DNA of 64,000 nucleotides from Thermoleophilia bacterium SCSIO 60948 (GTDB lineage Bacteria > Actinomycetota > Thermoleophilia > Solirubrobacterales > 70-9). Shown one piece after another: positions 1 to 64,000 of the stretch. The first letter of the stretch is position 1. Every line of letters starts with the position of its first letter. The notes below the pieces were generated by a model that saw only the letters and a program-made list of their open reading frames with translations, did not search any database and was not told the DNA's origin. Location of the stretch: the NCBI GenBank assembly GCA_021496505.1, contig CP053031.1, forward strand, positions 2,286,001 to 2,350,000, read 5' to 3'. A program made the position numbers and the translations under genes.

Positions 1-834
1 GTGCTCCTCGGCCGCGCTGAACTCGTGAGCCGCCGCCTCCTCGGGCGTCGGCAGACGCGAGGGGCGGCCGCTGCGAAGCCGCGCCATCGCGAGCTTCGCG
101 GGACCGGCGATGTAGCGGGCGCGCTCGTCGTCGGCGGCCGCGGTGACGTTGACGGCGACCATCGCTCGCGGCGCCGCGAGCGCCGGCGACGGGCTGAAGC
201 TCTCGCGGTACAGGTTCAGCGCCGGGATCGTGTTGCGAGACGCGAAGTGGTGGGCGAAGGAGAACGGCATCCCGAGCATCCCGGCGAGTTGGGCGCTGTA
301 ACCGCTCGAGCCGAGCAACCAGACCTCGGGCTGCTCGCCCTCGCCGGGGACGGCGCTGATCGAGCCCATCGGGTCGCCGGCGGGGAAGTCGCCGGAGAAG
401 AAGCGCAGCAGGTCCCCGAGCTCGCGCGGGAAGTCCTCGGCGCCGAGCCCCTCCTCGGTGCGGCGCAGCGCGGCGGCGGTGGCGCCATCGGTCCCGGGCG
501 CGCGGCCGATCCCGAGATCGATCCGTCCCGGGTGGATCGCCTCGAGCATCCCGAATTGCTCGGCGACGACCAGCGGGGCGTGGTTGGGCAGCATCACGCC
601 GCCGGAGCCGACGCGAATCCGCTCGGTGGCCGCGGCGAGGTGGGCGATCAGCACCGGCGGCGAGGAGCTCGCGATGCCGGGCATGTTGTGGTGCTCGGCG
701 ACCCAATGACGCTGGTAACCGAGCCGCTCGGCGACCTGGGCGAGTTCGATCGAGTCACGCAGCGCGTCGCCGACCGAACGGCCCTCGCCGACCGGCGCGA
801 GGTCGAGGATGGAGAACGTCGGGGTGGATGCCAT
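1..834 (-). CDS. LLM-class flavin-dependent oxidoreductase, 3' end outside window
   Basis: Predicted FMN/F420-dependent luciferase-like monooxygenase of the MsnO8-type subgroup. The start is the ATG at 834 ([18 protein letters not shown]), and 278 codons run to the window edge without a stop; the family is usually about 330 residues, so roughly 50 are missing. Family signatures are visible: [14 protein letters not shown] near residues 48-61, [17 protein letters not shown] near 72-88, and [14 protein letters not shown] near 101-114. The substrate cannot be read from sequence. It is co-directional with the desaturase gene 116 bp upstream but is probably a separate unit. Confidence 0.88.
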
Positions 835-950
835 CCGTTCCGAGTCTAGGCACCGCTCGCAGTCGGCCGAAGACCGCGGCGACCGGCGAGCGAAGCAGTG
901 TGCGGGTGGCCGTGACCCCCCGGTCCGGCCACCCACACGCTTGGAAATCC

Positions 951-2381
951 CTAGTCGTCGGAGGGCATGTCGAAGCGCACGCCCTCGCTCTCCTGCTCGG
1001 GCCCGGAGCCGTTCTCGCCCTTGTGCGAGCCGTTGACGGAAGCCTTCACGCGTCCGTTCGACGAGCCGTTGTGGCCGTTCTGTGAGATCCCGCCCTTCGG
1101 CGGCTTGTAGGCATCCGGCTTCGGGCGGACCTTGCCGCCCGGGAACGCGAGCCGCAGGATCGTGCGCTGCACCATCCCCCACTGCTGGAGGAACGGTCCC
1201 GTGTTGTAGGGCAGCTCGTAGCGGGCGCAGATGTCCTTGACGCGCGGCGCGATCTCGGCGTAGCGGGTCGAGGGCATGTCCGGGAACAGGTGGTGCTCGA
1301 CCTGATAGCTGAGGTTGCCCGAGGCGACGTGGAAGAACGGCGAGCCCTCGATGTTCGCCGCGCCGACCATCTGGCGCACGTACCACGCACCCCGCGACTC
1401 GTCCTCGACCTCCTTCTGGGAGAAGGTGTAGGTCTGGTCGGGGAAGTGACCGCAGAAGATGATCCAGTTCGACCAGATGTTGCGGATCAGGTTGCCGACC
1501 ACGTTGGCCTTCACGGTCGCCCAGAACGTCTCCGCCCCCGACTCGACCGCGCTGGCGATGACGTCGGCTGCGACCTGTGAGGGCTTGCGCTTGCGGCCGA
1601 GACGCTGCGCGACCTTGCGGGCCGCGCGCTGAGCGCGGTTGCCTCCGCGCCGCTCGAGCCCCCAGCCCGAACGGGCGAGGTCGAGGCCGACCGCCGGCAG
1701 CGCCGAGATCAGCGGCCAGGCGATGTAGTCCTTGACGATCTGGTCGCGCATCTTGCCGGAGATGCCCTTGAGGTCCTTGAGGGCCTCCTTGTGGGACTTC
1801 TCGCCGGCGCGGATCGCCTCGATGTCCATGTCGTGGACGGCGACGCCCCACTCGAAGAACAGCATCAGCAGCACGTTGTAGATCGGCTGCAGCAGGTAGA
1901 CCGGGTGCCACGGCTGGTGCGGATCGATCCGCATGATCTCGTAGCCGAGGTCCTTGTCCTTGCCGCGGATGTTCGTGTACGTGTGGTGGACGTAGTTGTG
2001 GGAGTGCTTCCACGACTCCGCGGTCGAGGCGGTGTCCCAGTCCCACGTCGAGGAATGGATGTAGGGATCGTTCATCCAGTCCCACTGGCCGTGCAGGACG
2101 TTGTGGCCGATCTCCATGTTCTCGAGGATCTTCGCCGCTCCGAGCGTCGCGGTGCCGAGGATCCACGCCGGCTTGAACGGCGAGAAGACGAGTTCGGCTC
2201 GGGCCATGACGAGCAGACGACGATGGAGCTCGATCATGCTCGTGATGTACTTGCGGTCGCGGTCGCCGAGCTCGGCGTAGATCTCGTCGTGGAGCGCGTC
2301 GAGCTCCTCGCCGAGGGCGTCGATCTGTTCCTTCGAGAGGTGCTTGAGCGGGCTCTGGGGCTCGTCGGTGACTGTCGGCAT
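951..2381 (-). CDS. Membrane fatty acid (acyl-CoA) desaturase, DesA3-like
   Basis: Integral-membrane di-iron desaturase that would introduce a double bond into an acyl-CoA, receiving electrons from the reductase encoded immediately upstream. All three histidine boxes are present: HNVLH at residues 93-97, HSHNYVHH at 126-133, and QVEHH at 360-364. At 476 residues it is longer than typical DesA3 proteins. The extra length is a strongly basic stretch at about 244-267, between membrane segments, and a hydrophilic tail from about 425 rich in Asn, Gly and Ser. The gene follows the reductase by 66 nt on the same strand, the order seen for Rv3230c-desA3 in Mycobacterium. Exact regiospecificity is unknown. 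Confidence 0.93.
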
Positions 2382-2447
2382 GGGGTACGTCTCCTGGCTT
2401 TGCGGCTTAGATTCTTGAAATCTCGTGTCGGGTTGTCGGCGCGCGGT

Positions 2448-3551
2448 CTAGATCTCGATCTCGACCGGACCCTCGGGGGCGTGGATGCAGGTGCGGATCA
2501 TCTCGTCCTCCATCCCCTTGACCTCGCCGTTGCGCATGTCTCTCACCTGCCCGGAAACGAGCTTGCAAAGACACGTGTGGCAGATTCCCTCGCGGCAGCC
2601 GTAGGGCATCTCGATCCCGGCCTCCTCGCCGACGACGAGGATCGGCTGCGAGCCGTCGGACTCGCCGGATACCTCTGACTTCGTGAAGGTGACCTCGCCG
2701 CCCTCGCCCTCCTCGCCGCCCGAGATGCGGCTCTGGAAGCGCTCCATGAACAGCAACTCCGGGTTCGCGTCGGGCTCCTCCTCCCAGTGCTCGAGCAGCG
2801 CGTCGAGCAGGTCGCCGGGACCGGAGGCGAACGTCGCGCGATCGCGCCAGTCCGGGCAGATGTCGTCGAGGTCCGAGGGCTCGATCCGCCCCTGGTCGGA
2901 ATCCTCGCCGGTGATCTGGAGGTGGAGCTTGCAGCCCCCGTGCTTCTGCTCGAGGCTCTCGAGCTCCTCGAGGAAGGCGATCCCGTCACGCGTGTGGGAG
3001 GAGTGGATCAGCATCACGTCGTCGACCCGGTCGCGCCGGTCGAGCTCGCGGAGCATCGACATGATCGGGGTGATCCCGCTCCCGGCCGAGATGAACAGGA
3101 ACTTCTCCGGCAGCGGCTCGGGCAGCACGAAGTCGCCCTCGACCCCGCCGAGCCGGATCAGGGCGCCCGGCTTGAGCTGCTGGACGAGGTGCGGGGAGAC
3201 CTGGCCGTCCGGGACGAGCTTCGGCGTGACGCTGATCAGCTCGTCCTCCGGCTCGGAGGTCAGTGAGTAGGCGCGCCAGTGATGGACGCCGTCGATGATC
3301 ACGCCGATCCGCAGGTACTGGCCGGCCTTGTGGCCCGGCCAGGCGTGCCCGGGCCGGATAACGATCGTCACCGTGTCGTCGGTCTCCCTGTCGATCCGCT
3401 CGACCCGGCCGCGCAGCTCACGCGTCGACCACAGCGGATTGATGAGCTCGACGTAGTCGTCGGGGAGCAGCGGCGTGAACAGCCAGCGCATCGCCCCGAG
3501 CGCCTTGGCGCGCACGGGGTGGACATCCGGCTTGGCTCCGCGCTCAGCCAT
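2448..3551 (-). CDS. Ferredoxin-NAD(P) reductase with C-terminal 2Fe-2S domain (desaturase electron donor)
   Basis: Flavoprotein of the phthalate-dioxygenase-reductase type, 367 residues. An N-terminal FAD-binding domain carries RAYSLTSEP near residue 93, and an NAD(P)-binding domain carries GSGITPIMSMLR near 158. The C-terminal plant-type ferredoxin domain has cysteines 319, 324, 327 and 355 (C-x4-C-x2-C-x27-C). Its place as first gene of a two-gene unit with the desaturase supports a role as the desaturase's electron source, as for Rv3230c/DesA3 and Pseudomonas DesB/DesC. It is divergent from a TetR gene, with a 190-bp control region between. Confidence 0.93.
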   Translation of the reverse strand: MAERGAKPDVHPVRAKALGAMRWLFTPLLPDDYVELINPLWSTRELRGRVERIDRETDDTVTIVIRPGHAWPGHKAGQYLRIGVIIDGVHHWRAYSLTSEPEDELISVTPKLVPDGQVSPHLVQQLKPGALIRLGGVEGDFVLPEPLPEKFLFISAGSGITPIMSMLRELDRRDRVDDVMLIHSSHTRDGIAFLEELESLEQKHGGCKLHLQITGEDSDQGRIEPSDLDDICPDWRDRATFASGPGDLLDALLEHWEEEPDANPELLFMERFQSRISGGEEGEGGEVTFTKSEVSGESDGSQPILVVGEEAGIEMPYGCREGICHTCLCKLVSGQVRDMRNGEVKGMEDEMIRTCIHAPEGPVEIEI

Positions 3552-3669
3552 GCGCGCCTCCGCTCTCAGAGCGGTGGTCGGTGCTTGAGAAGGTGTGCTC
3601 GATCACGTCCACAGGTAGGCCCCCGACCCGACTCCCCCAACGGCCGAAGGGATTGAAACATAACCGAAA

Positions 3670-3684
3670 GTGAACGCCTGTCAC
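3670..3684. promoter_or_regulatory. Candidate TetR (DesT-like) operator between regulator and desaturase operon
   Basis: The sequence GTGAACGCCTGTCAC is an imperfect palindrome with GTGA/TCAC ends, lying between the divergent TetR gene and the reductase-desaturase operon. As I recall it, the operator of Pseudomonas DesT, a TetR protein that controls an identically organised desCB operon, also contains GTGAACGC. The resemblance is suggestive only. Confidence 0.4.
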
Positions 3685-3741
3685 ACCAAGGGCGTCGCGA
3701 GTTCTCATCGACTGTTGCTCGGCTGCCCTACGCTAAATGGA

Positions 3742-4410
3742 ATGGCCGTTCGAACTCGAAGCTCCCGTCAGGCCCGTGAGCGCGAGCTCGTGCGCGTCAC
3801 GAGGTCGCTGTTCGACGAGCGTGGCCTCCAGGATGCGCCGGTCGAGGAGATCGCTCGCTCCGCCGGAATCGCGCGCGGGCTGGTCTATCGCTACTTCTCC
3901 TCGAAGGAGGAGCTCTACGTCGCGACGATGCTCGACTACCTCGCCGAGCTCGACGAGGCGATGGCGAGCGAGGTCGGCGACACGACCGATCCATTCGAGC
4001 GCCTCGAGGCGTGCTGCCGCAGCTTCGCCGCCTACTGCTACCGCTACCCGGCGTTCCTCGACAGCGTCGTGACGCTGATGAAGCGCCCGGCCGCCGAGCT
4101 CAACGAGTCGATCTCGCCGGCGGTCTGGATCAACCTCGGCCAGCGGATGTCGGCATGCCTCGAGCATCTCGCGGGTGCGCTTCGCGACGGCCACGAGAAG
4201 GGCGTCCTGCGCGCCGAGGATCCGAACGGCCTCGCCAACCTCTTCTGGGCCCAGGCGATCGGGATCATGCACCTGGCGCGGATCGGCGTCGGCGTCTCGC
4301 AGACGCCCGAGGGCAACCCGGCGCTGTTCGAGATCGAGCCCGAGGCGATCGTCAAGGCCTGCATCGACAGCACGATGGCCGTCGCTCGCGCGAACGTCAC
4401 CCTGCGCTAG
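3742..4410 (+). CDS. TetR family transcriptional regulator, probable regulator of the desaturase operon
   Basis: 222-residue TetR repressor starting at the ATG at 3742 (MAVRTRSSRQARERELV). An in-frame upstream ATG at 3670 would add 24 unlikely residues and overlap the control region. The N-terminal helix-turn-helix is clear (VEEIARSAGIARGLVYRYFSS, residues about 35-55), followed by a helical ligand-binding domain. It is divergent from the reductase-desaturase operon with 190 bp between start codons. This matches the DesT-desCB arrangement in Pseudomonas, where the regulator senses acyl-CoA saturation; control of the neighbouring operon is therefore inferred. Confidence 0.88.
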   Translation: MAVRTRSSRQARERELVRVTRSLFDERGLQDAPVEEIARSAGIARGLVYRYFSSKEELYVATMLDYLAELDEAMASEVGDTTDPFERLEACCRSFAAYCYRYPAFLDSVVTLMKRPAAELNESISPAVWINLGQRMSACLEHLAGALRDGHEKGVLRAEDPNGLANLFWAQAIGIMHLARIGVGVSQTPEGNPALFEIEPEAIVKACIDSTMAVARANVTLR

Positions 4411-4447
4411 AGCGCGCTGCGCGACCCTCGCCGCGAGGCGGCCTCGC

Positions 4448-5236
4448 TCAGATCAGCAGGCGGACGACGGTCACGGTGCCGACGACCGCGATGAGCCAGC
4501 GCAGGAACTCCGGCTTGAGCCGGCGGCCGAAACGCGCCCCGAGAAACCCGCCGATGATCGCGCCGACGGCGACGATGCCCGCCGCGGCCCAGGCGATCTG
4601 CGAGGTCGCTACGACGATGAACACGATTCCCGAGACCCCGTTGACGAGGCCGACGAGGACGTTCTTCAGGGCGTTGACCCGCTGGAGGTCGTCCGGGATG
4701 ACGGCGCCCGCGGTGGCGATGAACATGACGCCCTGAGCGGCACCGAAGTAGCCGCCGTAGACGCCGCAGAGGAAGGTGGATATCCGGGCGAGGATGCCGC
4801 CATCGGGGTCGGGACCCGCGCCGTCGGCTCGAGCGGCGGCAAGGCGCTCGCGGCGACGCGCGACCGCGGCCGAGATCCGGGGCTGGGCGAGCACGAGGAC
4901 GACCGCGCCGGCGACGAATATCGGCACCACCGCGTCGAAGGCCGACGCGGGAAGGACGAGCAGCGCGACGGCGCCGAGGATGCCGCCGGCGATCGAGCTC
5001 GCCGCGAGCTTGATCGCTCGGCCGCGCTGCCCCTTGAGCTCCTCGCGGTAGCCCCAGGCACCCGCGACGGCGCCCGGCACGAGTCCGATCCCGTTCGAGA
5101 TGTTCGCGACGACCGGCGGATAGCCGACGGCCAGAAGGGTCGGGAACGTGATCAGCGTCCCGGTGCCGACGACCGCGTTGATGGCGCCGGCTCCGACCCC
5201 GGCGACGAGGACGGCGAGGATCTCGAGCGGGCTCAC
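4448..5236 (-). CDS. TSUP (TauE/SafE) family membrane permease
   Basis: 262-residue polytopic membrane protein of the sulfite exporter TauE/SafE family. The N-terminal repeat begins GAGAINAVVGTGTLITFPTL, and a second half repeats the pattern (CGVYGGYFGAAQGVMFI, then LVNGVSGIVF). The C-terminus has the usual GARFGRRLKPEFLRWLI motif. Members move sulfite, sulfoacetate or related organosulfur anions, but the substrate is not identifiable here. The gene is convergent with the TetR gene (37 bp apart) and lies 16 bp downstream of the sugar porter gene on the same strand, so it may be co-transcribed with it. Confidence 0.9.
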   Translation of the reverse strand: MSPLEILAVLVAGVGAGAINAVVGTGTLITFPTLLAVGYPPVVANISNGIGLVPGAVAGAWGYREELKGQRGRAIKLAASSIAGGILGAVALLVLPASAFDAVVPIFVAGAVVLVLAQPRISAAVARRRERLAAARADGAGPDPDGGILARISTFLCGVYGGYFGAAQGVMFIATAGAVIPDDLQRVNALKNVLVGLVNGVSGIVFIVVATSQIAWAAAGIVAVGAIIGGFLGARFGRRLKPEFLRWLIAVVGTVTVVRLLI

Positions 5237-5252
5237 CGCCCCGATTATCGCC

Positions 5253-6647
5253 CTAGGCGGGCCGTGCCCTCGCGCTCGAACGCGAACCCGAGCCGGTGCG
5301 GGCGTGCAGGTCGGCCTCGATGTCTTCGAGGCTGCGGCCCTTCGTCTCCGTCACGAAGCGGACGGTGAAAACGAAGGCGAGCACGCCGAGCACGGCGTAG
5401 CCGAGGAAGACAGGCCCGGCCCCGAACGCATCGAGCAACGGCGGGAAGGTCTGGGAGACCGCGAAGTTCGCGCCCCAGTGGAGGAAGATCGCGACGCCCA
5501 TCGCCGTTCCGCGAACGTTCAGCGGCAGGATCTCCGGCAGCAGGATCCAGACGACGACTCCCCAGGACGCGGCGAACGAGACGATGAAGGTCGCCAGACA
5601 CGTCAGGGTGATGATCGCGAGCGGATCGCCCGGCGAATCCGGCGTCGCCATGAGGATGTTCGACAGCCCAAGCACGATCAGCGATCCGACCATCCCGACG
5701 AGACCCCAGAGCAGCAGCGGCTTGCGCCCCACCTTGTCGACCTTGCGGATCGCGACGATCGTCGCGACGACGTTGATGACGCCGATGATGATGTTCGCGT
5801 AGATCGCCGCCGTATCGGAGTAGCCGACCTCGGTCAGGGTCGTCGGCGCGAAGTAGATGATCGTGTTGATCCCGATCACCTGTTGGAAGACGGCGAGCCC
5901 GATCGCGACGATCAGCGCCGGGCGGACCCAGGGCGCGAAGACCTCCTTGAGGCCGTGCCCGGACTCCTCCTCCTCGACGCGATGGATCTGCTCCATCTCT
6001 TCGGTCACCTGGGCCTCGACCCGGGTCTCGGCCAGGACCCGCCGAGCGACGTCGTCCTGGCCTACGGAGACGAGCCAGCGCGGCGTCTCGGGCATGCGGA
6101 GCATCCCGAAGAACAGGACCACCGACGGCACGACCGCGAGGCCGACCATCAGGCGCCAGTTCTCAGATGGGGCGAGCGCCGCGTTGACGAGGAAGGCGAT
6201 GAGGATGCCGGAGACGATCGCCATCTGGTTGAGGCCCGTGACCTTGCCGCGGATCTCCGTGGGGGCGACCTCCGAGAGGTAGAGCGGGACGATCAGGGCG
6301 GCCGCCCCGACTGCGACGCCGAGGACGATCCGGAACGCGATGAGCACGCCGGCCGACGGCGCCAGCGCGGCACCGAGCGCGCCGACCGCGAACACGACGG
6401 CGGCGATCAAGATCAGCATTCGGCGACCCAGTCGGTCCGACAACCGCCCCGCGACCGCGGCCCCGACCATCGCGCCGAGCAGCAACCCCGCCACGACGGC
6501 CCCTTCGAGGAACGGCGTCAGGTCGAACTCGGGCGTGATGTAGAGGATCGCGCCGGAGATTACGCCGGTGTCGTAGCCGAGCAACACTCCGCCGAGCGCC
6601 CCGAACAAATACACGCGCCAGTTGTCGCGCAGTCCCACCTGCTCCAT
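5253..6647 (-). CDS. MFS sugar porter (sugar/proton symporter)
   Basis: 464-residue, twelve-helix major facilitator of the sugar porter family (XylE/AraE/GLUT type). Diagnostic motifs are present: GYDTGVISGA in helix 1, GRLSDRLGRR after helix 2, LYLSEVAPTEIRGK after helix 4, PETPRWL before the central loop, a second DKVGRKPLLL motif, and VTETKGRSLEDIE after helix 12. It would take up a monosaccharide or inositol with protons; the substrate is not clear. A gene-free stretch of about 620 bp with strong stem-loops lies upstream, so the transcript may carry a long structured leader. Confidence 0.93.
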   Translation of the reverse strand: MEQVGLRDNWRVYLFGALGGVLLGYDTGVISGAILYITPEFDLTPFLEGAVVAGLLLGAMVGAAVAGRLSDRLGRRMLILIAAVVFAVGALGAALAPSAGVLIAFRIVLGVAVGAAALIVPLYLSEVAPTEIRGKVTGLNQMAIVSGILIAFLVNAALAPSENWRLMVGLAVVPSVVLFFGMLRMPETPRWLVSVGQDDVARRVLAETRVEAQVTEEMEQIHRVEEEESGHGLKEVFAPWVRPALIVAIGLAVFQQVIGINTIIYFAPTTLTEVGYSDTAAIYANIIIGVINVVATIVAIRKVDKVGRKPLLLWGLVGMVGSLIVLGLSNILMATPDSPGDPLAIITLTCLATFIVSFAASWGVVVWILLPEILPLNVRGTAMGVAIFLHWGANFAVSQTFPPLLDAFGAGPVFLGYAVLGVLAFVFTVRFVTETKGRSLEDIEADLHARTGSGSRSSARARPA

Positions 6648-6786
6648 CCCACCGAGCTTCTGCCCAGCGACACCCCCCGCTAATCCCGCCTCGCGCGGGC
6701 AGGTCGCGGATCATGGCCCGCCGCGGCGCCTGTGGGCGCTCGGGGAGCCCCTCTGTGCACCCGTAGGCGGGCGCTCGGGCAGTCCC

Positions 6787-6861
6787 CCCGGATGAGGGGG
6801 CCAACCCCATCCATGGGGCCCCGGCAGGTGCGGGCATCCATGCCCGCACAGCTCATCCGGG
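6787..6861. other. Possible three-way-junction structured element in gene-free stretch
   Basis: A 10-bp perfect outer stem (CCCGGATGAG at 6787-6796 with CTCATCCGGG at 6852-6861) encloses two perfect palindromes. These are CCCCATCCATGGGG at 6805-6818 and a 22-bp one at 6828-6849 whose arms are GTGCGGGCAT and ATGCCCGCAC. Both inner palindromes share the core ATCCAT. The nested arrangement would fold as a three-way junction in RNA of either strand. It lies about 140 bp upstream of the sugar porter start and could belong to its leader. No known RNA family is recognised. Confidence 0.4.
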
Positions 6862-6931
6862 CGGACAACCCGAGCACCCGCCCCGGGAACGCGCGGAACT
6901 GCGAACAACGGCGCACCGAGGACACACCCGA

Positions 6932-6987
6932 GCGCGACGGATCGCCCCGCGTCCCTGCGCCTCGAGCGCGGGGCGATTCAGTCGCGC
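6932..6987. other. Long interrupted inverted repeat
   Basis: GCGCGAC (6932-6938) and ATCGCCCCGCG (6941-6951) face their complements CGCGGGGCGAT (6967-6977) and GTCGCGC (6981-6987), with a 15-nt loop. The right half has a near-copy about 60 bp further on (around 7026-7047), so part of the element is duplicated. It lies in the same gene-free stretch as the other palindromes, downstream of the acyl-CoA dehydrogenase and upstream of the sugar porter. It could be a terminator-like hairpin or part of a leader RNA. Confidence 0.4.
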
Positions 6988-7068
6988 AATCCGCGATGGA
7001 TCGTCCCAGCGTCGTCGTGCGAGAGGCGCGGGGGCGATTTCGTCGCGGTCGGCGCGGCCGATCGAAGC

Positions 7069-7114
7069 CGAACGTCCCAGACGTGCACTTATAAGGGCAC
7101 TTCCGGGACGTTCG
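7069..7114. other. 46-bp imperfect palindrome centred on an A/T-rich core
   Basis: Arms of about 21 bp with roughly 18 matches surround an unusually A/T-rich centre (CACTTATAAG). The ends are perfect: CGAACGTCCC at 7069-7078 and GGGACGTTCG at 7105-7114. It sits 155 bp beyond the stop of the acyl-CoA dehydrogenase. It may be a protein-binding site or a transcript-end hairpin. I see no coding potential in 6648-7269 beyond these elements. Confidence 0.4.
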
Positions 7115-7269
7115 AGCCCTAGGGACGCCCGGCGGCAACCCCAGCCGCCCGAACTCGCTCCCCTCGGTGCCATCAGCCGCGCCGGAGACCGCCGCAGCGG
7201 CGGAGGGCTGGGCGCCACCCACCCCACGGAGCGCGGCACCCGAAGGGCCCGAAAGCCCGCCCCCCCGAG

Positions 7270-8445
7270 CTAAGAGAACGCCGATTCGCCGGTGAGGGCG
7301 CGGCCGAGGGTGAGGGTGTGGACCTCGTCGGTCCCCTCGTAGGTGAACACGGACTCGAGGTTCGCGGCGTGGCGCATCGGCGGGTACTCGAGCGTTACCC
7401 CGTTGGCGCCGAGAATCGAGCGTGCGGTGTGGGCGACCTCAAGCGCGGCGCGGACGTTGGCGCGCTTGCCGAACGAGACGAGCTCCGGGGCGAGCTCGCC
7501 CGCGTCCTTGACGCGGCCGAGGTGGAGCGCGAGCAGCTGTCCCTGGCCGACCTTCGTCGCCATCTCGGCGAGCTTGGCCTGGGTGAGTTGGTAGGCCGAG
7601 AGCGGCTTTTCGAAGACGTCGCGCTCGGTGGCGTAGGAGAGCGCCGACTCGAGGCAGCTGCGAGCCGCACCGATCGCGCCCCAGATGATCCCGTAGCGCG
7701 CCTCGTTGAGACATGAGAGCGGTCCGCGCAACGTGCTCGCCTCGGGCAGGCGAGCCGAGTCGGGGACACGGACGCCGTCGAGGACGAGCTCCGAGGTCAC
7801 CGACGCGCGCAGCGAGAGCTTGCCCTTCATGTCCGGCGTGCTCAGCCCGTCGCTCCCGCGCTCGACGAGGAAGCCCGCGACTCCCTCGTCGGTCCGAGCC
7901 CAGACGACCGCGACGTCGGCGATCGAGCCCGACGTGATCCACATCTTCTGCCCGTCGATCACCCAGTCCGAGCCGTCGCGCCGCGCCCGGGTGCGCATCG
8001 CCGCCGGGTTCGAGCCGGCGTCGGGCTCGGTCAGGCCGAAGCAGCCGATCGCGCGGCCCGCCGCCATCTCGGGGAGCCAGCGCTGCTTCTGCTCCTCCGA
8101 GCCCCAGCGATGGATCGCGAACATGGCCAACGAGCCCTGGACCGAGCAGAACGAGCGCAGGCCGGAATCGCCGGCCTCGAGCTCCATGCACGCGATGCCG
8201 TAGGCGACCGCGCTCGCCCCCGCGCAGCCGTAGCCCTCGAGGTGCATCCCGAGCAGGCCGAGCTCGCCGAGCGCCTCCGGGACGTCGGCGGGGAAGGTCC
8301 CGGCCTCGAAGTGCTCGGCCACCCGCGGGACGAAGCGCTCCGTGACCCACCGGCGCGTCGTCTCGGCGACCAGGCGCTCCTCGTCGGAGAACGAGCTCGA
8401 GACGCCGAGCGGGTCGGAGGCGGACATCGACGGGGTCGGGCTCAC
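7270..8445 (-). CDS. gcdH: Acyl-CoA dehydrogenase, glutaryl-CoA dehydrogenase type
   Basis: 391-residue FAD-dependent acyl-CoA dehydrogenase. Features specific to glutaryl-CoA dehydrogenases are present: EGYGCAGASAVAYGIACMEL, SFCSVQGSLAMFAI and IGCFGLTEPDAGSNPAAM. The catalytic base is Glu370 in YEGTDEVHTL. The enzyme would convert glutaryl-CoA to crotonyl-CoA with electrons passed to ETF, a late step of lysine and tryptophan breakdown. The partner is encoded divergently 16 bp away: a class III CoA-transferase that could make glutaryl-CoA from glutarate. The second Met (8427) is a possible alternative start. Confidence 0.88.
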   Translation of the reverse strand: MSPTPSMSASDPLGVSSSFSDEERLVAETTRRWVTERFVPRVAEHFEAGTFPADVPEALGELGLLGMHLEGYGCAGASAVAYGIACMELEAGDSGLRSFCSVQGSLAMFAIHRWGSEEQKQRWLPEMAAGRAIGCFGLTEPDAGSNPAAMRTRARRDGSDWVIDGQKMWITSGSIADVAVVWARTDEGVAGFLVERGSDGLSTPDMKGKLSLRASVTSELVLDGVRVPDSARLPEASTLRGPLSCLNEARYGIIWGAIGAARSCLESALSYATERDVFEKPLSAYQLTQAKLAEMATKVGQGQLLALHLGRVKDAGELAPELVSFGKRANVRAALEVAHTARSILGANGVTLEYPPMRHAANLESVFTYEGTDEVHTLTLGRALTGESAFS

Positions 8446-8461
8446 CCGCTAAGAGTTCCAC

Positions 8462-9607
8462 ATGAGCTCTCCCCGCCCCGCCCTCGACGGACTCCGGGTC
8501 GTCGACCTCTCGCGCGTCCTGGCCGGACCGCTGGCGGCGATGACGCTCGGCGACCTCGGTGCCGACGTGATCAAGGTCGAGTCACCGGAGGGCGACGAGA
8601 CCCGCGCCTGGGCGCCGCCCGAGAACGCGGCGGGTGGCTCGACCTACTTCGACGCCGCGAATCGCAACAAGCGGTCGATCGCGCTCGATCTGCGCCGGCC
8701 GGAGGACCTCGAGCTCGCCCGCGAGCTGATCGCGCGCGCCGACGTCGTGATCGAGAACTTCCGTGCCGGAACGATGGCGCGACTCGGACTCGACCCCGCC
8801 GAGCTCCGGCGTCGCGACCCGCGGCTCGTCGTCTGCTCGATCACCGGATTCGGGTCGGGAGCCGGTGCGGCGCTCGCGGGTTACGACCCACTCGTCCAGG
8901 CGCTGAGCGGGCTCATGTCCGTGACCGGCGAGGCGGCCGGCCCGGCGCTGAAGGTCGGCGTCGCGCTCGTCGACGTCGTCGCCGGCATGAACGCGGCCGG
9001 CGCGATCCTCGCCGCGCTCCTCGCCCGCGAGCGCGACGGGGGCGGCCAGTTGATCGAGGTCAACCTGCTGCAGACCGCGCTGGCGGCGCTCGCCAACCAG
9101 TCGAGCGCGCATCTCGGCGCCGGGGTCGTGCCGTCGCGCGCCGGCAATTCGCACCCGAGCATCGTCCCGTTCGAGACCTACGCGACCCGCGACCGCGAGC
9201 TGATGATCTGCGCCGGCAACGAGCGCCAGTTCGCGGCGCTCTGCGATCTGATCGGCGAGCCGTCGCTGGCAGCCGACCCACGCTTTGCGACGAACCGCGA
9301 CCGGGTCGCCAACCGCGAGGCCATGCGCGAGCTCCTCGAGGGCGCCCTCGCGGCTCGCGACGCCGCCGACTGGACGCGGCTCGCCGCCGAGCGCGGCGTG
9401 CCCGCCGGCCCGGTCAACGACATCGCCGAGGCGTTCGAGCTCGCCGCGCGCCTCGAGCTCGACCCGGTCGCCACGCTCGCGGGCAGCCGCACCCCCTCCT
9501 CCCCACTCGGCCTCCTCGGAACCCCGCCGAGCGTCCGCCTGCCTCCGCCGAGCCTCGACGAGCACGGGGACGCGATCCGCGAACGGCTGCGTAGCGGCGG
9601 GGCGTGA
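8462..9607 (+). CDS. CaiB/BaiF class III CoA-transferase
   Basis: 381-residue family III CoA-transferase with the N-terminal LDGLRVVDLSRVLAGPLAAM and DLGADVIKVESPEGDETR segments. The catalytic Asp is expected in the region NKRSIALDLRRPEDLELA. Next to a glutaryl-CoA dehydrogenase gene, the most economical role is transfer of CoA to glutarate, as in the mammalian SUGCT/GCDH pair. This is inferred from context, because family members also act on formate, carnitine, mesaconate and others. The ATG is only 16 bp from the divergent dehydrogenase start. Confidence 0.87.
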   Translation: MSSPRPALDGLRVVDLSRVLAGPLAAMTLGDLGADVIKVESPEGDETRAWAPPENAAGGSTYFDAANRNKRSIALDLRRPEDLELARELIARADVVIENFRAGTMARLGLDPAELRRRDPRLVVCSITGFGSGAGAALAGYDPLVQALSGLMSVTGEAAGPALKVGVALVDVVAGMNAAGAILAALLARERDGGGQLIEVNLLQTALAALANQSSAHLGAGVVPSRAGNSHPSIVPFETYATRDRELMICAGNERQFAALCDLIGEPSLAADPRFATNRDRVANREAMRELLEGALAARDAADWTRLAAERGVPAGPVNDIAEAFELAARLELDPVATLAGSRTPSSPLGLLGTPPSVRLPPPSLDEHGDAIRERLRSGGA

Positions 9608-9642
9608 CCGAGCGGTGTCCGAGCGCGCCGGACGGGTAATAG

Positions 9643-9674
9643 TTGCGCTAGCACGTATATATTTGCGCTAGCAC
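9643..9674 (+). promoter_or_regulatory. Tandem 12-bp direct repeat upstream of DoxX gene
   Basis: TTGCGCTAGCAC occurs at 9643-9654 and again at 9663-9674, a 20-bp period equal to about two helical turns, so both copies face the same side of the DNA. Each copy contains the palindromic core GCTAGC. Between them is a TATATA stretch resembling a -10 element. The second copy ends 34 bp before the DoxX start. The arrangement fits a dimeric regulator bound at two phased sites over the doxX promoter. Confidence 0.45.
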
Positions 9675-9708
9675 CTATCCCCCTCCCCAAGCGTTAGGAC
9701 ACTCAGAA

Positions 9709-10200
9709 ATGAAGCTAGGAAGGCTCATCGCCCGCGTCGTGATCGGCGCCCTCTTCTTCGGCCACGGCGCCCAGAAGCTCTTCGGCTGGTTCGGCGGCGG
9801 CGGCCTCGACGGCACCGGTCAGTTCATGGAGTCGCTCGGCTTCAAGCCCGGCCGCCGGCACGCGCTCGCATCCGGCCTCTCCGAGGCGGGCGGCGGCGCG
9901 ATGATCGCGCTCGGCCTGCTCACCCCCGCGGCCGCCGCGAGCCTGATCGCGACGATGGCCGTGGCCGCGAAGACGGTCCACGTGCCGAACGGCGTCTGGG
10001 TGAGCGACGGTGGCTACGAGTACAACGTCGTCCTGATCGCCGCCCTGCTCGCGCTCGTCGACGGCGGGCCCGGCCCCGTCTCGCTCGACGCGAAGCTCGG
10101 GATCGAGGAGACCGGCCCCGCGCTCGCGCTCGCGGCGCTGGCCGCGGGAGCGATCGGCGCAGGCGTCGTGCTCAACGGCGCCGAGTCCGACGAGTCCTGA
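9709..10200 (+). CDS. DoxX family membrane protein
   Basis: 163-residue protein with four hydrophobic segments typical of DoxX. It starts MKLGRLIARVVIGALFFGHG, followed by the family motif HGAQKLFGWFGG and GLLTPAAAASLIATM. DoxX proteins are thiosulfate:quinone oxidoreductase subunits in archaea, but in actinobacteria they are mostly linked to oxidative or thiol stress at the membrane. No DoxD or partner gene is adjacent, so the role stays open. The gene stands alone and converges with the next gene across a strong hairpin. Confidence 0.87.
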   Translation: MKLGRLIARVVIGALFFGHGAQKLFGWFGGGGLDGTGQFMESLGFKPGRRHALASGLSEAGGGAMIALGLLTPAAAASLIATMAVAAKTVHVPNGVWVSDGGYEYNVVLIAALLALVDGGPGPVSLDAKLGIEETGPALALAALAAGAIGAGVVLNGAESDES

Positions 10201-10213
10201 GCGGAGCGCCCGT

Positions 10214-10242
10214 CCACCCGGCCGCGCCACGCGGCCGGGTGG
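10214..10242. terminator. Terminator hairpin between convergent genes
   Basis: Perfect 13-bp arms CCACCCGGCCGCG and CGCGGCCGGGTGG with a 3-nt loop, located between the stops of doxX (10200) and the minus-strand secreted-protein gene (10255). There is no U-tract, as is common in high-GC actinobacteria. It could serve both strands. Confidence 0.65.
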
Positions 10243-10254
10243 GACGCACGGGCT

Positions 10255-11826
10255 TCAGAAGTCGATGATGTTCTCCTCGGCACCCGAGAGCTCGACGGTG
10301 CGCGTATCGGTCGTGCTGCCGCCGGAGGTCTGCGTCGTCACCGTGAGCTCCGCCTCGAGCGAGTCGGCGCCGATCAGCAGGACCTTCAGCTGCTGCTCGC
10401 CCGGGACCGGCACCATGAACAGCTGCGCGCCCGAGGGCAGGTTCGCCTTGAGGTCGATGTCGTAGTCGGCGTCGGCCTCGTTGACCGTCGCGGTCAGGTC
10501 GATCGGCCCGCCGCCGATCGGATGACCGATCACGCCGACCCGCCGCTCCTCCGCGTCGAAGACGAGCCTGTCGCGCTCGCCGACGCTCGTCTCGGTGACG
10601 GCACCGAGCGAGTAGCCGGGGCCGGTCATCGTCACGGTCTCGCTCTGGGTCGCCCCGAGCGCCTGCGGCTGGGTCAGCCGGACCTCGTACTCGCGCGAGG
10701 GGTCGAGCGTCAGCTGCGGTGAAGCGGACTCCTCCGCGCCGAAGAACGGATCGGAGAACAGGACCCCCGTGACCGGCGTGTAGACGTCGGCGCCGCTGAG
10801 GTCATCGAATACGCCGTTCGGCCCGACGCCCGCGGCCCCGTCACCATCGGTGACCCGCATGTCGGCGAGCTCCTCGGTCGGACCGGAGCCCTGGAGGCGC
10901 AGCTCGACGCGCCCCGGCGTCTCGTCGTTGGCCGGGTCGGAGTCGGCCTGCGGGTCGTTCTTGCAGAACGGGCACGGGTTCTTTCCGATCCCCGGCCTCG
11001 GGTTGCCGACGGCGAGCGTCTTCGTCTTCGCGTTCCCACTCCAGACCGTCCCCGGCTGGATCTGGTAGCGCCAGGTCTCCTTCTCCGTGTTCAGGTTGAG
11101 CGCGCGCTTCTCGCCCGGGTAGTTGTTGTCGTAGACGAGCAGCTGGTAGCGGTTCTTCTTCAGCCGGTTGACCGCGTACGGGCTGATCGCGTGGCCGTCA
11201 CCGTCGTCGAACATCAGCAGCTCGTAGGGCATCCGGCCCTCGGCGAGCGTCAGGCGAAGCAGCTTGACGACCTTCGAGGGGACTCCGCCGGCGAACGTCT
11301 TGCGGACGTTGGGGAGGCTCTGGGTCGCCCAGGCGCGCGCGATGTGGCGCTGGAGCTTCTCGTTGCCGTCGAAGCCGAGCCGCGTGATGAACGGCGAGCC
11401 GAACGCATCGGGCTGCTCCGGCGTCCCGAAGCCCTGGAAGAAGAACTGGGCGGTGGTCGCCATCCCGAAGCAGTGGCCGCCTGCCATGCCCTCGTTCTGG
11501 TCGTCCATCCACTCCTGCGCGGCCGGCGTCAGCGTGCAACCGCCGCTCGTGCTCGAGCAGACGCGGTCACCGAACAGGCGTCGCATCTGGCCCGGGCCGA
11601 GGTCGACGACGCCGGGCTCGGAGCCGTAGTTGGCGAAGCCGTAGCCGTTCGTCGCGGGCCGGAAGCCGCTGTCGGCGACGACCTTGCCGGGCTTGGGGTC
11701 CGGGTCCGCGGCCGAGGCGGGAGCGCAGAGCGCGAAGGCTCCGGCGATCGACAGCAGAGCGGCTGAGGTGGCGCGCGCGAGCGCGCGGCGCCTGGGGGAA
11801 GGGGTCACAGACGCTCCGTCGGTCAT
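10255..11826 (-). CDS. Secreted protein of unknown function with papain-like Cys-His-Asp pattern
   Basis: 523 residues from the ATG at 11826, preceded by AAAGGA nine bases upstream. A signal peptide ends near residue 40 (FALCAPASAA). A possible cysteine-peptidase or transglutaminase-like triad is visible: Cys119 in GGHCFGMATTAQ, His212 in GDGHAISPYAV, and Asp233/Asn234 in YDNNYPGE, in papain-like order and spacing. A CPFC pair follows near residue 282. The C-terminal 200 residues look like beta-rich modules. I know of no characterised homologue, so peptidase activity is only a structural guess. It converges with doxX. Confidence 0.75.
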   Translation of the reverse strand: MTDGASVTPSPRRRALARATSAALLSIAGAFALCAPASAADPDPKPGKVVADSGFRPATNGYGFANYGSEPGVVDLGPGQMRRLFGDRVCSSTSGGCTLTPAAQEWMDDQNEGMAGGHCFGMATTAQFFFQGFGTPEQPDAFGSPFITRLGFDGNEKLQRHIARAWATQSLPNVRKTFAGGVPSKVVKLLRLTLAEGRMPYELLMFDDGDGHAISPYAVNRLKKNRYQLLVYDNNYPGEKRALNLNTEKETWRYQIQPGTVWSGNAKTKTLAVGNPRPGIGKNPCPFCKNDPQADSDPANDETPGRVELRLQGSGPTEELADMRVTDGDGAAGVGPNGVFDDLSGADVYTPVTGVLFSDPFFGAEESASPQLTLDPSREYEVRLTQPQALGATQSETVTMTGPGYSLGAVTETSVGERDRLVFDAEERRVGVIGHPIGGGPIDLTATVNEADADYDIDLKANLPSGAQLFMVPVPGEQQLKVLLIGADSLEAELTVTTQTSGGSTTDTRTVELSGAEENIIDF

Positions 11827-11861
11827 CGAAGCGCGTTCCTTTAACGGCGGGACGCCGCCGC

Positions 11862-12926
11862 TCAGGCGCGGACGGTTGCGAGCGCCGGGGCGCCGGTGCC
11901 GGCGCCGATCCGAGGCTCCGGGCGGCCGAAGAACCAGCCCTGTCCGAGGTCGGCGCCGAGCGAGCGCACGAGCCGCGCCTCCTCGACCGTCTCGATCCCC
12001 TCGGCGACGACGTCGATCCCGAGATCGTGGGAGTAGTCGATCAGCGCCGCGACGAGCCGCTGGCGCGACTCGTCGGCGTCGATGCCGGCGACCAGCGCGC
12101 GGTCGAGCTTGACGATGTCCGGCCGCAGCTCGCGCAGGTAGTTGAGCGACGTGTGGCCGGCGCCGAGATCGTCGAGCGCCACCCGGGCGCCCTCGGCGCG
12201 GTAGCGATCGAGGATCCGGCGCAGGAACTCGATGTCCGGGAAGCGCTCGGACTCGACGACCTCGAAGCAGACACGCGAGAGCGAGAAGTCGTGGCGCCGT
12301 GCCACCGCCCACGTGGTTCGCAGGCAGATGTCGGGGTCGTAGATCGCCGAGGGGTTGAAGTTGATGAACAGCGTCTCGCCGTCCGGGAGCATCGGTGCGG
12401 CGGTCTCGATCGCGGCGGTGCGACAGCGCTGGTCGAACGCGAAGATCTCGCCGTGCGAGCGCGCCGCGTCGACCAGCTCGCCGCCGTTCAGACGCCGGCC
12501 GTCGAGATCGGCACGGATCAGCGCCTCGCGTCCGTAGACCCGCTCGTCGGCGAGCCGAACGATCGGCTGGAAGTGGGGGGTCAGCAGGCCGTCATTCATC
12601 ACGCGGTCGAACCACGGCGTCGCGAGCCTGCCGAGGAAGTCGTCGAGGCTGATCGGGAGCGCCTCGGGATCGTCGATCGGCTGGGCGAAGGCCGCCGATC
12701 GCTCGGAGAAGGTGAGGCCGGCGAGCGACTCCTCGAGCCGGTCGCGCCAGTCTGGACCTTCGATCACGAACTCCCGCCGCCGGTTCGAGACCTCTGGGAT
12801 CGCCTCGCCGCCCGCCGCGACCCGCTCGACGACGTGGGGGCGCGTCGAGACCAGCCGCACGCCCTCACTCCAGCCCGTGTCCACCGGCGACATGCAGTCG
12901 CAGGCATGACCTCCACACTCGCTCAC
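11862..12926 (-). CDS. EAL-domain cyclic-di-GMP phosphodiesterase with Cys/His-rich N-terminus
   Basis: About 354 residues from a GTG at 12926, which follows a GAGG element; the ATG at 12893 is an alternative. The N-terminus contains ECGGHACDC, a compact Cys/His cluster that could bind a metal. An unassigned linker domain of about 100 residues is followed by a full EAL domain. Active-site signatures are intact: EALIR, FINFNPSAI, CFEVVESE, ALDDLGAG, IVKLDR and VVAEGIE. It should therefore hydrolyse c-di-GMP. No GGDEF domain is present in the window. It is divergent from the amidase gene with 65 bp between starts. Confidence 0.87.
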   Translation of the reverse strand: MSECGGHACDCMSPVDTGWSEGVRLVSTRPHVVERVAAGGEAIPEVSNRRREFVIEGPDWRDRLEESLAGLTFSERSAAFAQPIDDPEALPISLDDFLGRLATPWFDRVMNDGLLTPHFQPIVRLADERVYGREALIRADLDGRRLNGGELVDAARSHGEIFAFDQRCRTAAIETAAPMLPDGETLFINFNPSAIYDPDICLRTTWAVARRHDFSLSRVCFEVVESERFPDIEFLRRILDRYRAEGARVALDDLGAGHTSLNYLRELRPDIVKLDRALVAGIDADESRQRLVAALIDYSHDLGIDVVAEGIETVEEARLVRSLGADLGQGWFFGRPEPRIGAGTGAPALATVRA

Positions 12927-12991
12927 CCCAGCCTCATCGGCAGACGGTCGCGGCACCTTGACCGCCCCGCGCTCCGTAGGCTTCGGGCTCG

Positions 12992-13708
12992 ATGCGGTCA
13001 GGGAAGAGCGCACCACGCCGGAGCCTCGGCGCGATCGCGGTCGCGGTCCTGGCGTTGGCGCTCGCGATCCCCGCGGGCGCCCAGATCGTCGCCGGCAGCG
13101 CCACGGAATCGAGCCCGCGCGACGTCGAGCGGCCACGCATGAGCGACGACAAGATCGCTTTCGGGAAGCAGCGAAAGCGCCAGACCGCCGGCTATTCGAT
13201 GCGCCATTACGGCAAGCGGACCTGGCGGCTTCGCAACCCGAAGGCCGTCGTCCTGCACTGGACCGCCGGTTCGAGCTGGGAGGGCGCGCGCCAGACGTTC
13301 GCCGCCAACCAGCCGAACCTCGGCGAGCGGCCCGGCGTCTGTGCCCACTACATCATCGAGAAGTCCGGCCGGATCCACCTGATCGTCTCCGAGCGGATCC
13401 GCTGTCGGCACACGATCGGACTCAATTGGACCGCGGTCGGGATCGAGTTCGTGCAGGAGGCGAAGGGATCGCCGGGCGCGACCGACCGCGCGATCCTCGA
13501 GCGGGGCAAGCAGATGCGGACCGCCCTCCGGCTCGTCGCCTACCTCAGGGATCGCTACGAGATCCGCACGCGGGACGTGATCGGACACGCGACGGCCAAC
13601 GACAGTCGCCTGTTCAAGGAACGCCAGGGGTGGCGGAACGACCACTCCGACTGGGGCGGTGCGGCGGTACGCGAGTTTCGCAAGCGGCTTCGCGCGAAGT
13701 TCGGATGA
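12992..13708 (+). CDS. Secreted N-acetylmuramoyl-L-alanine amidase (amidase_2/PGRP fold)
   Basis: 238 residues with an N-terminal signal sequence (about 1-31, ending IPAGAQ). The zinc amidase core begins KAVVLHWTAGSSW (first His ligand) and continues through GVCAHYIIEKSGRIHLIV and TIGLNWTAVGIEF to VIGHATANDS (second His). The expected last ligand region reads RNDHSDWGG instead of the common KxDPG, a minor variant. It would cleave the bond between MurNAc and L-Ala of peptidoglycan outside the membrane. The next gene overlaps it by 4 nt, so the two are translationally coupled. Confidence 0.85.
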   Translation: MRSGKSAPRRSLGAIAVAVLALALAIPAGAQIVAGSATESSPRDVERPRMSDDKIAFGKQRKRQTAGYSMRHYGKRTWRLRNPKAVVLHWTAGSSWEGARQTFAANQPNLGERPGVCAHYIIEKSGRIHLIVSERIRCRHTIGLNWTAVGIEFVQEAKGSPGATDRAILERGKQMRTALRLVAYLRDRYEIRTRDVIGHATANDSRLFKERQGWRNDHSDWGGAAVREFRKRLRAKFG

Positions 13709-14709
13709 GCGCTCCGCCCGCCGCGCCTCGCTCGGCGCGGCGGCGCCGGCAGGCGGTCGAGCGCGGGCGCACCTACCGGCGGCGCCGGATGACCGCCCTC
13801 GTCCTCGCGATCGCCTCGCTCGCCGCGCTCGTCCTCGGCGCCCGCGCCGGGTCGCGCGGCGGTGAGGACGACGCGACCCTCGCCGAGCAGGCCGTGACCG
13901 AGGCCGAGGCGGTGCCGCCCGAGCTCCCGCGCGGCGGCCAGGAGGTGTTCGCCGACGGCCGCAGGCTCGTCGGCTTCTACGGGGCCCCGCAGGACGACGA
14001 GCTCGGCGAGCTCGGGATCGGCGAGCCCTCCGAGGCCGGTCAGCGCCTGCTCGAACAGGCGGCGGCCTACGAGTCGGACGAGGTACCGGTGATGCCGTTC
14101 ATGGAGCTGATCTCGACGGTCGCCGCCGCCGACCCAGGGCTCGACGGGCTCTACCGAAACCACGTGCCAGACCGCGTGATCGACGACTACCTGACCGCCG
14201 CCCGCGAGATCGATGCGCTCCTGGTTCTCGACATCCAGCCGGGGCAGGCCGACTTCGTCGACGAGGTCCGGCGGATCGTCCCCTACCTGCGCCAGCCCGA
14301 TGTCGGCCTCGCGCTCGACCCGGAGTGGCACATGCAGCCCGGAGAGGTGCCGGGTCAGACGATCGGCTCGGTTGATGCCGACGATGTCAATCGCGTCCAG
14401 GCGATGCTCGCGCGGATCGTCGAGCAGGAGAACCTGCCCCAGAAGCCGCTGATCGTGCACCAGTTCACCGCCGACATGATCGTCGGCAAGGAACGGCTGC
14501 GCGAATACCCGGGGGTGGCGCTGGTCCTCAACATCGACGGATTCGGCACGCGCGACGAGAAGGTCGCGAAGTACCACGAGCTGAAGACGCGCGAGGACTC
14601 CGAGTTCTTTACCGGCTTCAAGCTCTTCTACCGCGAGGATGTCGGGCTGATGAGCGCGGAGCAGGTGCTCGGCCTCCGCCCTCCTCCCGACCTCGTGCTC
14701 TACGAGTAG
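13705..14709 (+). CDS. Conserved membrane-anchored protein, TIM-barrel-like, function unknown
   Basis: 334 residues starting at an ATG that overlaps the amidase stop (ATGA). A basic N-terminus and one hydrophobic segment (residues about 29-47) suggest anchoring with the body outside. The body carries VGFYGAPQDDELGELGIGEP, VMPFMELISTVA, LLVLDIQPGQADFVDEV, VGLALDPEWHM and PLIVHQFTADMI. These alternating hydrophobic strands ending in acidic residues look like a glycoside-hydrolase-type TIM barrel. I recognise it only as an uncharacterised actinobacterial family. Coupling to an amidase suggests a cell-envelope role. Confidence 0.75.
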   Translation: MSAPPAAPRSARRRRQAVERGRTYRRRRMTALVLAIASLAALVLGARAGSRGGEDDATLAEQAVTEAEAVPPELPRGGQEVFADGRRLVGFYGAPQDDELGELGIGEPSEAGQRLLEQAAAYESDEVPVMPFMELISTVAAADPGLDGLYRNHVPDRVIDDYLTAAREIDALLVLDIQPGQADFVDEVRRIVPYLRQPDVGLALDPEWHMQPGEVPGQTIGSVDADDVNRVQAMLARIVEQENLPQKPLIVHQFTADMIVGKERLREYPGVALVLNIDGFGTRDEKVAKYHELKTREDSEFFTGFKLFYREDVGLMSAEQVLGLRPPPDLVLYE

Positions 14710-14717
14710 CTCGGCGC

Positions 14718-15803
14718 TCAGGCGTCGTCGCTGAGCACGGCCAGTGCCCTGAGGCCGACGCGGCCGTCCTCGTCGATCACGTAGAAGGTGTGCTCACCCG
14801 CGCCGTGCGCGATCCCCTCGATCCGCTTCACCGACGGATCGAACTCGTGCACCGTCTCGACCTCGACGTCGCCGCCACCGGCCGTCAGGGGCAGTGAGAA
14901 AGAGACGTGGACGGACGCGGAGTCGTGGCCCTCGGGATGGTCCTCGAGCAGTACGGCGCCCTTGTCGGCGGCGTCGAGGTTGCCGACGATCGCGTCGAAG
15001 CGGTCACCGCCACGCGCCTCGATGCCGCGGACGCCGCGCGGCAGCTGGGCGCTGCCGGTTCCCTTGAGAACCCAGACGCGGCCGCAGGCCGGCGGCACCT
15101 CGGGCTCGTCGAACAGCCTCCCGACGTCGTCGAGCTCGACGAGCAACGGATCGCCCTCGGCACTCGTCGGGTAGCGCAGCCCGAGCAGCAGGGCCCCGTT
15201 CTGCCTGAACTCGGCGCCCTCGACGTTGATCGGGTGGTCGCTCGAGCGCACGGTGCCCGCCCAGCGCTTCTCCTTGGCCGCACCGAGCGCGATCGTCGCA
15301 TCGATGTAGGCCTCGCGAGACTCCGGTCCGAGCCCGATCAGCTCGACCGCCGCGGCGGCGAGCGCGTCGTTGATCGCGCGGTGGAGCGAGAACCGAAGCC
15401 TGGCGATCTCAAGCGTCGCGGACTCGCCGTCGCGCGCCGCGGCGACGACGTCGGCGATCGGCGCGCGCGCCACCCATGAGCGCTTGGCCTCGAGCGGGCC
15501 GCTCTTCTTGCCGAACTGCGACCCGATCACGTATAGCCAGCCGTCGCGGATCGCGCATGCCTCGGCGTCCTCGGTTCTCCCCGCTGAGCTCGAGGGTTCG
15601 AGCTCGACCCGGATCGCCCGCCAACCGGAGTCCGTCGCGTCGCCTGCCTCGTGGACGAGCAGCGCCACCGATCCCTCGGCGGGCGTCTCGTCGAGCGCCG
15701 TCACCAGCGCCAGGTCCCAATCGGTCCCCTCGAGCAGCTGGTCATCGACGCGCGCGAGGTCGGATGCCTCGTTGGGTTCGATCTGTAGATCGATCTCGTG
15801 CAT
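14718..15803 (-). CDS. DUF3616-like protein of unknown function
   Basis: 361-residue soluble protein with no signal peptide. The segments DGWLYVIGSQFGKKSGPLEA and VEGAEFRQNGALLLGLRYPT match the pattern of DUF3616 proteins, and the repeated short strands are consistent with a beta-propeller-like fold. The gene converges with the amidase-operon partner (stop 8 bp away) and is upstream of the betaine transporter operon, with terminator-like hairpins between. Function is unknown; the DUF assignment is made from memory of the motif. Confidence 0.65.
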   Translation of the reverse strand: MHEIDLQIEPNEASDLARVDDQLLEGTDWDLALVTALDETPAEGSVALLVHEAGDATDSGWRAIRVELEPSSSAGRTEDAEACAIRDGWLYVIGSQFGKKSGPLEAKRSWVARAPIADVVAAARDGESATLEIARLRFSLHRAINDALAAAAVELIGLGPESREAYIDATIALGAAKEKRWAGTVRSSDHPINVEGAEFRQNGALLLGLRYPTSAEGDPLLVELDDVGRLFDEPEVPPACGRVWVLKGTGSAQLPRGVRGIEARGGDRFDAIVGNLDAADKGAVLLEDHPEGHDSASVHVSFSLPLTAGGGDVEVETVHEFDPSVKRIEGIAHGAGEHTFYVIDEDGRVGLRALAVLSDDA

Positions 15804-15868
15804 GACCTACCGGTTCCCGCGCCCGAGCGCGGCAATCCGGCGGCGTCGCGACTCGGGGCCCTGAACGA

Positions 15869-15898
15869 CGAAGGGCGAGCCTGCCGGCCCGCCCTTCG
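15869..15898. terminator. Terminator hairpin downstream of betaine transporter operon
   Basis: Perfect 9-bp arms CGAAGGGCG and CGCCCTTCG with a 12-nt loop, 47 bp beyond the stop of the substrate-binding gene on the minus strand and well upstream of the next gene's coding region. Confidence 0.55.
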
Positions 15899-15913
15899 CA
15901 TGAGCGTCTTCGA

Positions 15914-15931
15914 ACCGGGCGTCCGCCCGGT
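15914..15931. terminator. Short palindrome just after the opu-type operon
   Basis: ACCGGGCG, two bases, CGCCCGGT: an 18-bp perfect palindrome 14 bp beyond the last stop codon of the transporter operon. Together with the hairpin at 15869-15898 it forms a double stem-loop at the operon's 3' end. Confidence 0.5.
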
Positions 15932-15944
15932 GATGAGGGGTCGG

Positions 15945-16934
15945 CTACTCGATGAAGCCGGACTCCTGGAGGTACTGCGTCGCGACGTCCTCGGGCTCTT
16001 CCTTGTCGATGTCGACGCGCGCGTTCAGCTCCTGCATGACCTCCTCGGTCATCGGCGCCTGGATCTCGTTGATCAGGTCGATTCCATCCTGACCGACGGC
16101 GTCCGCCATCTCCTGGTCCATCGCGAGCACGATGTGGTACGGCGGGAACAGGCCCTTGTCGTCCTCGTAGACCGCGTAGTCACCGGAGGCGAGCTCGCCG
16201 TCAGTGCCGAACGCGAACGAGAAGTCCGACTGGTCGTCGTCGAGCGGCTCGTACTTGGCCTCCGTCGAGACGAATTCGGGGGTCCAGCCGTAGACGTCGT
16301 CGAGGCCGACGAGGCAGTCGGTGCGCTGACGGCACTCGGGGAAGCCCGCGATCGAGTAGTCGCTGGCGTCCGGCGAGTCGGCGATGTCGGTGATCGTGTC
16401 TCCGCCGATCTCCTCCTGGGTCTCCGGCAGCGAGGCGACGACATAGGTGTTGTTGAACGGCGTCTGGTCGCCGACCGTGATGTCGTCCTCGGCGTAGCTC
16501 TCCTTGACGAGCTCATACGCCTCGTCGGCGTCAGACGGGATGTCGTCGGTCTTGTAGCCGTAGAAGTTCGCCAGCACGGTCCCGGTGTACTCCGGATACG
16601 CGTTGATCGTGTCGTCACGCAGCGCGCGGTTGGCGATGACCTCGGAGCCGAGGTTGAGCTCGGTGTCCACGTCGTAGCCCGCCGCCTCGAAGGCCTGGGC
16701 GTAGATGTTGCCGAGGATGAACTGCTCGGTGAAGTTCTTCGACCCGATGGTGAAAGAAATGTCGCCGTTGGCCGGATCCTCCTCGATCGGCTCGACCTCG
16801 CCGGTGCTGGCGCTCTCGCTCGAGTCGCCCGAGCTCGAATCGTCCGAGCTCGAGTCGTCGCCGCAGGCGATCGCGCCCAGGGCGAGGACCGCGGCCAGCA
16901 TCAGCGCCAGCAGCATCCTGATCTTGCTTGTCAT
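15945..16934 (-). CDS. Glycine betaine/carnitine/choline ABC transporter, substrate-binding lipoprotein
   Basis: 329 residues, an OpuAC/ProX-type binding protein. The lipobox LGAIAC places the lipidated Cys at residue 24, followed by a Ser/Asp-rich linker to about residue 50. The mature domain starts ISFTIGSKNFTEQFILGNIY, the family hallmark, and continues with AYPEYTGTVLANFYG. It would capture quaternary amines outside the membrane and deliver them to the two permeases. It is the last of four genes joined by 4-nt overlaps. Two further cysteines (PECRQRTDC) could form a disulfide. Confidence 0.93.
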   Translation of the reverse strand: MTSKIRMLLALMLAAVLALGAIACGDDSSSDDSSSGDSSESASTGEVEPIEEDPANGDISFTIGSKNFTEQFILGNIYAQAFEAAGYDVDTELNLGSEVIANRALRDDTINAYPEYTGTVLANFYGYKTDDIPSDADEAYELVKESYAEDDITVGDQTPFNNTYVVASLPETQEEIGGDTITDIADSPDASDYSIAGFPECRQRTDCLVGLDDVYGWTPEFVSTEAKYEPLDDDQSDFSFAFGTDGELASGDYAVYEDDKGLFPPYHIVLAMDQEMADAVGQDGIDLINEIQAPMTEEVMQELNARVDIDKEEPEDVATQYLQESGFIE

Positions 16935-17701
16935 GTGGTGCTTTCCCTCCTGAGGGGATTGAGTGTGAGTCCGGAGCCCTTCTTCTTCTCTGAGCGCTCC
17001 TCGAGCCGGATCCCTGCCGGTGTCACCAGCCGCTGGATCAAGCGAACGATCTGATCGCCGAGGACGGTCACGACCGCTACGAGAAGGGCGGCGGCGAGCT
17101 GGCCCGGAGGGCCGTAGGTCTGCGGTTCGATGATCGGCGTACCGAGCGTGAACACGTTGGCGAGCGGGCCGATCGTCGCGGTCGCGAGCACGGCGACCGT
17201 CGACAGCCGGATCCCGGCGAAGATCGTCGGCAGCGCGAGCGGCAACTCGACGTTCCTGATCACCTGGAAGTTGGTCATGCCCATTCCCTTCGCGGCGTCG
17301 ACCGTGTCCTTATCGACCTGGCTGACGCCGACGAACGTGTTCGTGAAGATCGGCGGCACCGCGAGCAGGAAGAGGACGAAGGCGACGTTCGTGAACCCGA
17401 TGCCCAGGAACGAGAGGAAGAAGGCGAGCAGGGCGAGGGTCGGGACCGCGCGGCCGACGTTCGAAACGCTCGAGGCGAGGAACTCACCGCGGCCGCGGTG
17501 ACCTAGGTAGAGGCCGAGCGGCAGGAATAGGACCACCGCCGCGACGATCGCGACGACGGAGACCTTGATGTGGACCCAGGTGAGCTCGAGAACCTCAGCC
17601 GGGCCGCCGATCTGGACGCCGCCCGAGACCGACTCGCGGGGCTGGGCGATGAAGTCGAGCGCGTCGCCGAACAGTCCGAGGAAGGCCGTCGTGGCGTTCA
17701 T
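16931..17701 (-). CDS. Betaine-type ABC transporter permease (OpuCB/OpuCD-like), second permease
   Basis: 256-residue inner-membrane permease, starting at the ATG at 17701. About six helices are visible. The cytoplasmic EAA loop reads DAAKGMGMTNFQVIRNVELPLALP, the contact site for the ATPase. An unusually long N-terminal extension precedes helix 1. The C-terminal tail is basic (RSEKKKGSGL). It overlaps the upstream permease and the downstream binding-protein gene by 4 nt each. Confidence 0.9.
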   Translation of the reverse strand: MNATTAFLGLFGDALDFIAQPRESVSGGVQIGGPAEVLELTWVHIKVSVVAIVAAVVLFLPLGLYLGHRGRGEFLASSVSNVGRAVPTLALLAFFLSFLGIGFTNVAFVLFLLAVPPIFTNTFVGVSQVDKDTVDAAKGMGMTNFQVIRNVELPLALPTIFAGIRLSTVAVLATATIGPLANVFTLGTPIIEPQTYGPPGQLAAALLVAVVTVLGDQIVRLIQRLVTPAGIRLEERSEKKKGSGLTLNPLRRESTT

Positions 17702-18411
17702 GTCGCACCCACTCGTCGCCACGGCAGCGCGACCCGCTGGATACCGAGGATCAGCAGGTCCGAGATCGCCGCGAGCAGCAAGCAGAGGCCGCCGGCAGCG
17801 ATCACGTTGCCCTTGAAGAAGATATCGGCGTCGATCTCCTGGCCGAGTCCGCCATAGCCGGCGAAGAAGGCGAGCGCCACGAGCCCGATGGTCGTGGTCG
17901 TCGCGATCCGCAGACCCGCGAATATCTCCGGAAGCGCGAGCGGGAGCTCCACCTTCCAGAGCAACTGGTTGGGCGTGAGCCCCATGCCGCGGGCGGCGTC
18001 CTTGACGTCCGCGGGCACGTTCTGGAGGCCGGTAGTGAAGTTCGCGAACAGGATGAACAGCGTGTAGGCGATCAGCGCGATCGCCGCCGGCGCGAAACCG
18101 CGGCCGACGAGCGGCTGCAGGATGAAGAAGGCGGCGATCGAGGGGATCGTGTAGAGGACCTGGGTCGTGACGCTGATCGGGGCCATGGCCCAGGACTTGC
18201 GGTGGGCGAGGATCGCCAGCCCGAACGCGATCGCGAATCCGACAACGACCACGAACACCGTCAGGACCACGTGCTCCCACAGCGGGGTCATGTAACGATC
18301 GAAGTTCTCGACGATCCAGCCCGGGCAGACCTCGTTGTTCGCCGGGCAGGCGTCGAGGCTCCGTGTCTCGATCTCGACTTGCGCCAGCGGCGCGAGCTGG
18401 GCCAGGTTCAC
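17698..18411 (-). CDS. Betaine-type ABC transporter permease, first permease
   Basis: 237-residue permease, homologous to the next gene product. Its EAA loop reads DAARGMGLTPNQLLWKVELP, followed by FAGLRIATTTTIGLVALAFF. The N-terminus has two cysteines (DACPANNEVC) in a predicted extracytoplasmic segment before the first helix. It would pair with the second permease as a heterodimeric channel. The start overlaps the ATPase gene's stop by 4 nt. Confidence 0.9.
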   Translation of the reverse strand: MNLAQLAPLAQVEIETRSLDACPANNEVCPGWIVENFDRYMTPLWEHVVLTVFVVVVGFAIAFGLAILAHRKSWAMAPISVTTQVLYTIPSIAAFFILQPLVGRGFAPAAIALIAYTLFILFANFTTGLQNVPADVKDAARGMGLTPNQLLWKVELPLALPEIFAGLRIATTTTIGLVALAFFAGYGGLGQEIDADIFFKGNVIAAGGLCLLLAAISDLLILGIQRVALPWRRVGAT

Positions 18412-19667
18412 CGGACCGCGCCCTCGGCGGCCGGATCACCCTCGGTCTCCGAGTCGTCCGCCCCGACGGGGTCGTCGTAGAGATCGACGAGATCGGCACC
18501 CGTGCGCGACTGCGCCGGCGCCGAGTGCAGGAAGGTCCCGATCACCTCGAGCGAGAGGACGCCGGTCACTGCGCCGTTCGCGTCGACCACCGGCGCGTAC
18601 TGGACCGCACCCGAGAGCAGTTCGGCGAGGGCGTCGCGAAGGATGTCGTCGAGCTCGATCAGCGGCCGGTCGGCGGGCGAGCCGGCGTCGGCCGCGACGC
18701 GTTCGCCCTGGAGATCGTCCTCGAGCACCCAGCGCTTCGGGCGCCGCTGCTCATCGAGCATCAGCGCGAAGTCGAGATCGGAGTCGGCGAGCTTGCGGCG
18801 GACGTCCTCGGTCCGCTCGCCCTCGCGCAGCTCGGCGACCTTCCAGAGGTCGATGTCGCGGACACGCTGGAGGGCGAGCCGCTTGAGCGAGCGGTCGGCG
18901 CCGACGAAGTCCTCGACGAACTTGTCCTCGGGGTAGGTGAGCAGCTCCGCGGGGTTCGCGTACTGCGCGAGCTTGCCGCCCTTGCGCAGGACGGCGATCC
19001 GGTCGCCCATCTTGATCGCCTCGTCGATGTCGTGGGTGACGAAGACGATCGTCTTGCGAAGCTGGCTCTGAAGCCTCAGGAACTCGTTCTGGAGCCGTTC
19101 GCGGTTGATCGGGTCGACGGCGCCGAACGGCTCGTCCATGAGCAGCAGCGGCGGGTCCGCGGCGAGCGCGCGGGCGACGCCGACGCGCTGCTGCTGACCG
19201 CCCGAGAGCTGGGCCGGGTAGCGGTGGCTCATCTCCTCGGGGTCGAGGCCGACGAGCTCGAGCAGTTCGGGAACGCGCTTGTCGATCCGCGACTTGTCCC
19301 AGTCGAGCAGCTTCGGCACCGTCGCGATGTTGTCGGCGATCGTGATGTGCGGGAACAGTCCGATCCGCTGGATGGCGTAGCCGATGTGACGGCGAAGCTC
19401 GGAGGTCGAGCGGTCGGAGACGCTCTGGCCGTCGATCAGGATGTCGCCGCCGGTCGGCTCGATCATCCGATTGATCAGACGCATGGCGGTCGTCTTGCCG
19501 CAACCGGAGGGCCCGACGAGGACGCAGATCTCGCCGGCTTCGACCTTCAGCGAGAGCTTTTCGATCGCCGGATCGGTCTGGCCGGGGTAGCGCTTCTCGA
19601 CATCGATCAACTCGAGGTCGGCGGCCTCGTGGCCGTTCGCGGATGTCGTCTCGTTCGAAGGGGTCAA
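18408..19667 (-). CDS. Betaine-type ABC transporter ATP-binding protein with CBS domains
   Basis: 419 residues from a TTG at 19667; no in-frame ATG lies nearby. Walker A is GPSGCGKTT, the signature LSGGQQQRVGVARAL, Walker B LLLMDEPFGAVD and the switch His VFVTHD. The C-terminal third (about 260-400) contains a CBS pair (VRRKLADSDLDFALML and VDANGAVTGVLSLEVIG). In OpuA-type transporters CBS domains sense ionic strength. It is the first gene of the operon. A 35-bp stem-loop ends 12 nt before the start codon, which may affect initiation. Confidence 0.92.
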   Translation of the reverse strand: MTPSNETTSANGHEAADLELIDVEKRYPGQTDPAIEKLSLKVEAGEICVLVGPSGCGKTTAMRLINRMIEPTGGDILIDGQSVSDRSTSELRRHIGYAIQRIGLFPHITIADNIATVPKLLDWDKSRIDKRVPELLELVGLDPEEMSHRYPAQLSGGQQQRVGVARALAADPPLLLMDEPFGAVDPINRERLQNEFLRLQSQLRKTIVFVTHDIDEAIKMGDRIAVLRKGGKLAQYANPAELLTYPEDKFVEDFVGADRSLKRLALQRVRDIDLWKVAELREGERTEDVRRKLADSDLDFALMLDEQRRPKRWVLEDDLQGERVAADAGSPADRPLIELDDILRDALAELLSGAVQYAPVVDANGAVTGVLSLEVIGTFLHSAPAQSRTGADLVDLYDDPVGADDSETEGDPAAEGAVR

Positions 19668-19678
19668 GTCGCGTCAGC

Positions 19679-19713
19679 GGTCGCGCGGCGGGACGACTTC
19701 GTCCCCCGCGACC
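19679..19713 (-). promoter_or_regulatory. Leader stem-loop of the betaine transporter operon
   Basis: On either strand GGTCGCG and CGCGACC form the outer stem, and GGGACGA and TCGTCCC the inner stem, with a two-base tip and a small internal bulge. In the mRNA the structure ends 12 nt upstream of the TTG start of the ATPase gene, so it may mask or present the ribosome-binding region. No classical strong Shine-Dalgarno sequence is visible between it and the start. Confidence 0.45.
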
Positions 19714-19896
19714 GATGGAAACCTAAGCACAACGGGCCGCCGGAATCGGAGGTAAGCGCGGCGTACGCCGGCCCCAGAGGCGCGTTCTTGGCTCTCCGCT
19801 GCCGTTTATCCGTTCTTAAAAAGATCGCCGGTTCGGTTGCGCCAAACCGTTCGAAGGCGCCTTCGCGGTCGCGAGACGCCGCTACCCTCGACCCGC

Positions 19897-20364
19897 ATGT
19901 CGAGCACGAAGCAGCCGATCAGCGCCGAGGGTCTGGCGGCGGCGGAGGCCGAGCTCGCGGAGCTCCGCGACGTCCGCCGCCCCGAGATCGTCCAGTCGAT
20001 CAAGTCCGCGCGAGAGTTCGGCGACCTCTCCGAGAACGCCGAGTACCACGCGGCGCGTGAGGCCCAGGGACTCAACGAGGCGCGGATCCGCACCCTCGAG
20101 GAGCGGATCGCCAACGCCGAGGTCGTCGAGGCCGGCGACACGGACGTCGTGGCCGTCGGCATGACGGTCGAGTTCAGCGACGTCGACAGCGGCAAGAAGC
20201 AGCGGGTGACGATCGTCAACGCGCTCGAGGCCTCGGCCGCGGAGGCCAAGCTCTCAGCCGAGAGCCCGATCGCCGAGGCGCTGCTGGGCGCCAGCATCGG
20301 CGACACGGTCGAGATCGAGACCCCCAAGGCGACCAAGCGCGTCGAGGTGCTCTCGATCTCCTGA
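19897..20364 (+). CDS. greA: Transcription elongation factor GreA
   Basis: 155 residues from the ATG at 19897. It rescues backtracked RNA polymerase by stimulating cleavage of the nascent RNA's 3' end. The N-terminal coiled coil contains the invariant tip motif FGDLSENAEYHAAREAQ with the acidic residues that reach the active site. The C-terminal FKBP-like domain runs from VAVGMTVEF onward. An upstream in-frame ATG (19837) would add 20 arginine-rich residues and is unlikely. The gene is monocistronic and ends at a strong hairpin. Confidence 0.95.
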   Translation: MSSTKQPISAEGLAAAEAELAELRDVRRPEIVQSIKSAREFGDLSENAEYHAAREAQGLNEARIRTLEERIANAEVVEAGDTDVVAVGMTVEFSDVDSGKKQRVTIVNALEASAAEAKLSAESPIAEALLGASIGDTVEIETPKATKRVEVLSIS

Positions 20365-20409
20365 GCGCCTGGGGGAGCGTCCCGCGCTACGCATATCCCC
20401 CGGAAGGAC

Positions 20410-20435
20410 GAAGACCCGGCCGGAGCCGGGTCTTC
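20410..20435. terminator. Bidirectional terminator between greA and the Rpf-like gene
   Basis: Perfect 11-bp arms GAAGACCCGGC and GCCGGGTCTTC with a 4-nt CGGA loop, placed between the convergent stops at 20364 and 20476. It is one of the most regular hairpins in the window. Confidence 0.8.
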
Positions 20436-20475
20436 ATCCAAACCGTTCAGGTCGGGCGCGGGGCGCCCGCGGACA

Positions 20476-20910
20476 TCAGCCGCAGTTCGGCCAGTGCCCG
20501 GCTCCGTCGCGCTGCTTGAGCTTGACCGCGACGACCGCCTGGGTCTTGTAGTTGTAGTCGATCGGGTCGCCACCGGGGCTCTTCGGCGAGCTGCGCCAGG
20601 TCGACTTCATGAACTGGAACGCGCCGCGGAACTTGCCGCCGCCGCCGATCGCGTTCGGGTCCTTGCCCGACTCACACTGCGCGGTCCGGTTGGCCCAGCG
20701 CTTGTTGCGCTTCGAGGTGCGGTCCCAGATCTTGGCGTACTTGTCACGGCTCGAGTCGCGATCGCCGCTGCTCGCCGTGCCGGTGCCGACGCCGCCGCCT
20801 CCGGCACTCGCCGAGGGGGCACCCGCGAGAGCGAGGCCGGTCACGGCGAGAAGCGCCGCGACGAGGAGCATCGCTATTCGAAAACGGACGGATTCAGGGG
20901 TAAGGCTCAT
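20476..20910 (-). CDS. Rpf-like (resuscitation-promoting factor) transglycosylase-fold secreted protein
   Basis: 144 residues: a signal peptide to about residue 36 (APSASAG), a short linker, then the lysozyme-like Rpf core. The core has catalytic Glu80 in AQCESGKDPNAIGGGG, then FRGAFQFMKSTW and a terminal GAGHWPNCG. Cys79 and the C-terminal Cys are spaced to form the family disulfide. It would cut the glycan backbone of peptidoglycan outside the cell. The leader carries a c-di-AMP riboswitch, a known control of rpf-type genes in actinobacteria, so expression should fall when c-di-AMP is high. Confidence 0.9.
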   Translation of the reverse strand: MSLTPESVRFRIAMLLVAALLAVTGLALAGAPSASAGGGGVGTGTASSGDRDSSRDKYAKIWDRTSKRNKRWANRTAQCESGKDPNAIGGGGKFRGAFQFMKSTWRSSPKSPGGDPIDYNYKTQAVVAVKLKQRDGAGHWPNCG

Positions 20911-20923
20911 TCAACGCTCTTTC

Positions 20924-21062
20924 TTCGCTTACGGGGTTAGCTGACGGGCTCGCGCCGAAGAGCTGGCGCTACCGGGCGTTCGATCGCCCGCGATTCGCCC
21001 CAATGCGAATGGGTCCCCCGCTGCCCGAGGCTCTTTGCCTCGAGATTCAGCAGTGGGCGGCA
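20924..21062 (-). ncRNA. Cyclic di-AMP riboswitch (ydaO-yuaA leader)
   Basis: Read on the minus strand, the leader contains the conserved blocks in order: CTGCTGAATCTCGAGG, CAGCGGGGGACCCA, GGGGCGAATC, GGTAG, AGCTCTTCGGCGCGAGCCCG, and TCAGCTAACCCCGTAAGCG. These match the ydaO/yuaA consensus, including the GAGCCCGTCAGCTAACC core. The 3' boundary lies 14 nt before the Rpf-like start codon. In actinobacteria this riboswitch typically precedes peptidoglycan hydrolase genes and turns them off when it binds c-di-AMP. Confidence 0.92.
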
Positions 21063-21229
21063 AGTTAGCACGTTCGTAGGCGCTTGCTCACAAAGTGCTC
21101 AAGAAACCGGCCGTCCTGTTTTCTCCCCACCCCTCTCGGCCCTGACCTCGATCGGCTTGAGGCCTGACCGCAGGCATCCATACGCCCGCTCGGACTTCCG
21201 GCCAACGGCGGGTTTGGCGCCGGCGTGAC

Positions 21230-22408
21230 ATGCCACACTCGTCGGCGATGCCGAGGGATCCGATCGATCGCGGCGCGCCCTCGCGCGCCGCCGCCACCCG
21301 CCGCCACGCCCTCCTGACGGCGACCTTGGGTCTCGCCGCGGCGATCCTCGCCGCGCTGCTCCTTCCCGCCGCCGCGGGCGCCGGGAACATCCAGGTCGGC
21401 GTCCACGAGGCGGCGTTCACTCCGGCCGAGGCCTCGGTCCTGGCCAAGACCGAGTCGCGGGCGGTCCGGACCGACCTGCTGTGGTCGGACGTCCAGCCGT
21501 GCGCCCAGAGCGGCTCGTGCGGGCGCAGCAAGTTCGACTTCAGCGCGATCAACCGCCGCTACGAGGCGCTGAGCAAGGCCGGTCTCAGCCCCGAATACGT
21601 GACGCTGGTCGCGGCGCCGCGGTGGGCGACCGCCGGCTGCGCGAAGAAGGCCGCCTTCTGCACCCCGGCGCGCGAGCACTTCGACGACTGGAAGCGCTAC
21701 GTCGGCCAGGTGCTCCGTCGCTACGGGCCCAACGGCCAGTTCTGGAGATCGATCGGCGCGCCGAAAGACCACCGAGTCATCAACTTCGCGCTCTGGAACG
21801 AGCCGAACCACGACAAGAACTGGAACGGCGACTCGAGCGTCGGCGAGTACCGGCGACTGCTCGCCGTCACCCGAGAGGTCTTCGACAACGTCGCTCCGAA
21901 GGCGCGGCTGAACGCGGGCAACGTCGCCTACGGCGGGCGCTCGACCCAGCCGCCGGCGTGGATGCGCTCGCTCGCCCGGCAGACGAGCGCGAAGCGCGAC
22001 TTCGACGCGCTCGCGATCCACCCCTACTCGCGGACGCCGGGCGACGTCGTGCGAAAGACGCGGGCCACCGAGCGCCTCCCGGGGGTCCGCGAGGTCGCGA
22101 TCACCGAGGTCGGCTGGGGGATCGACACGGCGAGCAACGGGCCATCGAACGCGAAGTGCGTGCGATCGGAGAAGGCCCAGGCGCGGCGGCTGACCGAGAC
22201 CTTCCAGCGCCTCCGTCGCGATGCCCGCGAGCTCGTCTGGATCTCGTGGTTCGACGCGATCGACAACAAGACGGGCGGCGGCTGCAACGCCTCCCCGGGC
22301 GGCAAGACGTTCGGCCTGTTCAAGGACGGTGCGTCCGAGACGCCCTACGACGAGAAGTCCTCGCTCGCGGCGTTCAAGCGCTTCGCGCCGCTGATCCGGC
22401 GCCGATGA
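21230..22408 (+). CDS. Secreted clan GH-A-like glycoside hydrolase
   Basis: 392 residues (ATG at 21230; 21248 is an alternative). The signal region ends near residue 51 (LLLPAAAGAG). The (beta/alpha)8 pattern with two catalytic glutamates of clan GH-A is visible: acid/base Glu191 in FALWNEPNH and nucleophile Glu293 in VAITEVGWG. Six cysteines suggest an extracellular protein with disulfides. Substrate is not identifiable; GH39- and GH5-like proteins share this layout. The DNA-alkyltransferase-like gene starts inside its stop codon. Confidence 0.8.
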   Translation: MPHSSAMPRDPIDRGAPSRAAATRRHALLTATLGLAAAILAALLLPAAAGAGNIQVGVHEAAFTPAEASVLAKTESRAVRTDLLWSDVQPCAQSGSCGRSKFDFSAINRRYEALSKAGLSPEYVTLVAAPRWATAGCAKKAAFCTPAREHFDDWKRYVGQVLRRYGPNGQFWRSIGAPKDHRVINFALWNEPNHDKNWNGDSSVGEYRRLLAVTREVFDNVAPKARLNAGNVAYGGRSTQPPAWMRSLARQTSAKRDFDALAIHPYSRTPGDVVRKTRATERLPGVREVAITEVGWGIDTASNGPSNAKCVRSEKAQARRLTETFQRLRRDARELVWISWFDAIDNKTGGGCNASPGGKTFGLFKDGASETPYDEKSSLAAFKRFAPLIRRR

Positions 22409-22722
22409 GCGGACGGCGCCGCGGCGCCGTCCGACCCGCCTCGCCGCAGGAGCGCCGCGAGGCGGTCCTCGATGCGATCCGGGCGATCCCCGAGGGCTTC
22501 GTCCGCAGCTACGGCGACGTCTCGCCAGGCGCGCCGCGACTCGCGGGCACGGTGCTGCGCTCGACCGACGCCGAGGTTCCGTGGTGGCGCGTCGTCCGCG
22601 CCGACGGCTCGCTCGCCCAGGGCGAGCGCCAGCGCGCACTGCTCGAGGCGGAGGGTGTGCCGTTCGACGGCGAGCGGGTCGACATGCGAGCGGCCTGGAT
22701 CCCGCCGCAGGCCTTCGAGTAG
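22405..22722 (+). CDS. Alkyltransferase-like (ATL/MGMT-fold) DNA-binding protein
   Basis: 105 residues, shorter than active O6-alkylguanine transferases. The helix-turn-helix region reads GFVRSYGDVSPGAPRLAGTV. The active-site motif PCHRV is replaced by PWWRVV, so the alkyl-accepting Cys is missing, which defines ATL proteins. Such proteins bind alkylated guanine and flag it for nucleotide excision repair rather than repairing it. The ATG overlaps the preceding stop (ATGA). There is no obvious functional link to the secreted hydrolase upstream. Confidence 0.88.
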   Translation: MSGRRRGAVRPASPQERREAVLDAIRAIPEGFVRSYGDVSPGAPRLAGTVLRSTDAEVPWWRVVRADGSLAQGERQRALLEAEGVPFDGERVDMRAAWIPPQAFE

Positions 22723-22731
22723 CTCACGCGA

Positions 22732-23001
22732 CTAGGACCCCTGGCGCTCCCACCACTTCGGCCCGCGCTCGCCCAGTGCGACCTTGGCCGCGTGGACACG
22801 GTCGCGAGCGGCGCGCTCGGCTTCGGCGTCCCCCGCCCTCTTCGCCGCTCCGACCGCTCGCCGAGCCGACATCAGCTCGGAGACGAGCTCCTTCCGCCGC
22901 GCCTCGGGGATCGACGGATCGGTCGCTCGCCAGCGGCGGCCGTCGATGATCACGTAGTGCCCGTCGGGGCTGCGCTCGGGGCCGTCCTCGGATTCCGCCA
23001 T
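22732..23001 (-). CDS. Small conserved protein of unknown function
   Basis: 89 residues from the ATG at 23001. It contains [20 protein letters not shown] and [20 protein letters not shown], followed by a charged helical segment and a C-terminal GPKWWERQ. I recognise the pattern [11 protein letters not shown] as a small, widespread actinobacterial/proteobacterial family without assigned function. It is divergent from ettA with 45 bp between starts and converges with the ATL gene. Confidence 0.75.
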
Positions 23002-23046
23002 CGCCGCTTCCTTGCCCCGGATCCGGCGGGCTACCCTCAGCCGCCG

Positions 23047-24702
<1,656 letters not shown>

Positions 24703-24756
24703 GGGCCGCCGGAGAAGCGGGGTTCTTCCCCGCCGGCGTCGGCTAGCTTGCGCGGC

Positions 24757-26091
24757 GTGCGCCGCCTCCTCGTCGCCTCCCTGATCCTGGCGTTCCTGCT
24801 GCTGCCCGCCGCGAAGGGCGCCGGCGCCGGCGGTTCGGGCGGCCACACCGACTGGCTCGAGACGCGGACGCTCAACATCACCCACCAGGGTGGCGAGGAC
24901 GAGGCGCCCTCGAACACGATGTACGCGTTCGATCGCTCGATGCGACTCGGGGCCGACATGCTCGAGGTCGACATCCACGTCACCGCCGACGACCGGGTCG
25001 TGGTCCTCCACGACGCGAACGTCGACCGGACGACGAACGGGACCGGGTCGGTCTACGAGAAGACGCTGAAGCAGGTCCAGCGCCTCGACTCGGCATACAA
25101 CTTCGTCCCCGGCGCCGGCGCGGTCGCCGATGCCGATCGCCGCGACTACGTCTTCCGTGGCGTGCGGACCGGGAAGCGGACGCCGCCGAACGGCTTCTCG
25201 CGCCGCGACTTCCGGATCCCGACCCTGCGCGAGGTCATGCGCGCCTACCCCCAGGTCCCGATCAACATCGAGATCAAGGGCCGAAGCGACGCCGACCAGG
25301 CCTCGTTCCTGGCCAACGCCGAGCGCCTCGCGGCGCTGCTGAACCGGCTCGGTCGGACGCGGGGGATCATCGTCGCGTCGTTCAGCGACGCGGCGCTGAA
25401 CGAGTTCCATCGCCTCGCGCCACAGATCGACCTCGCCCCCGCGACGGGCGAGGTCGCCGCCTACAAGGCCGCCCGCGTACCGCCGGGCGAAGGTCGTGTC
25501 GCCTTCCAGGTGCCGATCACGTTCGGTGGCCAGCAGATCACCGACGAGGGGTTCGTCGAGAACGCTCACGAGGACGGGCTCGCGGTCCACGTCTGGCTGT
25601 CGAACGACCCGGAGAACGACGGCGTCTACAGACAACTGCTCGACTGGAACGTCGACGGCGTCATGCCCGCCAAACCGGCGGCCTTCGAGCGCGTCCTGTG
25701 CCGCCGCGACGTCGCGCGGCCACCGCGACCCGCCGGGCTGCCCGGGCGCCACTGCAACTTCCGGCGCGTGTCGATCGCGTGTGACGTGATCCCGGTCGGA
25801 CCGCTGAAGCTCAGGGGCGAACGCCGGGTCGCCGTCCGGCTCGAGCGACGCGATCGATTCGACGGCGGTTGCGCGGGCCGGTTGTCGATCCGCGTCGCCG
25901 GCGAGCGAGCCGGCGGTCGCTTCGACTTCGGTCGCCGACCCGCGCCGGATGGAGAGACGGCGCGCCGGGTCGAGCGCCTGAAGCTCCGGGGCCCGGCTCC
26001 GTCGCTGCTCGCGGCCGGAGCCGAGGCACGCGTGACGACGCGCGCCTACCAGGCCTACGGCCACAGCCGGGTGCTTCGCGCCGGTCGCTGA
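24757..26091 (+). CDS. Secreted glycerophosphodiester phosphodiesterase
   Basis: 444 residues from a GTG at 24757 (a TTG at 24748 is possible). The signal peptide ends near residue 24 (LLLPAAKGAGA). The GDPD TIM barrel shows ITHQGGEDEAPSNT (catalytic His), DMLEVDIHVTADDR (metal-binding Glu/Asp) and VVLHDANVDRTTNGTG (second His), then INIEIKGR and a late VHVWLSND and WNVDGVMPAKP. It would split glycerophosphodiesters into glycerol-3-phosphate and an alcohol outside the cell. The C-terminal 110 residues form an extra Arg-rich beta module with four cysteines. Confidence 0.9.
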   Translation: MRRLLVASLILAFLLLPAAKGAGAGGSGGHTDWLETRTLNITHQGGEDEAPSNTMYAFDRSMRLGADMLEVDIHVTADDRVVVLHDANVDRTTNGTGSVYEKTLKQVQRLDSAYNFVPGAGAVADADRRDYVFRGVRTGKRTPPNGFSRRDFRIPTLREVMRAYPQVPINIEIKGRSDADQASFLANAERLAALLNRLGRTRGIIVASFSDAALNEFHRLAPQIDLAPATGEVAAYKAARVPPGEGRVAFQVPITFGGQQITDEGFVENAHEDGLAVHVWLSNDPENDGVYRQLLDWNVDGVMPAKPAAFERVLCRRDVARPPRPAGLPGRHCNFRRVSIACDVIPVGPLKLRGERRVAVRLERRDRFDGGCAGRLSIRVAGERAGGRFDFGRRPAPDGETARRVERLKLRGPAPSLLAAGAEARVTTRAYQAYGHSRVLRAGR

Positions 26092-26112
26092 GCCGCGACC
26101 GGCCGCCGCCGC

Positions 26113-27273
26113 TCAGCGGATTCGCCCGAACCTCCGGATCGCGTCGCGCAGCACGGCGAACGCGGGCTTCCGAGAGTAGTCCGGCCGCAGCAACCCGACC
26201 TGGTCGAAGATGTCGGTCCCGTTCGACTCGTTGTCTCGCAGGTTGAAGTAGCGGAAATCGGTCACGCCGAGGGTGCGCGAGAGCGCGTGGACCTTCTCGA
26301 GCGTGTCGCCGACCTCGGCGGCCTGGCGCTCCTCCGTGTGGCCGAGGTTCGTCGCGTAGCCGTTCTCGGAGATCCAGATCTCGTAGCGGTCGCCGAGCCC
26401 CGCCTTCGGCATGTAGCAGTCGCGCAGCAGCGCGAGCGCCTCGAGCGTCGCCTCGCCGACGGTCTGGGTCACGAGCACGGGCGGCCAGACGAGGCCCGGA
26501 TAGATCTGGAGGCCTACGTGGTCGAGGCCGCGGCGGAAGCGCTTCGTCGACAGCTCGCCGATTCGCTCCCAGAAGCGGGCGTCGGCCTCGGGGGTGTAGC
26601 GGTAGGCGTAGGTGAACCCGAGCTCGACGTCGGTGCGGCCCATCCGCCGCAGCACCCGGTCGGCCGCCGGCACGCCGCGGACGATCGCCGGGATCGCGCG
26701 CTCATAGGCGCCGTCGGAGGTGTTCTCGGAGATCGGGAGGTTAACCTCGTTCGTGATCGAGAGCGCGAAGAGCGAGCGGTTGCGCGCCAGCGTGCGGGTC
26801 GCGGCGCGGACGAATCGCGTCCACTTGCGCATGTCGCCCTCCTGGCGCGGCCGCGGGTGGTAGCGCACCTGCGACTCGACCTCGTAACCCGCCCTCGCGT
26901 AGCGGCGGGCGCGCGCGGCGAAGCGGCGGATTCCCTCGCGCCCGTCGGACATGAACAGCCGGTTGAGGCGGATCACGAGGGTGCGGTCCGGCGGCTCGAG
27001 CGCGCGCAGCGCCCGGTCGCGCAGGCGCGGCTTCTCGGGCGCGACGGAGCCCTGCCCCTCCCCCACCGTCCCGGCGAGCTGCGGCGTGATCCCGAACCGA
27101 AGCCGCTGCGGAGCCGCGGTCGGTGCGGGGACGGGGGCGGTCAGGCAGTCCGCGCCGCCGCCGCCCTGGGCGAGCGCGGGCGCGGGACTGGCGAGCGGCG
27201 CAGCCGTCACCGCAACCAGGGCGGCGAGTGTCACGAGCGGCGCGGCGAACCTCGATCGGCGGCGACCTCCCAT
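26113..27273 (-). CDS. Secreted clan GH-A-like glycoside hydrolase (second copy type)
   Basis: 386 residues from the ATG at 27273. The signal region ends near residue 36 (APALAQ). As in the protein encoded at 21230 it shows paired glutamates of clan GH-A: Glu176 in ALSITNEVNLP and Glu303 in EIWISENGYATN. The two are otherwise quite different in sequence. The substrate is unknown. It converges with the phosphodiesterase gene (21 bp between stops). Its upstream region carries two palindromic repeats. Confidence 0.75.
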   Translation of the reverse strand: MGGRRRSRFAAPLVTLAALVAVTAAPLASPAPALAQGGGGADCLTAPVPAPTAAPQRLRFGITPQLAGTVGEGQGSVAPEKPRLRDRALRALEPPDRTLVIRLNRLFMSDGREGIRRFAARARRYARAGYEVESQVRYHPRPRQEGDMRKWTRFVRAATRTLARNRSLFALSITNEVNLPISENTSDGAYERAIPAIVRGVPAADRVLRRMGRTDVELGFTYAYRYTPEADARFWERIGELSTKRFRRGLDHVGLQIYPGLVWPPVLVTQTVGEATLEALALLRDCYMPKAGLGDRYEIWISENGYATNLGHTEERQAAEVGDTLEKVHALSRTLGVTDFRYFNLRDNESNGTDIFDQVGLLRPDYSRKPAFAVLRDAIRRFGRIR

Positions 27274-27382
27274 CAACAGAGCCTCCCAGCGAACGTCCCG
27301 CGGTGCGTCGGTATGGCGGCGTCGCCGCGGGCGACCGCGTCGGGCGAGGAACCCCCGGCATCTAGTACGGGCGAGGCCGGTA

Positions 27383-27417
27383 TCGGGGTTGGCAGTCGAG
27401 GTGACTGCAAACCCCGA
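27383..27417. repeat. Palindromic repeat, copy 1
   Basis: A 35-bp inverted repeat: TCGGGGTTGGCAGTC, a 5-bp centre, and GACTGCAAACCCCGA, with a single mismatch between the arms. It lies between the YeeE-type gene and the secreted hydrolase, both on the minus strand. A second copy starts 62 bp further on. Confidence 0.75.
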
Positions 27418-27444
27418 CCGTCGCATGAGCGCGCCGCGCCGCTG

Positions 27445-27479
27445 TCGGGGTTGGCGGTCGTATGGACTGCAAAGCCCGA
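27445..27479. repeat. Palindromic repeat, copy 2
   Basis: TCGGGGTTGGCGGTC, 5-bp centre, GACTGCAAAGCCCGA: the same architecture and nearly the same bases as copy 1, with a different centre. The stems are kept while the centre varies, as expected for a repeated mobile or structured element rather than chance. Confidence 0.75.
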
Positions 27480-27492
27480 CCCCGACAACGGA

Positions 27493-28464
27493 CTAGGCGG
27501 AGACGGGGCGCTCGGTGCCGCGGAGCTGCGGCCGCGAGCGCATGAACGTCGCCACCGCGACGACCCCGGCCGCCATCGCGAGGGTCGCGACGAGCGAGCC
27601 GACCGAGAGCAGGCCGAGGCCGGTGACCGCGTGGCCGATGTTGCAGGCGCCGGCGAGCGTCGCGCCGAGGCCCATCGCCAGGCCGCCCGCCAGGGCCCGG
27701 CCCGCGCGAGCGCCGTCGGGCATCCGCAGGGGGCCTCGGATCACGAGCGCGCCGGCGGCGAGGACCCCGATCGCCAGCCAGAGCTGGAACGGCAACGCGC
27801 CGCCCGTCTCGATCGCGTCGAGCGTGCCCTGCGCCGACCCCGCGAAGCCGAGCCCGTAGCCGTAGCCGGCGAGATCGGCCACGACCCAGGCGAGGGCGGC
27901 GACCAGGCCGAGCGCCGCCCCCAGCCGCAGGCCGTCGCGGCTCCGTCCGAGGAGCACGCCGAGGATCGCCAGGCCGACGAGCGGCGCGAGCACCGCGTAA
28001 TCGACCCCGGTCAGCTCGGCGAGGCCGCCGGTGCGCGAGTCTCCGGCGAGCGACGCGACCGCATCGGCGAGCGGACCCCGGGCCAGGAGCTCGCCGGCCG
28101 CGAACCCGGCGATCGCGATCGCGGTCGCGATCGAGCCGGCGCCCGTCCGCCAGAGGATGCCGGTGATGCATCCGCCCGCGAGCGCCATTCCCGCCCCGAA
28201 GACGACTCCGCCGAGGAGCTGGCCCGACACCGCGAGTGGCGGCGTCCCGGCTGCGATCGCCGCGTCGAGCGGGGCGACCCCGAGCGCATGGAGCGCCGCC
28301 AGCACGAGGAGTGAGAAGCCGAGCATCAGACCGAAGATGCGCAGCAGGTGCGGCTGGCGCTCGAGCGTGGCCTCGCGGACCGCCGAGTTGAAGCAGACAC
28401 GGCCGCTCGCCATCAGCCAGCCGAACGCCAGCCCGAGCCCGAGCCCCAGCGCAGCGGCGGTCAT
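27493..28464 (-). CDS. YeeE/YedE family sulfur-compound transporter
   Basis: 323 residues, about nine membrane segments in two related halves. Conserved cysteine motifs of the family are present: GRVCFNSAVRE near residue 22, AGGCITGILWRTG near 98, and AGACNIGHAVTG near 270. Characterised relatives (TsuA) pass thiosulfate across the membrane by cysteine relay. No tusA-like partner is adjacent, so the substrate is only likely to be a reduced sulfur anion. It lies 21 bp downstream of the dehalogenase gene. Confidence 0.9.
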   Translation of the reverse strand: MTAAALGLGLGLAFGWLMASGRVCFNSAVREATLERQPHLLRIFGLMLGFSLLVLAALHALGVAPLDAAIAAGTPPLAVSGQLLGGVVFGAGMALAGGCITGILWRTGAGSIATAIAIAGFAAGELLARGPLADAVASLAGDSRTGGLAELTGVDYAVLAPLVGLAILGVLLGRSRDGLRLGAALGLVAALAWVVADLAGYGYGLGFAGSAQGTLDAIETGGALPFQLWLAIGVLAAGALVIRGPLRMPDGARAGRALAGGLAMGLGATLAGACNIGHAVTGLGLLSVGSLVATLAMAAGVVAVATFMRSRPQLRGTERPVSA

Positions 28465-28485
28465 CGTCGCGCCGGTCCCTTCGGT

Positions 28486-29376
28486 TCAGCCGCTGCGGCC
28501 GAGCCAGTCCGCGACCCGGCGGCCGATCTCTTCGCCGGCGTCCAGCTGGAGGAAGTGCGAGGCGCGCTCGATCTTCACCGGCCCTTCGGCGCCGAGCGAT
28601 GCCGCGAACCGCTCGCCGACCTCGAACGGGATGATCGGATCCGAGTCGGCCCAGATCGCGAGCTTCGGCCGGTCGTCGTCGCGAAGCGCGTCGCGGGTCG
28701 CCCGGCCCTCGGCCGCGCCCGGCGCATCCGGCGCGGTCGGCAGGATCAGCGGGAAGGCGCGTGCCCCGGCCTTCGACTCGGGGTTCGGGAACGGCGCGTC
28801 GAAGGCCGCCGCCACCTCGTCGTCGATCCCCCGCGCGGTCGCGTTTCGGACCAGCAGCGAGATCGGCAGGTCCTCGGTCCGCTCGACGAAGTTGCGGAAC
28901 TGAAACCAGGCGTCGGACATCGCCTGCTCGCCGGTGAACAGTCCCGTGTCCATGGCGACGATCCGGCTGATCCGCTCGGGATGCTCTGCCGCGAGCCGCA
29001 GCCCGATCGGCCCGCCCCAGTCGTGGACGACGACCGTCGCATCGGTCAGGTCGAGTCGCTCGACGAGGGCTTCCACGAAGCGGAAGTGGCGCTCGAAGGA
29101 GTACCAGCCGACGTCGGTCGGCTTGTCGGAGCGCCCGAAGCCGATCAGGTCCGGGCAGATGCAGCGGTGGCCGGCTTCGGCGACCGGACCGATCACGTCG
29201 CGCCACAGGTACGACCACGTCGGCTCGCCGTGCAGGAACAGGACCGGAGCGCCCTCGCCGCTCTCGACCCGCGCCATCCGCAGGCCGTCGATCTGTTCGT
29301 AGATCGGTTCGTGGTCGAAGCCCGGCAGCGCCGCGAAGCGCTCGTCGGGGGTGCGGTACGTCGCGTCGGCGCTCAT
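28486..29376 (-). CDS. Haloalkane dehalogenase (alpha/beta-hydrolase, HLD-I type)
   Basis: 296 residues. Nucleophile Asp119 lies in VVVHDWGGPIG, where the following Trp120 is the usual halide-binding residue. The oxyanion segment is HGEPTWSYLW. The acid is in the IWADSDPIIPF region and the base His in ASHFLQLDAGEE. All match DhlA/DmbC-type enzymes that hydrolyse haloalkanes to alcohol and halide. The Asp nucleophile separates it from ordinary esterases. Natural substrate is unknown. It is probably co-transcribed with the YeeE-type gene. Confidence 0.88.
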   Translation of the reverse strand: MSADATYRTPDERFAALPGFDHEPIYEQIDGLRMARVESGEGAPVLFLHGEPTWSYLWRDVIGPVAEAGHRCICPDLIGFGRSDKPTDVGWYSFERHFRFVEALVERLDLTDATVVVHDWGGPIGLRLAAEHPERISRIVAMDTGLFTGEQAMSDAWFQFRNFVERTEDLPISLLVRNATARGIDDEVAAAFDAPFPNPESKAGARAFPLILPTAPDAPGAAEGRATRDALRDDDRPKLAIWADSDPIIPFEVGERFAASLGAEGPVKIERASHFLQLDAGEEIGRRVADWLGRSG

Positions 29377-29427
29377 CGGCCCAACCTACTCGCGGAGCCG
29401 GGCTCGTGGCTGCGTCAGACTGGCCGG

Positions 29428-29808
29428 GTGATCGAGGTGATCGACGGGATGCCCCCGGGGACGATGGGGTTTCGCTGCGAGGACGGCGACGTACGCCCGA
29501 TCGATCTGCGAAACGTGATGATGCCCTCGATCCGCCGCGTGGTGAGGGCGCGCGAGCGGCTGCGGATCCTCGTCGTCGCGGGCGACGGCTTCGAGGGCGT
29601 CGATCGCGCCGCGATCTGGGAGCGCGCGAAGCACGCCTGGGACCTCGGCGACCGCGACTTCGACCTGCTCGACAGGCTGGCGGTCGCGACAGACGTGCCG
29701 TGGATCCGGCGCGGCGTCGGCTCTTTCGGCTGGATGGCGCCGGGTGAGGTCCGGGTGTTCGAGCTCGGCGAGGTGACTCGCGCCCAGCGCTGGGTCGCCC
29801 GCGATTAG
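29428..29808 (+). CDS. SpoIIAA-like (STAS-type) protein
   Basis: 126 residues from a GTG at 29428. It begins MIEVIDGMPPGTMGFRCEDG and has a central alternating strand/helix pattern (RLRILVVAGDGFEGVDRAAIWERAKH) typical of the SpoIIAA-like family formerly DUF3478. The C-terminus VFELGEVTRAQRWV is also family-like. No function is established for the family, although the STAS-like fold suggests ligand or protein binding. It is divergent from the dehalogenase and converges with the phosphatase gene. Confidence 0.8.
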   Translation: MIEVIDGMPPGTMGFRCEDGDVRPIDLRNVMMPSIRRVVRARERLRILVVAGDGFEGVDRAAIWERAKHAWDLGDRDFDLLDRLAVATDVPWIRRGVGSFGWMAPGEVRVFELGEVTRAQRWVARD

Positions 29809-29830
29809 AGGCGACCCGGGGCCGCGCGCC

Positions 29831-30349
29831 TCAGCTCGCCAGATCCCGCGGGCGCACGAACGCCTCGAGGGTCGCCGAGCCCGGCTCGAGCTGGTCCCAA
29901 GCCCCCTCGAAGCTGAGACTGGCCCGCGCCGCGGTCGGGAACTTCTGTCGCATCCGCTCGAGCGCGTCGGCATCGCCCGCGCCGGCGAGCGCCGCTGCGA
30001 GCGTCGCGGTCGCGGGGTTGTGCCCGACCACCAGGAGCTCGGTCTCCTCGCCGCCGAGATCGGCGATCAGTTCCAGGAGCTCGCCGGCTGCCGCCTCGTA
30101 GACGCCCCGTTCGAAGCGCAGCTCGGGCTCGCCTCCGAGCCCCGGGCCGATCAGCTCGAGCGTCTGGCGCGTGCGGACCGCCGTCGAACAGATGACGAGA
30201 CCCGGTTCCACCCCGGCCGCCTCGAGGTCGCGGGCGACGAGCTCGCAGGCGCTCACACCGCGTTCGTTCAGGGGCCGATCGTGGTCGGCCAGCGATGCGT
30301 CGTCCCAACTCGACTTCGCATGCCGAAGCAGGTGAAGGCGCCTGGTCAA
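29831..30349 (-). CDS. SixA-type histidine phosphatase
   Basis: 172 residues from a TTG at 30349, giving MTRRLHLLRHAKSSWDD, where the RHA catalytic motif sits at the correct distance from the N-terminus. Other motifs are HDRPLNERG, VICSTAVRTRQTLELI and ELLVVGHNPA (second catalytic His). It belongs to the small histidine phosphatases acting on phosphohistidine or small phosphoesters. It follows the SDR gene by 40 bp on the same strand. Confidence 0.88.
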   Translation of the reverse strand: MTRRLHLLRHAKSSWDDASLADHDRPLNERGVSACELVARDLEAAGVEPGLVICSTAVRTRQTLELIGPGLGGEPELRFERGVYEAAAGELLELIADLGGEETELLVVGHNPATATLAAALAGAGDADALERMRQKFPTAARASLSFEGAWDQLEPGSATLEAFVRPRDLAS

Positions 30350-30389
30350 GCGGTCCTCCGGTCCTGCTCGGACGAGCAACGGGTCGGCG

Positions 30390-31229
30390 TCACGACTCCC
30401 GCCAGCCCTCGAGGAAGAGGTCGAGCTGGAGCTCGCCACTCGGATCGGCCTGGTAGCCGGAGAGGTCGGTGATCCCCTCCTCGGCGAGGACCTCGTCGTC
30501 GATGAACTGATTGCCGGTGCACTCGCGCGGGTCGCGGCGCAGGACCGCGGCGGCGGAGTCGGCGTAGATCTCGGGGGTGCGGGCGCGGCGCATCGCCTCC
30601 TCGCCGCCGAGCAGGTTCTGGACCGCCGCGGTGGCGATCAGCGTCCGCGGCCAGAGCGTGTTCGCGGCGATCGGAGCCTCGGCCTCGTCGAAGGCGACGC
30701 CGAGCGTCACCATCGTCATCCCGAACTTCGCGACCGTGTAGGCGGAGTGTCCGTGGAGCCAGCGCGTGTTCGCCGAGATCGGCGGCGAGAGGCTCAGCAC
30801 GTGGGCGTGGTCGGACTCGCGCAGGTGCTCGAGACAGGCCTTGGTCAGCACCCAGGTGCCGCGGAGGTTGATGTCGAGCATCAGGTCGAGGCGCTTGAGC
30901 TCGAGGTCGCGCATCGAGGCGAGGTTGATCGCGCTCGCGTTGTTGACGACGATGTCGATGCCGCCGAACTCGGCCGCCGTCCGCGCGACCGCCTCGGCGA
31001 CCGACTCGGCGTCGCGGACGTCGCCGACGATCGGCAGCGCCTGGCCGCCCGCCTCGCGGATCTCGTCGGCGGCGGTGTGGATCGTGCCCGGCAGCCGTGG
31101 ATCGGGCTTGTCGGTCTTGGCGATGATCGCGACGTTCGCGCCCTCGGCGGCGACCTTCTTGGCGATCGCGAGGCCGATCCCGCGACTGCCGCCGGACATG
31201 ATCACGGTGCGATTCTCGAGCGAGCTCAT
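30390..31229 (-). CDS. Short-chain dehydrogenase/reductase, HSDL2-like
   Basis: 279 residues from the ATG at 31229. The NAD(P) motif is SGGSRGIG, the helix-4 motif VNNASAI, and the active site HSAYTVAKFGM with an upstream Ser (LSLSPPIS). HSDL2/AtuB-type features are clear: SPPISANTRWLHGHSAYT and NTLWPRTLIATAAVQNLLGG, followed by RTPEIYADSAAAVL. Such enzymes act on long-chain or branched hydroxyacyl compounds; the exact substrate is unknown. The gene is divergent from a small lipoprotein gene. Confidence 0.88.
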   Translation of the reverse strand: MSSLENRTVIMSGGSRGIGLAIAKKVAAEGANVAIIAKTDKPDPRLPGTIHTAADEIREAGGQALPIVGDVRDAESVAEAVARTAAEFGGIDIVVNNASAINLASMRDLELKRLDLMLDINLRGTWVLTKACLEHLRESDHAHVLSLSPPISANTRWLHGHSAYTVAKFGMTMVTLGVAFDEAEAPIAANTLWPRTLIATAAVQNLLGGEEAMRRARTPEIYADSAAAVLRRDPRECTGNQFIDDEVLAEEGITDLSGYQADPSGELQLDLFLEGWRES

Positions 31230-31310
31230 GGCGCGCCAGCCTATGGATCGGCCCCGGCGCGGCGCGGCGCGGTTCGACGCACGGGGCCGCGGTCCGTCAC
31301 GCTGCCCGAT

Positions 31311-31679
31311 GTGATCGCCCGAGCGGCCGTGGCCGCGCTCTCCGTGCTCCTCGCGCTCTGCCTCGCGGCCTGCGCGGACGAGGACGGCGTCGACCAGAGC
31401 CCCGACGTTCCCGACCCGCCGCCGAGCGAGGTCGTGAGCGAGGCCGACCTCGGCGAGAGCTGGCCCCTGATCCCGAGCGAGGCGACGGTCTCGTGCGTCG
31501 GCGGGGGCGACGGCGCCAAGCTCGCGATCGAGGCCGACGGGATCACGTACGGGCTCGACGAGGCGGGCGAGCGCACCTACGCGCCGATCTCGCCGATCCT
31601 CGCGGGCGACCCCGCCGACCCGGCGTCGCGCGAGGCGCTCGAACCGCTCGCCGAGATCGCGCGACAACTCTGCGAGTGA
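31311..31679 (+). CDS. Small lipoprotein, DUF2511-like
   Basis: 122 residues from a GTG at 31311. The N-terminal hydrophobic segment ends in a lipobox LAAC with the lipidated Cys at residue 21. The body reads DLGESWPLIPSEATVSCVG and AIEADGITYGLDEAGER, which follows the pattern of DUF2511 (YebY-like) proteins. Three further Cys residues include one near the C-terminus (RQLCE). The function is unknown. Confidence 0.7.
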   Translation: MIARAAVAALSVLLALCLAACADEDGVDQSPDVPDPPPSEVVSEADLGESWPLIPSEATVSCVGGGDGAKLAIEADGITYGLDEAGERTYAPISPILAGDPADPASREALEPLAEIARQLCE

Positions 31680-31694
31680 GTCCGAGCCCGGACC

Positions 31695-31719
31695 GGCGCC
31701 GCCGACCCACGGCGGCGCC
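31695..31719. terminator. Terminator hairpin between convergent genes
   Basis: GGCGCCGCC, 7-nt loop, GGCGGCGCC: perfect 9-bp stem between the stop of the lipoprotein gene (31679) and the stop of the alcohol dehydrogenase on the other strand (31750). Confidence 0.6.
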
Positions 31720-31749
31720 GCCGCCGTGGCCGGCCGTACCGACCCGCGC

Positions 31750-32931
31750 TTACGGGTTGATGATCGCCTTGATCATCCCGTCCTGCTTCTTCTGGAACTT
31801 CTCGTAGGCGTCGGGCACCTCGTCGAGGGAGATGTGATGCGTGGCGAACCCCTCGGCGCCGAGCGGATCGCCGTCGGCGAGCAGCTCGAGGATGTCCGGC
31901 GCCCAGCGCTTGACGTTCGCCTGGCCCATCTTGAGCGTCACCTGCTTGTCGAACAGGGTCACCATCGGCATCGGGTCCGCCGCGCCGGCATAGACGCCGA
32001 TCAACGAGATCGTCCCACCGCGGCGCACCATGTCGACGGCGCTGTTGATCGCTGCCATCGAGTCGACGCCGACCTTCGACATCATCATCGCGCCGAGCTT
32101 GTCTGGCACCAGGTTGGCGACGTTCTGCGCCGCCCTCTCGACCGTACCGCCATGGGCCTCCATGCCGACCGCGTCGATCACCGAGTGCGGCCCGCGGCCC
32201 TCGGTCAGCTCGCGGACGACGTCTCCGAGATCGTCATCGTGCTCGCTCAGGTCGAGCGTCTCGACGCCGCGGGCGGCGGCCCTCGCCAACCGTTCGGGCA
32301 CGAGGTCGACGCCGATCACCCGGTGGCCGCGGTGCGCGGCGATCCGTGCCGCCATGTCGCCGATCGGGCCGAGACCGAGGACGACGACGGTGCCGTCGTC
32401 GGGAATCTGCGCGTACTCGACCGACTGCCACGCGGTCGGCAGCACGTCCGAGAGCAGCACGAAGCGATCGTCGGGCCCCTCCTCGGGCACCTTGATGTGC
32501 GTGTACTGGGCCTGGGGGACGCGCAGGTACTCGGCCTGGCCGCCGGGGACCTCGCCATAGAGCTTCGAGAACCCGAACAGGGCGGCACCCGTTCCCTGGT
32601 CGTAGACCTGCGTCGTCTCGCACTGGGTCTGCAGCCCGTCCGAGCACATCAGGCAGTGGCCGCAGGAGATCTGGAAGGGGATGACCACGCGGTCGCCGAC
32701 CGCGAGGTCGCCGACGTCGCTCCCGACCTCCTCGACCACCCCCATCGGCTCGTGGCCGAGGATGTCTCCGGCGCCCATGAACGGGCCGAAGGTCTCGTAG
32801 AGATGGAGGTCGGATCCACAGATCCCGCTCGACGTGACCTTGATGATCGCGTCGGATGGTTGCTCGATGGACGGATCGGGCACTTCGTCGACGCGAACGT
32901 CGCGCTTGCCCTGCCAGGTGACGGCTTTCAC
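31750..32931 (-). CDS. Zinc-dependent alcohol dehydrogenase, formaldehyde-dehydrogenase-like (copy B)
   Basis: 393 residues of the medium-chain dehydrogenase superfamily. Catalytic zinc ligands are Cys in SSGICGSDLH and the His-Glu pair in GHEPMGVVEEVG. The structural zinc site is CGHCLMCSDGLQTQC. The Rossmann motif reads VVVLGLGPIGDMAAR. It resembles glutathione-independent formaldehyde/long-chain alcohol dehydrogenases. The gene immediately upstream encodes a paralogue sharing the N-terminal framework (KAV.W....D.RVDEVPDP.IEQP), so the pair arose by tandem duplication. Confidence 0.9.
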   Translation of the reverse strand: MKAVTWQGKRDVRVDEVPDPSIEQPSDAIIKVTSSGICGSDLHLYETFGPFMGAGDILGHEPMGVVEEVGSDVGDLAVGDRVVIPFQISCGHCLMCSDGLQTQCETTQVYDQGTGAALFGFSKLYGEVPGGQAEYLRVPQAQYTHIKVPEEGPDDRFVLLSDVLPTAWQSVEYAQIPDDGTVVVLGLGPIGDMAARIAAHRGHRVIGVDLVPERLARAAARGVETLDLSEHDDDLGDVVRELTEGRGPHSVIDAVGMEAHGGTVERAAQNVANLVPDKLGAMMMSKVGVDSMAAINSAVDMVRRGGTISLIGVYAGAADPMPMVTLFDKQVTLKMGQANVKRWAPDILELLADGDPLGAEGFATHHISLDEVPDAYEKFQKKQDGMIKAIINP

Positions 32932-32960
32932 GGTTATCTACTCCTCGTTCGGATTGGAAG

Positions 32961-32982
32961 AGCGGCTCGGGGTCGAGCCGCT
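32961..32982. other. Stem-loop in the leader of dehydrogenase copy B
   Basis: AGCGGCTCG, GGGT loop, CGAGCCGCT: perfect 9-bp stem, 29 bp upstream of the copy B start. It follows another hairpin on the same strand, so it is either a second terminator stem or a leader structure. Confidence 0.45.
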
Positions 32983-32990
32983 GCGGGGAC

Positions 32991-33019
32991 CGATGACGGC
33001 CGCGTCGCGGCCGTCATCG
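32991..33019. terminator. Terminator hairpin after dehydrogenase copy A
   Basis: Perfect 13-bp arms CGATGACGGCCGC and GCGGCCGTCATCG with a 3-nt loop, 6 bp beyond the stop of copy A on the minus strand. It should end or attenuate transcription before copy B. Confidence 0.65.
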
Positions 33020-33025
33020 CGATGC

Positions 33026-34219
33026 TCAAGCGCTCGGGTCGAGCGCGACCTTGCTCCAGCCCTCCTCGCGCTCGTCGAAGCGCTCGAACGCCTCGACGGC
33101 GCCGGACAGGTCGCCGACCTGCGTGATCAGCTCGCTCGGCTTGACGGCGCCACTGCGGACGAGTCCGACGAGCTCCGGGATGTAGCGACGGTGGTTGCAA
33201 TTGCCCATCTTGAGGGTCAGGTTCTTGCCCATCGCCAGCCCGATCGGGAACGTCTCGTCGTCCGGTGAATAGACGCCGATGATCGAGAGCGTGCCGGCCT
33301 TCGCGATCGCCTCGACCTCCCAGCGGAGCGCCTGTGAGGGAGCGTCGCCCGGAGGCATGAACGGCGACTCACCCGCGGGCGTCTCGGGCGCGACCTCCTC
33401 GACCTCGCCGGCAAATTCCGGGTCGCGCTCGGCACCCGCGGTCTCGGCGTCGATGCCGACCGCGTCGATGACCCGATCCGGCCCCGAGCCGCCGGTGAGC
33501 CGGCGCAGTGTCTCGACGGGATCCTCGCGCGAGAAGTCGACGACCTCGGCGCCCAGCCGGCGGGCCTGCTGGAGCCGGTCGGCGTGCTGGTCGACGGCGA
33601 ACACTCGGCCCGCGCCCTGGAGCTGCGCGCTCAGGATCGAGAACAAGCCGACGATCCCACAGCCGAACACCGCGACCGTGTCGCCGTCCTCGATCTCGGC
33701 CAGTTTGGCGCCGAACCAGGCGGTCGGGAAGATGTCGGAGACGAGCAGCGCGTCGTCGTCAGCGACCTCATCGGGAAGCTTGACCAGGCCGACGTTCGCG
33801 TACGGGATCCTCGCCTTCTCAGCCTGGAGGCCGTCGAAGGACCCCGTCGCCTTCGGCCCGCCGAAGAACGACGTTCCAGCGGTGCGGCCGTTCGGATTCG
33901 CCTCGTCGCACTGGGCGTAGTAGCCGGCGCGGCAGTAGTTGCACGAGCCGCAGCCGATCGTCGACGCGACCACGACGCGATCGCCGACCTCGAGGTTGCG
34001 AACGTCCTCCCCGAGCTCCTCGACGACCCCGACCCCTTCGTGGCCGAGGATCGTGCCGGGCTTCATCGGCGTCATCGAGCCGCGGACGAAATGCAGGTCA
34101 GTGCCGCAGATCGCTGTCGCGGTCAGCCTGACGATCGCGTCCGTGGGCTGCTCGATCTTCGGATCGGGGACCTCGTCGACCCTGATGTCGCCCACCGCGT
34201 GCCATACGACTGCCTTCAC
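33026..34219 (-). CDS. Zinc-dependent alcohol dehydrogenase (copy A) with internal insertion
   Basis: 397 residues from a GTG at 34219 with AAAGGA nine bases upstream. Zinc ligands are Cys in TAICGTDLH and His-Glu in GHEGVGVVEELG; the structural site is CGSCNYCRAGYYAQC. The coenzyme motif is VAVFGCGIVGLFSI. Between the coenzyme domain and the last strand there is an acidic, Pro-rich stretch (around EVEEVAPETPAGESPFMPP) that copy B does not share. The substrate is unknown. It lies 92 bp downstream of the large peptide operon, and the hairpin after it separates it from copy B. Confidence 0.9.
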   Translation of the reverse strand: MKAVVWHAVGDIRVDEVPDPKIEQPTDAIVRLTATAICGTDLHFVRGSMTPMKPGTILGHEGVGVVEELGEDVRNLEVGDRVVVASTIGCGSCNYCRAGYYAQCDEANPNGRTAGTSFFGGPKATGSFDGLQAEKARIPYANVGLVKLPDEVADDDALLVSDIFPTAWFGAKLAEIEDGDTVAVFGCGIVGLFSILSAQLQGAGRVFAVDQHADRLQQARRLGAEVVDFSREDPVETLRRLTGGSGPDRVIDAVGIDAETAGAERDPEFAGEVEEVAPETPAGESPFMPPGDAPSQALRWEVEAIAKAGTLSIIGVYSPDDETFPIGLAMGKNLTLKMGNCNHRRYIPELVGLVRSGAVKPSELITQVGDLSGAVEAFERFDEREEGWSKVALDPSA

Positions 34220-34311
34220 TCTCGGATCCTTTCGGGGCGGTTCGGGTTGCGCGCTGCGGGTTACCCGCGATCCGCGGCCGGATTCACCCCGAGGGACCGA
34301 TCCGACGGTCG

Positions 34312-35631
34312 TCAGCGAGCGTCGCCGAGTGCCTCGATCATCGCCAGGTTGAACGCCGCCATCTCGGCGAGGTCGTCGATCTCGATCGCCTCGTCGGCGC
34401 CGTGCATCGAGCGCGCGTAGTCCGTCTGATCCGTGGCGAACACCGGCGCAAAGCCATATGCGGCGGTGCCCCACGCGTCGCGGACCCAGTGCGAGTCGGT
34501 GAACCCCGAGCTGACGAGCGGGACCAGCGCGGCGCCGGGGAGACGCTCTGCGAGCCAGTCCTCGATCGCGCGGTAGAGCGGGGTGTCGAGCGAGGATTCG
34601 GTGCCGCCCTCGAGCGGCTCGAGGAACTCGACCTGCCAGCGGAAGCCGACGCCCTCGAGCGCCGCGGCGACGTGACCGAGCACGGTGTCCTCGTCGTGGT
34701 GGGGCAGCGCGCGAACGTCGCAGACCACGTCGGCGTATGGCGGGATCACGTTCGATGGCTCGTGGGTCGCGAGCCCGGTCGGGGTGACGGTCATCCGCGC
34801 GGTCGAGGGCAGCGCGGAGTCGAGGCTCGGGTGGAGGGGTCGCGCCGCCTCGATCGCCGCCTCGAGGCCATCGGCCCCGGGGCTCAGGATCGCGAGGGCA
34901 CGCTCGAGCGCCGGCGTCGGCTCGGCGGGGGCTCGCGCGTCGAGCAGGCGCTGCGTGGCCTCGGCGGCGTGGCGCAGCGGGTTGTCGGAGTCGTCGGGCA
35001 CGGAGGCGTGGCTCGAGCGGCCGTGGACGCGCACGCGCAGTGAGGAGACGCGCTTCTCGCCGACCGAGATCGGGACGACGCGGCGCCCGTCGGTGAGCTC
35101 ATACAGCGAGCCGCCGCCCTCGTTGATCGCGAGGTCGGCGCGAAGGTCGGGGCGCCCGCGGACGAGCCACGACATGCCGACCTCGGCCGTGTTTCGCTCC
35201 TCGTCGGCCTCGGCGATCAGCACGACGTCACCGGCCGGGGGCACTCCTCTGCGCGCGCACGCCGCCAGCGCGACGGCGCGGGCGGCCAGCTCGCCCTTCA
35301 TGTCGCAGGCCCCGCGGCCGACGAGCCTCCCGTCGCGAACGACCCCTTCGAAGGGGTCCACGGTCCAGTTCTCGGGCGGAGCGGGGACGACGTCGGTGTG
35401 GGCCATCAGGAGCAGCGACGGCGCCTCGTCGCGCCCCCGCACCCGCGCGACGAGGTTGAGACGCTCGGGGTCGGGGCCGCAGAGCTCCGGCTCGATCCCG
35501 TTCGCCCGCAGGTAGGAGGCGAGCAGCTCGGCGGCGCGCGTCTCGCCACCCGGTGGGTTCGAGGTGTCGACGGCGATCAGCCGCCGCGCGAGCTCGACCA
35601 CCTCGTCTCGCAGATCATCCGCGACGCTCAA
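34312..35631 (-). CDS. M20 family metallopeptidase (ArgE/DapE/ACY1-type)
   Basis: 439 residues, a di-zinc amidohydrolase. Metal ligands are His in LLLMAHTDVVPAP, Asp in VGRGACDMKGELAA, the catalytic pair in IAEADEERNT, and the late His in ARSMHGADEAIE. The dimerisation domain is inserted at about 195-310. It would remove a C-terminal or N-acylated residue from small peptides or acylamino acids. It is the last gene of the twelve-gene unit and overlaps the P1 peptidase gene by 4 nt, which fits final breakdown of imported peptides. Confidence 0.92.
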   Translation of the reverse strand: MSVADDLRDEVVELARRLIAVDTSNPPGGETRAAELLASYLRANGIEPELCGPDPERLNLVARVRGRDEAPSLLLMAHTDVVPAPPENWTVDPFEGVVRDGRLVGRGACDMKGELAARAVALAACARRGVPPAGDVVLIAEADEERNTAEVGMSWLVRGRPDLRADLAINEGGGSLYELTDGRRVVPISVGEKRVSSLRVRVHGRSSHASVPDDSDNPLRHAAEATQRLLDARAPAEPTPALERALAILSPGADGLEAAIEAARPLHPSLDSALPSTARMTVTPTGLATHEPSNVIPPYADVVCDVRALPHHDEDTVLGHVAAALEGVGFRWQVEFLEPLEGGTESSLDTPLYRAIEDWLAERLPGAALVPLVSSGFTDSHWVRDAWGTAAYGFAPVFATDQTDYARSMHGADEAIEIDDLAEMAAFNLAMIEALGDAR

Positions 35632-36593
35632 GAGCGTTCACCTCCGCCGCGCGCGGGCGCGAGTTCGCGGACGAGGCCGGTCGGGAACGGCTCCTGCATC
35701 GAGCCGTCGATCCGCTCGGCGGGCCGCGCGGCGACGAGGCAGTTGAGGACCGCCTCGTGCGCCGACTCATACGCCGCCGCGAACAGCGCCTCGAGCGAGT
35801 CGAGGCCGAGCGGGGATCCGGCCTCCGCGGTCGTGAAGGCCAGCCCGATCTCGCCCGAGCCCTCGGACCCGTAGGAGCCGACACGGGCGAGCCCGAGCAG
35901 CGGCCGCAGCGCCAGGCGCCGGAGCGCGAGCGGGTCGAGCGGCGCGTCGGTCGCGCAGACGGCGATGCAGGACCCGTGGAGATCGAGCTTCGGCGCCGGC
36001 GGCAGGTTCGCGCCGAGCAGGTCGAGGTACTCACGCTCGCCGAAGTTGCAGAGCGCCAGGACGCCGACGGTGTGCTCCCCGGCGCGCCGCGAAGCCGTGC
36101 CGATCCCGCCCGGGTAGCCGAAGCAGACCATTCCCGTCCCCGCCCCTACGTTGCCCTCGGCGACCGCGGCTCCGAGCGCGGCGGTGGCCGCATCGACGTC
36201 GGCGGGGACGATCCGTCGCGAGTCGGCGAGGTCACCGTCGTCGCACTCGCCGACGACGGGGATCACGCTGTCCTGCGGGCCCCTCCCGGAGAGCTCGATC
36301 GCCGCCTGGGTGACCGTCCCGAGGGCATGCGTCCCGCAGAGGTAGACCGGCGTCTCGATCCGTCCGCGCTCAGCGATGTCGAGGCCGGCGACGAGCTCGC
36401 CGACGCCGTTGACGACGTCCATGCCCGCCGCGGCGGGGAGCCGCGGCGGCGCGACGACCGTGACCCCCGAGCGCTCTCCGGCCGAGGACTGCGAATGGCC
36501 GACCCGCACACCGGCGACGTCGGTGATCGCGTTGCGCTCGCCCGTCGGGAGTACGCCGATCGGACCGGCGAGCGCGCGCCAGCGCTCAGCCAC
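35628..36593 (-). CDS. P1 family aminopeptidase (DmpA/BapA type)
   Basis: 321 residues, an Ntn-like self-processing aminopeptidase. The start NAITDVAGVRVGHSQ is typical, with MDVVNGVGELVAGLDI, YLCGTHALGTVTQAAIEL, and VGAGTGMVCFGYPGGIGTAS. The autocleavage site is seen in GSYGSEGSGEIGLAF, where the Ser after Gly becomes the nucleophile. Family members release N-terminal D-amino acids (DmpA) or beta-amino acids (BapA). In an operon with beta-amino-acid breakdown enzymes, beta-aminopeptidase activity is an attractive guess. It overlaps its neighbours by 8 and 4 nt. Confidence 0.9.
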   Translation of the reverse strand: MAERWRALAGPIGVLPTGERNAITDVAGVRVGHSQSSAGERSGVTVVAPPRLPAAAGMDVVNGVGELVAGLDIAERGRIETPVYLCGTHALGTVTQAAIELSGRGPQDSVIPVVGECDDGDLADSRRIVPADVDAATAALGAAVAEGNVGAGTGMVCFGYPGGIGTASRRAGEHTVGVLALCNFGEREYLDLLGANLPPAPKLDLHGSCIAVCATDAPLDPLALRRLALRPLLGLARVGSYGSEGSGEIGLAFTTAEAGSPLGLDSLEALFAAAYESAHEAVLNCLVAARPAERIDGSMQEPFPTGLVRELAPARGGGERS

Positions 36594-37605
36594 CGGGTTC
36601 GGTCCTCCCGGAGCCGGGCGCGTGCTCGGGGTCGTGGAGCAGGCAGGCGGCGAGCTGGTCGCGCGGCCCGGAGGGCACGAGCCGCGGGTCGACCCGCTCG
36701 CAGGTCTCGAAGCTCCGCGGGCAGCGCGGGTTGAAGCGGCAGCCCGATGGGATCCGCGTCGGGTCGGGAAGCTCGCCGGCGAGCAGATCGCGCTCGCCGC
36801 CGCCGCCGGGCACCGGGACCGGGATCGCGTCGACGAGCGCCTGGGTGTAGGGATGGGTCGGGCGCTCGATGACCGCCGCCGCGTCGCCCTGCTCGACGAC
36901 GCGGCCGAGGTACATGACGACGATCCGATCGCAGAACGACCAGGCGAGGCTGAGGTCGTGGGTGATGAACAGCAGTCCGAGCCCGCGACGGCGGCGCAGC
37001 TCGAGCAGGACGGCGAGGATCTGCGAGCGGACCGAGACGTCGAGCATCGAGACCGGCTCGTCGCAGATCAGACCGTCGGGCTCGAGCACGAGCGCGGCTG
37101 CGATCGCGACTCGCTGGCGCTGACCGCCTGAGAGCTCGTGCGGGAAGCTCTCGCCGAAGCGCTCCGGGTCGAGTCCGACGTCGTTCATCGCCCGCCCGAC
37201 GCGCTCTGCGTGCTCGTCCTTCGCGACGTCCTGGACCACGAGGGGCTCGGCGATGATCCGGCGCACGCGCTGGCGCGGATTGAGCGTCTGGTAGGGGTCC
37301 TGGAAGATCATCTGAACGCGGTTTCGCACCCGCGAGAGGTCGCGGCGCCCCGAGACCTCCTCGCCCTCGAGCTCCATCCCTCCCCCACTCACCGGGACGA
37401 GTCCCATCAGCGCCCGCGCGAGCGTCGACTTGCCGCAGCCGGACTCGCCGACGACGCCGAGGATCTCGCCCCGCCGCCAGTCGAGCGAGACGCCGTCGAG
37501 CGCGCGCGCGTCGCCGCCGCGGACGCGGAACGAGACGCCGAGCGAGTCGGTGCGCATGAGCGGCGACTCGGCGCTCCGGGCCGAGCTCTGGGTCGCGCCG
37601 CTCAT
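36586..37605 (-). CDS. Oligopeptide ABC transporter ATP-binding protein (DppF/OppF-like)
   Basis: 339 residues from the ATG at 37605. Walker A is GESGCGKST, the signature [15 protein letters not shown], and the Walker B region LICDEPVSMLDVSVRSQ. The C-terminal oligopeptide-family extension has four cysteines, SGCRFNPRCPRSFETC and LAACLLHDPE, which in this family can bind an iron-sulfur cluster. It pairs with the DppD-like ATPase encoded just upstream. It overlaps that gene by 4 nt and the P1 peptidase gene by 8 nt. Confidence 0.93.
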   Translation of the reverse strand: MSGATQSSARSAESPLMRTDSLGVSFRVRGGDARALDGVSLDWRRGEILGVVGESGCGKSTLARALMGLVPVSGGGMELEGEEVSGRRDLSRVRNRVQMIFQDPYQTLNPRQRVRRIIAEPLVVQDVAKDEHAERVGRAMNDVGLDPERFGESFPHELSGGQRQRVAIAAALVLEPDGLICDEPVSMLDVSVRSQILAVLLELRRRRGLGLLFITHDLSLAWSFCDRIVVMYLGRVVEQGDAAAVIERPTHPYTQALVDAIPVPVPGGGGERDLLAGELPDPTRIPSGCRFNPRCPRSFETCERVDPRLVPSGPRDQLAACLLHDPEHAPGSGRTEPGG

Positions 37606-38624
37606 CCGGCGGCTCCTCCGGCGAGGCCGGCGCTCTCGACCTCGGGCCAGCTCGTCCACGGGGCGAAGTGGCAGGCGGACGCGTGCGCCGGCGCGACCTC
37701 GCGGAGCGCGGGGTCCTCGTCGCGGCAGCGCGCCTCGGCATATGGGCAGCGGGGCGCGAAGCGACAACCGCGCGGCATCTCGCCCGGGCCCGGCGGCCCG
37801 CCCGGGATCGGCGTCGCGAGCGTGCGATCGCCCTGGCCGATCGCCGGGATCGAGGCGAGCAGGCGCTTCGTGTACGGATGCTGCGGCGCCGCGAAGACCG
37901 ATGCGACGCTGCCGGTCTCGACGATCCGCCCGGCGTACATCACGGCGATCCGGTCACAGGTCTCGGCGAGCACCCCGAGGTCGTGGCTGATCAGGATCAG
38001 CGCCAGGCCGAGTCGCTCACGCAGACGCTCGAGGAGCTGGAGGACCTGAGCCTGCATGACGACGTCGAGCGCGGTCGTCGGCTCGTCTGCGATCACCAGC
38101 GACGGCCGGCAGGCGAGCGCGAGCGCGATCATCACGCGCTGGCGCTGGCCGCCAGAGAGCTGGTGCGGGTAGCGGCGCCCGACGCCTGCGCCGAGACCGA
38201 CGGTCTCGAGCAGCTCGGCGATCCGCGTGTCGAGGTCGGAGGAGGACGCCACGCGCTCGTGGAGCCGGATCGCCTCGGCGATCTGGGCCGAGACGCGACG
38301 CACCGGATCGAGCGCGTTCATCGCACCCTGGAAGACGAGCGAGATGTGGCGCCAGCGCACGAGCTGCATCCCGGTCTCGGTGCGCCGGCCGATGTTGATC
38401 GGCTCGGCGGCGTCCGGCACCCGCAGGGTGATCGTGCCGGTCTGGGAGAGCGCGCTCGGAAGCAGCCGCATCAGCGACAACGCCGTCGTCGTCTTGCCGC
38501 AGCCGGACTCGCCGGCGAGCCCGAGCGCCTCGCCGGGCGCGAGCGTGAAGTCGACCCCGTCGACGATCGGTCCCGAGCGCGAGCGGACCTCGAGGCCCGA
38601 GACCTCGAGCAGCGGCGCGGCCAT
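37602..38624 (-). CDS. Oligopeptide ABC transporter ATP-binding protein (DppD/OppD-like)
   Basis: 340 residues from the ATG at 38624. Walker A is GESGCGKTT, the signature [15 protein letters not shown], and Walker [17 protein letters not shown]. The C-terminal extension shows [14 protein letters not shown] and the Cys cluster [16 protein letters not shown]. It powers peptide uptake together with its DppF-like partner. The start shares one nucleotide with the stop of the upstream permease gene. Confidence 0.93.
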
Positions 38625-39520
38625 CAGTTCTCCCCTCTCAGGCGCGGGTTGATGTGCTCCTCGAACAGGTAGCCGAGGACCGAGACCGCGAAGACGAGCA
38701 GCGCGATGCACAGGCCCGGCGGTACGACGTACCACCAGGCGCCCGCGCTCGGCGCGCTTGCGTCGAATGCCGCCTCGAGCATCGAGCCCCACGAGATGTT
38801 GTTCGGATCGCCGAGCCCGAGGAAGGCGAGCGAGGACTCCGAGAGGATCGCGACGGCGATGATCAGGACCGTGTTGGCGAAGATCAGCGGCAGCGTGTTC
38901 GGCAGCACGTGGGTGCGGATGACGTAGCCGTTGCCGGCCCCCATCGCCTTCGCTCGCTCGACGAACCCGCGCTCGCGCAGCGTGAGTACCTGGGCGCGGA
39001 CGATCCGCCCGGTTCCGGCCCACGAGGTCAGCCCGATGACCGCGATCAGGACCGGCAGCGACGGGCTCAGCAGGCTCGCGAGGACGATCATCAGCGGCAG
39101 CGTCGGGATGACGAGGAACCAGTTCTCGAGCGCGTCGAGGACGCGGTCGGTCCAGCCGCCGTAGTAGCCGCCGACCAGACCGATCGTCGCCCCGAGGACG
39201 GTCGAGATCAGCGCCGCGGCGAAGCCCACGACGATCGACACGCGGGCCCCGACCAGCAGCTGCGAGAGGACGTCGGATCCGTTCTCGGTCGTCCCGAGCA
39301 GATGCGACCAGCTCGGCGGCTGGAGCACCTCGGTCGTCGAGGCGAACGGGTCGTAGGGCGCGATCAGCGGACCGAAGATCGCGACGAAGACCGCCAGGCC
39401 GACGACCGAGAGCCCGAAGCGCCCGCGCCAGCTGTGCAGCATGGTGCGCCAGAAGCCGCGGTCGGGTGTGACCTCGGCCGCGCCCGAGAGTCCCGCGCCG
39501 GTGGCGGTCGCGCCCGTCAT
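38624..39520 (-). CDS. Oligopeptide ABC transporter permease (DppC/OppC-like)
   Basis: 298 residues from the ATG at 39520. It has the DppC-type N-terminal helix followed by LIAPYDPFASTTEVLQPPS and HLLGTTENGSDVLSQLLVGAR, which is diagnostic. The EAA loop reads VERAKAMGAGNGYVIRTHVLPN. The C-terminus contains WGSMLEAAFDASAPSAGAWW and YLFEEHINPRLRGE. It forms the translocation pore with the DppB-like protein and overlaps that gene by 4 nt. Confidence 0.93.
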   Translation of the reverse strand: MTGATATGAGLSGAAEVTPDRGFWRTMLHSWRGRFGLSVVGLAVFVAIFGPLIAPYDPFASTTEVLQPPSWSHLLGTTENGSDVLSQLLVGARVSIVVGFAAALISTVLGATIGLVGGYYGGWTDRVLDALENWFLVIPTLPLMIVLASLLSPSLPVLIAVIGLTSWAGTGRIVRAQVLTLRERGFVERAKAMGAGNGYVIRTHVLPNTLPLIFANTVLIIAVAILSESSLAFLGLGDPNNISWGSMLEAAFDASAPSAGAWWYVVPPGLCIALLVFAVSVLGYLFEEHINPRLRGEN

Positions 39521-40485
39521 CTGGTCTGCACCCGCGGGTCGAGGACGAAGTAGAGGATGTCGGCGGCGAGGTTGGCGAGGATCACCCCGACCGAGAAGAC
39601 GAGGAACGTGCCCTGGAGCACGGGGAAGTCCTTGTCGGTGATCGCGAGCCAGTTGAGCTCGCCGAGCCCCGGCCACGAGAAGATCGTCTCGATCGTGATC
39701 GCGCCGCCGGCGACGGCGCCGAACTGGATCGCCGACAGCGTCACGAGCGGCAGCAACGCGTTCGGCACCGCGTGGCGGTTGATGACCCGGCCGCGCGACA
39801 TCCCGATCGCGCGTTTTGCGGTGATGAAGTCCTCGGTCATCACGTCGACCATCGACGAGCGCATGATCAGGAAGTACTGGCCGAGCAGCATCAGCGTCAT
39901 CGCCGTGACCGGGAGGACGAGATGGCCCGCGACGTCGACGGCCTCGGCCCAGAAGCTCGGGAACTCGACGCCCGGCGTGACCTGCCCGCCGGCCGGGAAG
40001 AGCGGCGTCGCCACCGCGAACAACAAGATCAGGATGATCCCGATCCAGTACTCGGGCGAGGCGTAGGTGAACAGGCTGAAGCCGAGCAGTCCGTCGTCTG
40101 AGCGGGTACCCCTTCGCTTCGCCGCGGCGACGCCGAGCCAGCTCCCGATCAGCGTCGCGAGCAGCGTGCCGACGCCGACGAGCAACAGCGTCCACGGCAG
40201 CGCCTCGAGGATCGAGTCGAGGACCGGCTCGCGCGTGCGGTAGCTGACGCCGAGATCGCCCGTGACCGTGTCGCCGACGTAGGTCGTGAACTGGGTCAGG
40301 ACGGGGTCGTCGAGGCCGAGGTTCGCGCGCAGCTCGGCGGTCTGCTCCTCCGTCGCGCCGGGGACGCGCGAGAGCTGCTCGGTCGGGTCGCCCATGACCC
40401 GGAAGAGGAAGAAGTTGAAGATCAGGACGAAGACGAGCGTCAGAACCGACGCCCCGACCTTCGTCGCGAGCCAGCGCCCGTTCAC
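39517..40485 (-). CDS. Oligopeptide ABC transporter permease (DppB/OppB-like)
   Basis: 322 residues from a GTG at 40485, seven bases after the binding-protein stop. The DppB hallmark N-terminus is seen: a first helix, FFLFRVMGDPTEQL, then LGLDDPVLTQFTTYVGDTVTGDLGVSYRT. The EAA loop reads ITAKRAIGMSRGRVINRHAVPN. The C-terminus is ADILYFVLDPRVQTR. It is the partner of the DppC-like permease. This is the only junction within the twelve-gene unit with a gap rather than an overlap. Confidence 0.92.
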   Translation of the reverse strand: MNGRWLATKVGASVLTLVFVLIFNFFLFRVMGDPTEQLSRVPGATEEQTAELRANLGLDDPVLTQFTTYVGDTVTGDLGVSYRTREPVLDSILEALPWTLLLVGVGTLLATLIGSWLGVAAAKRRGTRSDDGLLGFSLFTYASPEYWIGIILILLFAVATPLFPAGGQVTPGVEFPSFWAEAVDVAGHLVLPVTAMTLMLLGQYFLIMRSSMVDVMTEDFITAKRAIGMSRGRVINRHAVPNALLPLVTLSAIQFGAVAGGAITIETIFSWPGLGELNWLAITDKDFPVLQGTFLVFSVGVILANLAADILYFVLDPRVQTR

Positions 40486-40492
40486 GCCGCCC

Positions 40493-42310
40493 TCACTCGG
40501 CCAGCTCCAGCGGCTCGCGTCCCCCGCCGCGGCGGCGGAAGACGAGCGCCCCGCCCACGAAGCCGATCGCGAGCCCAACAAGCCCGGAGAGCCCCGGCGC
40601 CGCCGTCGTCCCCTCGGCGGACGAACTCGCCCCGGTCGCGGGCGTCAGATTGAGCAGGCCGGCGGCCGACGTCTGATTGCAGAAGAGGTCACCGTCCTCG
40701 GCCGGGCAGACCGTGCCCGTCTCCTCGATCGAGTCGGTTCTGTACGCCTGCAGGGCCGGGTCCTCGGTCAGCACGAGGTAGGGCAGGTCCTCCTGGGCGA
40801 TGTTGATCATCTCGGCGATGATCTCCCGGCGCTCGTCGGTGTCGAAGGTCTCGAGCTGCTGCTCGTACAGATCGTCGTAGGTGGGGTTCGACCAGAACGA
40901 ATCCGACGACGCGCCGATCTCGTCCGTCGTCAGGATCGAGAGCAGGAAGCTCGGGTCGTAGGCGTCACCGCCCCAGCCCCAGATGAAGGTGTCGAAGTCC
41001 GGCGCGGGGTTGCCGTCGACCGTCGCCGTGGTCAGCTCATAAAGCCGGTCGGTCGAGACGACGTCGACGTTCCACTTCACGCCGACCTCCTCGCCCTGCT
41101 CGGCGATCAGCCGCGCCATCTGGATCGTGTAGGGAGACTCCGAGCGGACCGCGAGGTCGAATTCGAGCCGCTCGCCGTCGCGCTCGCGGACGCCATCCTC
41201 CCCCACCTCCCAGCCGGCCTCGTCGAGGATCTGGTTGGCGACGTCGGGGTCGTAGGCGTAGGTCTCGTCGGGCTCGGTGTAGAACGCCTTGTAGAACGAC
41301 GGCAGGATCCCGTTCGCGACGAACGAGGTGCCGCGACTGGCGATCTCGTTGAGCCTGTCGCGATCGATCGAGAACGCGATCGCGTGGCGCACGTCGCGAT
41401 CCTGGATCGCCGGGTTGACCTCGTTGTCGGGACAGATCTCGGGCGAGCAGAGGTTGAACGCGAGCTGCGTATAGCCGGGGATCGGCGAGCTGATCGTCTC
41501 GATGTTCTCGTCCTCGCCGAGACGCTCGAAGCTGGCCGCCTCGACCTCGGGCAGGATGTCGATCTCGCCGAGCGTCAGCGCCCGCTCGGCCGCGTCCTGG
41601 CTTCCGTACTTGATGTACTGGATCTCGTCGTAAGCGGGCTCGGGGCCGTCGTATTCCGGGTTTCGCTCCATCGTCAGCAGCCGGCCGCGATCGAACTCGG
41701 TCACGACGTATGGCCCGGTTCCGACGAGCGGCAGCTCCGGCTGGTAGTTGCCGGTCAGGTCCTCGGGCGGGACCTTGCCCCAGATGTGCTCGGGCAGGAT
41801 GTAGACGTTGAGGCCGCCGACGATCCGCGCGTCGGGCCGCTTCGTCTTGATCACGACGGTCTTCGGGTCCGGGGTCTCGATCTTCTCGATCGAGCTCGTG
41901 TAGCCGGCGAACAGCGCGCCATCGGTCCCGAGGGACTCGAGCGAGAACTTGACGTCCTTCGAGGTCACCGGCTCGCCGTCGGACCAGTTGAGATCCGGGT
42001 CGATCTCGAAGCTGACCGTCTTGCGGTCCTCGGAGACCTGCCAGTCCGAGGCGATGCCCGGCGCGAGCGAGAGGTCCTCGGGATCGAGCCCGACGAGGAA
42101 CGACCAGTTGATCGCCCAGACGTTGTAGTTCTCCTCGTCCTGCCCGACGTAGGGGTTCATCGTCCGTGGCTCCTCGGCCCAACCGAGTCGCAGCACCTCG
42201 TCCGAACTCGAACCCCCGCCGTCGTCCTGGGCTTGGGCGGGAATCGCGACGAGCGCGCCGGCCAGCACCGCGAGCAGGAGCGCGAGGACCGCGAGCCGGA
42301 CCCGGTTCAT
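40493..42310 (-). CDS. Peptide ABC transporter substrate-binding protein with C-terminal membrane anchor
   Basis: 605 residues, a family 5 extracellular solute-binding protein. A signal peptide (about 1-28, ending IPAQAQ) lacks a lipobox Cys. The mature start is LRLGWAEEPRTMNPYVGQDE, then LNWSDGEPVTSKDVKFSLES and VRHAIAFSIDRDRLNEIASRG. Instead of a lipid anchor, the C-terminus has a glycine-rich membrane helix (GLSGLVGLAIGFVGGALVF) followed by RRRGGG, so the protein is probably held by a C-terminal transmembrane segment. Specificity is expected for short peptides. Confidence 0.92.
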   Translation of the reverse strand: MNRVRLAVLALLLAVLAGALVAIPAQAQDDGGGSSSDEVLRLGWAEEPRTMNPYVGQDEENYNVWAINWSFLVGLDPEDLSLAPGIASDWQVSEDRKTVSFEIDPDLNWSDGEPVTSKDVKFSLESLGTDGALFAGYTSSIEKIETPDPKTVVIKTKRPDARIVGGLNVYILPEHIWGKVPPEDLTGNYQPELPLVGTGPYVVTEFDRGRLLTMERNPEYDGPEPAYDEIQYIKYGSQDAAERALTLGEIDILPEVEAASFERLGEDENIETISSPIPGYTQLAFNLCSPEICPDNEVNPAIQDRDVRHAIAFSIDRDRLNEIASRGTSFVANGILPSFYKAFYTEPDETYAYDPDVANQILDEAGWEVGEDGVRERDGERLEFDLAVRSESPYTIQMARLIAEQGEEVGVKWNVDVVSTDRLYELTTATVDGNPAPDFDTFIWGWGGDAYDPSFLLSILTTDEIGASSDSFWSNPTYDDLYEQQLETFDTDERREIIAEMINIAQEDLPYLVLTEDPALQAYRTDSIEETGTVCPAEDGDLFCNQTSAAGLLNLTPATGASSSAEGTTAAPGLSGLVGLAIGFVGGALVFRRRGGGREPLELAE

Positions 42311-43266
42311 GCCGCCACTCCTGGCTCGAGGATCTCGAGCGTTCGCGCGCCGCCGTCGAGCCGCGCGCGGGTGCCGAGCGGCATCGTCGCCATGTGCTTG
42401 CCGTGGCCGACCGGAACGTTGGCGATCACCGGGACGCCGAGCGGCGCGAGCAGCTCGTCGAGCATCTCCTCGATCGACAGCGTCGACTCCGCGCCCTCGG
42501 GGACCGTCTGGCTCTGGAGGTTGACGTCGGTTCCGAAGACGACCCCGGCGACGCCGTCGAACTTGCCGGCGCGCAGCAGGTGGTTGATCAGCGTGTCGAC
42601 GAGATAGACGTCGGTGTTGAGGTCCTCGAGCAGCAGGATCCTGCCCTCCGTCTCGACCTCGAACGGCGTCCCGATCGACGCCGCGAGCAGCGTCAGGCAG
42701 CCCCCCGCGAGCTCGCCCTCCGCGACGCCGTCACCGACCCGCAGGACGTACGGGTCCTCCGGATCCTCGAAGACCGGGCCGAGCGGCTCGGGCCGGAAGG
42801 CGCGGTGGAACCAGTCCTCGGTCTCCTTCGTCAACTCGTCCTTGGCGCGCGTGAAGCGGACGAAGTTGGGGCCGTAGAAGCTCCCCCAGCCGGCGTGCGC
42901 GGCGAGCATCAGATGCAGCGCGGTGATGTCGGAGAAGCCGCAGACGATCCGCGGGTCGCCGACGCGGTCCCAGTCGATCAGGGGATGAAGCCGCGCCGCG
43001 CCGTAGCCACCGCACAGGGTGTGGACCATGTCGATGCCGGGCTCCGAGAGCGCCCACTGCAGGTCGGCGGCGCGCTCGGCGTCGGTGCCGGCGAGGTAGC
43101 CGTGGACCTTGTGCAGGTTGGGGCCGGTGAGGACCTCGTGGCCGCGGGACTCGAAGTACGCGCGCGCCTGCTCGAATTGCGAGCGCGTCTGCATCGGGCT
43201 CGACGGCGCGCAGACGGCGATCCGCGCCCGCTCCGGCAGCGCCGGCGGCTTCGTGAGTGGGCTCAT
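42307..43266 (-). CDS. S66 family LD-carboxypeptidase (LdcA/MccF-like)
   Basis: 319 residues from the ATG at 43266. The serine peptidase triad of S66 is visible: Ser in VCGFSDITALHLML, Glu in LLLEDLNTDVYLVD, and His in VPVGHGKHMATMPLG. The GGYGAARLHPLIDW segment is also family-typical. Relatives cut the L-Lys/meso-DAP-D-Ala bond of murein tetrapeptides (LdcA) or inactivate peptide-nucleotides (MccF). No signal peptide, so it acts in the cytosol on imported peptides. It overlaps both neighbours by 4 nt. Confidence 0.92.
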   Translation of the reverse strand: MSPLTKPPALPERARIAVCAPSSPMQTRSQFEQARAYFESRGHEVLTGPNLHKVHGYLAGTDAERAADLQWALSEPGIDMVHTLCGGYGAARLHPLIDWDRVGDPRIVCGFSDITALHLMLAAHAGWGSFYGPNFVRFTRAKDELTKETEDWFHRAFRPEPLGPVFEDPEDPYVLRVGDGVAEGELAGGCLTLLAASIGTPFEVETEGRILLLEDLNTDVYLVDTLINHLLRAGKFDGVAGVVFGTDVNLQSQTVPEGAESTLSIEEMLDELLAPLGVPVIANVPVGHGKHMATMPLGTRARLDGGARTLEILEPGVAA

Positions 43267-43934
43267 GAGCTCCCTCCTTCGCTTCGCAGCGCGTCGATGG
43301 CGCGTCCGATCAGCTCCGGTCCCGCCCCGAGCGAGCCGAGCACGAGCTCCACGTGGAGCTCGGCGACCTGATCGAGCGCCAGCGGGCCGTCGGGGTCGAA
43401 CCACAGCGCGACCCCCGTGCACTGGAGCAGGATCGCGTAGGTCGCGACGTAGGCATCGGAGGAGCGCAGCGCCCCGGCTCGGATCCCGTCGCGGATCATG
43501 CCGCCGAAGCGCGCCTCGTAGGCGTCGCGCTTGGCGATCAGCGCCGCCTTCGGCTCGGGCGTGAGGGCGCGGATCTCACTGTCGGTGACGAACGCCTCGA
43601 GCCGGTGCTCGCCGTGGAAGACGACGTGCTCGCGAACGGCGGCGGCGAGCTGCAGGGCCGGCTCGGACCGGCGCGCCACCGCGGCCTCGACGCGCTCGCT
43701 CAGCGCGCGCATGAACTCGTCCTGGAGCTCGACGAGGATCGCCTCCTTCGACGGGTACCAGTGGTAGATCGCGGCCGGCTGGACCTCGGCGGCGGCGGCG
43801 AGCTCGCGCATCGAGGTCGCGTGGTAGCCGAGCCGGGCGAAGAGCTCCGTCGCGGCGGCGTGGATCGCGTCACGAGTCTCGGGCCCACGGGCCCGCGGCG
43901 CGGGGATCGGCGCGGCTGTCGCCGGCTCAGCCAA
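43263..43934 (-). CDS. TetR family regulator inside the peptide/beta-amino-acid operon
   Basis: 223 residues with the HTH TSMRELAAAAEVQPAAIYHWYPS near residues 41-61 and a helical effector domain. It lies between the catabolic genes (kdd, thioesterase, kce) and the peptide uptake genes and overlaps both neighbours (8 and 4 nt). It is therefore made from the operon it most likely controls, implying autoregulation. The candidate operators are the AACGNNCGTT-type palindromes upstream of kdd. The effector may be a CoA thioester or amino acid from the pathway; this is inferred. Confidence 0.88.
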   Translation of the reverse strand: MAEPATAAPIPAPRARGPETRDAIHAAATELFARLGYHATSMRELAAAAEVQPAAIYHWYPSKEAILVELQDEFMRALSERVEAAVARRSEPALQLAAAVREHVVFHGEHRLEAFVTDSEIRALTPEPKAALIAKRDAYEARFGGMIRDGIRAGALRSSDAYVATYAILLQCTGVALWFDPDGPLALDQVAELHVELVLGSLGAGPELIGRAIDALRSEGGSS

Positions 43935-44757
43935 GCCGCAGCAGCTCCCGCGCCTCGTCCTGGGTTGCGACCTCGCGGCCCAGCCGGCGCGTCAGGTCGA
44001 CCGCCAGCTCGACGAGCTGCGCATTCGACTCGGCGTGGACGCCGCGGGCGACGTAGGCGACGTCCTCGAGTCCGGTGCGGATGCCGGGCGCGCCACGGAG
44101 CAGTGCGAGCGCCATCATCCGCTGGTGGTGGCGGCCGATGCACGTGACCGTCCAGAACGTCTCCGGCGGAAGCGGACGCAGCATCGCGTCGAGTGCCTCG
44201 GGCGAGGCGTCGATACCACCGGGCACCCCGAAGACGAGGTTGATCCGCATCGGCGCCGGGACGATCCCCTGCTCGAGCCAGCGCACCGCGCTCATCACGT
44301 GGCCGACGTCGAAGCACTCGACCTCGAGCCCGATCCCCATCCCGAGCGCGCGCTCGCAGATGCCGCGACCGGCGGGCGGCGGGGTCAGGAACATCTCGTC
44401 GCCGAAGTTCATCGACCCCGACTCGACGCCGGAGAGGTCGGGACCGGCGTCGAGACCGGTCGTGCGCTCGGCGATCGTCATGTCGTTGGCGCCGCCGGTC
44501 GAGACCATCGTCACGACGTCGGTGGCGGCGTTGATGCGTTCGATCACCTCGACGAACAGCTCCGGGCGGCCGCTCGGCGTGCCGTCGTCCTCGCGGACGT
44601 GGAGATGGGCGACCGTCGCGCCGGCCTCGCTCGCCTCGATCGCCGAGTCGGCGATCTCCGCGGTCGTATATGGGACGTTCGGATTCTGCTCCCGAAACGT
44701 GTCGGCGCCCGTGACGGCGACCGTGAGGACGACGGGGTCGGAGTCCCAGGCGCTCAT
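43927..44757 (-). CDS. kce: Beta-keto acid cleavage enzyme, Kce-like (BKACE family)
   Basis: 276 residues, a zinc TIM-barrel enzyme. Zinc-binding HLHVR lies near residue 51, and the family signatures VVLTVAVTGAD, EIADSAIEASEAGATVAH, SMNFGDEMFLTPP, LEVECFDVGHV and GIRTGLEDVAYVARG are present. The reference enzyme condenses 5-amino-3-oxohexanoate with acetyl-CoA to give 3-aminobutyryl-CoA and acetoacetate. BKACE members vary in substrate (for example dehydrocarnitine), but a kdd gene two positions upstream supports the Kce reaction. It overlaps its neighbours by 4 and 8 nt. Confidence 0.88.
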   Translation of the reverse strand: MSAWDSDPVVLTVAVTGADTFREQNPNVPYTTAEIADSAIEASEAGATVAHLHVREDDGTPSGRPELFVEVIERINAATDVVTMVSTGGANDMTIAERTTGLDAGPDLSGVESGSMNFGDEMFLTPPPAGRGICERALGMGIGLEVECFDVGHVMSAVRWLEQGIVPAPMRINLVFGVPGGIDASPEALDAMLRPLPPETFWTVTCIGRHHQRMMALALLRGAPGIRTGLEDVAYVARGVHAESNAQLVELAVDLTRRLGREVATQDEARELLRLG

Positions 44758-45185
44758 GCCGCGACCCCCGCCGCCTCCAGCCGGCGGCGCTCGTCGTCGC
44801 TGACCGCGCGCTTGCCGCGCGCCTCGGGGTCCCAGAGCACGCTCACCACCTCCGCCTCGACCAGCGCCTCGCCGGCCGAGTTCCTGATCACCTCGCGCGT
44901 GCGCACGCTCGACTCGCCGATCCGAAGCGCCTCGCAGGCGATCCAGATGTCGCGGTCGGCGAGCGTCATCTCGGCCCGGAAGTCGACCTCGCAGCGCACG
45001 ACGACGTAGCCCTGGCGGGCGAACTCGTGCGCCTTGAAGAAGGCGTCGCGGCCCTCGTCGAGATAGACGAGCGCGATCGCGTTGTTGACGTGACCGAGCA
45101 GATCGATGTCGGCCCAGCGGATCCGCATGTGGTGGCCGGACGGCCCGGCCGCGGCCGCGGTGGTCGTGCGCCCGTCATCGCTCAC
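44754..45185 (-). CDS. Hotdog-fold acyl-CoA thioesterase (4HBT type)
   Basis: 143 residues of the 4-hydroxybenzoyl-CoA thioesterase type. The active-site segment is MRIRWADIDLLGHVNNAIAL with the catalytic Asp and the GHVNN turn, followed by YLDEGRDAFF. Between kdd and kce the likely substrate is the 3-aminobutyryl-CoA made by Kce, much as CdhB handles the CoA ester made by the BKACE enzyme CdhC in carnitine breakdown. The classical lysine-fermentation hotdog enzyme Kal (an ammonia-lyase) looks different. It overlaps both neighbours by 4 nt. Confidence 0.85.
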   Translation of the reverse strand: MSDDGRTTTAAAAGPSGHHMRIRWADIDLLGHVNNAIALVYLDEGRDAFFKAHEFARQGYVVVRCEVDFRAEMTLADRDIWIACEALRIGESSVRTREVIRNSAGEALVEAEVVSVLWDPEARGKRAVSDDERRRLEAAGVAA

Positions 45186-46216
45186 GCGAGCTCCAGGCCG
45201 AGCGCGGCGCGGAGGGCCGGCGATCGCCGAGCGAGGTCGAGCGCGTAGGCGCCGCGATCGGGCGCGTAGCCGTTGCCGACGAGCATCCGCACGTTCGACC
45301 CCATCCCGTCCGCGGTCAATGCGCAGGTCTGAAAGCTCGTCGCCATCGAGAACAGCAGCAGCGTCCCCGCCGTCGGGTCGGTCGCGAGGATCGCACTCGC
45401 CTCGCAGCCGCTCGCGTTCGTCACGAGCAGCGTCAGGTCGGCGGGCGCGACGCCGGCCGCGCGCAGCGCCTCGGCCGTCGCGACGGGGTCGCGGAGGTCG
45501 CAGACGAGGCCGACGTCGCAGAGTCCCAACTCGCGCGCTCGCTCGACCGCGGCGGCGTCGACGTCGAGCACCACGAGGGTGCCGTCGTCCATCGCATCGC
45601 TCGCGGCCGCGAGCGCCAGGCGCCCGGCGTGCCCCGCCCCGAGGACGCAGACCGTCCCGCCCTCGCGTGGGGCGAGCTCGCGCGTATGTGAGGCGGCCGC
45701 GTAGACGTCGATCAGCTCGACCGCCTGCGCCTCCGGGATGTCGCCCGGCATCGGCGCCCAGACTGAGCTCGCGGCGAGATAGGCGGTGCCCTCGACGTCG
45801 ATCTGTGGCGAGTCGGGCTCGAGCGCGACGATGCGCCGGAGGGTCAGCGGGACCAGCGTGAGCGAGGCGAGCGTCACCACCCGCCGGCCCACCGGCGGCG
45901 GGTCCTCGCGAAGCTCGCCCACTGCGCCCACGTCGCCGACGGCGACGCCGCCGGAGTCAGTGACCGGGTTGTGCATCTTGCCGCGCTCGCGAACGATCTC
46001 GAGGACGCGCTCCGCCATCGCGGCGGGGTCGCCGCCGCACGACTCCCGGATCTGACGGTGCGACGTCGAGTCGAGACAGAGCCGATCTACGGAGATCTCG
46101 ATCTCCCCCGGCCGCATCGGGCCGCTCGCGTCGAGCCGATCGGCCGGCTGCGGCAGCGAGCCGGCCGGCGCGATCACCCGATCCGCGCCGAGCCGCTCGC
46201 GTTCCCCCCAGGCCAC
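45182..46216 (-). CDS. kdd: L-erythro-3,5-diaminohexanoate dehydrogenase
   Basis: About 344 residues from a GTG at 46216, eight bases after GGGAGGGG; an ATG at 46234 gives six more residues but has no ribosome-binding site. The Kdd hallmark is DSTSHRQIRESCGGD followed by VLEIVRERGKMHNPVTDSGG. A Rossmann motif VCVLGAGHAGRLALAAA and a late LLLFSMATSFQTCALTADGMG also fit. The enzyme deaminates 3,5-diaminohexanoate oxidatively to 5-amino-3-oxohexanoate with NAD, the substrate of Kce. It is the first gene of the twelve-gene unit. Lysine aminomutases (KamA, KamDE) are not in the window. Confidence 0.88.
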   Translation of the reverse strand: MAWGERERLGADRVIAPAGSLPQPADRLDASGPMRPGEIEISVDRLCLDSTSHRQIRESCGGDPAAMAERVLEIVRERGKMHNPVTDSGGVAVGDVGAVGELREDPPPVGRRVVTLASLTLVPLTLRRIVALEPDSPQIDVEGTAYLAASSVWAPMPGDIPEAQAVELIDVYAAASHTRELAPREGGTVCVLGAGHAGRLALAAASDAMDDGTLVVLDVDAAAVERARELGLCDVGLVCDLRDPVATAEALRAAGVAPADLTLLVTNASGCEASAILATDPTAGTLLLFSMATSFQTCALTADGMGSNVRMLVGNGYAPDRGAYALDLARRSPALRAALGLELA

Positions 46217-46233
46217 GGTGCTCACCCCTCCCA

Positions 46234-46247
46234 TGAACGAGCGTTAA
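46234..46247. promoter_or_regulatory. Candidate TetR operator, site A, in kdd/deacetylase control region
   Basis: TGAACGAGCGTTAA contains AACG/CGTT half-sites separated by two bases, just upstream of the kdd start. Together with site B it gives two related sites 65 bp apart in a divergent promoter region, as expected for a TetR regulator controlling both directions. Confidence 0.5.
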
Positions 46248-46298
46248 GTTATCGACCGCTGCGGCGTTGTCAACCCTTGGGCTCCGCGAACGGGGCGT

Positions 46299-46312
46299 TG
46301 AACGTACGTTTG
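46299..46312. promoter_or_regulatory. Candidate TetR operator, site B, in kdd/deacetylase control region
   Basis: TGAACGTACGTTTG contains the perfect 10-bp palindrome AACGTACGTT at 46301-46310. It lies 29 bp before the deacetylase start codon and matches site A at nine of twelve core positions. The TetR protein encoded within the operon is the obvious candidate to bind it. Confidence 0.5.
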
Positions 46313-46341
46313 GCCGCTTCGGTGCAGAGAGGGAGGTTCGG

Positions 46342-47418
46342 TTGGACATCGAGATACCGGTCGTGTGGACGCAGCTCAGCGATCGCCATCGTCCCGGCGG
46401 CGAGATCTACGTCGGCGTCCACACCCCCGGCAGCGAAGTGAGGGAGCGAACGCGCCTGATTCGCGACGAGCTCGAGCGCGCCGGAGCGAAGCTCGTCGGG
46501 GCCGAGTCGCAACCGCCGGCGCTTCTCGAGCAGATCCACGACCCAGGACTCCTCGATCACCTCGAGCGCGGCTGGCGCGACTGGCAGGCCTCGGGGCTGC
46601 CGGACGACCCGGGTCAGCCACGGGTCACGCCATACCTCTTCCCCCACCCCGAGCTGCTCGCCGGCGAGCCACTCGGCGTCCCGAGCGCGGCCGCGGCGCG
46701 TGCAGGCCGCTTCGCCTACGACACGATGACGGTCATCGGCGAGGGGACCTGGGAGGCCGCGCGGGCCGGCGTCGACGCGGCGATCGTCGCCGCCGAGCTC
46801 GCGTTCGGCGACTCGCCCCGCGGCGCGGCCTACGCGTGCGTTCGCCCCCCGGGCCACCACGCGACGCGCGGCGGGTTCGGCGGCTCGTGCTACCTCAACA
46901 ACTCGGCGCTGGCCGCGGCGCGGCTGCGCGAGATGACCGATGCGCGCGTCGCCGTGATCGACGTCGATGCCCACCACGGCAACGGCACTCAGGCGATCTT
47001 CCGCGCCGACCCCGAGGTCCTCACCGGATCGGTCCACGTCGATCCGGGCGCGGGGTGGTTTCCCCACTACGTCGGCTTCGCGCGCGAGACGGGTCACGGG
47101 CCCGGCGAGGGCGCCAACCGCAACCTGCCGCTGGCTCCTGGCACGGGCGACGGGCGATGGCTCGACGCGGTCGGCACGCTCGCCGACTGGGCGGTCGACG
47201 GTGGCGCTCGAGCCCTCGTCGTCGCGCTCGGCGTCGACGCGGCCGCCGGCGACCCGGAGAGCCCGCTCGAGGTCAGCTCCGACGGCTACCGCGCGGCCGG
47301 CGAGCGGCTCGGAGCGCTCGGTCTGCCCACCGCGATCGTCCAGGAGGGCGGCTACGACCTGAGCCGCCTCGCCACCCTCGTCCGCAGCTTCCTCGAGGGC
47401 TTCTCCTCGGCGCGCTGA
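46342..47418 (+). CDS. Histone-deacetylase-family protein (acetylpolyamine amidohydrolase-like)
   Basis: 358 residues from a TTG at 46342, five bases after a clear GGGAGG. Zinc deacetylase motifs: CVRPPGHHATRGGFGG (paired His), VIDVDAHHGNGTQAIF (metal Asp and His), GVDAAAGDPESPLEV (second metal Asp) and IVQEGGYDLSRLA (transition-state Tyr). Bacterial members remove acetyl groups from polyamines or acetylated lysine-like amines. It is divergent from the kdd operon and shares its control region, so an N-acetylated diamino acid is a possible substrate. That link is inference. Confidence 0.9.
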   Translation: MDIEIPVVWTQLSDRHRPGGEIYVGVHTPGSEVRERTRLIRDELERAGAKLVGAESQPPALLEQIHDPGLLDHLERGWRDWQASGLPDDPGQPRVTPYLFPHPELLAGEPLGVPSAAAARAGRFAYDTMTVIGEGTWEAARAGVDAAIVAAELAFGDSPRGAAYACVRPPGHHATRGGFGGSCYLNNSALAAARLREMTDARVAVIDVDAHHGNGTQAIFRADPEVLTGSVHVDPGAGWFPHYVGFARETGHGPGEGANRNLPLAPGTGDGRWLDAVGTLADWAVDGGARALVVALGVDAAAGDPESPLEVSSDGYRAAGERLGALGLPTAIVQEGGYDLSRLATLVRSFLEGFSSAR

Positions 47419-47426
47419 GCCCGCGG

Positions 47427-47477
47427 CGTCGAGCGACGATTCGTCGCCACCAGGTGGCCGCGGATCGTCGCTCGACG
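47427..47477. terminator. Bidirectional terminator with nested stems
   Basis: Perfect 14-bp arms CGTCGAGCGACGAT (47427-47440) and ATCGTCGCTCGACG (47464-47477) enclose a smaller palindrome GCCACCAGGTGGC. It lies between convergent stops at 47418 and 47491. Confidence 0.75.
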
Positions 47478-47490
47478 GGCCGAGGGCGCG

Positions 47491-48093
47491 CTACGCCGCG
47501 AGGCGACCGGCGAGCTCGGCCCGCCAGGCCCGCAGACGCGCGACGTAGTCGGGCTCGGCGCCGATGACCCACGCGAACGCATCCCCGATCGCGTCGCTTC
47601 GGAAGCGTCGGAGCTCGCCGGGGACGTCCGCGTCCGGGCGCACCGAGCCGTCGGCGATGCCCGCGCGGAGCCAGGCCTCGACCTCGTCGACGAAGCGCAG
47701 CAGCCACTCGAGGATCAGCGGTCGCGACTCGGCGCTCGCGGTGACGGATTCGAAGCCGACGATGAAGATCGCCCGCAGCGCGAGCGGGTGTTCGCCGGCG
47801 AGGTCGACGAGGCGATCGACCCCGCCGAGCAGCTCGTCGAGGCCGCTGCCGGCGGTCCCCGCCCCCTCGCCGCCGAGCAGCAGCTCCTCGTAATCGCGAT
47901 GGAATGCTTCGAGCAGCGCCTGCTTGGAGCCGTAGCGATCGCGAACCATCGCGCGGCTGTAGCCGGCCCGCTCGCCGATCTGGGCGACGGTCGTGGCCGC
48001 GTAGCCCTGCTCGCAGATCAGCTCGGCGAGCGCCTCGCGGAGGGCGATCGCGGAGGCCTGCGTCCTCTCGGCCTGAGTTCGGGCGGGCGCCAC
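47491..48093 (-). CDS. TetR family regulator of the MpaB-like oxygenase gene
   Basis: 200 residues from a GTG at 48093. The HTH reads TTVAQIGERAGYSRAMVRDRYGS near residues 32-54, and the recognition helix has an Arg where many TetRs have Tyr. The C-terminal domain is all-helical (MsmR/AcrR-like). The gene is divergent from the oxygenase gene with 59 bp between starts, and that space is almost filled by a perfect 28-bp palindrome. Autoregulation and control of the oxygenase gene are therefore very likely. Confidence 0.88.
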   Translation of the reverse strand: MAPARTQAERTQASAIALREALAELICEQGYAATTVAQIGERAGYSRAMVRDRYGSKQALLEAFHRDYEELLLGGEGAGTAGSGLDELLGGVDRLVDLAGEHPLALRAIFIVGFESVTASAESRPLILEWLLRFVDEVEAWLRAGIADGSVRPDADVPGELRRFRSDAIGDAFAWVIGAEPDYVARLRAWRAELAGRLAA

Positions 48094-48113
48094 GGCCGAA
48101 ACGATACGAAACC

Positions 48114-48141
48114 AACTTGTCTGCGTACAGGCAGACAAGTT
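48114..48141. promoter_or_regulatory. TetR operator, perfect palindrome
   Basis: AACTTGTCTGC, six bases GTACAG, GCAGACAAGTT: perfect 11-bp arms in the short space between divergent TetR and oxygenase starts. The length and symmetry are typical of a TetR site; the inner part (TGTCTGCGTACAGGCAGACA) may bind two dimers. Confidence 0.85.
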
Positions 48142-48152
48142 ACGGTTACGTC

Positions 48153-49070
48153 GTGGCCCCGAGCGCCAAGTCCGCGACCGAACCGGCGCGCCTCCCCGCG
48201 CCACCCATCGGCTCGCGCCCGAGCCGCCACTGGGCGCGCGACGAGCTCGCCCGCCTCGATCCGATCGCCGACCACGAGCGCGCCGCGCACCTGGTCACGT
48301 CGGTGATCTACGGCGACCCGCCCGTCGCCGGGGCCCTCTACACCGTCGCCTTCGTCCGCCAGATGGCGATCCCGTCGATCGCGCGCGTCGTTCACCGCGG
48401 CGGCCGCGGCCCCAGCATCCGCGACACGCGCAAGCGAAACGACGACACGATCACGATCTTCGGCGAGATCCTCCGCCACGGGTATTCCTCGCCGGCCGGG
48501 CGGGCGATGATCGGGCGGATGGTCGAGATCCACTCGCGGTTTCCGATCTCGAACGACCAGAACCTCTACACGCTGGCCTCGCTCGCACTCGAGGCGACCC
48601 GCGTCCCGCAGGTCCTCGGCCGGCGGCTGATGAGCGAGGAACTGCTCGACTCCACCTTCCTGTTCTGGCGCGGCGTCGGTCTCGAGATGGGGCTCGAGGG
48701 CATCCCCGAGACCCGCGCCGAGTACCTGCGCTGGACTGACGCGTATGAGCGCGAGCACTTCGGCTACACCGCCGGCGGTCGCGAGGTCGCCGACGCGATG
48801 CTCGACGACTACGCCGAGCGCTGGGCGCCGCGCCCGCTCCGCCCGGCGGCCCGCGCGTTCGTCCGCTCGCTGTGCGACGACCGTCTGCTCGCAACGCTCA
48901 GGCTCGACCCACCGCCGCGCGGCGCAAGGCGAGCCACCGGCCTCGGCGTCGAGGCGTACAAGCTCGGCCGGCGAGCCCTACCCGATCCGCCCGAGCGCTC
49001 CTACTCGAGCCACTACGGCACCTACGCGCCCGGTACGCCGCTCTCGGAGATCGGCTTCCAGCGCGACTGA
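48153..49070 (+). CDS. Oxygenase MpaB family protein (DUF2236, latex-clearing-protein-like)
   Basis: 305 residues from a GTG at 48153. It has the DUF2236 helical pattern: DPPVAGALYTVAFVRQMAIPSIARVV, then the conserved RKRNDDTITIFGEILRHG and IHSRFPISNDQNLYTL. The family includes Lcp rubber oxygenase and fungal MpaB, both b-type heme proteins that cleave C=C bonds. Heme binding here is expected by homology. It has its own TetR regulator, so it may respond to a hydrophobic substrate. It is convergent with the HxlR gene. Confidence 0.8.
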   Translation: MAPSAKSATEPARLPAPPIGSRPSRHWARDELARLDPIADHERAAHLVTSVIYGDPPVAGALYTVAFVRQMAIPSIARVVHRGGRGPSIRDTRKRNDDTITIFGEILRHGYSSPAGRAMIGRMVEIHSRFPISNDQNLYTLASLALEATRVPQVLGRRLMSEELLDSTFLFWRGVGLEMGLEGIPETRAEYLRWTDAYEREHFGYTAGGREVADAMLDDYAERWAPRPLRPAARAFVRSLCDDRLLATLRLDPPPRGARRATGLGVEAYKLGRRALPDPPERSYSSHYGTYAPGTPLSEIGFQRD

Positions 49071-49080
49071 GCGACCCCGC

Positions 49081-49755
49081 CTAAGCGGGAACGGGCGCCG
49101 GGTCCGGCAGCGGAAAGAGAGTGCAGAAGCGGCGCGCGGCCGACTCATCGCCCGAGACCTCGACGGCGCCGGCGATCGCCTCATCGAAGTCGAGCCGGCC
49201 CTGGGCCGCGGCGAGCACCTGGCTCACCGGGCCCTCGATGACAGCGTCGGCGTCCGGGGCCTCCCCCTCGCTCAATGTGAGCTCGCCGTTCGCGACGCTC
49301 GCGACGAAGGTGCGCCCCTCGGTGAACCTCAGCTCGATCTCGACGTCGGCGCCCTCCGCGCTCGCCGGGTCGAACATCGTCTGGAAGGAGAGCACGTGGG
49401 CGTCGAAGCTCATCCAGAGGTCGCCGTCGTCGGGAAGCGGCAGCCGGGCGCCCCAGCGACCCAGGGCGGCGATCACGGGGCCGAGCTCGCGTCCGTGGTC
49501 GGTCAGCTCGTACACCTTCGCCGGTGTCGGCGGCGGCAGCGTCCGCTTCTGGACGATCCCCGAGCCCTCGAGGTCGCGTAGGCGTTGCGAGAGAACGTCC
49601 GGGCTGACGTGGGGAAGTCCGGTTCTCAGATCGGTGAAGCGCTTCGGTCCACAGAGCAGTTCGCGGACGACCATCAACGACCACCGCTCGCCGACCGTGT
49701 CGAGTGCGCGGGCGGTCCCGCATACGTCGCCGTAGGAGCGCTTCGACTTGCTCAT
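49081..49755 (-). CDS. HxlR-type transcriptional regulator fused to an SCP2-like domain
   Basis: 224 residues from the ATG at 49755. The N-terminal winged helix starts YGDVCGTARALDTVGERWSL and continues VVRELLCGPKRFTDLRTGLP and LSQRLRDLEGSGIV, which is diagnostic of HxlR and includes the redox-type Cys of the family. The C-terminal half (about 125-220) is an SCP2 sterol-carrier-like lipid-binding fold (GPVSQVLAAAQGRLDFDEAI). It is divergent from the DHA2 efflux gene, with a 17-bp palindrome between, and likely controls it in response to a hydrophobic ligand. Confidence 0.88.
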   Translation of the reverse strand: MSKSKRSYGDVCGTARALDTVGERWSLMVVRELLCGPKRFTDLRTGLPHVSPDVLSQRLRDLEGSGIVQKRTLPPPTPAKVYELTDHGRELGPVIAALGRWGARLPLPDDGDLWMSFDAHVLSFQTMFDPASAEGADVEIELRFTEGRTFVASVANGELTLSEGEAPDADAVIEGPVSQVLAAAQGRLDFDEAIAGAVEVSGDESAARRFCTLFPLPDPAPVPA

Positions 49756-49797
49756 GGGTTCCATCCTACCCGATTCGCTACGTTGCAACGACTTAGC

Positions 49798-49814
49798 AGT
49801 TGGTTTTTCCAACT
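49798..49814. promoter_or_regulatory. Candidate HxlR operator upstream of efflux gene
   Basis: AGTTGG, five T, CCAACT: 17-bp palindrome in the 116-bp space between the divergent regulator and efflux pump starts. Its A/T-rich centre is unusual in this GC-rich sequence. Confidence 0.55.
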
Positions 49815-49871
49815 AGCCGCTAGGGTAGCCCAATCGACCAGACCGCAAAGCAACGAGAGCGAGGGACGCAG

Positions 49872-51452
49872 ATGGGACTCGGAGGTACGACGGAAGCAGG
49901 CGGCGCGGCGCCCGGCGCGGATCGCAGCCGCTGGGCGGCCCTCTACGTGCTCTGCGCCGGGATGCTGATGATCGTCCTCGACGCGACGATCGTGAACGTC
50001 GCGCTGCCCTCGATCCAGGCCGACCTCGGGTTCACCCAGTCGGGTCTCGCCTGGGTGGTCAACGGCTACCTGATCGCCTTCGGGGGCCTGCTCCTGCTGT
50101 CCGGGCGGCTCGGCGATCTGATCGGGCAGCGCAAGGTGTTCCTCGCCGGGCTCGGCGTCTTCACGCTGGCCTCACTCGTATGCGGACTCGCCGGCTCACA
50201 GGAGATGCTCGTCGTCGCGCGCTTCATCCAGGGCGTCGGAGGCGCGCTTGCCTCGGCCGTGATCCTCGGGATGATCGTGACGATGTTCCCGGAGCCTCGC
50301 GAGCAGGCGAAGGCGATCGGCGTCTACGGCTTCGTCGCCTCGGCGGGCGGCTCGATCGGACTGTTGCTCGGCGGCGTGCTGACCGAGGCGATCTCCTGGC
50401 ACTGGATCTTCATGATCAACGTCCCGATCGGAATCGGCGTCGCGTTCGCCGCGACCCGGCTGATCCCCGGCGGCGCCGGCATCGGCCTCTCGAAGGGCGC
50501 CGACGTCCCGGGCGCCGCGATGCTGACCGGCGGCCTGATGATCGGCGTCTACTCGATCCTCGGCGTGACCGAGAACGGCTGGGGCGCGACCTCGACGCTC
50601 GTCGGCGCCGCGGCCGCGATCGTCCTGGTCGCGGGCTTCGTCGTTCGCCAGGCGCGGATCGCACAGCCGCTGATGCCGCTGCGCTTGTTCGCCTCACGCA
50701 ACGTCTCAGGCGCGAACCTCGTCCAGATGCTCGTGGTCAGTGCGATGTTCGGGCTGTTCTTCCTCGGCGCGCTCTATCTCGGGCAGGTGCTCGGCTATGG
50801 CCCGCTCGAGGTCGGGCTGGCGTTCCTGCCATCGACCCTGGCCATGGGGGTCATGTCGCTGAAGCTCGCTGAGCCGTTGATGATGCGCTTCGGTTCGCGC
50901 GGGGTCCTGCTACCGAGCCTCGGGGCCTTCGCTGCCGGGCTGTTGCTGTTCGCCCGCACCCCGGTCGACGGCAGCTTCGTCGTCGACGTCCTGCCGGCGA
51001 CGCTCCTGATCGGCGCGGGCGCCGGCGCCAGCTTCCCGGCGCTGATGACGCTCGCGATGTCGGATGCACGGCCCGAGGACGCGGGCGTCGCCTCCGGGCT
51101 CGTCAACACGTCGATGCAGGTCGGCGGCGCGATCGGACTCGCGGTGCTCGCGACGCTGTCGGCGTCGCGGACCGAGGGCCTGGCGGCCGACGGGGAGGCT
51201 CCGCTCGTCGCCCTCAACTCCGGCTTCCACGTCGCCTACCTGGTCGGCGCGTCGCTGATGCTCGTCGCGGCGGCGATCGCCGTCTTCGTCATCCAGCCCT
51301 CCCCCGCTCCGGCGGGAGAGGGTGACGGGGAGACCGGCCCCGAAGAGGCGACCGAAGGTGGTTCCCCCGCGCTCGCCGAGCATGCGAGCTCGGCCGACGA
51401 CGCGCGCGGCTCGTCGCGTCGCGAGCCCGCCTACGCGGAGGGCTCGCGATGA
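49872..51452 (+). CDS. MFS drug efflux transporter, DHA2 (EmrB/QacA) family
   Basis: 526 residues with about fourteen membrane helices. Diagnostic motifs: MLMIVLDATIVNVALPSIQADLG in helix 1, LLSGRLGDLIGQRKVFL (motif A), VARFIQGVGGALASAVIL, and the motif C region ASAGGSIGLLLGGVLTEAISW. The hydrophilic C-terminal tail from about 470 is acidic and Ala/Gly/Glu-rich. It probably exports toxic hydrophobic compounds by proton antiport under its HxlR-SCP2 regulator. The hydrolase-like gene overlaps its stop by 4 nt. Confidence 0.93.
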   Translation: MGLGGTTEAGGAAPGADRSRWAALYVLCAGMLMIVLDATIVNVALPSIQADLGFTQSGLAWVVNGYLIAFGGLLLLSGRLGDLIGQRKVFLAGLGVFTLASLVCGLAGSQEMLVVARFIQGVGGALASAVILGMIVTMFPEPREQAKAIGVYGFVASAGGSIGLLLGGVLTEAISWHWIFMINVPIGIGVAFAATRLIPGGAGIGLSKGADVPGAAMLTGGLMIGVYSILGVTENGWGATSTLVGAAAAIVLVAGFVVRQARIAQPLMPLRLFASRNVSGANLVQMLVVSAMFGLFFLGALYLGQVLGYGPLEVGLAFLPSTLAMGVMSLKLAEPLMMRFGSRGVLLPSLGAFAAGLLLFARTPVDGSFVVDVLPATLLIGAGAGASFPALMTLAMSDARPEDAGVASGLVNTSMQVGGAIGLAVLATLSASRTEGLAADGEAPLVALNSGFHVAYLVGASLMLVAAAIAVFVIQPSPAPAGEGDGETGPEEATEGGSPALAEHASSADDARGSSRREPAYAEGSR

Positions 51453-52351
51453 CAGACGGCGGGGCGCGCATCGCGCGCTCGGGCGAGCGTCTCGTCGAAG
51501 CGAACGGCGCGGAGCACTGCGTCGAATGCTTCGGAGACGCCGCCGACCCGGCGCTGCTTCTGATCGGCAACACGATGCTTAGCTGGCCCGCCGAGCTCTG
51601 CGAGCTGCTCGCCGAGCAGGGACGCGTCGTGATCCGCTACGACCTCCGCGACACCGGGCGCTCGACCCGGGTCGATCCGTTCGCACCGGCCTACACGCTC
51701 CGCGATCTGGCCGCCGACGCCGCCGCGTTGCTCGACGCGCTCGGCGTCGAGTGCGCCGATGTCGCGGGGCTCGCTCCGGGCGGCTGGGTCGCGCAGATCC
51801 TGGCGCTCGACCACCCGGAGCGCGTGCGCTCGCTGACCCTCGTCGCGACGCGCCCGGTCGGCCCGGGCCCGGTCGACGAGGACCTCCCAGACCACTCGCC
51901 CGAGCTCATGCGCTGGTTCATGAGCGGCGGACAGCCGGATCTGTCGGACCGCGACGCGGCTCTCGACCACCTCACCGACGGAGCCGTGCGGATGGGCGGC
52001 CCGGCGGCCGACGAAGCGGAGGCGCGCCGGTTCGTGACCGACCTCTACGGACGCACCGAGGCCTCTCTGCCGCCGGGGCTGAACCCGACGGCGGCGCACC
52101 TGTCCGACCAGATGGCGATCGCGTTCTCCAGGCTCGACACGAAGCCGCGATGGCGCGAGCGTCTGGGGGAGATCGGCGTCCCGACCCTCGTCGTCCACGG
52201 CTCCGACGACCCGTTCTTCCCGCTCGGCAACGGCGAGGCGCTGGCGCGCGAGATCCCGGGAGCGCGGCTGCTCGTCATCGAGGGCGCCGGCAACTGGCCG
52301 CCGGCCCGCGCCCACGCCGAGCTGGCGGCGGCGGTGCCCCAGCCGGCCTAG
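51449..52351 (+). CDS. Alpha/beta-hydrolase-fold protein lacking the usual nucleophile (RdmC-like)
   Basis: 300 residues resembling the aclacinomycin methylesterase RdmC group. The nucleophile elbow, normally GLSMG, reads GLAPGG, so Ala109 sits where Ser is expected. The usual GMGHDLP near the C-terminus is GAGNWPP, with Asn282 in the His position (a His occurs seven residues later). The acid Asp in VVHGSDDPFFPL is kept. It is probably a non-catalytic binder or an enzyme with a rearranged site. It is translationally coupled to the DHA2 pump, suggesting a role with its substrate. Confidence 0.82.
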   Translation: MTDGGARIARSGERLVEANGAEHCVECFGDAADPALLLIGNTMLSWPAELCELLAEQGRVVIRYDLRDTGRSTRVDPFAPAYTLRDLAADAAALLDALGVECADVAGLAPGGWVAQILALDHPERVRSLTLVATRPVGPGPVDEDLPDHSPELMRWFMSGGQPDLSDRDAALDHLTDGAVRMGGPAADEAEARRFVTDLYGRTEASLPPGLNPTAAHLSDQMAIAFSRLDTKPRWRERLGEIGVPTLVVHGSDDPFFPLGNGEALAREIPGARLLVIEGAGNWPPARAHAELAAAVPQPA

Positions 52352-52857
52352 TTGGTCGCGGCGATCGTCCAGGTGAGGACGGTCGCGAAGCAGACCCAAG
52401 CCGCGTAGGGCGCGAGCATGAACGCCGCGGAGCGGTTGTGCGGCGCGATCAGCCGGATCAGGCCGGCGATCGTCGCGAGCAGGAACAGGATCTCGACCCC
52501 GGCCGCGACCGGCTGCTCGCCCTTGAAGAAGATCCACGTCCAGGCGACGTTGAGGACGAGGTTGGCGGCGAACAGGCCGACCACGAGCCGTCGCTTCGCG
52601 CCTGGGACGTCGCGCGTCGCGAGCGTCGCCGAGATCGCGATCAGGACGTAGAGGACCGTCCAGACGATCCCGAACGCGGCGCCGGGCGGCTGGAAGGCGG
52701 GCAGGTCGAGCGAGCGATACCAGGCGCTGTCGGTGTCGGACCCGAGCCCGCCGGCGATGGCGACCGCCGCCACGGCCGCTCCCCAGCCCGCCGCGATCGC
52801 GGCCGTCGATGCGGGTCGTCTGAGCGCCGTCGTACCCGCAGACATGTTCCCGCCCAT
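52348..52857 (-). CDS. TspO/MBR family protein
   Basis: 169 residues (ATG at 52857; 52845 is possible) with five membrane helices. Family motifs are WYRSLDLPAFQPPGAAFGIVW, YVLIAIS, and NLVLNVAWTWIFFKGEQP. TspO proteins bind porphyrins and affect tetrapyrrole handling or oxidative stress. The first loop contains the conserved W-x-P-P-like segment. The stop overlaps the convergent hydrolase gene by 4 nt. The gene is divergent from the monooxygenase gene with 58 bp between. Confidence 0.9.
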   Translation of the reverse strand: MGGNMSAGTTALRRPASTAAIAAGWGAAVAAVAIAGGLGSDTDSAWYRSLDLPAFQPPGAAFGIVWTVLYVLIAISATLATRDVPGAKRRLVVGLFAANLVLNVAWTWIFFKGEQPVAAGVEILFLLATIAGLIRLIAPHNRSAAFMLAPYAAWVCFATVLTWTIAATN

Positions 52858-52915
52858 ACCCGGTCGCTCCGTCGAAGCTCACACAGCGGATCGGCGCGGG
52901 CGTCATCATGAGCCC

Positions 52916-54466
52916 ATGACCGTCACCGATTCGAGGCTCGAAGACCGGACACCGACCGAGCTCGAGCACTTCGACGTGCTGATCGTCGGCGCCGGTATAT
53001 CCGGGATCGGCTGCGCCGCCCATCTGCGCGCGAAGCTCCCCCGCAAGTCGTTCGCGATCCTCGAGATGCGCGAATCGATCGGCGGCACCTGGGACCTCTT
53101 CCGCTATCCGGGGATCCGCTCGGACTCCGACATGCAGACGCTCGGCTACCGCTTCAAGCCGTGGACGGACGAGAAGGCGATCGCCGACGGTCCCTCGATC
53201 CTCGACTACCTGCGCGAGACGGCCGAGGAGTCTGGCGCCGCCGAGCGGATCCGCTTCGGACACCGCGTCGAGCGCGCATCGTGGTCGAGCGAAACCGCGA
53301 CGTGGACGGTCGAAGCGACTGTCCTCGAGACAGGCGAGACGGTCCGCGTGACCTGCGGGATCCTGTTCTCGGCCACCGGCTACTACAGCTACGACGAGCC
53401 CTACCGGCCCGAGTTCGAGGGCATCGACCGCTTCGAGGGCGAGCTCGTCCACCCGCAGTTCTGGCCCGAGGACCTCGACTACGACGGCAAGCGGGTCGTC
53501 GTCATCGGCAGCGGAGCGACCGCGGTGACGATCGTCCCCGCGATGGCCGAGCGCGCCGAGCACGTGACGATGCTGCAGCGCTCGCCGACCTACATCCTCG
53601 CCGTGCCGAGCGTCGACAGGCTCGACCTGCTGGCGCGGCGGGCGCTCGGCGAGAAGCTCGCCTACCGCGTCGTACGGTGGAAGAACATCCGCATGCAGGC
53701 GGCGATCTACAACGCCTGCCGTCGCTGGCCGCGGCTGATGCGCCGGGTGATCGCGAGGCTCCAGCGCCCGCTGCTGCCCGAGGGATACGAGCAGGACGTA
53801 CACCTCAATCCGCGCTACGACCCGTGGGACCAGCGCCTCTGCCTAGTACCCGACGCCGACCTCTTCGCCTCGCTCAGGAAGGGCACGTCGTCGATCGAGA
53901 CCGACACGATCGAGACGTTCACCGAGCGCGGGCTGAGGCTCGGGTCCGGCCGCGAGCTCGAGGCCGACGTCGTGATCACGGCGACGGGCCTCAACCTCAG
54001 GGTCTTCGGCGGAATCGACCTCGAGGTCGACGGCGAGCCAATCGACGTCGCCTCGTCCATGGCCTACCGCGCGATGATGCTCGAGGGCGTCCCGAACCAC
54101 GCCTTCGCGATCGGCTACACGAACGCCTCCTGGACGCTCAAGGTCGACCTCGTCTGCGACTGGCTCTGCCGCCTGATCGAAACGATGGATGCCAACGGCG
54201 ACGACTTCGTGGTGCCGCGAAACGACGACCCGTCGATCGAGCTCGAGCCGATCCTCGACTTCGAGGCGGGCTACGTCCTGCGCGCACTCGATCGGCTGCC
54301 GAAGAACGGATCGCGGGCGCCCTGGCGACTCGAGCAGCACTACCCCTCCGACGTCCAGACGCTGCGCCACGGGGAGATCGAGGGCGAGGGGCTCGTGTTC
54401 GGCCGTCGTGGCGAGAGCGCGACGGACGCGGCCGGCGAGGCGGAGCTCGCCGGCGCGACCGGCTGA
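52916..54466 (+). CDS. Flavin-containing monooxygenase, Baeyer-Villiger type
   Basis: 516 residues from the ATG at 52916. The FAD motif is GAGISGIG (residues 25-32) and the NADPH motif GSGATAVTI (198-206). Between them is the Baeyer-Villiger fingerprint FEGELVHPQFWP (173-184), matching F-x-G-x-x-x-H-x-x-x-W-P. A further conserved segment is RYPGIRSDSDMQTLGYRFKPW. It resembles EtaA/MymA-type enzymes that oxidise ketones, thioethers or thioamides. The phosphatase gene begins 8 bp after it. Confidence 0.92.
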   Translation: MTVTDSRLEDRTPTELEHFDVLIVGAGISGIGCAAHLRAKLPRKSFAILEMRESIGGTWDLFRYPGIRSDSDMQTLGYRFKPWTDEKAIADGPSILDYLRETAEESGAAERIRFGHRVERASWSSETATWTVEATVLETGETVRVTCGILFSATGYYSYDEPYRPEFEGIDRFEGELVHPQFWPEDLDYDGKRVVVIGSGATAVTIVPAMAERAEHVTMLQRSPTYILAVPSVDRLDLLARRALGEKLAYRVVRWKNIRMQAAIYNACRRWPRLMRRVIARLQRPLLPEGYEQDVHLNPRYDPWDQRLCLVPDADLFASLRKGTSSIETDTIETFTERGLRLGSGRELEADVVITATGLNLRVFGGIDLEVDGEPIDVASSMAYRAMMLEGVPNHAFAIGYTNASWTLKVDLVCDWLCRLIETMDANGDDFVVPRNDDPSIELEPILDFEAGYVLRALDRLPKNGSRAPWRLEQHYPSDVQTLRHGEIEGEGLVFGRRGESATDAAGEAELAGATG

Positions 54467-54474
54467 GCGCGAGC

Positions 54475-54972
54475 GTGGCCGAACCGACGCGGATCCTGTT
54501 CGTCTGCCTGGGCAACATCTGCCGCTCGCCGACGGCCGAGGCGGTGATGCGCTCGCGCGTCGACTCCGCCGGGCTCGCCGGCGAGGTCGAGGTCGATAGC
54601 GCCGGCACGGGTGACTGGCACGTCGGCCATCCGCCTGACGCGCGGGCGACGGCCGCCGGCTCGAACCGCGGCATCGACCTCGCCGGCGAGGCGCGCACGG
54701 TCGAGCCGGCCGACTTCGAGCGCTTCGACCGGATCGTCGCGATGGACTCGCAGAACCTGTCGGACCTCGAGCGGCTCGCACCCGACGACGCCGCGCTCGC
54801 GAAGCTCAGCCTGCTGCGCGACCACGACCCGCTCGCCGTCGAGTCGGGAGAGCGCGACGTGCCGGACCCCTATTACGGCGGCGACGACGGATTCGAGCAC
54901 GTCCTCGATGTCGTCGAGCGCGGCTGCGACGGGCTGCTGCGCGGCCTCGGGACGGAGCCGGCCGAGCGTTGA
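54475..54972 (+). CDS. Low-molecular-weight protein tyrosine phosphatase
   Basis: 165 residues from a GTG at 54475. The P-loop is CLGNICRS with nucleophile Cys11 and Arg17; the general acid Asp lies in VPDPYYGGDDGFEHV. The DSAGTGDWHVGHPPD segment is also typical. It would dephosphorylate phosphotyrosine or arginine-phosphate proteins. The TTG of the next gene overlaps its stop, so the two are coupled. It is part of a three-gene run with the monooxygenase. Confidence 0.92.
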   Translation: MAEPTRILFVCLGNICRSPTAEAVMRSRVDSAGLAGEVEVDSAGTGDWHVGHPPDARATAAGSNRGIDLAGEARTVEPADFERFDRIVAMDSQNLSDLERLAPDDAALAKLSLLRDHDPLAVESGERDVPDPYYGGDDGFEHVLDVVERGCDGLLRGLGTEPAER

Positions 54973-55850
54973 GCGCCCCCGAGCCCGCCGCGCGGGCGCT
55001 CGGTGTCGAGGTCGTGGGCTCGCGCCGGGTCGGCGGCGGCGACATCAACGACGCCTGGCGGCTCGAGCTCGCCGACGGGCGCGCCGCGTTCCTGAAATCG
55101 CGCCGTGGTGCGCGCGCCGGTGAATACGAGCTCGAGGCGGCCGGGCTGGCCTGGCTCGCCGAGCCCGGCGGAGTCGCGGTGCCCGAGGTGATCGCGGTGG
55201 TCGAGGACGCCGAGCATCCTGGTCTCGTTCTCGAGTGGGTCGAGCCCGGGGCTGCCGACGGCGGTGCCGAGGCCGAGCTCGGTCGCGGGCTCGCGCTGAC
55301 GCACACCGCCGGAGCGAAGCGGTTCGGCGCAATGCCGCCGGGGGCGCCGCGGGTCGGGCTGCGGTTCGGCGGAGTCGAGGTCGTCGACGGGCCGGACGAC
55401 CCAGACGCACCGTGGTCGGCGCACTACGCGGCGCGGCTCGACGCGCTGCGCCGCGAGGCGCTCGACGCGGCGCGGGTCGACGCGAGCTGCGGCCGTGCGA
55501 TCGACGCCGTGATCGCGAACCTCGACGAGCTGGCCGGACCCCCCGAACCCCCGGCGCGGATCCACGGCGATCTGTGGAGCGGCAACGTCCACCCCGCCGC
55601 CGACGGGACCATCCGGCTCATCGACCCCGCCGCGCACGGCGCCCACCGCGAGCTCGACCTCGCGATGCTGGAGCTCTTCGGACGGATCCCGCCCGCGATG
55701 CTGCACGCCTACGAGGAGGTGGAACCGCTCGCCGACGGATGGCGGGAGCGGGTCGCGCTCTGGCAGATCCAGCCGCTGCTCGTCCACGCGATCCTGTTCG
55801 GCGGCAGCTACGGCGCCGCGGCCGAGCGCGCGGCGCGGCGCTACGTCTGA
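54969..55850 (+). CDS. Fructosamine kinase family protein
   Basis: 293 residues from a TTG at 54969 that overlaps the phosphatase stop (TTGA). The APH-like kinase fold shows VGGGDINDAWRLELADGRAAFLK (ATP-binding Lys), the catalytic loop HGDLWSGNVH and metal-binding IDPAAHGAHRELDLAM. Fructosamine kinases phosphorylate ketosamines on glycated proteins so that the sugar is lost. Pairing with an LMW phosphatase is common in bacteria: such phosphatases can act as fructosamine- or ribulosamine-phosphate partners. This pairing is the main clue to function. Confidence 0.9.
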   Translation: MSAPEPAARALGVEVVGSRRVGGGDINDAWRLELADGRAAFLKSRRGARAGEYELEAAGLAWLAEPGGVAVPEVIAVVEDAEHPGLVLEWVEPGAADGGAEAELGRGLALTHTAGAKRFGAMPPGAPRVGLRFGGVEVVDGPDDPDAPWSAHYAARLDALRREALDAARVDASCGRAIDAVIANLDELAGPPEPPARIHGDLWSGNVHPAADGTIRLIDPAAHGAHRELDLAMLELFGRIPPAMLHAYEEVEPLADGWRERVALWQIQPLLVHAILFGGSYGAAAERAARRYV

Positions 55851-55900
55851 CCCGGTGGGACTCCGCCGCGAGCTGGTGCCGAGATCGTAATCTCGCGCGC

Positions 55901-56824
55901 ATGACCGAGACCGGGACCGCAGAGACAGAGACCTTCGAGCGCCACGACGTCGAGTTCGAGTCCGGTGGCGAGCGTTGCGCCGCCTGGCTCTACCTGCCGG
56001 GCGGCAACGGACCCCACCCCGCGATCGTGCTGGGCCACGGGCTCGGCGCCACCCGCGAGATGCGACTCGACGCCTACGCGGAGAGGTTCGCCGCGGCCGG
56101 CTACGCCTGTCTCGTCTTCGACTACCGCCACTTCGGCGACTCCGGCGGCGAGCCGCGCGGCCTGCTGTCGATCCGGCGCGAGCTTGCGGACTGGCGCGCG
56201 GCGATCGCGTACGCGCGCACGCGACGCGAGCTCGACGCCGATCGCATCGTCGCGTGGGGCTCATCGTTCGGCGGCGGTCACGTGTTCCGGATCGCATCCG
56301 AGGACGATCGGCTCGCGGCGGCGATCGCGCAGAACCCGTTCGCCGATGGCATCGCCTCGCTTCGCGTGATGAGTCCGAAGACGTTGCTCAAACTCCAGCT
56401 GCCGGCGATCCGTGACGCCGTGGCCGCGATCACCGGCCGCCCACCCGTCCGCGTTCCGACGTCGGGGCCTCCCGGCTCCGCGGCCCTGCTTACCGCGCCC
56501 GATTCCGCTCCCGGGGTCCGGCGGCTGATCGACGCCACGGGCCACGACGCCGACGACGAGGTCGCCGCGAGGTTCGCGCTCGTCGTCGCCGGCTACCGCC
56601 CCGGACGCCGCGCGAGCAAGATCCGCTGCCCGATCCTGATCTGCGCGTGCGATCGCGACACGATCACGCCCGCCTCCGCGGCGATACGTCTCGGCTCGAG
56701 GGCCGGGAGAGCCCAGATCAGGACGTATCCGGTCGAGCACTTCGACATCTACTTCGACGAGGCCTTCGAGAGCACGATCGCCGATCAGATCGCCTTCCTC
56801 GAACGCGTCGTCCCGGTGCGCTGA
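55901..56824 (+). CDS. Alpha/beta-hydrolase
   Basis: 307 residues from the ATG at 55901. Expected active-site parts are all present: VLGHGLGATREMRLDAYAE (oxyanion region), nucleophile Ser in VAWGSSFGGGHVF, acid in ICACDRDTITP and base His in YPVEHFDIYF. Its overall pattern is like dienelactone-hydrolase/acyltransferase-type enzymes. The substrate is unknown. It is 50 bp after the kinase gene and ends at a stem-loop. Confidence 0.85.
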   Translation: MTETGTAETETFERHDVEFESGGERCAAWLYLPGGNGPHPAIVLGHGLGATREMRLDAYAERFAAAGYACLVFDYRHFGDSGGEPRGLLSIRRELADWRAAIAYARTRRELDADRIVAWGSSFGGGHVFRIASEDDRLAAAIAQNPFADGIASLRVMSPKTLLKLQLPAIRDAVAAITGRPPVRVPTSGPPGSAALLTAPDSAPGVRRLIDATGHDADDEVAARFALVVAGYRPGRRASKIRCPILICACDRDTITPASAAIRLGSRAGRAQIRTYPVEHFDIYFDEAFESTIADQIAFLERVVPVR

Positions 56825-56841
56825 ACCGCGCCGGCGAGATC

Positions 56842-56894
56842 GGCGGTGTGCCGGGCGACCCGCTGCGGGGGCCGCCCGACTCCCAGCCACCGCC
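56842..56894. terminator. Stem-loop downstream of hydrolase gene
   Basis: GGCGGTG pairs with CACCGCC (56888-56894) and CGGGCG with CGCCCG (56873-56878), giving two stacked stems with a bulge. It begins 18 bp after the hydrolase stop. Confidence 0.5.
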
Positions 56895-56991
56895 GTAAGT
56901 CGTAAACCCCTGCCTAGCCGACCGCGGCCGAACAAACCGTCTTTCGCTCGGGAGCCTTGGATCGTTCGGCAAATAGCGCGAAACGAGAGGC

Positions 56992-57011
56992 CGCTCGGCG
57001 GCCGCCGAGCG
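56992..57011. terminator. 20-bp perfect palindrome next to the convergent hydrolase stop
   Basis: CGCTCGGCGG followed directly by CCGCCGAGCG, one base beyond the stop of the minus-strand hydrolase gene. A strong hairpin with an essentially absent loop, or a cruciform; likely ends the minus-strand transcript. Confidence 0.5.
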
Positions 57012-57012
57012 C

Positions 57013-57642
57013 TCAGTCGCCGGCGGCGAGGTCTGCGATCCAGCGCTCGATCGCCCTGGCCAGCCCGCCCGAGTCGCTCTTCAGCCCGTGATCGCCGGCG
57101 ATCCGCACGACGGTCCGCGCGAGCCGCCGGTTCGAGCGCGGAACGCCGAAGCGGTCGCCCCGGCCTTGGACGACCAGGACCGGCAGGCCCGCGGCGTCGA
57201 GCTCGGCTTGACGGCTGACGCCCTTCGGCGTGATCAGTGGGAAGGCGAGGCAGAGCACGCCGATCGCGTCCACCTCCGTCGCGGTTCGGCACGCGACCCG
57301 CGCGCCCGAGGAGCGCCCGCCGCAGACGAGACGCGCCTCAGCGAGCCCGCCGGTGCGAAGCGCCGTGAGTGTCGCGACCCAGGCTTCGTCGAGGTGCTCG
57401 GAGGGTGGTGCGCTTCGCCGCCCGAGCACGCGGTAGGGCTGCTCGACGAGCGCGACCGACCAGCCCGCCTCGAGCGCGACGCGCCGGGCGATCTGGAGGT
57501 CGGGGGCGCCGACCGATCCGCCGGCGCCGTGACCGAGAACGAGGGCCGCGCGCGAACCCGCGGTCAGCGCGAGATGCGCGCGCGAGACACCACGCGGCGT
57601 CTCGACCTCGAGCGTGCTCTCGACGGCTTCGGTGCGGGGCAT
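57013..57642 (-). CDS. Alpha/beta-hydrolase, KANL3/TEX30-like
   Basis: 209 residues. The N-terminus reads ETPRGVSRAHLALTAGSRAA then VLGHGAGGSVGAPDL, typical of the KANL3/TEX30-like group (related to dienelactone hydrolases). The nucleophile region is LVCGGRSSGARVAC (Ser), the acid VVQGRGDRFGVP and the base His in VRIAGDHGLKSD. The substrate is unknown. It is divergent from the Rieske oxygenase gene with 62 bp between starts. Confidence 0.87.
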   Translation of the reverse strand: MPRTEAVESTLEVETPRGVSRAHLALTAGSRAALVLGHGAGGSVGAPDLQIARRVALEAGWSVALVEQPYRVLGRRSAPPSEHLDEAWVATLTALRTGGLAEARLVCGGRSSGARVACRTATEVDAIGVLCLAFPLITPKGVSRQAELDAAGLPVLVVQGRGDRFGVPRSNRRLARTVVRIAGDHGLKSDSGGLARAIERWIADLAAGD

Positions 57643-57704
57643 CGCCCGATCCTCGCAGCCTCGACCGGTAGTGTGTTCGGGCCGCCGCGCAAGCCGCGGC
57701 GACG

Positions 57705-58913
57705 ATGACGATCAGCCAAGCCGCGCCCGACGACACCAGCCGCAGACCGCCGACGCGGACCCTCCCTCCGACCGCCTACACCGACCCCGAGCTCTACGCC
57801 GACGAGCTGCGCGAGGTCTTCGATCGCAGCTGGCAGCTCGCCGGTCACGTCTCCGAGCTCGAGGCACCGGGCAGCTACGTGACGGTTCAGGTCGGCGAGG
57901 AGCCGGTCGCGGTGATCCGCGGCCACGACGGCGAGCTGCGCGCGCTCTCGAACGTCTGCCGCCACCGCGCGTCGCTGATCCTCGAGGGCTCAGGGATCTG
58001 TCGCAAGGTGATGCGCTGCCCGTACCACGCCTGGACCTATCGGCTTGACGGCCGGCTCGCAGCCGCTCCGTCGGCGCGCGGCTTCAACGACTTCGACCCG
58101 GAGACCGTGCGGCTGCCGCGCTTCCGCGTCGAGGTGATCGGCGGGCTCGTCTGGGCCTGCGCCGACGACTCGGCGCCGCCGCTGCGCGAGCTTCTCGGAC
58201 CGGTGGCCGAGTTCATCGACGGACTCGGCCTCGAGAACCTCGTCGTGCTCGAACGCGAGGGCACCAATGCCGCGTCAGGCGAGAACCGCCAGGTCGAGGA
58301 CTACGACGAGAACTGGAAGATCCTCGCCGACAACTACCTCGAGGACTACCACGTGCCGATCGCCCACCCGGCGCTGGTCAGGCTGCTCGACGTCAAGCAG
58401 ACCGACGGCGACCGCGGCCGCTGGGCGGAATGGTCGTCGCTGCCGATGCGAGACAAGCCGTCGAAGGTCGAGGCCGAACGCCGCTACCAGGAGCTGGCGC
58501 GGCGCATGCCGGGGCTGCCGGAGCGCTTCGAGCGCCGCTGGGGTCACATGTGCGTCTGGCCGGCGACCTTCTTCGAGATCTATCCCCACCACGTCGACAC
58601 CTGGCAGCTCGAGCCGCTCGGCCTCGGCCGGACCCGGGCGCGAACCATGACGCTCGTCCACCCCGAGGCGACCGAGCTCGACCGCGAGGCGATCCGGCTC
58701 TGTCACGAGCTTCAGTCCGACGTCATGGCCGAGGACATCGAGATCACGACCCGCGTCCAGAAGGGGATCCGCGCTCCGAGCTACGAGGCGGGGATCCTCA
58801 ACGACGAGTGGGAGCCTTCGGTGATCGCCTTCCAGACGAACCTGCGCGATCTGCTGCCGCGGATCGCCGAGCTCGAGCGCGAGGTCGCCGAGCGACTCGC
58901 CGCTCGTGGCTGA
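57705..58913 (+). CDS. Rieske non-heme iron oxygenase, alpha subunit
   Basis: 402 residues. Rieske ligands are Cys85, His87, Cys105 and His108 (CRH, 17 residues, CPYH). The mononuclear iron site has His216 and His221 in DNYLEDYHVPIAH and an Asp late in the protein (VMAEDIEIT). It would hydroxylate or demethylate an aromatic or quaternary amine substrate with electrons from a separate reductase, which is not encoded nearby. Similar proteins include choline/carnitine and aromatic oxygenases. The next gene overlaps it by 8 nt. Confidence 0.92.
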   Translation: MTISQAAPDDTSRRPPTRTLPPTAYTDPELYADELREVFDRSWQLAGHVSELEAPGSYVTVQVGEEPVAVIRGHDGELRALSNVCRHRASLILEGSGICRKVMRCPYHAWTYRLDGRLAAAPSARGFNDFDPETVRLPRFRVEVIGGLVWACADDSAPPLRELLGPVAEFIDGLGLENLVVLEREGTNAASGENRQVEDYDENWKILADNYLEDYHVPIAHPALVRLLDVKQTDGDRGRWAEWSSLPMRDKPSKVEAERRYQELARRMPGLPERFERRWGHMCVWPATFFEIYPHHVDTWQLEPLGLGRTRARTMTLVHPEATELDREAIRLCHELQSDVMAEDIEITTRVQKGIRAPSYEAGILNDEWEPSVIAFQTNLRDLLPRIAELEREVAERLAARG

Positions 58914-59259
58914 GAACGTCGTGGCGCTCCGCGACCATCCGGACTCGTGGATGCACCTGCCGCCCGAGGTCGAGCGGCTCGTGCCGGCGCTCGTCGCACG
59001 GCTCGGCGGGCGCGACGAGCGGCTCGAGGCCGATCGCGTCGAGGAGCTCGTCCTGCGCGGTGACCGCCACGACTGGCTCGCCTACCTCGACGAGGTCGCC
59101 GAGCTCGCCGAGCGGGCGCCGAACGATCCGCGCCTCGATGCCGACCGCACCCTGCTCGCCGTGATCCTCGCCGATCAATACGAGCTGATCCAGGCGGTCC
59201 TCGACCTCGATCCCGAGGCAGACGCTCGGCGCCGACGGCTGCGCGCGATCGGCGCCTGA
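58906..59259 (+). CDS. Small protein of unknown function coupled to the Rieske oxygenase
   Basis: 117 residues from a GTG at 58906 that overlaps the oxygenase stop by 8 nt. It is acidic, Leu-rich and likely all-helical (HLPPEVERLVPALVARLGGR and DRTLLAVILADQYELIQAVL), with no recognised domain, cysteine or membrane segment. It lacks the beta-sheet pattern of ring-hydroxylating oxygenase beta subunits, so it is not a normal small subunit. Tight coupling suggests it serves the oxygenase. Its stop lies one base from the convergent phosphatase stop. Confidence 0.6.
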   Translation: MAENVVALRDHPDSWMHLPPEVERLVPALVARLGGRDERLEADRVEELVLRGDRHDWLAYLDEVAELAERAPNDPRLDADRTLLAVILADQYELIQAVLDLDPEADARRRRLRAIGA

Positions 59260-59260
59260 G

Positions 59261-60067
59261 TCAGCCGAGCAGGCCGGGGAGGTCGGCCACCGACCGGATC
59301 TGTGCCGTCGGCGTGATCCCCGACTCCGAGACGAAGCGCTCGTCGTACTTACCCGTCTCGACCTGGATCGCGCGCAGTCCGGCGGCGAGCGCCCCTCCGA
59401 CATCGGTCTCGACGTCGTCGCCGATCATCGCGACCGCGCCGCGGTCGAGATCGAGCGAGTCGAGTGCGAGGTCGAAGAAGGCCGCTGACGGCTTCCCCAC
59501 CACCGTCGCCTCGCGGCTCGTCGCGTACTCGAGCGCGGCGACGAACGGACCGGCGTCGAGCGAGAGCTCGCCGTCGTCGGTGCGCCAGAACCGGTTTCGT
59601 TGCAGCGCGATCAGGTCCGCGCCCGCCATGACGAGGCGGAAGGCGCGGTTGAGAATCTCGAACCCGAAGTCCTCGCCGAGGTCGCCGACGATCACCGCGT
59701 CGGCCGAGCCTGCCCCTGCGGGCACCTCGGCTAGGTCGGGGAAGTCCCGTTTGATCGCCGCCTCCATGATCAGCGCCACGCGGGAGTGGCCGCGTTCGGC
59801 GCAGACGCGACTCGCCAGGACCGCCGGCGTGAACAACTCCTCGTCGGCGACGTCGAACCCGAGCCGTCGCAGCTTGTCGAGCGTCGCGTAGCGCGAACGC
59901 GTCGTCGTATTGGTCGCGAAGCGCAGGCCGAGGTCGCGGCCCCGAAGCTCGGCGAGCGCCTCACGCGCTCCGGCTATCGGTTCGTCCCCGACGTAGAGGA
60001 CGCCGTCGAGGTCGACGATCAGGCCGCGGATGTCACCGAAGCCGGCAATCGGTCGAGTCTCGCTCAG
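59261..60067 (-). CDS. HAD-IIA family phosphatase (LHPP/NagD-like)
   Basis: About 268 residues. HAD motif I is IVDLDGVLYVGDEPI, motif II FATNTTTRSRY, motif III VVGKPSAAFFDLAL, and motif IV AMIGDDVETDVGGALAAG. It is close to the LHPP-type subgroup (phospholysine/phosphohistidine or small phosphoesters). The start is uncertain: no ATG, GTG or TTG fits well. A CTG at 60067 overlaps the stop of the preceding gene in a 4-nt CTGA; the ATG at 60163 would overlap it by 100 bp. Coupled translation from the small membrane-protein gene is likely. Confidence 0.85.
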   Translation of the reverse strand: MSETRPIAGFGDIRGLIVDLDGVLYVGDEPIAGAREALAELRGRDLGLRFATNTTTRSRYATLDKLRRLGFDVADEELFTPAVLASRVCAERGHSRVALIMEAAIKRDFPDLAEVPAGAGSADAVIVGDLGEDFGFEILNRAFRLVMAGADLIALQRNRFWRTDDGELSLDAGPFVAALEYATSREATVVGKPSAAFFDLALDSLDLDRGAVAMIGDDVETDVGGALAAGLRAIQVETGKYDERFVSESGITPTAQIRSVADLPGLLG

Positions 60068-60315
60068 CCGCTGCCGCCCGAGCCGCCGCCCGAGCCACCG
60101 CCGCCCGAACCGCCTGAGCCGCCGCTGATGTCGATGTTCACGCCGAGCAGGACGAGCGGCCAAAGCAGGACCACGAGGACGAGCTCGATCACGTCGGTCA
60201 GCGAGCCGATGCCGTCGAACAGGTTCGGCTCGCTGCCGATGACGCCGCCGGCGACCAGCAGGCCGACGATGAGGTAGATGATTCCGAAAAAGCCAGGGCG
60301 TCTCATGTCGCGCAC
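60064..60315 (-). CDS. Small membrane protein with Gly/Ser-rich tail
   Basis: 83 residues (ATG at 60315; ATG at 60306 is an alternative). It has two hydrophobic segments, about 9-26 (FFGIIYLIVGLLVAGGVIG) and 41-60 (VIELVLVVLLWPLVLLGVNI), followed by a tail made almost only of Gly and Ser. I recognise it only as a small actinobacterial membrane protein type. It sits between the kinase and HAD genes on the same strand and overlaps the HAD gene. Confidence 0.7.
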   Translation of the reverse strand: MRDMRRPGFFGIIYLIVGLLVAGGVIGSEPNLFDGIGSLTDVIELVLVVLLWPLVLLGVNIDISGGSGGSGGGGSGGGSGGSG

Positions 60316-60325
60316 CTAACCACGA

Positions 60326-61327
60326 TCAGTGGATGTAATCCCCGCCGGCCAGGGCGCGGAGCGGTATGGCGACCGGGTCCGGCCATTCGAAGCCGAGCGG
60401 TTCGCCCAGTCGGCGCGGGGCCTCGAGCGCGCGTTGCTCGCCGAGCGCGCGTGCGATCAGCGCCAGCCGGCAGGCGAGCTCGAGCTCGCGGACGAGCTCG
60501 GGAAGCGGTCGCAGGTCCGTGAACGGCTCGAGGTAGGCGTCGCGGAAGCGCTCGAAGTCGGCGCCACCCTCCTCGAAGCCGAGGCGGCGGACCGCGAAGC
60601 CGAGCGGGACCATCATCGCGCCGAACGGATGCCCGACGACTGCGTCTCCCCAGTCATAGAAGCGATAGCCGGACGCCGCGTCGCCGGTGACGTTCGAGTG
60701 ATGGAGGTCCTGGTGGTCGACGCTCGGGGCGATCGGGGAGCTCGAGAGCTCGGCCGCCCACTCGATCACACTCGGCCGGATCGCCTCGAGCCGGCGATCG
60801 AGCTCCGGAGACCCGGAGCCTTCGGCCGCCATCGCTTCGCACGCCTCATCGAAGCGTCGTGCCATCCGCGCGGGGCGCATGTCGGGCACCCCCGCCGCGA
60901 CCAGGTCGCTCACGATCGGCTCGATCTCGCGCTGAAGCGCGGCGTAGGCGACGAGGGCGGCGGGCAGCTCGTCGTCGGCGTCGCGGTCGCGGAGGGTTGT
61001 CCCGGCGTCCGGAAGCAGGAGCCAGCCCCGGTCGTCGTCGACGGCGAGAGGGGTCAGGACCGCATCACCGCCTGCTCGGCCGAGCAGGCGGTAGATCGCC
61101 ACCTCGAAGGCGGTCTCGGGCGCGCAGGCCTTGAACCAGACCGGGGCGCCGCCGGGTCGCCGAAGCGGCACGACCACGCTCCAGGGAACGACCCGCCAAT
61201 CCCCCGCCGCCGGGTCCTCGAAGTCGCAGCCGTCGCGCCGGAGCCGGCCTCGTGCCCATGAGAGTGCGTCGGAGCGCCAGCGCTCGGACGACCACACCTT
61301 CGCGCCGTGGGGAGAGTCCTGGTCCAC
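60326..61327 (-). CDS. APH-type phosphotransferase
   Basis: 333 residues from a GTG at 61327. The kinase fold of the aminoglycoside phosphotransferase family is visible: APVWFKACAPETAFEVAIYR (ATP-binding Lys and helix C Glu), WLLLPDAGTTLRD (hinge), catalytic loop SVDHQDLHHSNV, and metal-binding FYDWGDAVVGHPFG. The substrate (antibiotic, sugar or other small molecule) cannot be read. The gene is followed on the same strand by the small membrane protein and HAD genes (10 bp gap), so the three may form an operon. Confidence 0.85.
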   Translation of the reverse strand: MDQDSPHGAKVWSSERWRSDALSWARGRLRRDGCDFEDPAAGDWRVVPWSVVVPLRRPGGAPVWFKACAPETAFEVAIYRLLGRAGGDAVLTPLAVDDDRGWLLLPDAGTTLRDRDADDELPAALVAYAALQREIEPIVSDLVAAGVPDMRPARMARRFDEACEAMAAEGSGSPELDRRLEAIRPSVIEWAAELSSSPIAPSVDHQDLHHSNVTGDAASGYRFYDWGDAVVGHPFGAMMVPLGFAVRRLGFEEGGADFERFRDAYLEPFTDLRPLPELVRELELACRLALIARALGEQRALEAPRRLGEPLGFEWPDPVAIPLRALAGGDYIH

Positions 61328-61374
61328 CGCTTCGCCAGCGTAGTCGCGAGCCGATCCGTCGTGGAGTCGCGCGC

Positions 61375-61473
61375 TCAGGTCTGCGGGTGCTCTGCGAACG
61401 CTCGCTGACCCGGTGCCGGGTCGACCCCGAGAGGCTCGGCGTAGCGCTCGTGGACCTGCGGCCACAGCTCCGC
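61375..61473 (-). pseudogene. C-terminal remnant of an SRPBCC (AHSA1-like) gene
   Basis: Thirty-two codons plus stop encode ELWPQVHERYAEPLGVDP and PGQRAFAEHPQT. This is nearly identical to the last 31 residues of the intact SRPBCC protein encoded at 62349-63290 (ELWPQVHERYAERFGTDP, PGRRAFEEHPQT). Upstream of this point the homology stops, and no domain or start codon follows in frame. The fragment therefore looks like the surviving 3' end of a duplicated gene, about 1 kb from the intact copy on the same strand. Confidence 0.7.
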
Positions 61474-61641
61474 GACGCCACGGAGCTGCAGCCGGCTCGA
61501 CCGCATCGCTGGTAGAATGTGACGATCGTCTCTATCTCGGGTGATCGGGTCGCGCCTCCACCCAGGACCCACGAGCCGGCGACGACCGATCCTCGGTGGG
61601 CATACCTGCCCGCCGGTACCGCCTACACGAGAGCTGGACAC

Positions 61642-61848
61642 ATGGCCGCAGCACGCCGCACGGCGCGTCAGATGAAGGACGAGCGCGACGCGCGCCTCCT
61701 CGATGAGATGCACACAACGATCGCCGAGGGGCGGATGACGGTTCGCCAGATGACCCCCTCCGAGCGCGAGGCCTCCGACGCCCAGTTCGCCGCCGGTGCC
61801 GACGCCCGCGAGAGGCGAGCGCGCAAGACTCGGGCGCGCGGCCTGTGA
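61642..61848 (+). CDS. Small charged protein of unknown function
   Basis: 68 residues from the ATG at 61642; a GTG at 61519 in frame would add 41 residues without clear support. It is highly charged and helical (ARRTARQMKDERDARLLDEM and MTPSEREASDAQF), ending in an Arg/Lys-rich tail. No family recognised. Its stop overlaps the GTG of the SnoaL-like gene (GTGA), so the two are coupled, which is the main support for it being real. Confidence 0.5.
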   Translation: MAAARRTARQMKDERDARLLDEMHTTIAEGRMTVRQMTPSEREASDAQFAAGADARERRARKTRARGL

Positions 61849-62333
61849 GCGAGAGTCCGAACGCGCTCCTGATCGAGCGCTTCTATGCCGCGTTCGATCG
61901 CCGTGACGGAACCGAGATGGAGGCCTGCTACGCCCCCGACGTCCGCTTCTCCGACCCGGTGTTTCCCGACCTGCGCGGCCCGCGGGCGGGCGCCATGTGG
62001 CAGATGCTCACCGAGAGCTCGAACGACCTACGTGTCGAGTTGCTCGACCACGCGGCCGACGGGGATTCGGGCTCGGCGCACTGGCGCGCCCGCTACACGT
62101 TCACGACGACCGGCCGACCGGTCGTCAACGATGTCCGCGCGAGCTTCCGGTTCATCGACGGCCTCATCGTCGAGCACCGCGACGCGTTCAACTTCCACCG
62201 CTGGGCGCGCCAGGCACTTGGAACCAGCGGGCTGCTGCTCGGGTGGACGCCGATGATGCGCTCGGCCGTCAGACGCAAGGCCGCCGAGCGGCTCGAGGAG
62301 CACACGGGCGTCTCCGGCGACCGCCGCAGCTAG
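61845..62333 (+). CDS. SnoaL/NTF2-like protein
   Basis: 162 residues from a GTG at 61845. The NTF2-like cone fold is suggested by LIERFYAAFDRRDGTEMEACYAPDVRFSDPVF, then HWRARYTFTTTGRPVVNDVRASFRFIDGLIVEHRDAFNFHRWARQALG. This is the SnoaL_2 type found in small-molecule isomerases and in proteins of unknown function. A 30-residue C-terminal extension contains RSAVRRKAAERLEEH. No catalytic residue can be assigned. It converges with the SRPBCC gene. Confidence 0.82.
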   Translation: MSESPNALLIERFYAAFDRRDGTEMEACYAPDVRFSDPVFPDLRGPRAGAMWQMLTESSNDLRVELLDHAADGDSGSAHWRARYTFTTTGRPVVNDVRASFRFIDGLIVEHRDAFNFHRWARQALGTSGLLLGWTPMMRSAVRRKAAERLEEHTGVSGDRRS

Positions 62334-62348
62334 CCGGAGTCGATCCGC

Positions 62349-63290
62349 TCAGGTCTGCGGATGCTCCTCGAACGCCCGGCGCCCGGGCGACGGATCGGTG
62401 CCGAAGCGCTCGGCGTAGCGCTCGTGGACCTGGGGCCAGAGCTCGAGCGCCTCGGCCTCCCCGAGCGGGGCGCCCGCGAGCAGGGCATCGATCCGCACGA
62501 AGCAGCGGTCCCAGCCCGCCGCAGTCATCGCCGAGCCGTCCGGGTCGGACACCTCGTGGCGGAAGCGAAGCCGGCACCCCTCGCCCTCCTCGCTGAGCTC
62601 GAAGCTGATCGCATCGCCCCAGAACGACCCCTCGAGCAGCCGCGGCGGGTCCTCGCGCGTGACCTCGAACTCGGCTTCGGAGGGAAACCAATCTGCGCGC
62701 TCCTCGGCGAGAGCCCGCCAGACGCGCTCGATCGGATACTCGAAGCGGCGCTCCCAGCCGAGGACACCGGCCTGGAGTCCGAAACGAAGCTCCGCGTGCG
62801 TGGCATGCGCGCGACGCCCGTTCTCGGCCGACTCGCCGAAGGCGATCGCGTAGCGCTCGTTCTGTTCGCTGAGGAGCTCCTGCGCCTCGAACCAACCGAT
62901 CGGCGCGCCCTCGATCGCCGGCTCGAGCCGCGCGAACACCGCCTCCCACCCCGGGGCGTGCCCGGCCGCGCTGCCGGCCTCCGGATCGAAGCGGTGCTCG
63001 AAGGCGAGATCGCAACCACCCTCGGCGGGCGCGAGCTCGAAGCGGTAGCTCTCGCCGGCGAACGTCCACTCGAGCGCGTGCGGCGGGTCGGCGACCGTGA
63101 CCTCGCCCTGCATCCCCATCGCCTCGAAACGCTCGCCCTCGTAGGGGGTCCAGGCCGGCGCGGCGAGGAACCACGCCTCGAGCTCGGCGGGGTCGCTGAC
63201 CGCGCGCCAGACCCGCTCGACCGAATGTGGGAGGAAGCGCTCGAAGCGCAGCACCGGCCGTCCGTCGATCTCGATCTTGCGCACGTTCAT
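62349..63290 (-). CDS. SRPBCC (AHSA1-like) protein with two tandem START-type domains
   Basis: 313 residues from the ATG at 63290. Two copies of the AHSA1/START-like domain are seen: domain 1 begins FERFLPHSVERVWRAVSDPAELEAWF and ends HRFDPEAGSAAGHAPGWEAVF; domain 2 repeats ERRFEYPIERVWRALAEERADWFPSEAEF and HEVSDPDGSAMTAAGWDRCF. Each ends in a helix with a terminal NERYA/HERYA motif. Such proteins bind hydrophobic ligands. The ArsR-type gene directly upstream overlaps it by 4 nt, a very common pairing. A broken copy of its 3' end lies at 61375. Confidence 0.88.
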   Translation of the reverse strand: MNVRKIEIDGRPVLRFERFLPHSVERVWRAVSDPAELEAWFLAAPAWTPYEGERFEAMGMQGEVTVADPPHALEWTFAGESYRFELAPAEGGCDLAFEHRFDPEAGSAAGHAPGWEAVFARLEPAIEGAPIGWFEAQELLSEQNERYAIAFGESAENGRRAHATHAELRFGLQAGVLGWERRFEYPIERVWRALAEERADWFPSEAEFEVTREDPPRLLEGSFWGDAISFELSEEGEGCRLRFRHEVSDPDGSAMTAAGWDRCFVRIDALLAGAPLGEAEALELWPQVHERYAERFGTDPSPGRRAFEEHPQT

Positions 63291-63598
63291 TGCGGGTTCT
63301 CCTCCAGGTGTCGTTCGAGCGCGTCGAGGCGCTGGCTCCAGAGCTCGCGGTAGGGCTCGAGCCAGTCGTCGAGCTCGGCGAGCGGGGCGGGCTTCAGGGC
63401 GTAGAGGCGCTCGCGGCCCTGGGTGCGGGCGCCGACGAGACCGGCCTCGCGAAGTACTCGCAGGTGCTTGGAGACACCCGGCTGGCTGAGCCCCACGTCC
63501 GCGACCATCTCCCCGACGCCACGCTCGCCCTCGCGCAGCAGGTCGAGGATCCGGCGGCGGTGCGGCTCCGCTACGGCGGCGTAGGTCGCGCTCGTCAT
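63287..63598 (-). CDS. ArsR-type winged-helix regulator
   Basis: 103 residues from the ATG at 63598. The sequence follows the standard ArsR layout: YAAVAEPHRRRILDLLREGE, VGEMVADVGLSQPGVSKHLRVLREAGLV (HTH) and TQGRERLYALKPAPL (wing). It lacks the CxC/C..H metal-binding residues of ArsR/SmtB sensors, as in most regulators paired with SRPBCC genes. It overlaps the SRPBCC gene by 4 nt and is divergent from the aldo/keto reductase gene (53 bp). Confidence 0.9.
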   Translation of the reverse strand: MTSATYAAVAEPHRRRILDLLREGERGVGEMVADVGLSQPGVSKHLRVLREAGLVGARTQGRERLYALKPAPLAELDDWLEPYRELWSQRLDALERHLEENPQ

Positions 63599-63651
63599 CC
63601 GCGCACATATTGGCGAGCGTCCCGGTTCACCGCGCCGGGTAAGGACCACGA

Positions 63652-64000
63652 ATGGAATATCGAGAGCTCGGCCGGACCGGGATGTACGTGAGCCCCCTCT
63701 GCCTCGGAGCGATGATGTTCGGGTCCTGGGGCGAGTCCGACCACGACCGTTCGATCGCGGTCATCCAGCGCGCGCTCGACGCCGGGATCAACTTCATCGA
63801 CACGGCCGACGTCTACTCGCAGGGCGAGTCCGAGCGGATCGTCGGCAAGGCGCTGACCGGCGCGCAGCGCGACTCGGTGATCCTCGCGACCAAGTTCCAC
63901 GGCCAGATGGGCCTGCCGGCCGACAACCTGCCGGGCAGCGGCGAGCGCGGCGACCCGAACATGTTCGGCAACTCGCGGCGCTGGATCATCGCCGAGGTCG
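63652..64000 (+). CDS. Aldo/keto reductase, 3' end outside window
   Basis: 116 codons are visible before the window ends. It begins MEYRELGRTGMYVSPLCLGAMM and has the catalytic Asp-Tyr segment NFIDTADVYSQGESERIVGKAL (Asp and Tyr of the AKR tetrad) and the Lys in ILATKFHG. This is the NADPH-dependent YajO/PdxI-like part of the superfamily. The conserved Lys at position 84 or so is kept. The substrate is not identifiable from the part seen. Confidence 0.88.
   Translation, partial: MEYRELGRTGMYVSPLCLGAMMFGSWGESDHDRSIAVIQRALDAGINFIDTADVYSQGESERIVGKALTGAQRDSVILATKFHGQMGLPADNLPGSGERGDPNMFGNSRRWIIAEV

Follow-up and report, generated by a model that had tools for sequence, protein, structure and literature searches.

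The window analysed here, a 64,000-nt stretch of DNA, carries one copy of a short repeat that is dispersed through its source genome and probably was, or still is, mobile; transcribed from the minus strand, this repeat probably yields a three-way-junction RNA with CAUGGAYG loops that titrates CsrA. This reading is built from sequence, namely from the multi-copy state of the element, compensatory changes in its stems, its AUGGA loops, a wobble bias, the presence of csrA, and its likeness to gammaproteobacterial repeats.

A first-pass annotation of the window had described a perfect 10-bp stem around two palindromes with a common ATCCAT core, in about 620 bp without genes. Both parts of this description are confirmed: the stem sequence CCCGGATGAG (6787-6796) is perfectly complementary to CTCATCCGGG (6852-6861) and encloses the palindromes CCCC-ATCCAT-GGGG (6805-6818) and GTGCGGGC-ATCCAT-GCCCGCAC (6828-6849), and the gene-free stretch measures 622 bp, from the start of a sugar porter gene (6647) to the stop of an acyl-CoA dehydrogenase gene (7270). 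The span it had given, 6787-6861, contains the palindromes but is too narrow at both ends, as the outer inverted repeat comprises 31 nt on each side (6766-6796 and 6852-6882, 87% complementary) and the repeat unit extends from 6766 to 6882. The features are as follows.

6766..6882, proposed RNA strand minus: complete repeat unit of 117 bp, a three-way junction (inverted repeat, ten copies, both-side changes)
6766..6796: low-coordinate arm of the outer stem (inverted repeat; sequence changed and complementarity kept in the copies of a same-genus genome)
6852..6882: high-coordinate arm of the outer stem (inverted repeat)
6828..6849, minus strand: hairpin 1, 5'-most on this strand, candidate CsrA site with loop AUGGAU at 6836-6841
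6796..6822, minus strand: hairpin 2, candidate CsrA site with loop AUGGAU at 6809-6814
6883..7218: shared tail of about 340 bp, adjoining the 5' side of the element as read on the minus strand (own-genome search and alignment)
7069..7114: 46-bp imperfect palindrome within the tail, CGAACGTCCC..CTTATAAG..GGGACGTTCG, conserved in five of five tails

The three-way junction fold of 95 nt has a z-score of -4.6, with none of 200 shuffles equally good, and the full 117 nt of the minus strand fold at -96 kcal/mol (z -7.9). The GGA of hairpin 1 and that of hairpin 2 start 27 nt apart.

The genome-wide search named in the first-pass annotation returned ten copies of the element in the source genome (3.42 Mb, one contig). 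Eight of them are 91-100% identical, while two variants at 78-81% (1510544 and 824156) have a different middle stem and the identical type of fold. The suggestion of a multi-copy intergenic element thus holds, and a chance origin, already judged improbable from the arrangement itself, is ruled out by the ten copies. At least five recognisable, diverged copies are found in a second, 54% complete genome of the genus. Here, a different complementary pair takes the place of the outer stem; the basal part varies between copies, yet remains largely paired, and one copy is without hairpin 1. Comparison of the copy flanks in the two genomes gave no matching neighbour proteins, so that the copies seem not to occupy shared positions. 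A search of 60 relatives of the order with model R1 gave no match in any genome outside the genus, and plasmid records gave no match either. At 824156-824461 of the source genome, two copies, one of each sequence type, form an inverted pair between convergent genes; gammaproteobacterial genomes, too, often have a similar element in inverted pairs. Some copies (e.g., those at loci L004 and L017) are immediately preceded by short direct repeats of outer-arm sequence, GGCGGGCGCTCGGGCAGTCC..., with a spacing of 35 bp, which resemble internal-deletion derivatives.

When the 15 copies of the two genomes were aligned, 94% of the cells were paired with standard pairs and 33 of the 47 pairs showed changes on both sides, as good a result being reached by none of 500 shuffles; these pairing statistics are inflated, as the copies had been aligned to fit the structure. 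Stem replacements are visible by eye, and most copies fold as three-way junctions unaided. The element therefore passes the covariation check in relatives that had been proposed for it, and its copies and covarying stems support the earlier idea of a structured RNA.

Beyond the genus, the double-hairpin pattern was found in at least 120 stretches of reference genomes, nearly all from gammaproteobacteria, and in 14 viral contigs. At 117 of 131 distinct gammaproteobacterial motif sites, the motif is surrounded by a helix of no fewer than 10 bp. A covariance model, R2, built from the ten copies of the source genome only, matches the gammaproteobacterial stretches mostly over their full length, with E-values down to 3e-11. 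Ten gammaproteobacterial genomes, picked because they carry the motif, were searched with this model: seven gave 14-122 matches each (62, 105, 59, 25, 76, 122, and 14) and three gave none. As a palindrome can be hit on either strand, some elements may have been counted twice, and the actual numbers could be as little as half of those given. For the same reason strands were mixed in the R2 alignment (A3), and wrong-strand rows were taken out before pairs were counted. Genomes of Pseudomonas, Xanthomonas and related bacteria each have tens of close look-alikes, with high copy numbers in Xanthomonas, Saccharospirillum, and Marinimicrobium.

The stem arms also indicate which strand acts as RNA. 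They were aligned with G-T and A-C scored alike, and isolated mismatches, i.e. those with two Watson-Crick pairs on each side, were counted as distinct contexts. On the AUGGAU strand, which is the minus strand in the window, seven G-T and no A-C contexts were found in the genus (p 0.016) and 27 versus 7 in gammaproteobacteria (p 0.0008); a looser count gave 49 versus 20 and 148 versus 105. The contexts are partly dependent, and the bias has the same direction in both sets. Such a preference for G-U on the minus strand argues for a minus-strand RNA as the target of selection, which explains the bias where DNA structure does not. Overall, the predicted structure and the minus RNA strand are well supported.

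A rival reading is a mobile DNA repeat of palindromic sequence, similar to MITEs or REPINs, in which the hairpins would serve transposition without any RNA or CsrA role. Much of what we observe would suit such a repeat: the copies are numerous, intergenic, and close to gene ends, they have terminal inverted repeats and are dispersed as in MITEs, they form inverted pairs (824156+/824344- in the source genome and many in gammaproteobacteria), and they have different gene neighbourhoods in the other genome of the genus. Some intergenic repeats of Pseudomonas have been proposed as MITEs (PMC2718517). However, neither a wobble bias on one strand nor loops that vary only at the N of ANGGA are expected of DNA, the Y1/RAYT transposase PF01797 has no match in the source genome while control genomes were positive, and a non-systematic look at the flanks of the ten copies revealed no obvious target duplication. 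We consider a pure DNA repeat unlikely. Its special case, a REP element mobilised by RAYT, was rejected for want of a PF01797 transposase in the genome.

The loops in turn lead to CsrA, the proposed partner of the minus-strand RNA. On this strand, both loops read C-AUGGAY-G, with AUGGAU twice in the window copy. The loop of hairpin 1 is unchanged in all 14 copies that possess this hairpin, hairpin 2 has AUGGA in 15 of 15 copies followed by U or C, and AUGGAY is present in every genus copy that retains both hairpins. CsrA/RsmA prefers CANGGANG, with an ANGGAN hexaloop closed by C-G. The element has the paired ANGGA hairpin loops of CsrA/RsmA-sequestering RNAs (CAUGGAUG loops), and the source genome encodes csrA, which scores above the Pfam and NCBIfam cut-offs. 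Leu4, Val42, Arg44, and Ile47, positions that we take to matter for RNA binding, are retained in its product when aligned to RsmE of PDB 2jpp. The gammaproteobacterial copies that were not selected by their loops follow the same rule: in 27 model hits without the search motif, a few of which are unrelated palindromes, the second hairpin mostly has AUGGA, AGGGA, AAGGA, or ACGGA. Hairpin 2 of these relatives thus conforms to ANGGA (A-U/G/A/C-GGA-Y), as the free N of the consensus varies and the fixed positions stay constant. From these features we infer that CsrA binding is the most likely function of the element.

It weighs against the CsrA reading that CsrA is present in 126 of 151 genomes of the order, within which the element was found only in this genus, and that csrA was not found in the 54% of the second genus genome that is available. 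A per-genome count of the pattern SGCATGGAYGCS as a correlate of CsrA was uninformative. The start of csrA itself (L018:1640-1670) reads GGGAGAATGGATGCTT on the coding strand, where AUGGA overlaps the translation start, and CsrA autoregulation through this site is possible. In a genome of the same order and another family (loci L113-L119), we observed a different multi-copy repeat, built of perfect hairpins in tandem, GAAGGATTCGGC[AG]TCCATGCCGAATCCTTC, whose stems covary and whose loop on one strand reads CAUGGAYG, as in the window element; it is possibly an independent CsrA-type repeat.

All copies examined are intergenic. Those elsewhere adjoin clpC/radA, tsf/pyrH, a sigma factor gene, gpmI/hsp20, a glutaredoxin gene, and acpS, as read by eye from the translations. 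According to the gene-context table of the two genomes of the genus, 12 of 15 copies lie just after a gene with the AUCCAU strand in sense, so that the RNA strand is antisense. The first-pass annotation had assigned the element to the sugar porter mRNA leader, and for this single copy both position and direction agree with it, as the RNA strand points to the porter. A riboswitch-like cis element in this leader is nevertheless highly improbable and largely refuted by the other nine copies, which sit beside unrelated genes and, for the most part, point the other way; hence, the element is not a regulator of sugar porters in particular.

In gammaproteobacteria, only 2 of 83 sites at GC-rich loci lie inside a called gene, and among those no more than 250 bp away from a gene 3' end the AUCCAU strand is again mostly the sense strand (29 versus 14), with genes called by a codon-composition heuristic. 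The position of the AUCCAU strand, in sense right after the stop codon in 12 of 15 copies and with a similar lean in gammaproteobacteria (29/43), would also be expected of a plus-strand element in the 3'-untranslated region of mRNAs that uses AUCCAU loops for transcription stop or protection of the mRNA 3' end. However, the wobble bias is on the opposite strand, a U-tract was not seen, and such a role does not require invariant loops, which makes this reading rather improbable. For the preferred CsrA reading, the antisense lean is the main weakness, since it is odd for a sponge borne on mRNAs, and both counts imply that many copies would have to rely on a promoter of their own or on read-through.

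Neither a sigma-70 promoter nor a U-tract terminator was seen at the element. The tail at 6883-7218 may contain a promoter or the remainder of an RNA gene. It is present at five of the ten copies in the source genome with 88-100% identity, always beside the element, and two of these tails are without about 60 bp; a search of the second genus genome gave no convincing match.

Under the CsrA reading, the minus-strand transcript would fold into a three-way junction in which a long stem of variable sequence presents the two CAUGGAYG hairpins. Transcription of the copies would start at a promoter of their own, perhaps in the tail, or occur by read-through, and the two ANGGA hexaloops of each transcribed copy would bind one CsrA dimer, so that CsrA would be titrated or the RNA around the copy marked. 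In spreading, the copies would have come to lie directly after stop codons. More tentatively, CsrA-binding junctions may have spread as mobile repeats in distant bacteria, with tens of scattered, mostly antisense decoys per genome at gene 3' ends acting as a distributed sponge in place of a single sponge gene.

Many bacteria use CsrA as a global regulator. According to PMC4333381, RNAs that antagonise it had been identified only in gammaproteobacteria. The occurrence of this type of repeat in an unrelated lineage that encodes CsrA, together with its gammaproteobacterial abundance, would turn the titration of CsrA by dispersed repeats into a general hypothesis open to testing; if true, abundant repeats so far regarded as DNA litter would gain a function.

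Among known RNAs, the CsrB, CsrC, RsmX, RsmY, and RsmZ sponges likewise have ANGGA-loop hairpins paired for a CsrA dimer. These come from a single locus or a few loci and offer many sites per RNA, whereas the window element occurs in many copies that have two sites apiece. A literature search for the loop sequence returned nothing relevant. Below-cut-off matches of the window to CRISPR-DR29 (23.7 bits, cut-off 39) and to several microRNAs were judged to be chance.

The best bacterial Rfam family on the minus strand is the TwoAYGGAY RNA (RF01731, clan CL00106), described by Weinberg 2010 (PMC2864571), for which Gardner and Eldai predicted CsrA binding (PMC4333381). The match (6800-6850, 21.3 bits) is below the gathering cut-off of 43 bits, which also counts against the CsrA reading, and we therefore call the window element TwoAYGGAY-like rather than a member; the other genus copies searched gave no RF01731 match at E<=10. 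Several Pseudomonas copies of the same design reach the cut-off and are named TwoAYGGAY by Rfam, while four loci of the gammaproteobacterial type (L171 from Stenotrophomonas, L210 from Saccharospirillum, as well as L217 and L242) have no TwoAYGGAY match even at E<=1, and loci of this type thus exist outside the listing of the Rfam model. In a Pseudomonas-type prophage (L257), a TwoAYGGAY match and a C4 antisense RNA are about 0.8 kb apart.

The window element also shares properties with the intergenic repeats of Pseudomonas and with REP/REPIN sequences, as it is short, intergenic, and multi-copy with inverted repeats. The Pseudomonas repeats (R0, R2, R178, and others; R178 has 101 bp and internal 11-bp repeats) have many copies per genome and favour sites between gene 3' ends (PMC2718517). 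In contrast to these families, the window element comes without RAYT and has conserved GGA loops and an RNA-strand bias. Its design is that of TwoAYGGAY, with two adjacent hairpins carrying AYGGAY loops (AUGGAU twice) inside a weakly conserved external stem, here 31 nt long and covarying, so that the novelty once suggested for it holds only in part. It differs from TwoAYGGAY in outer stem sequence, in spacing, in the dispersal of its copies, and in bacterial lineage, its host, a member of the Thermoleophilia within the Actinomycetota, being, we believe, outside the groups named for this RNA.
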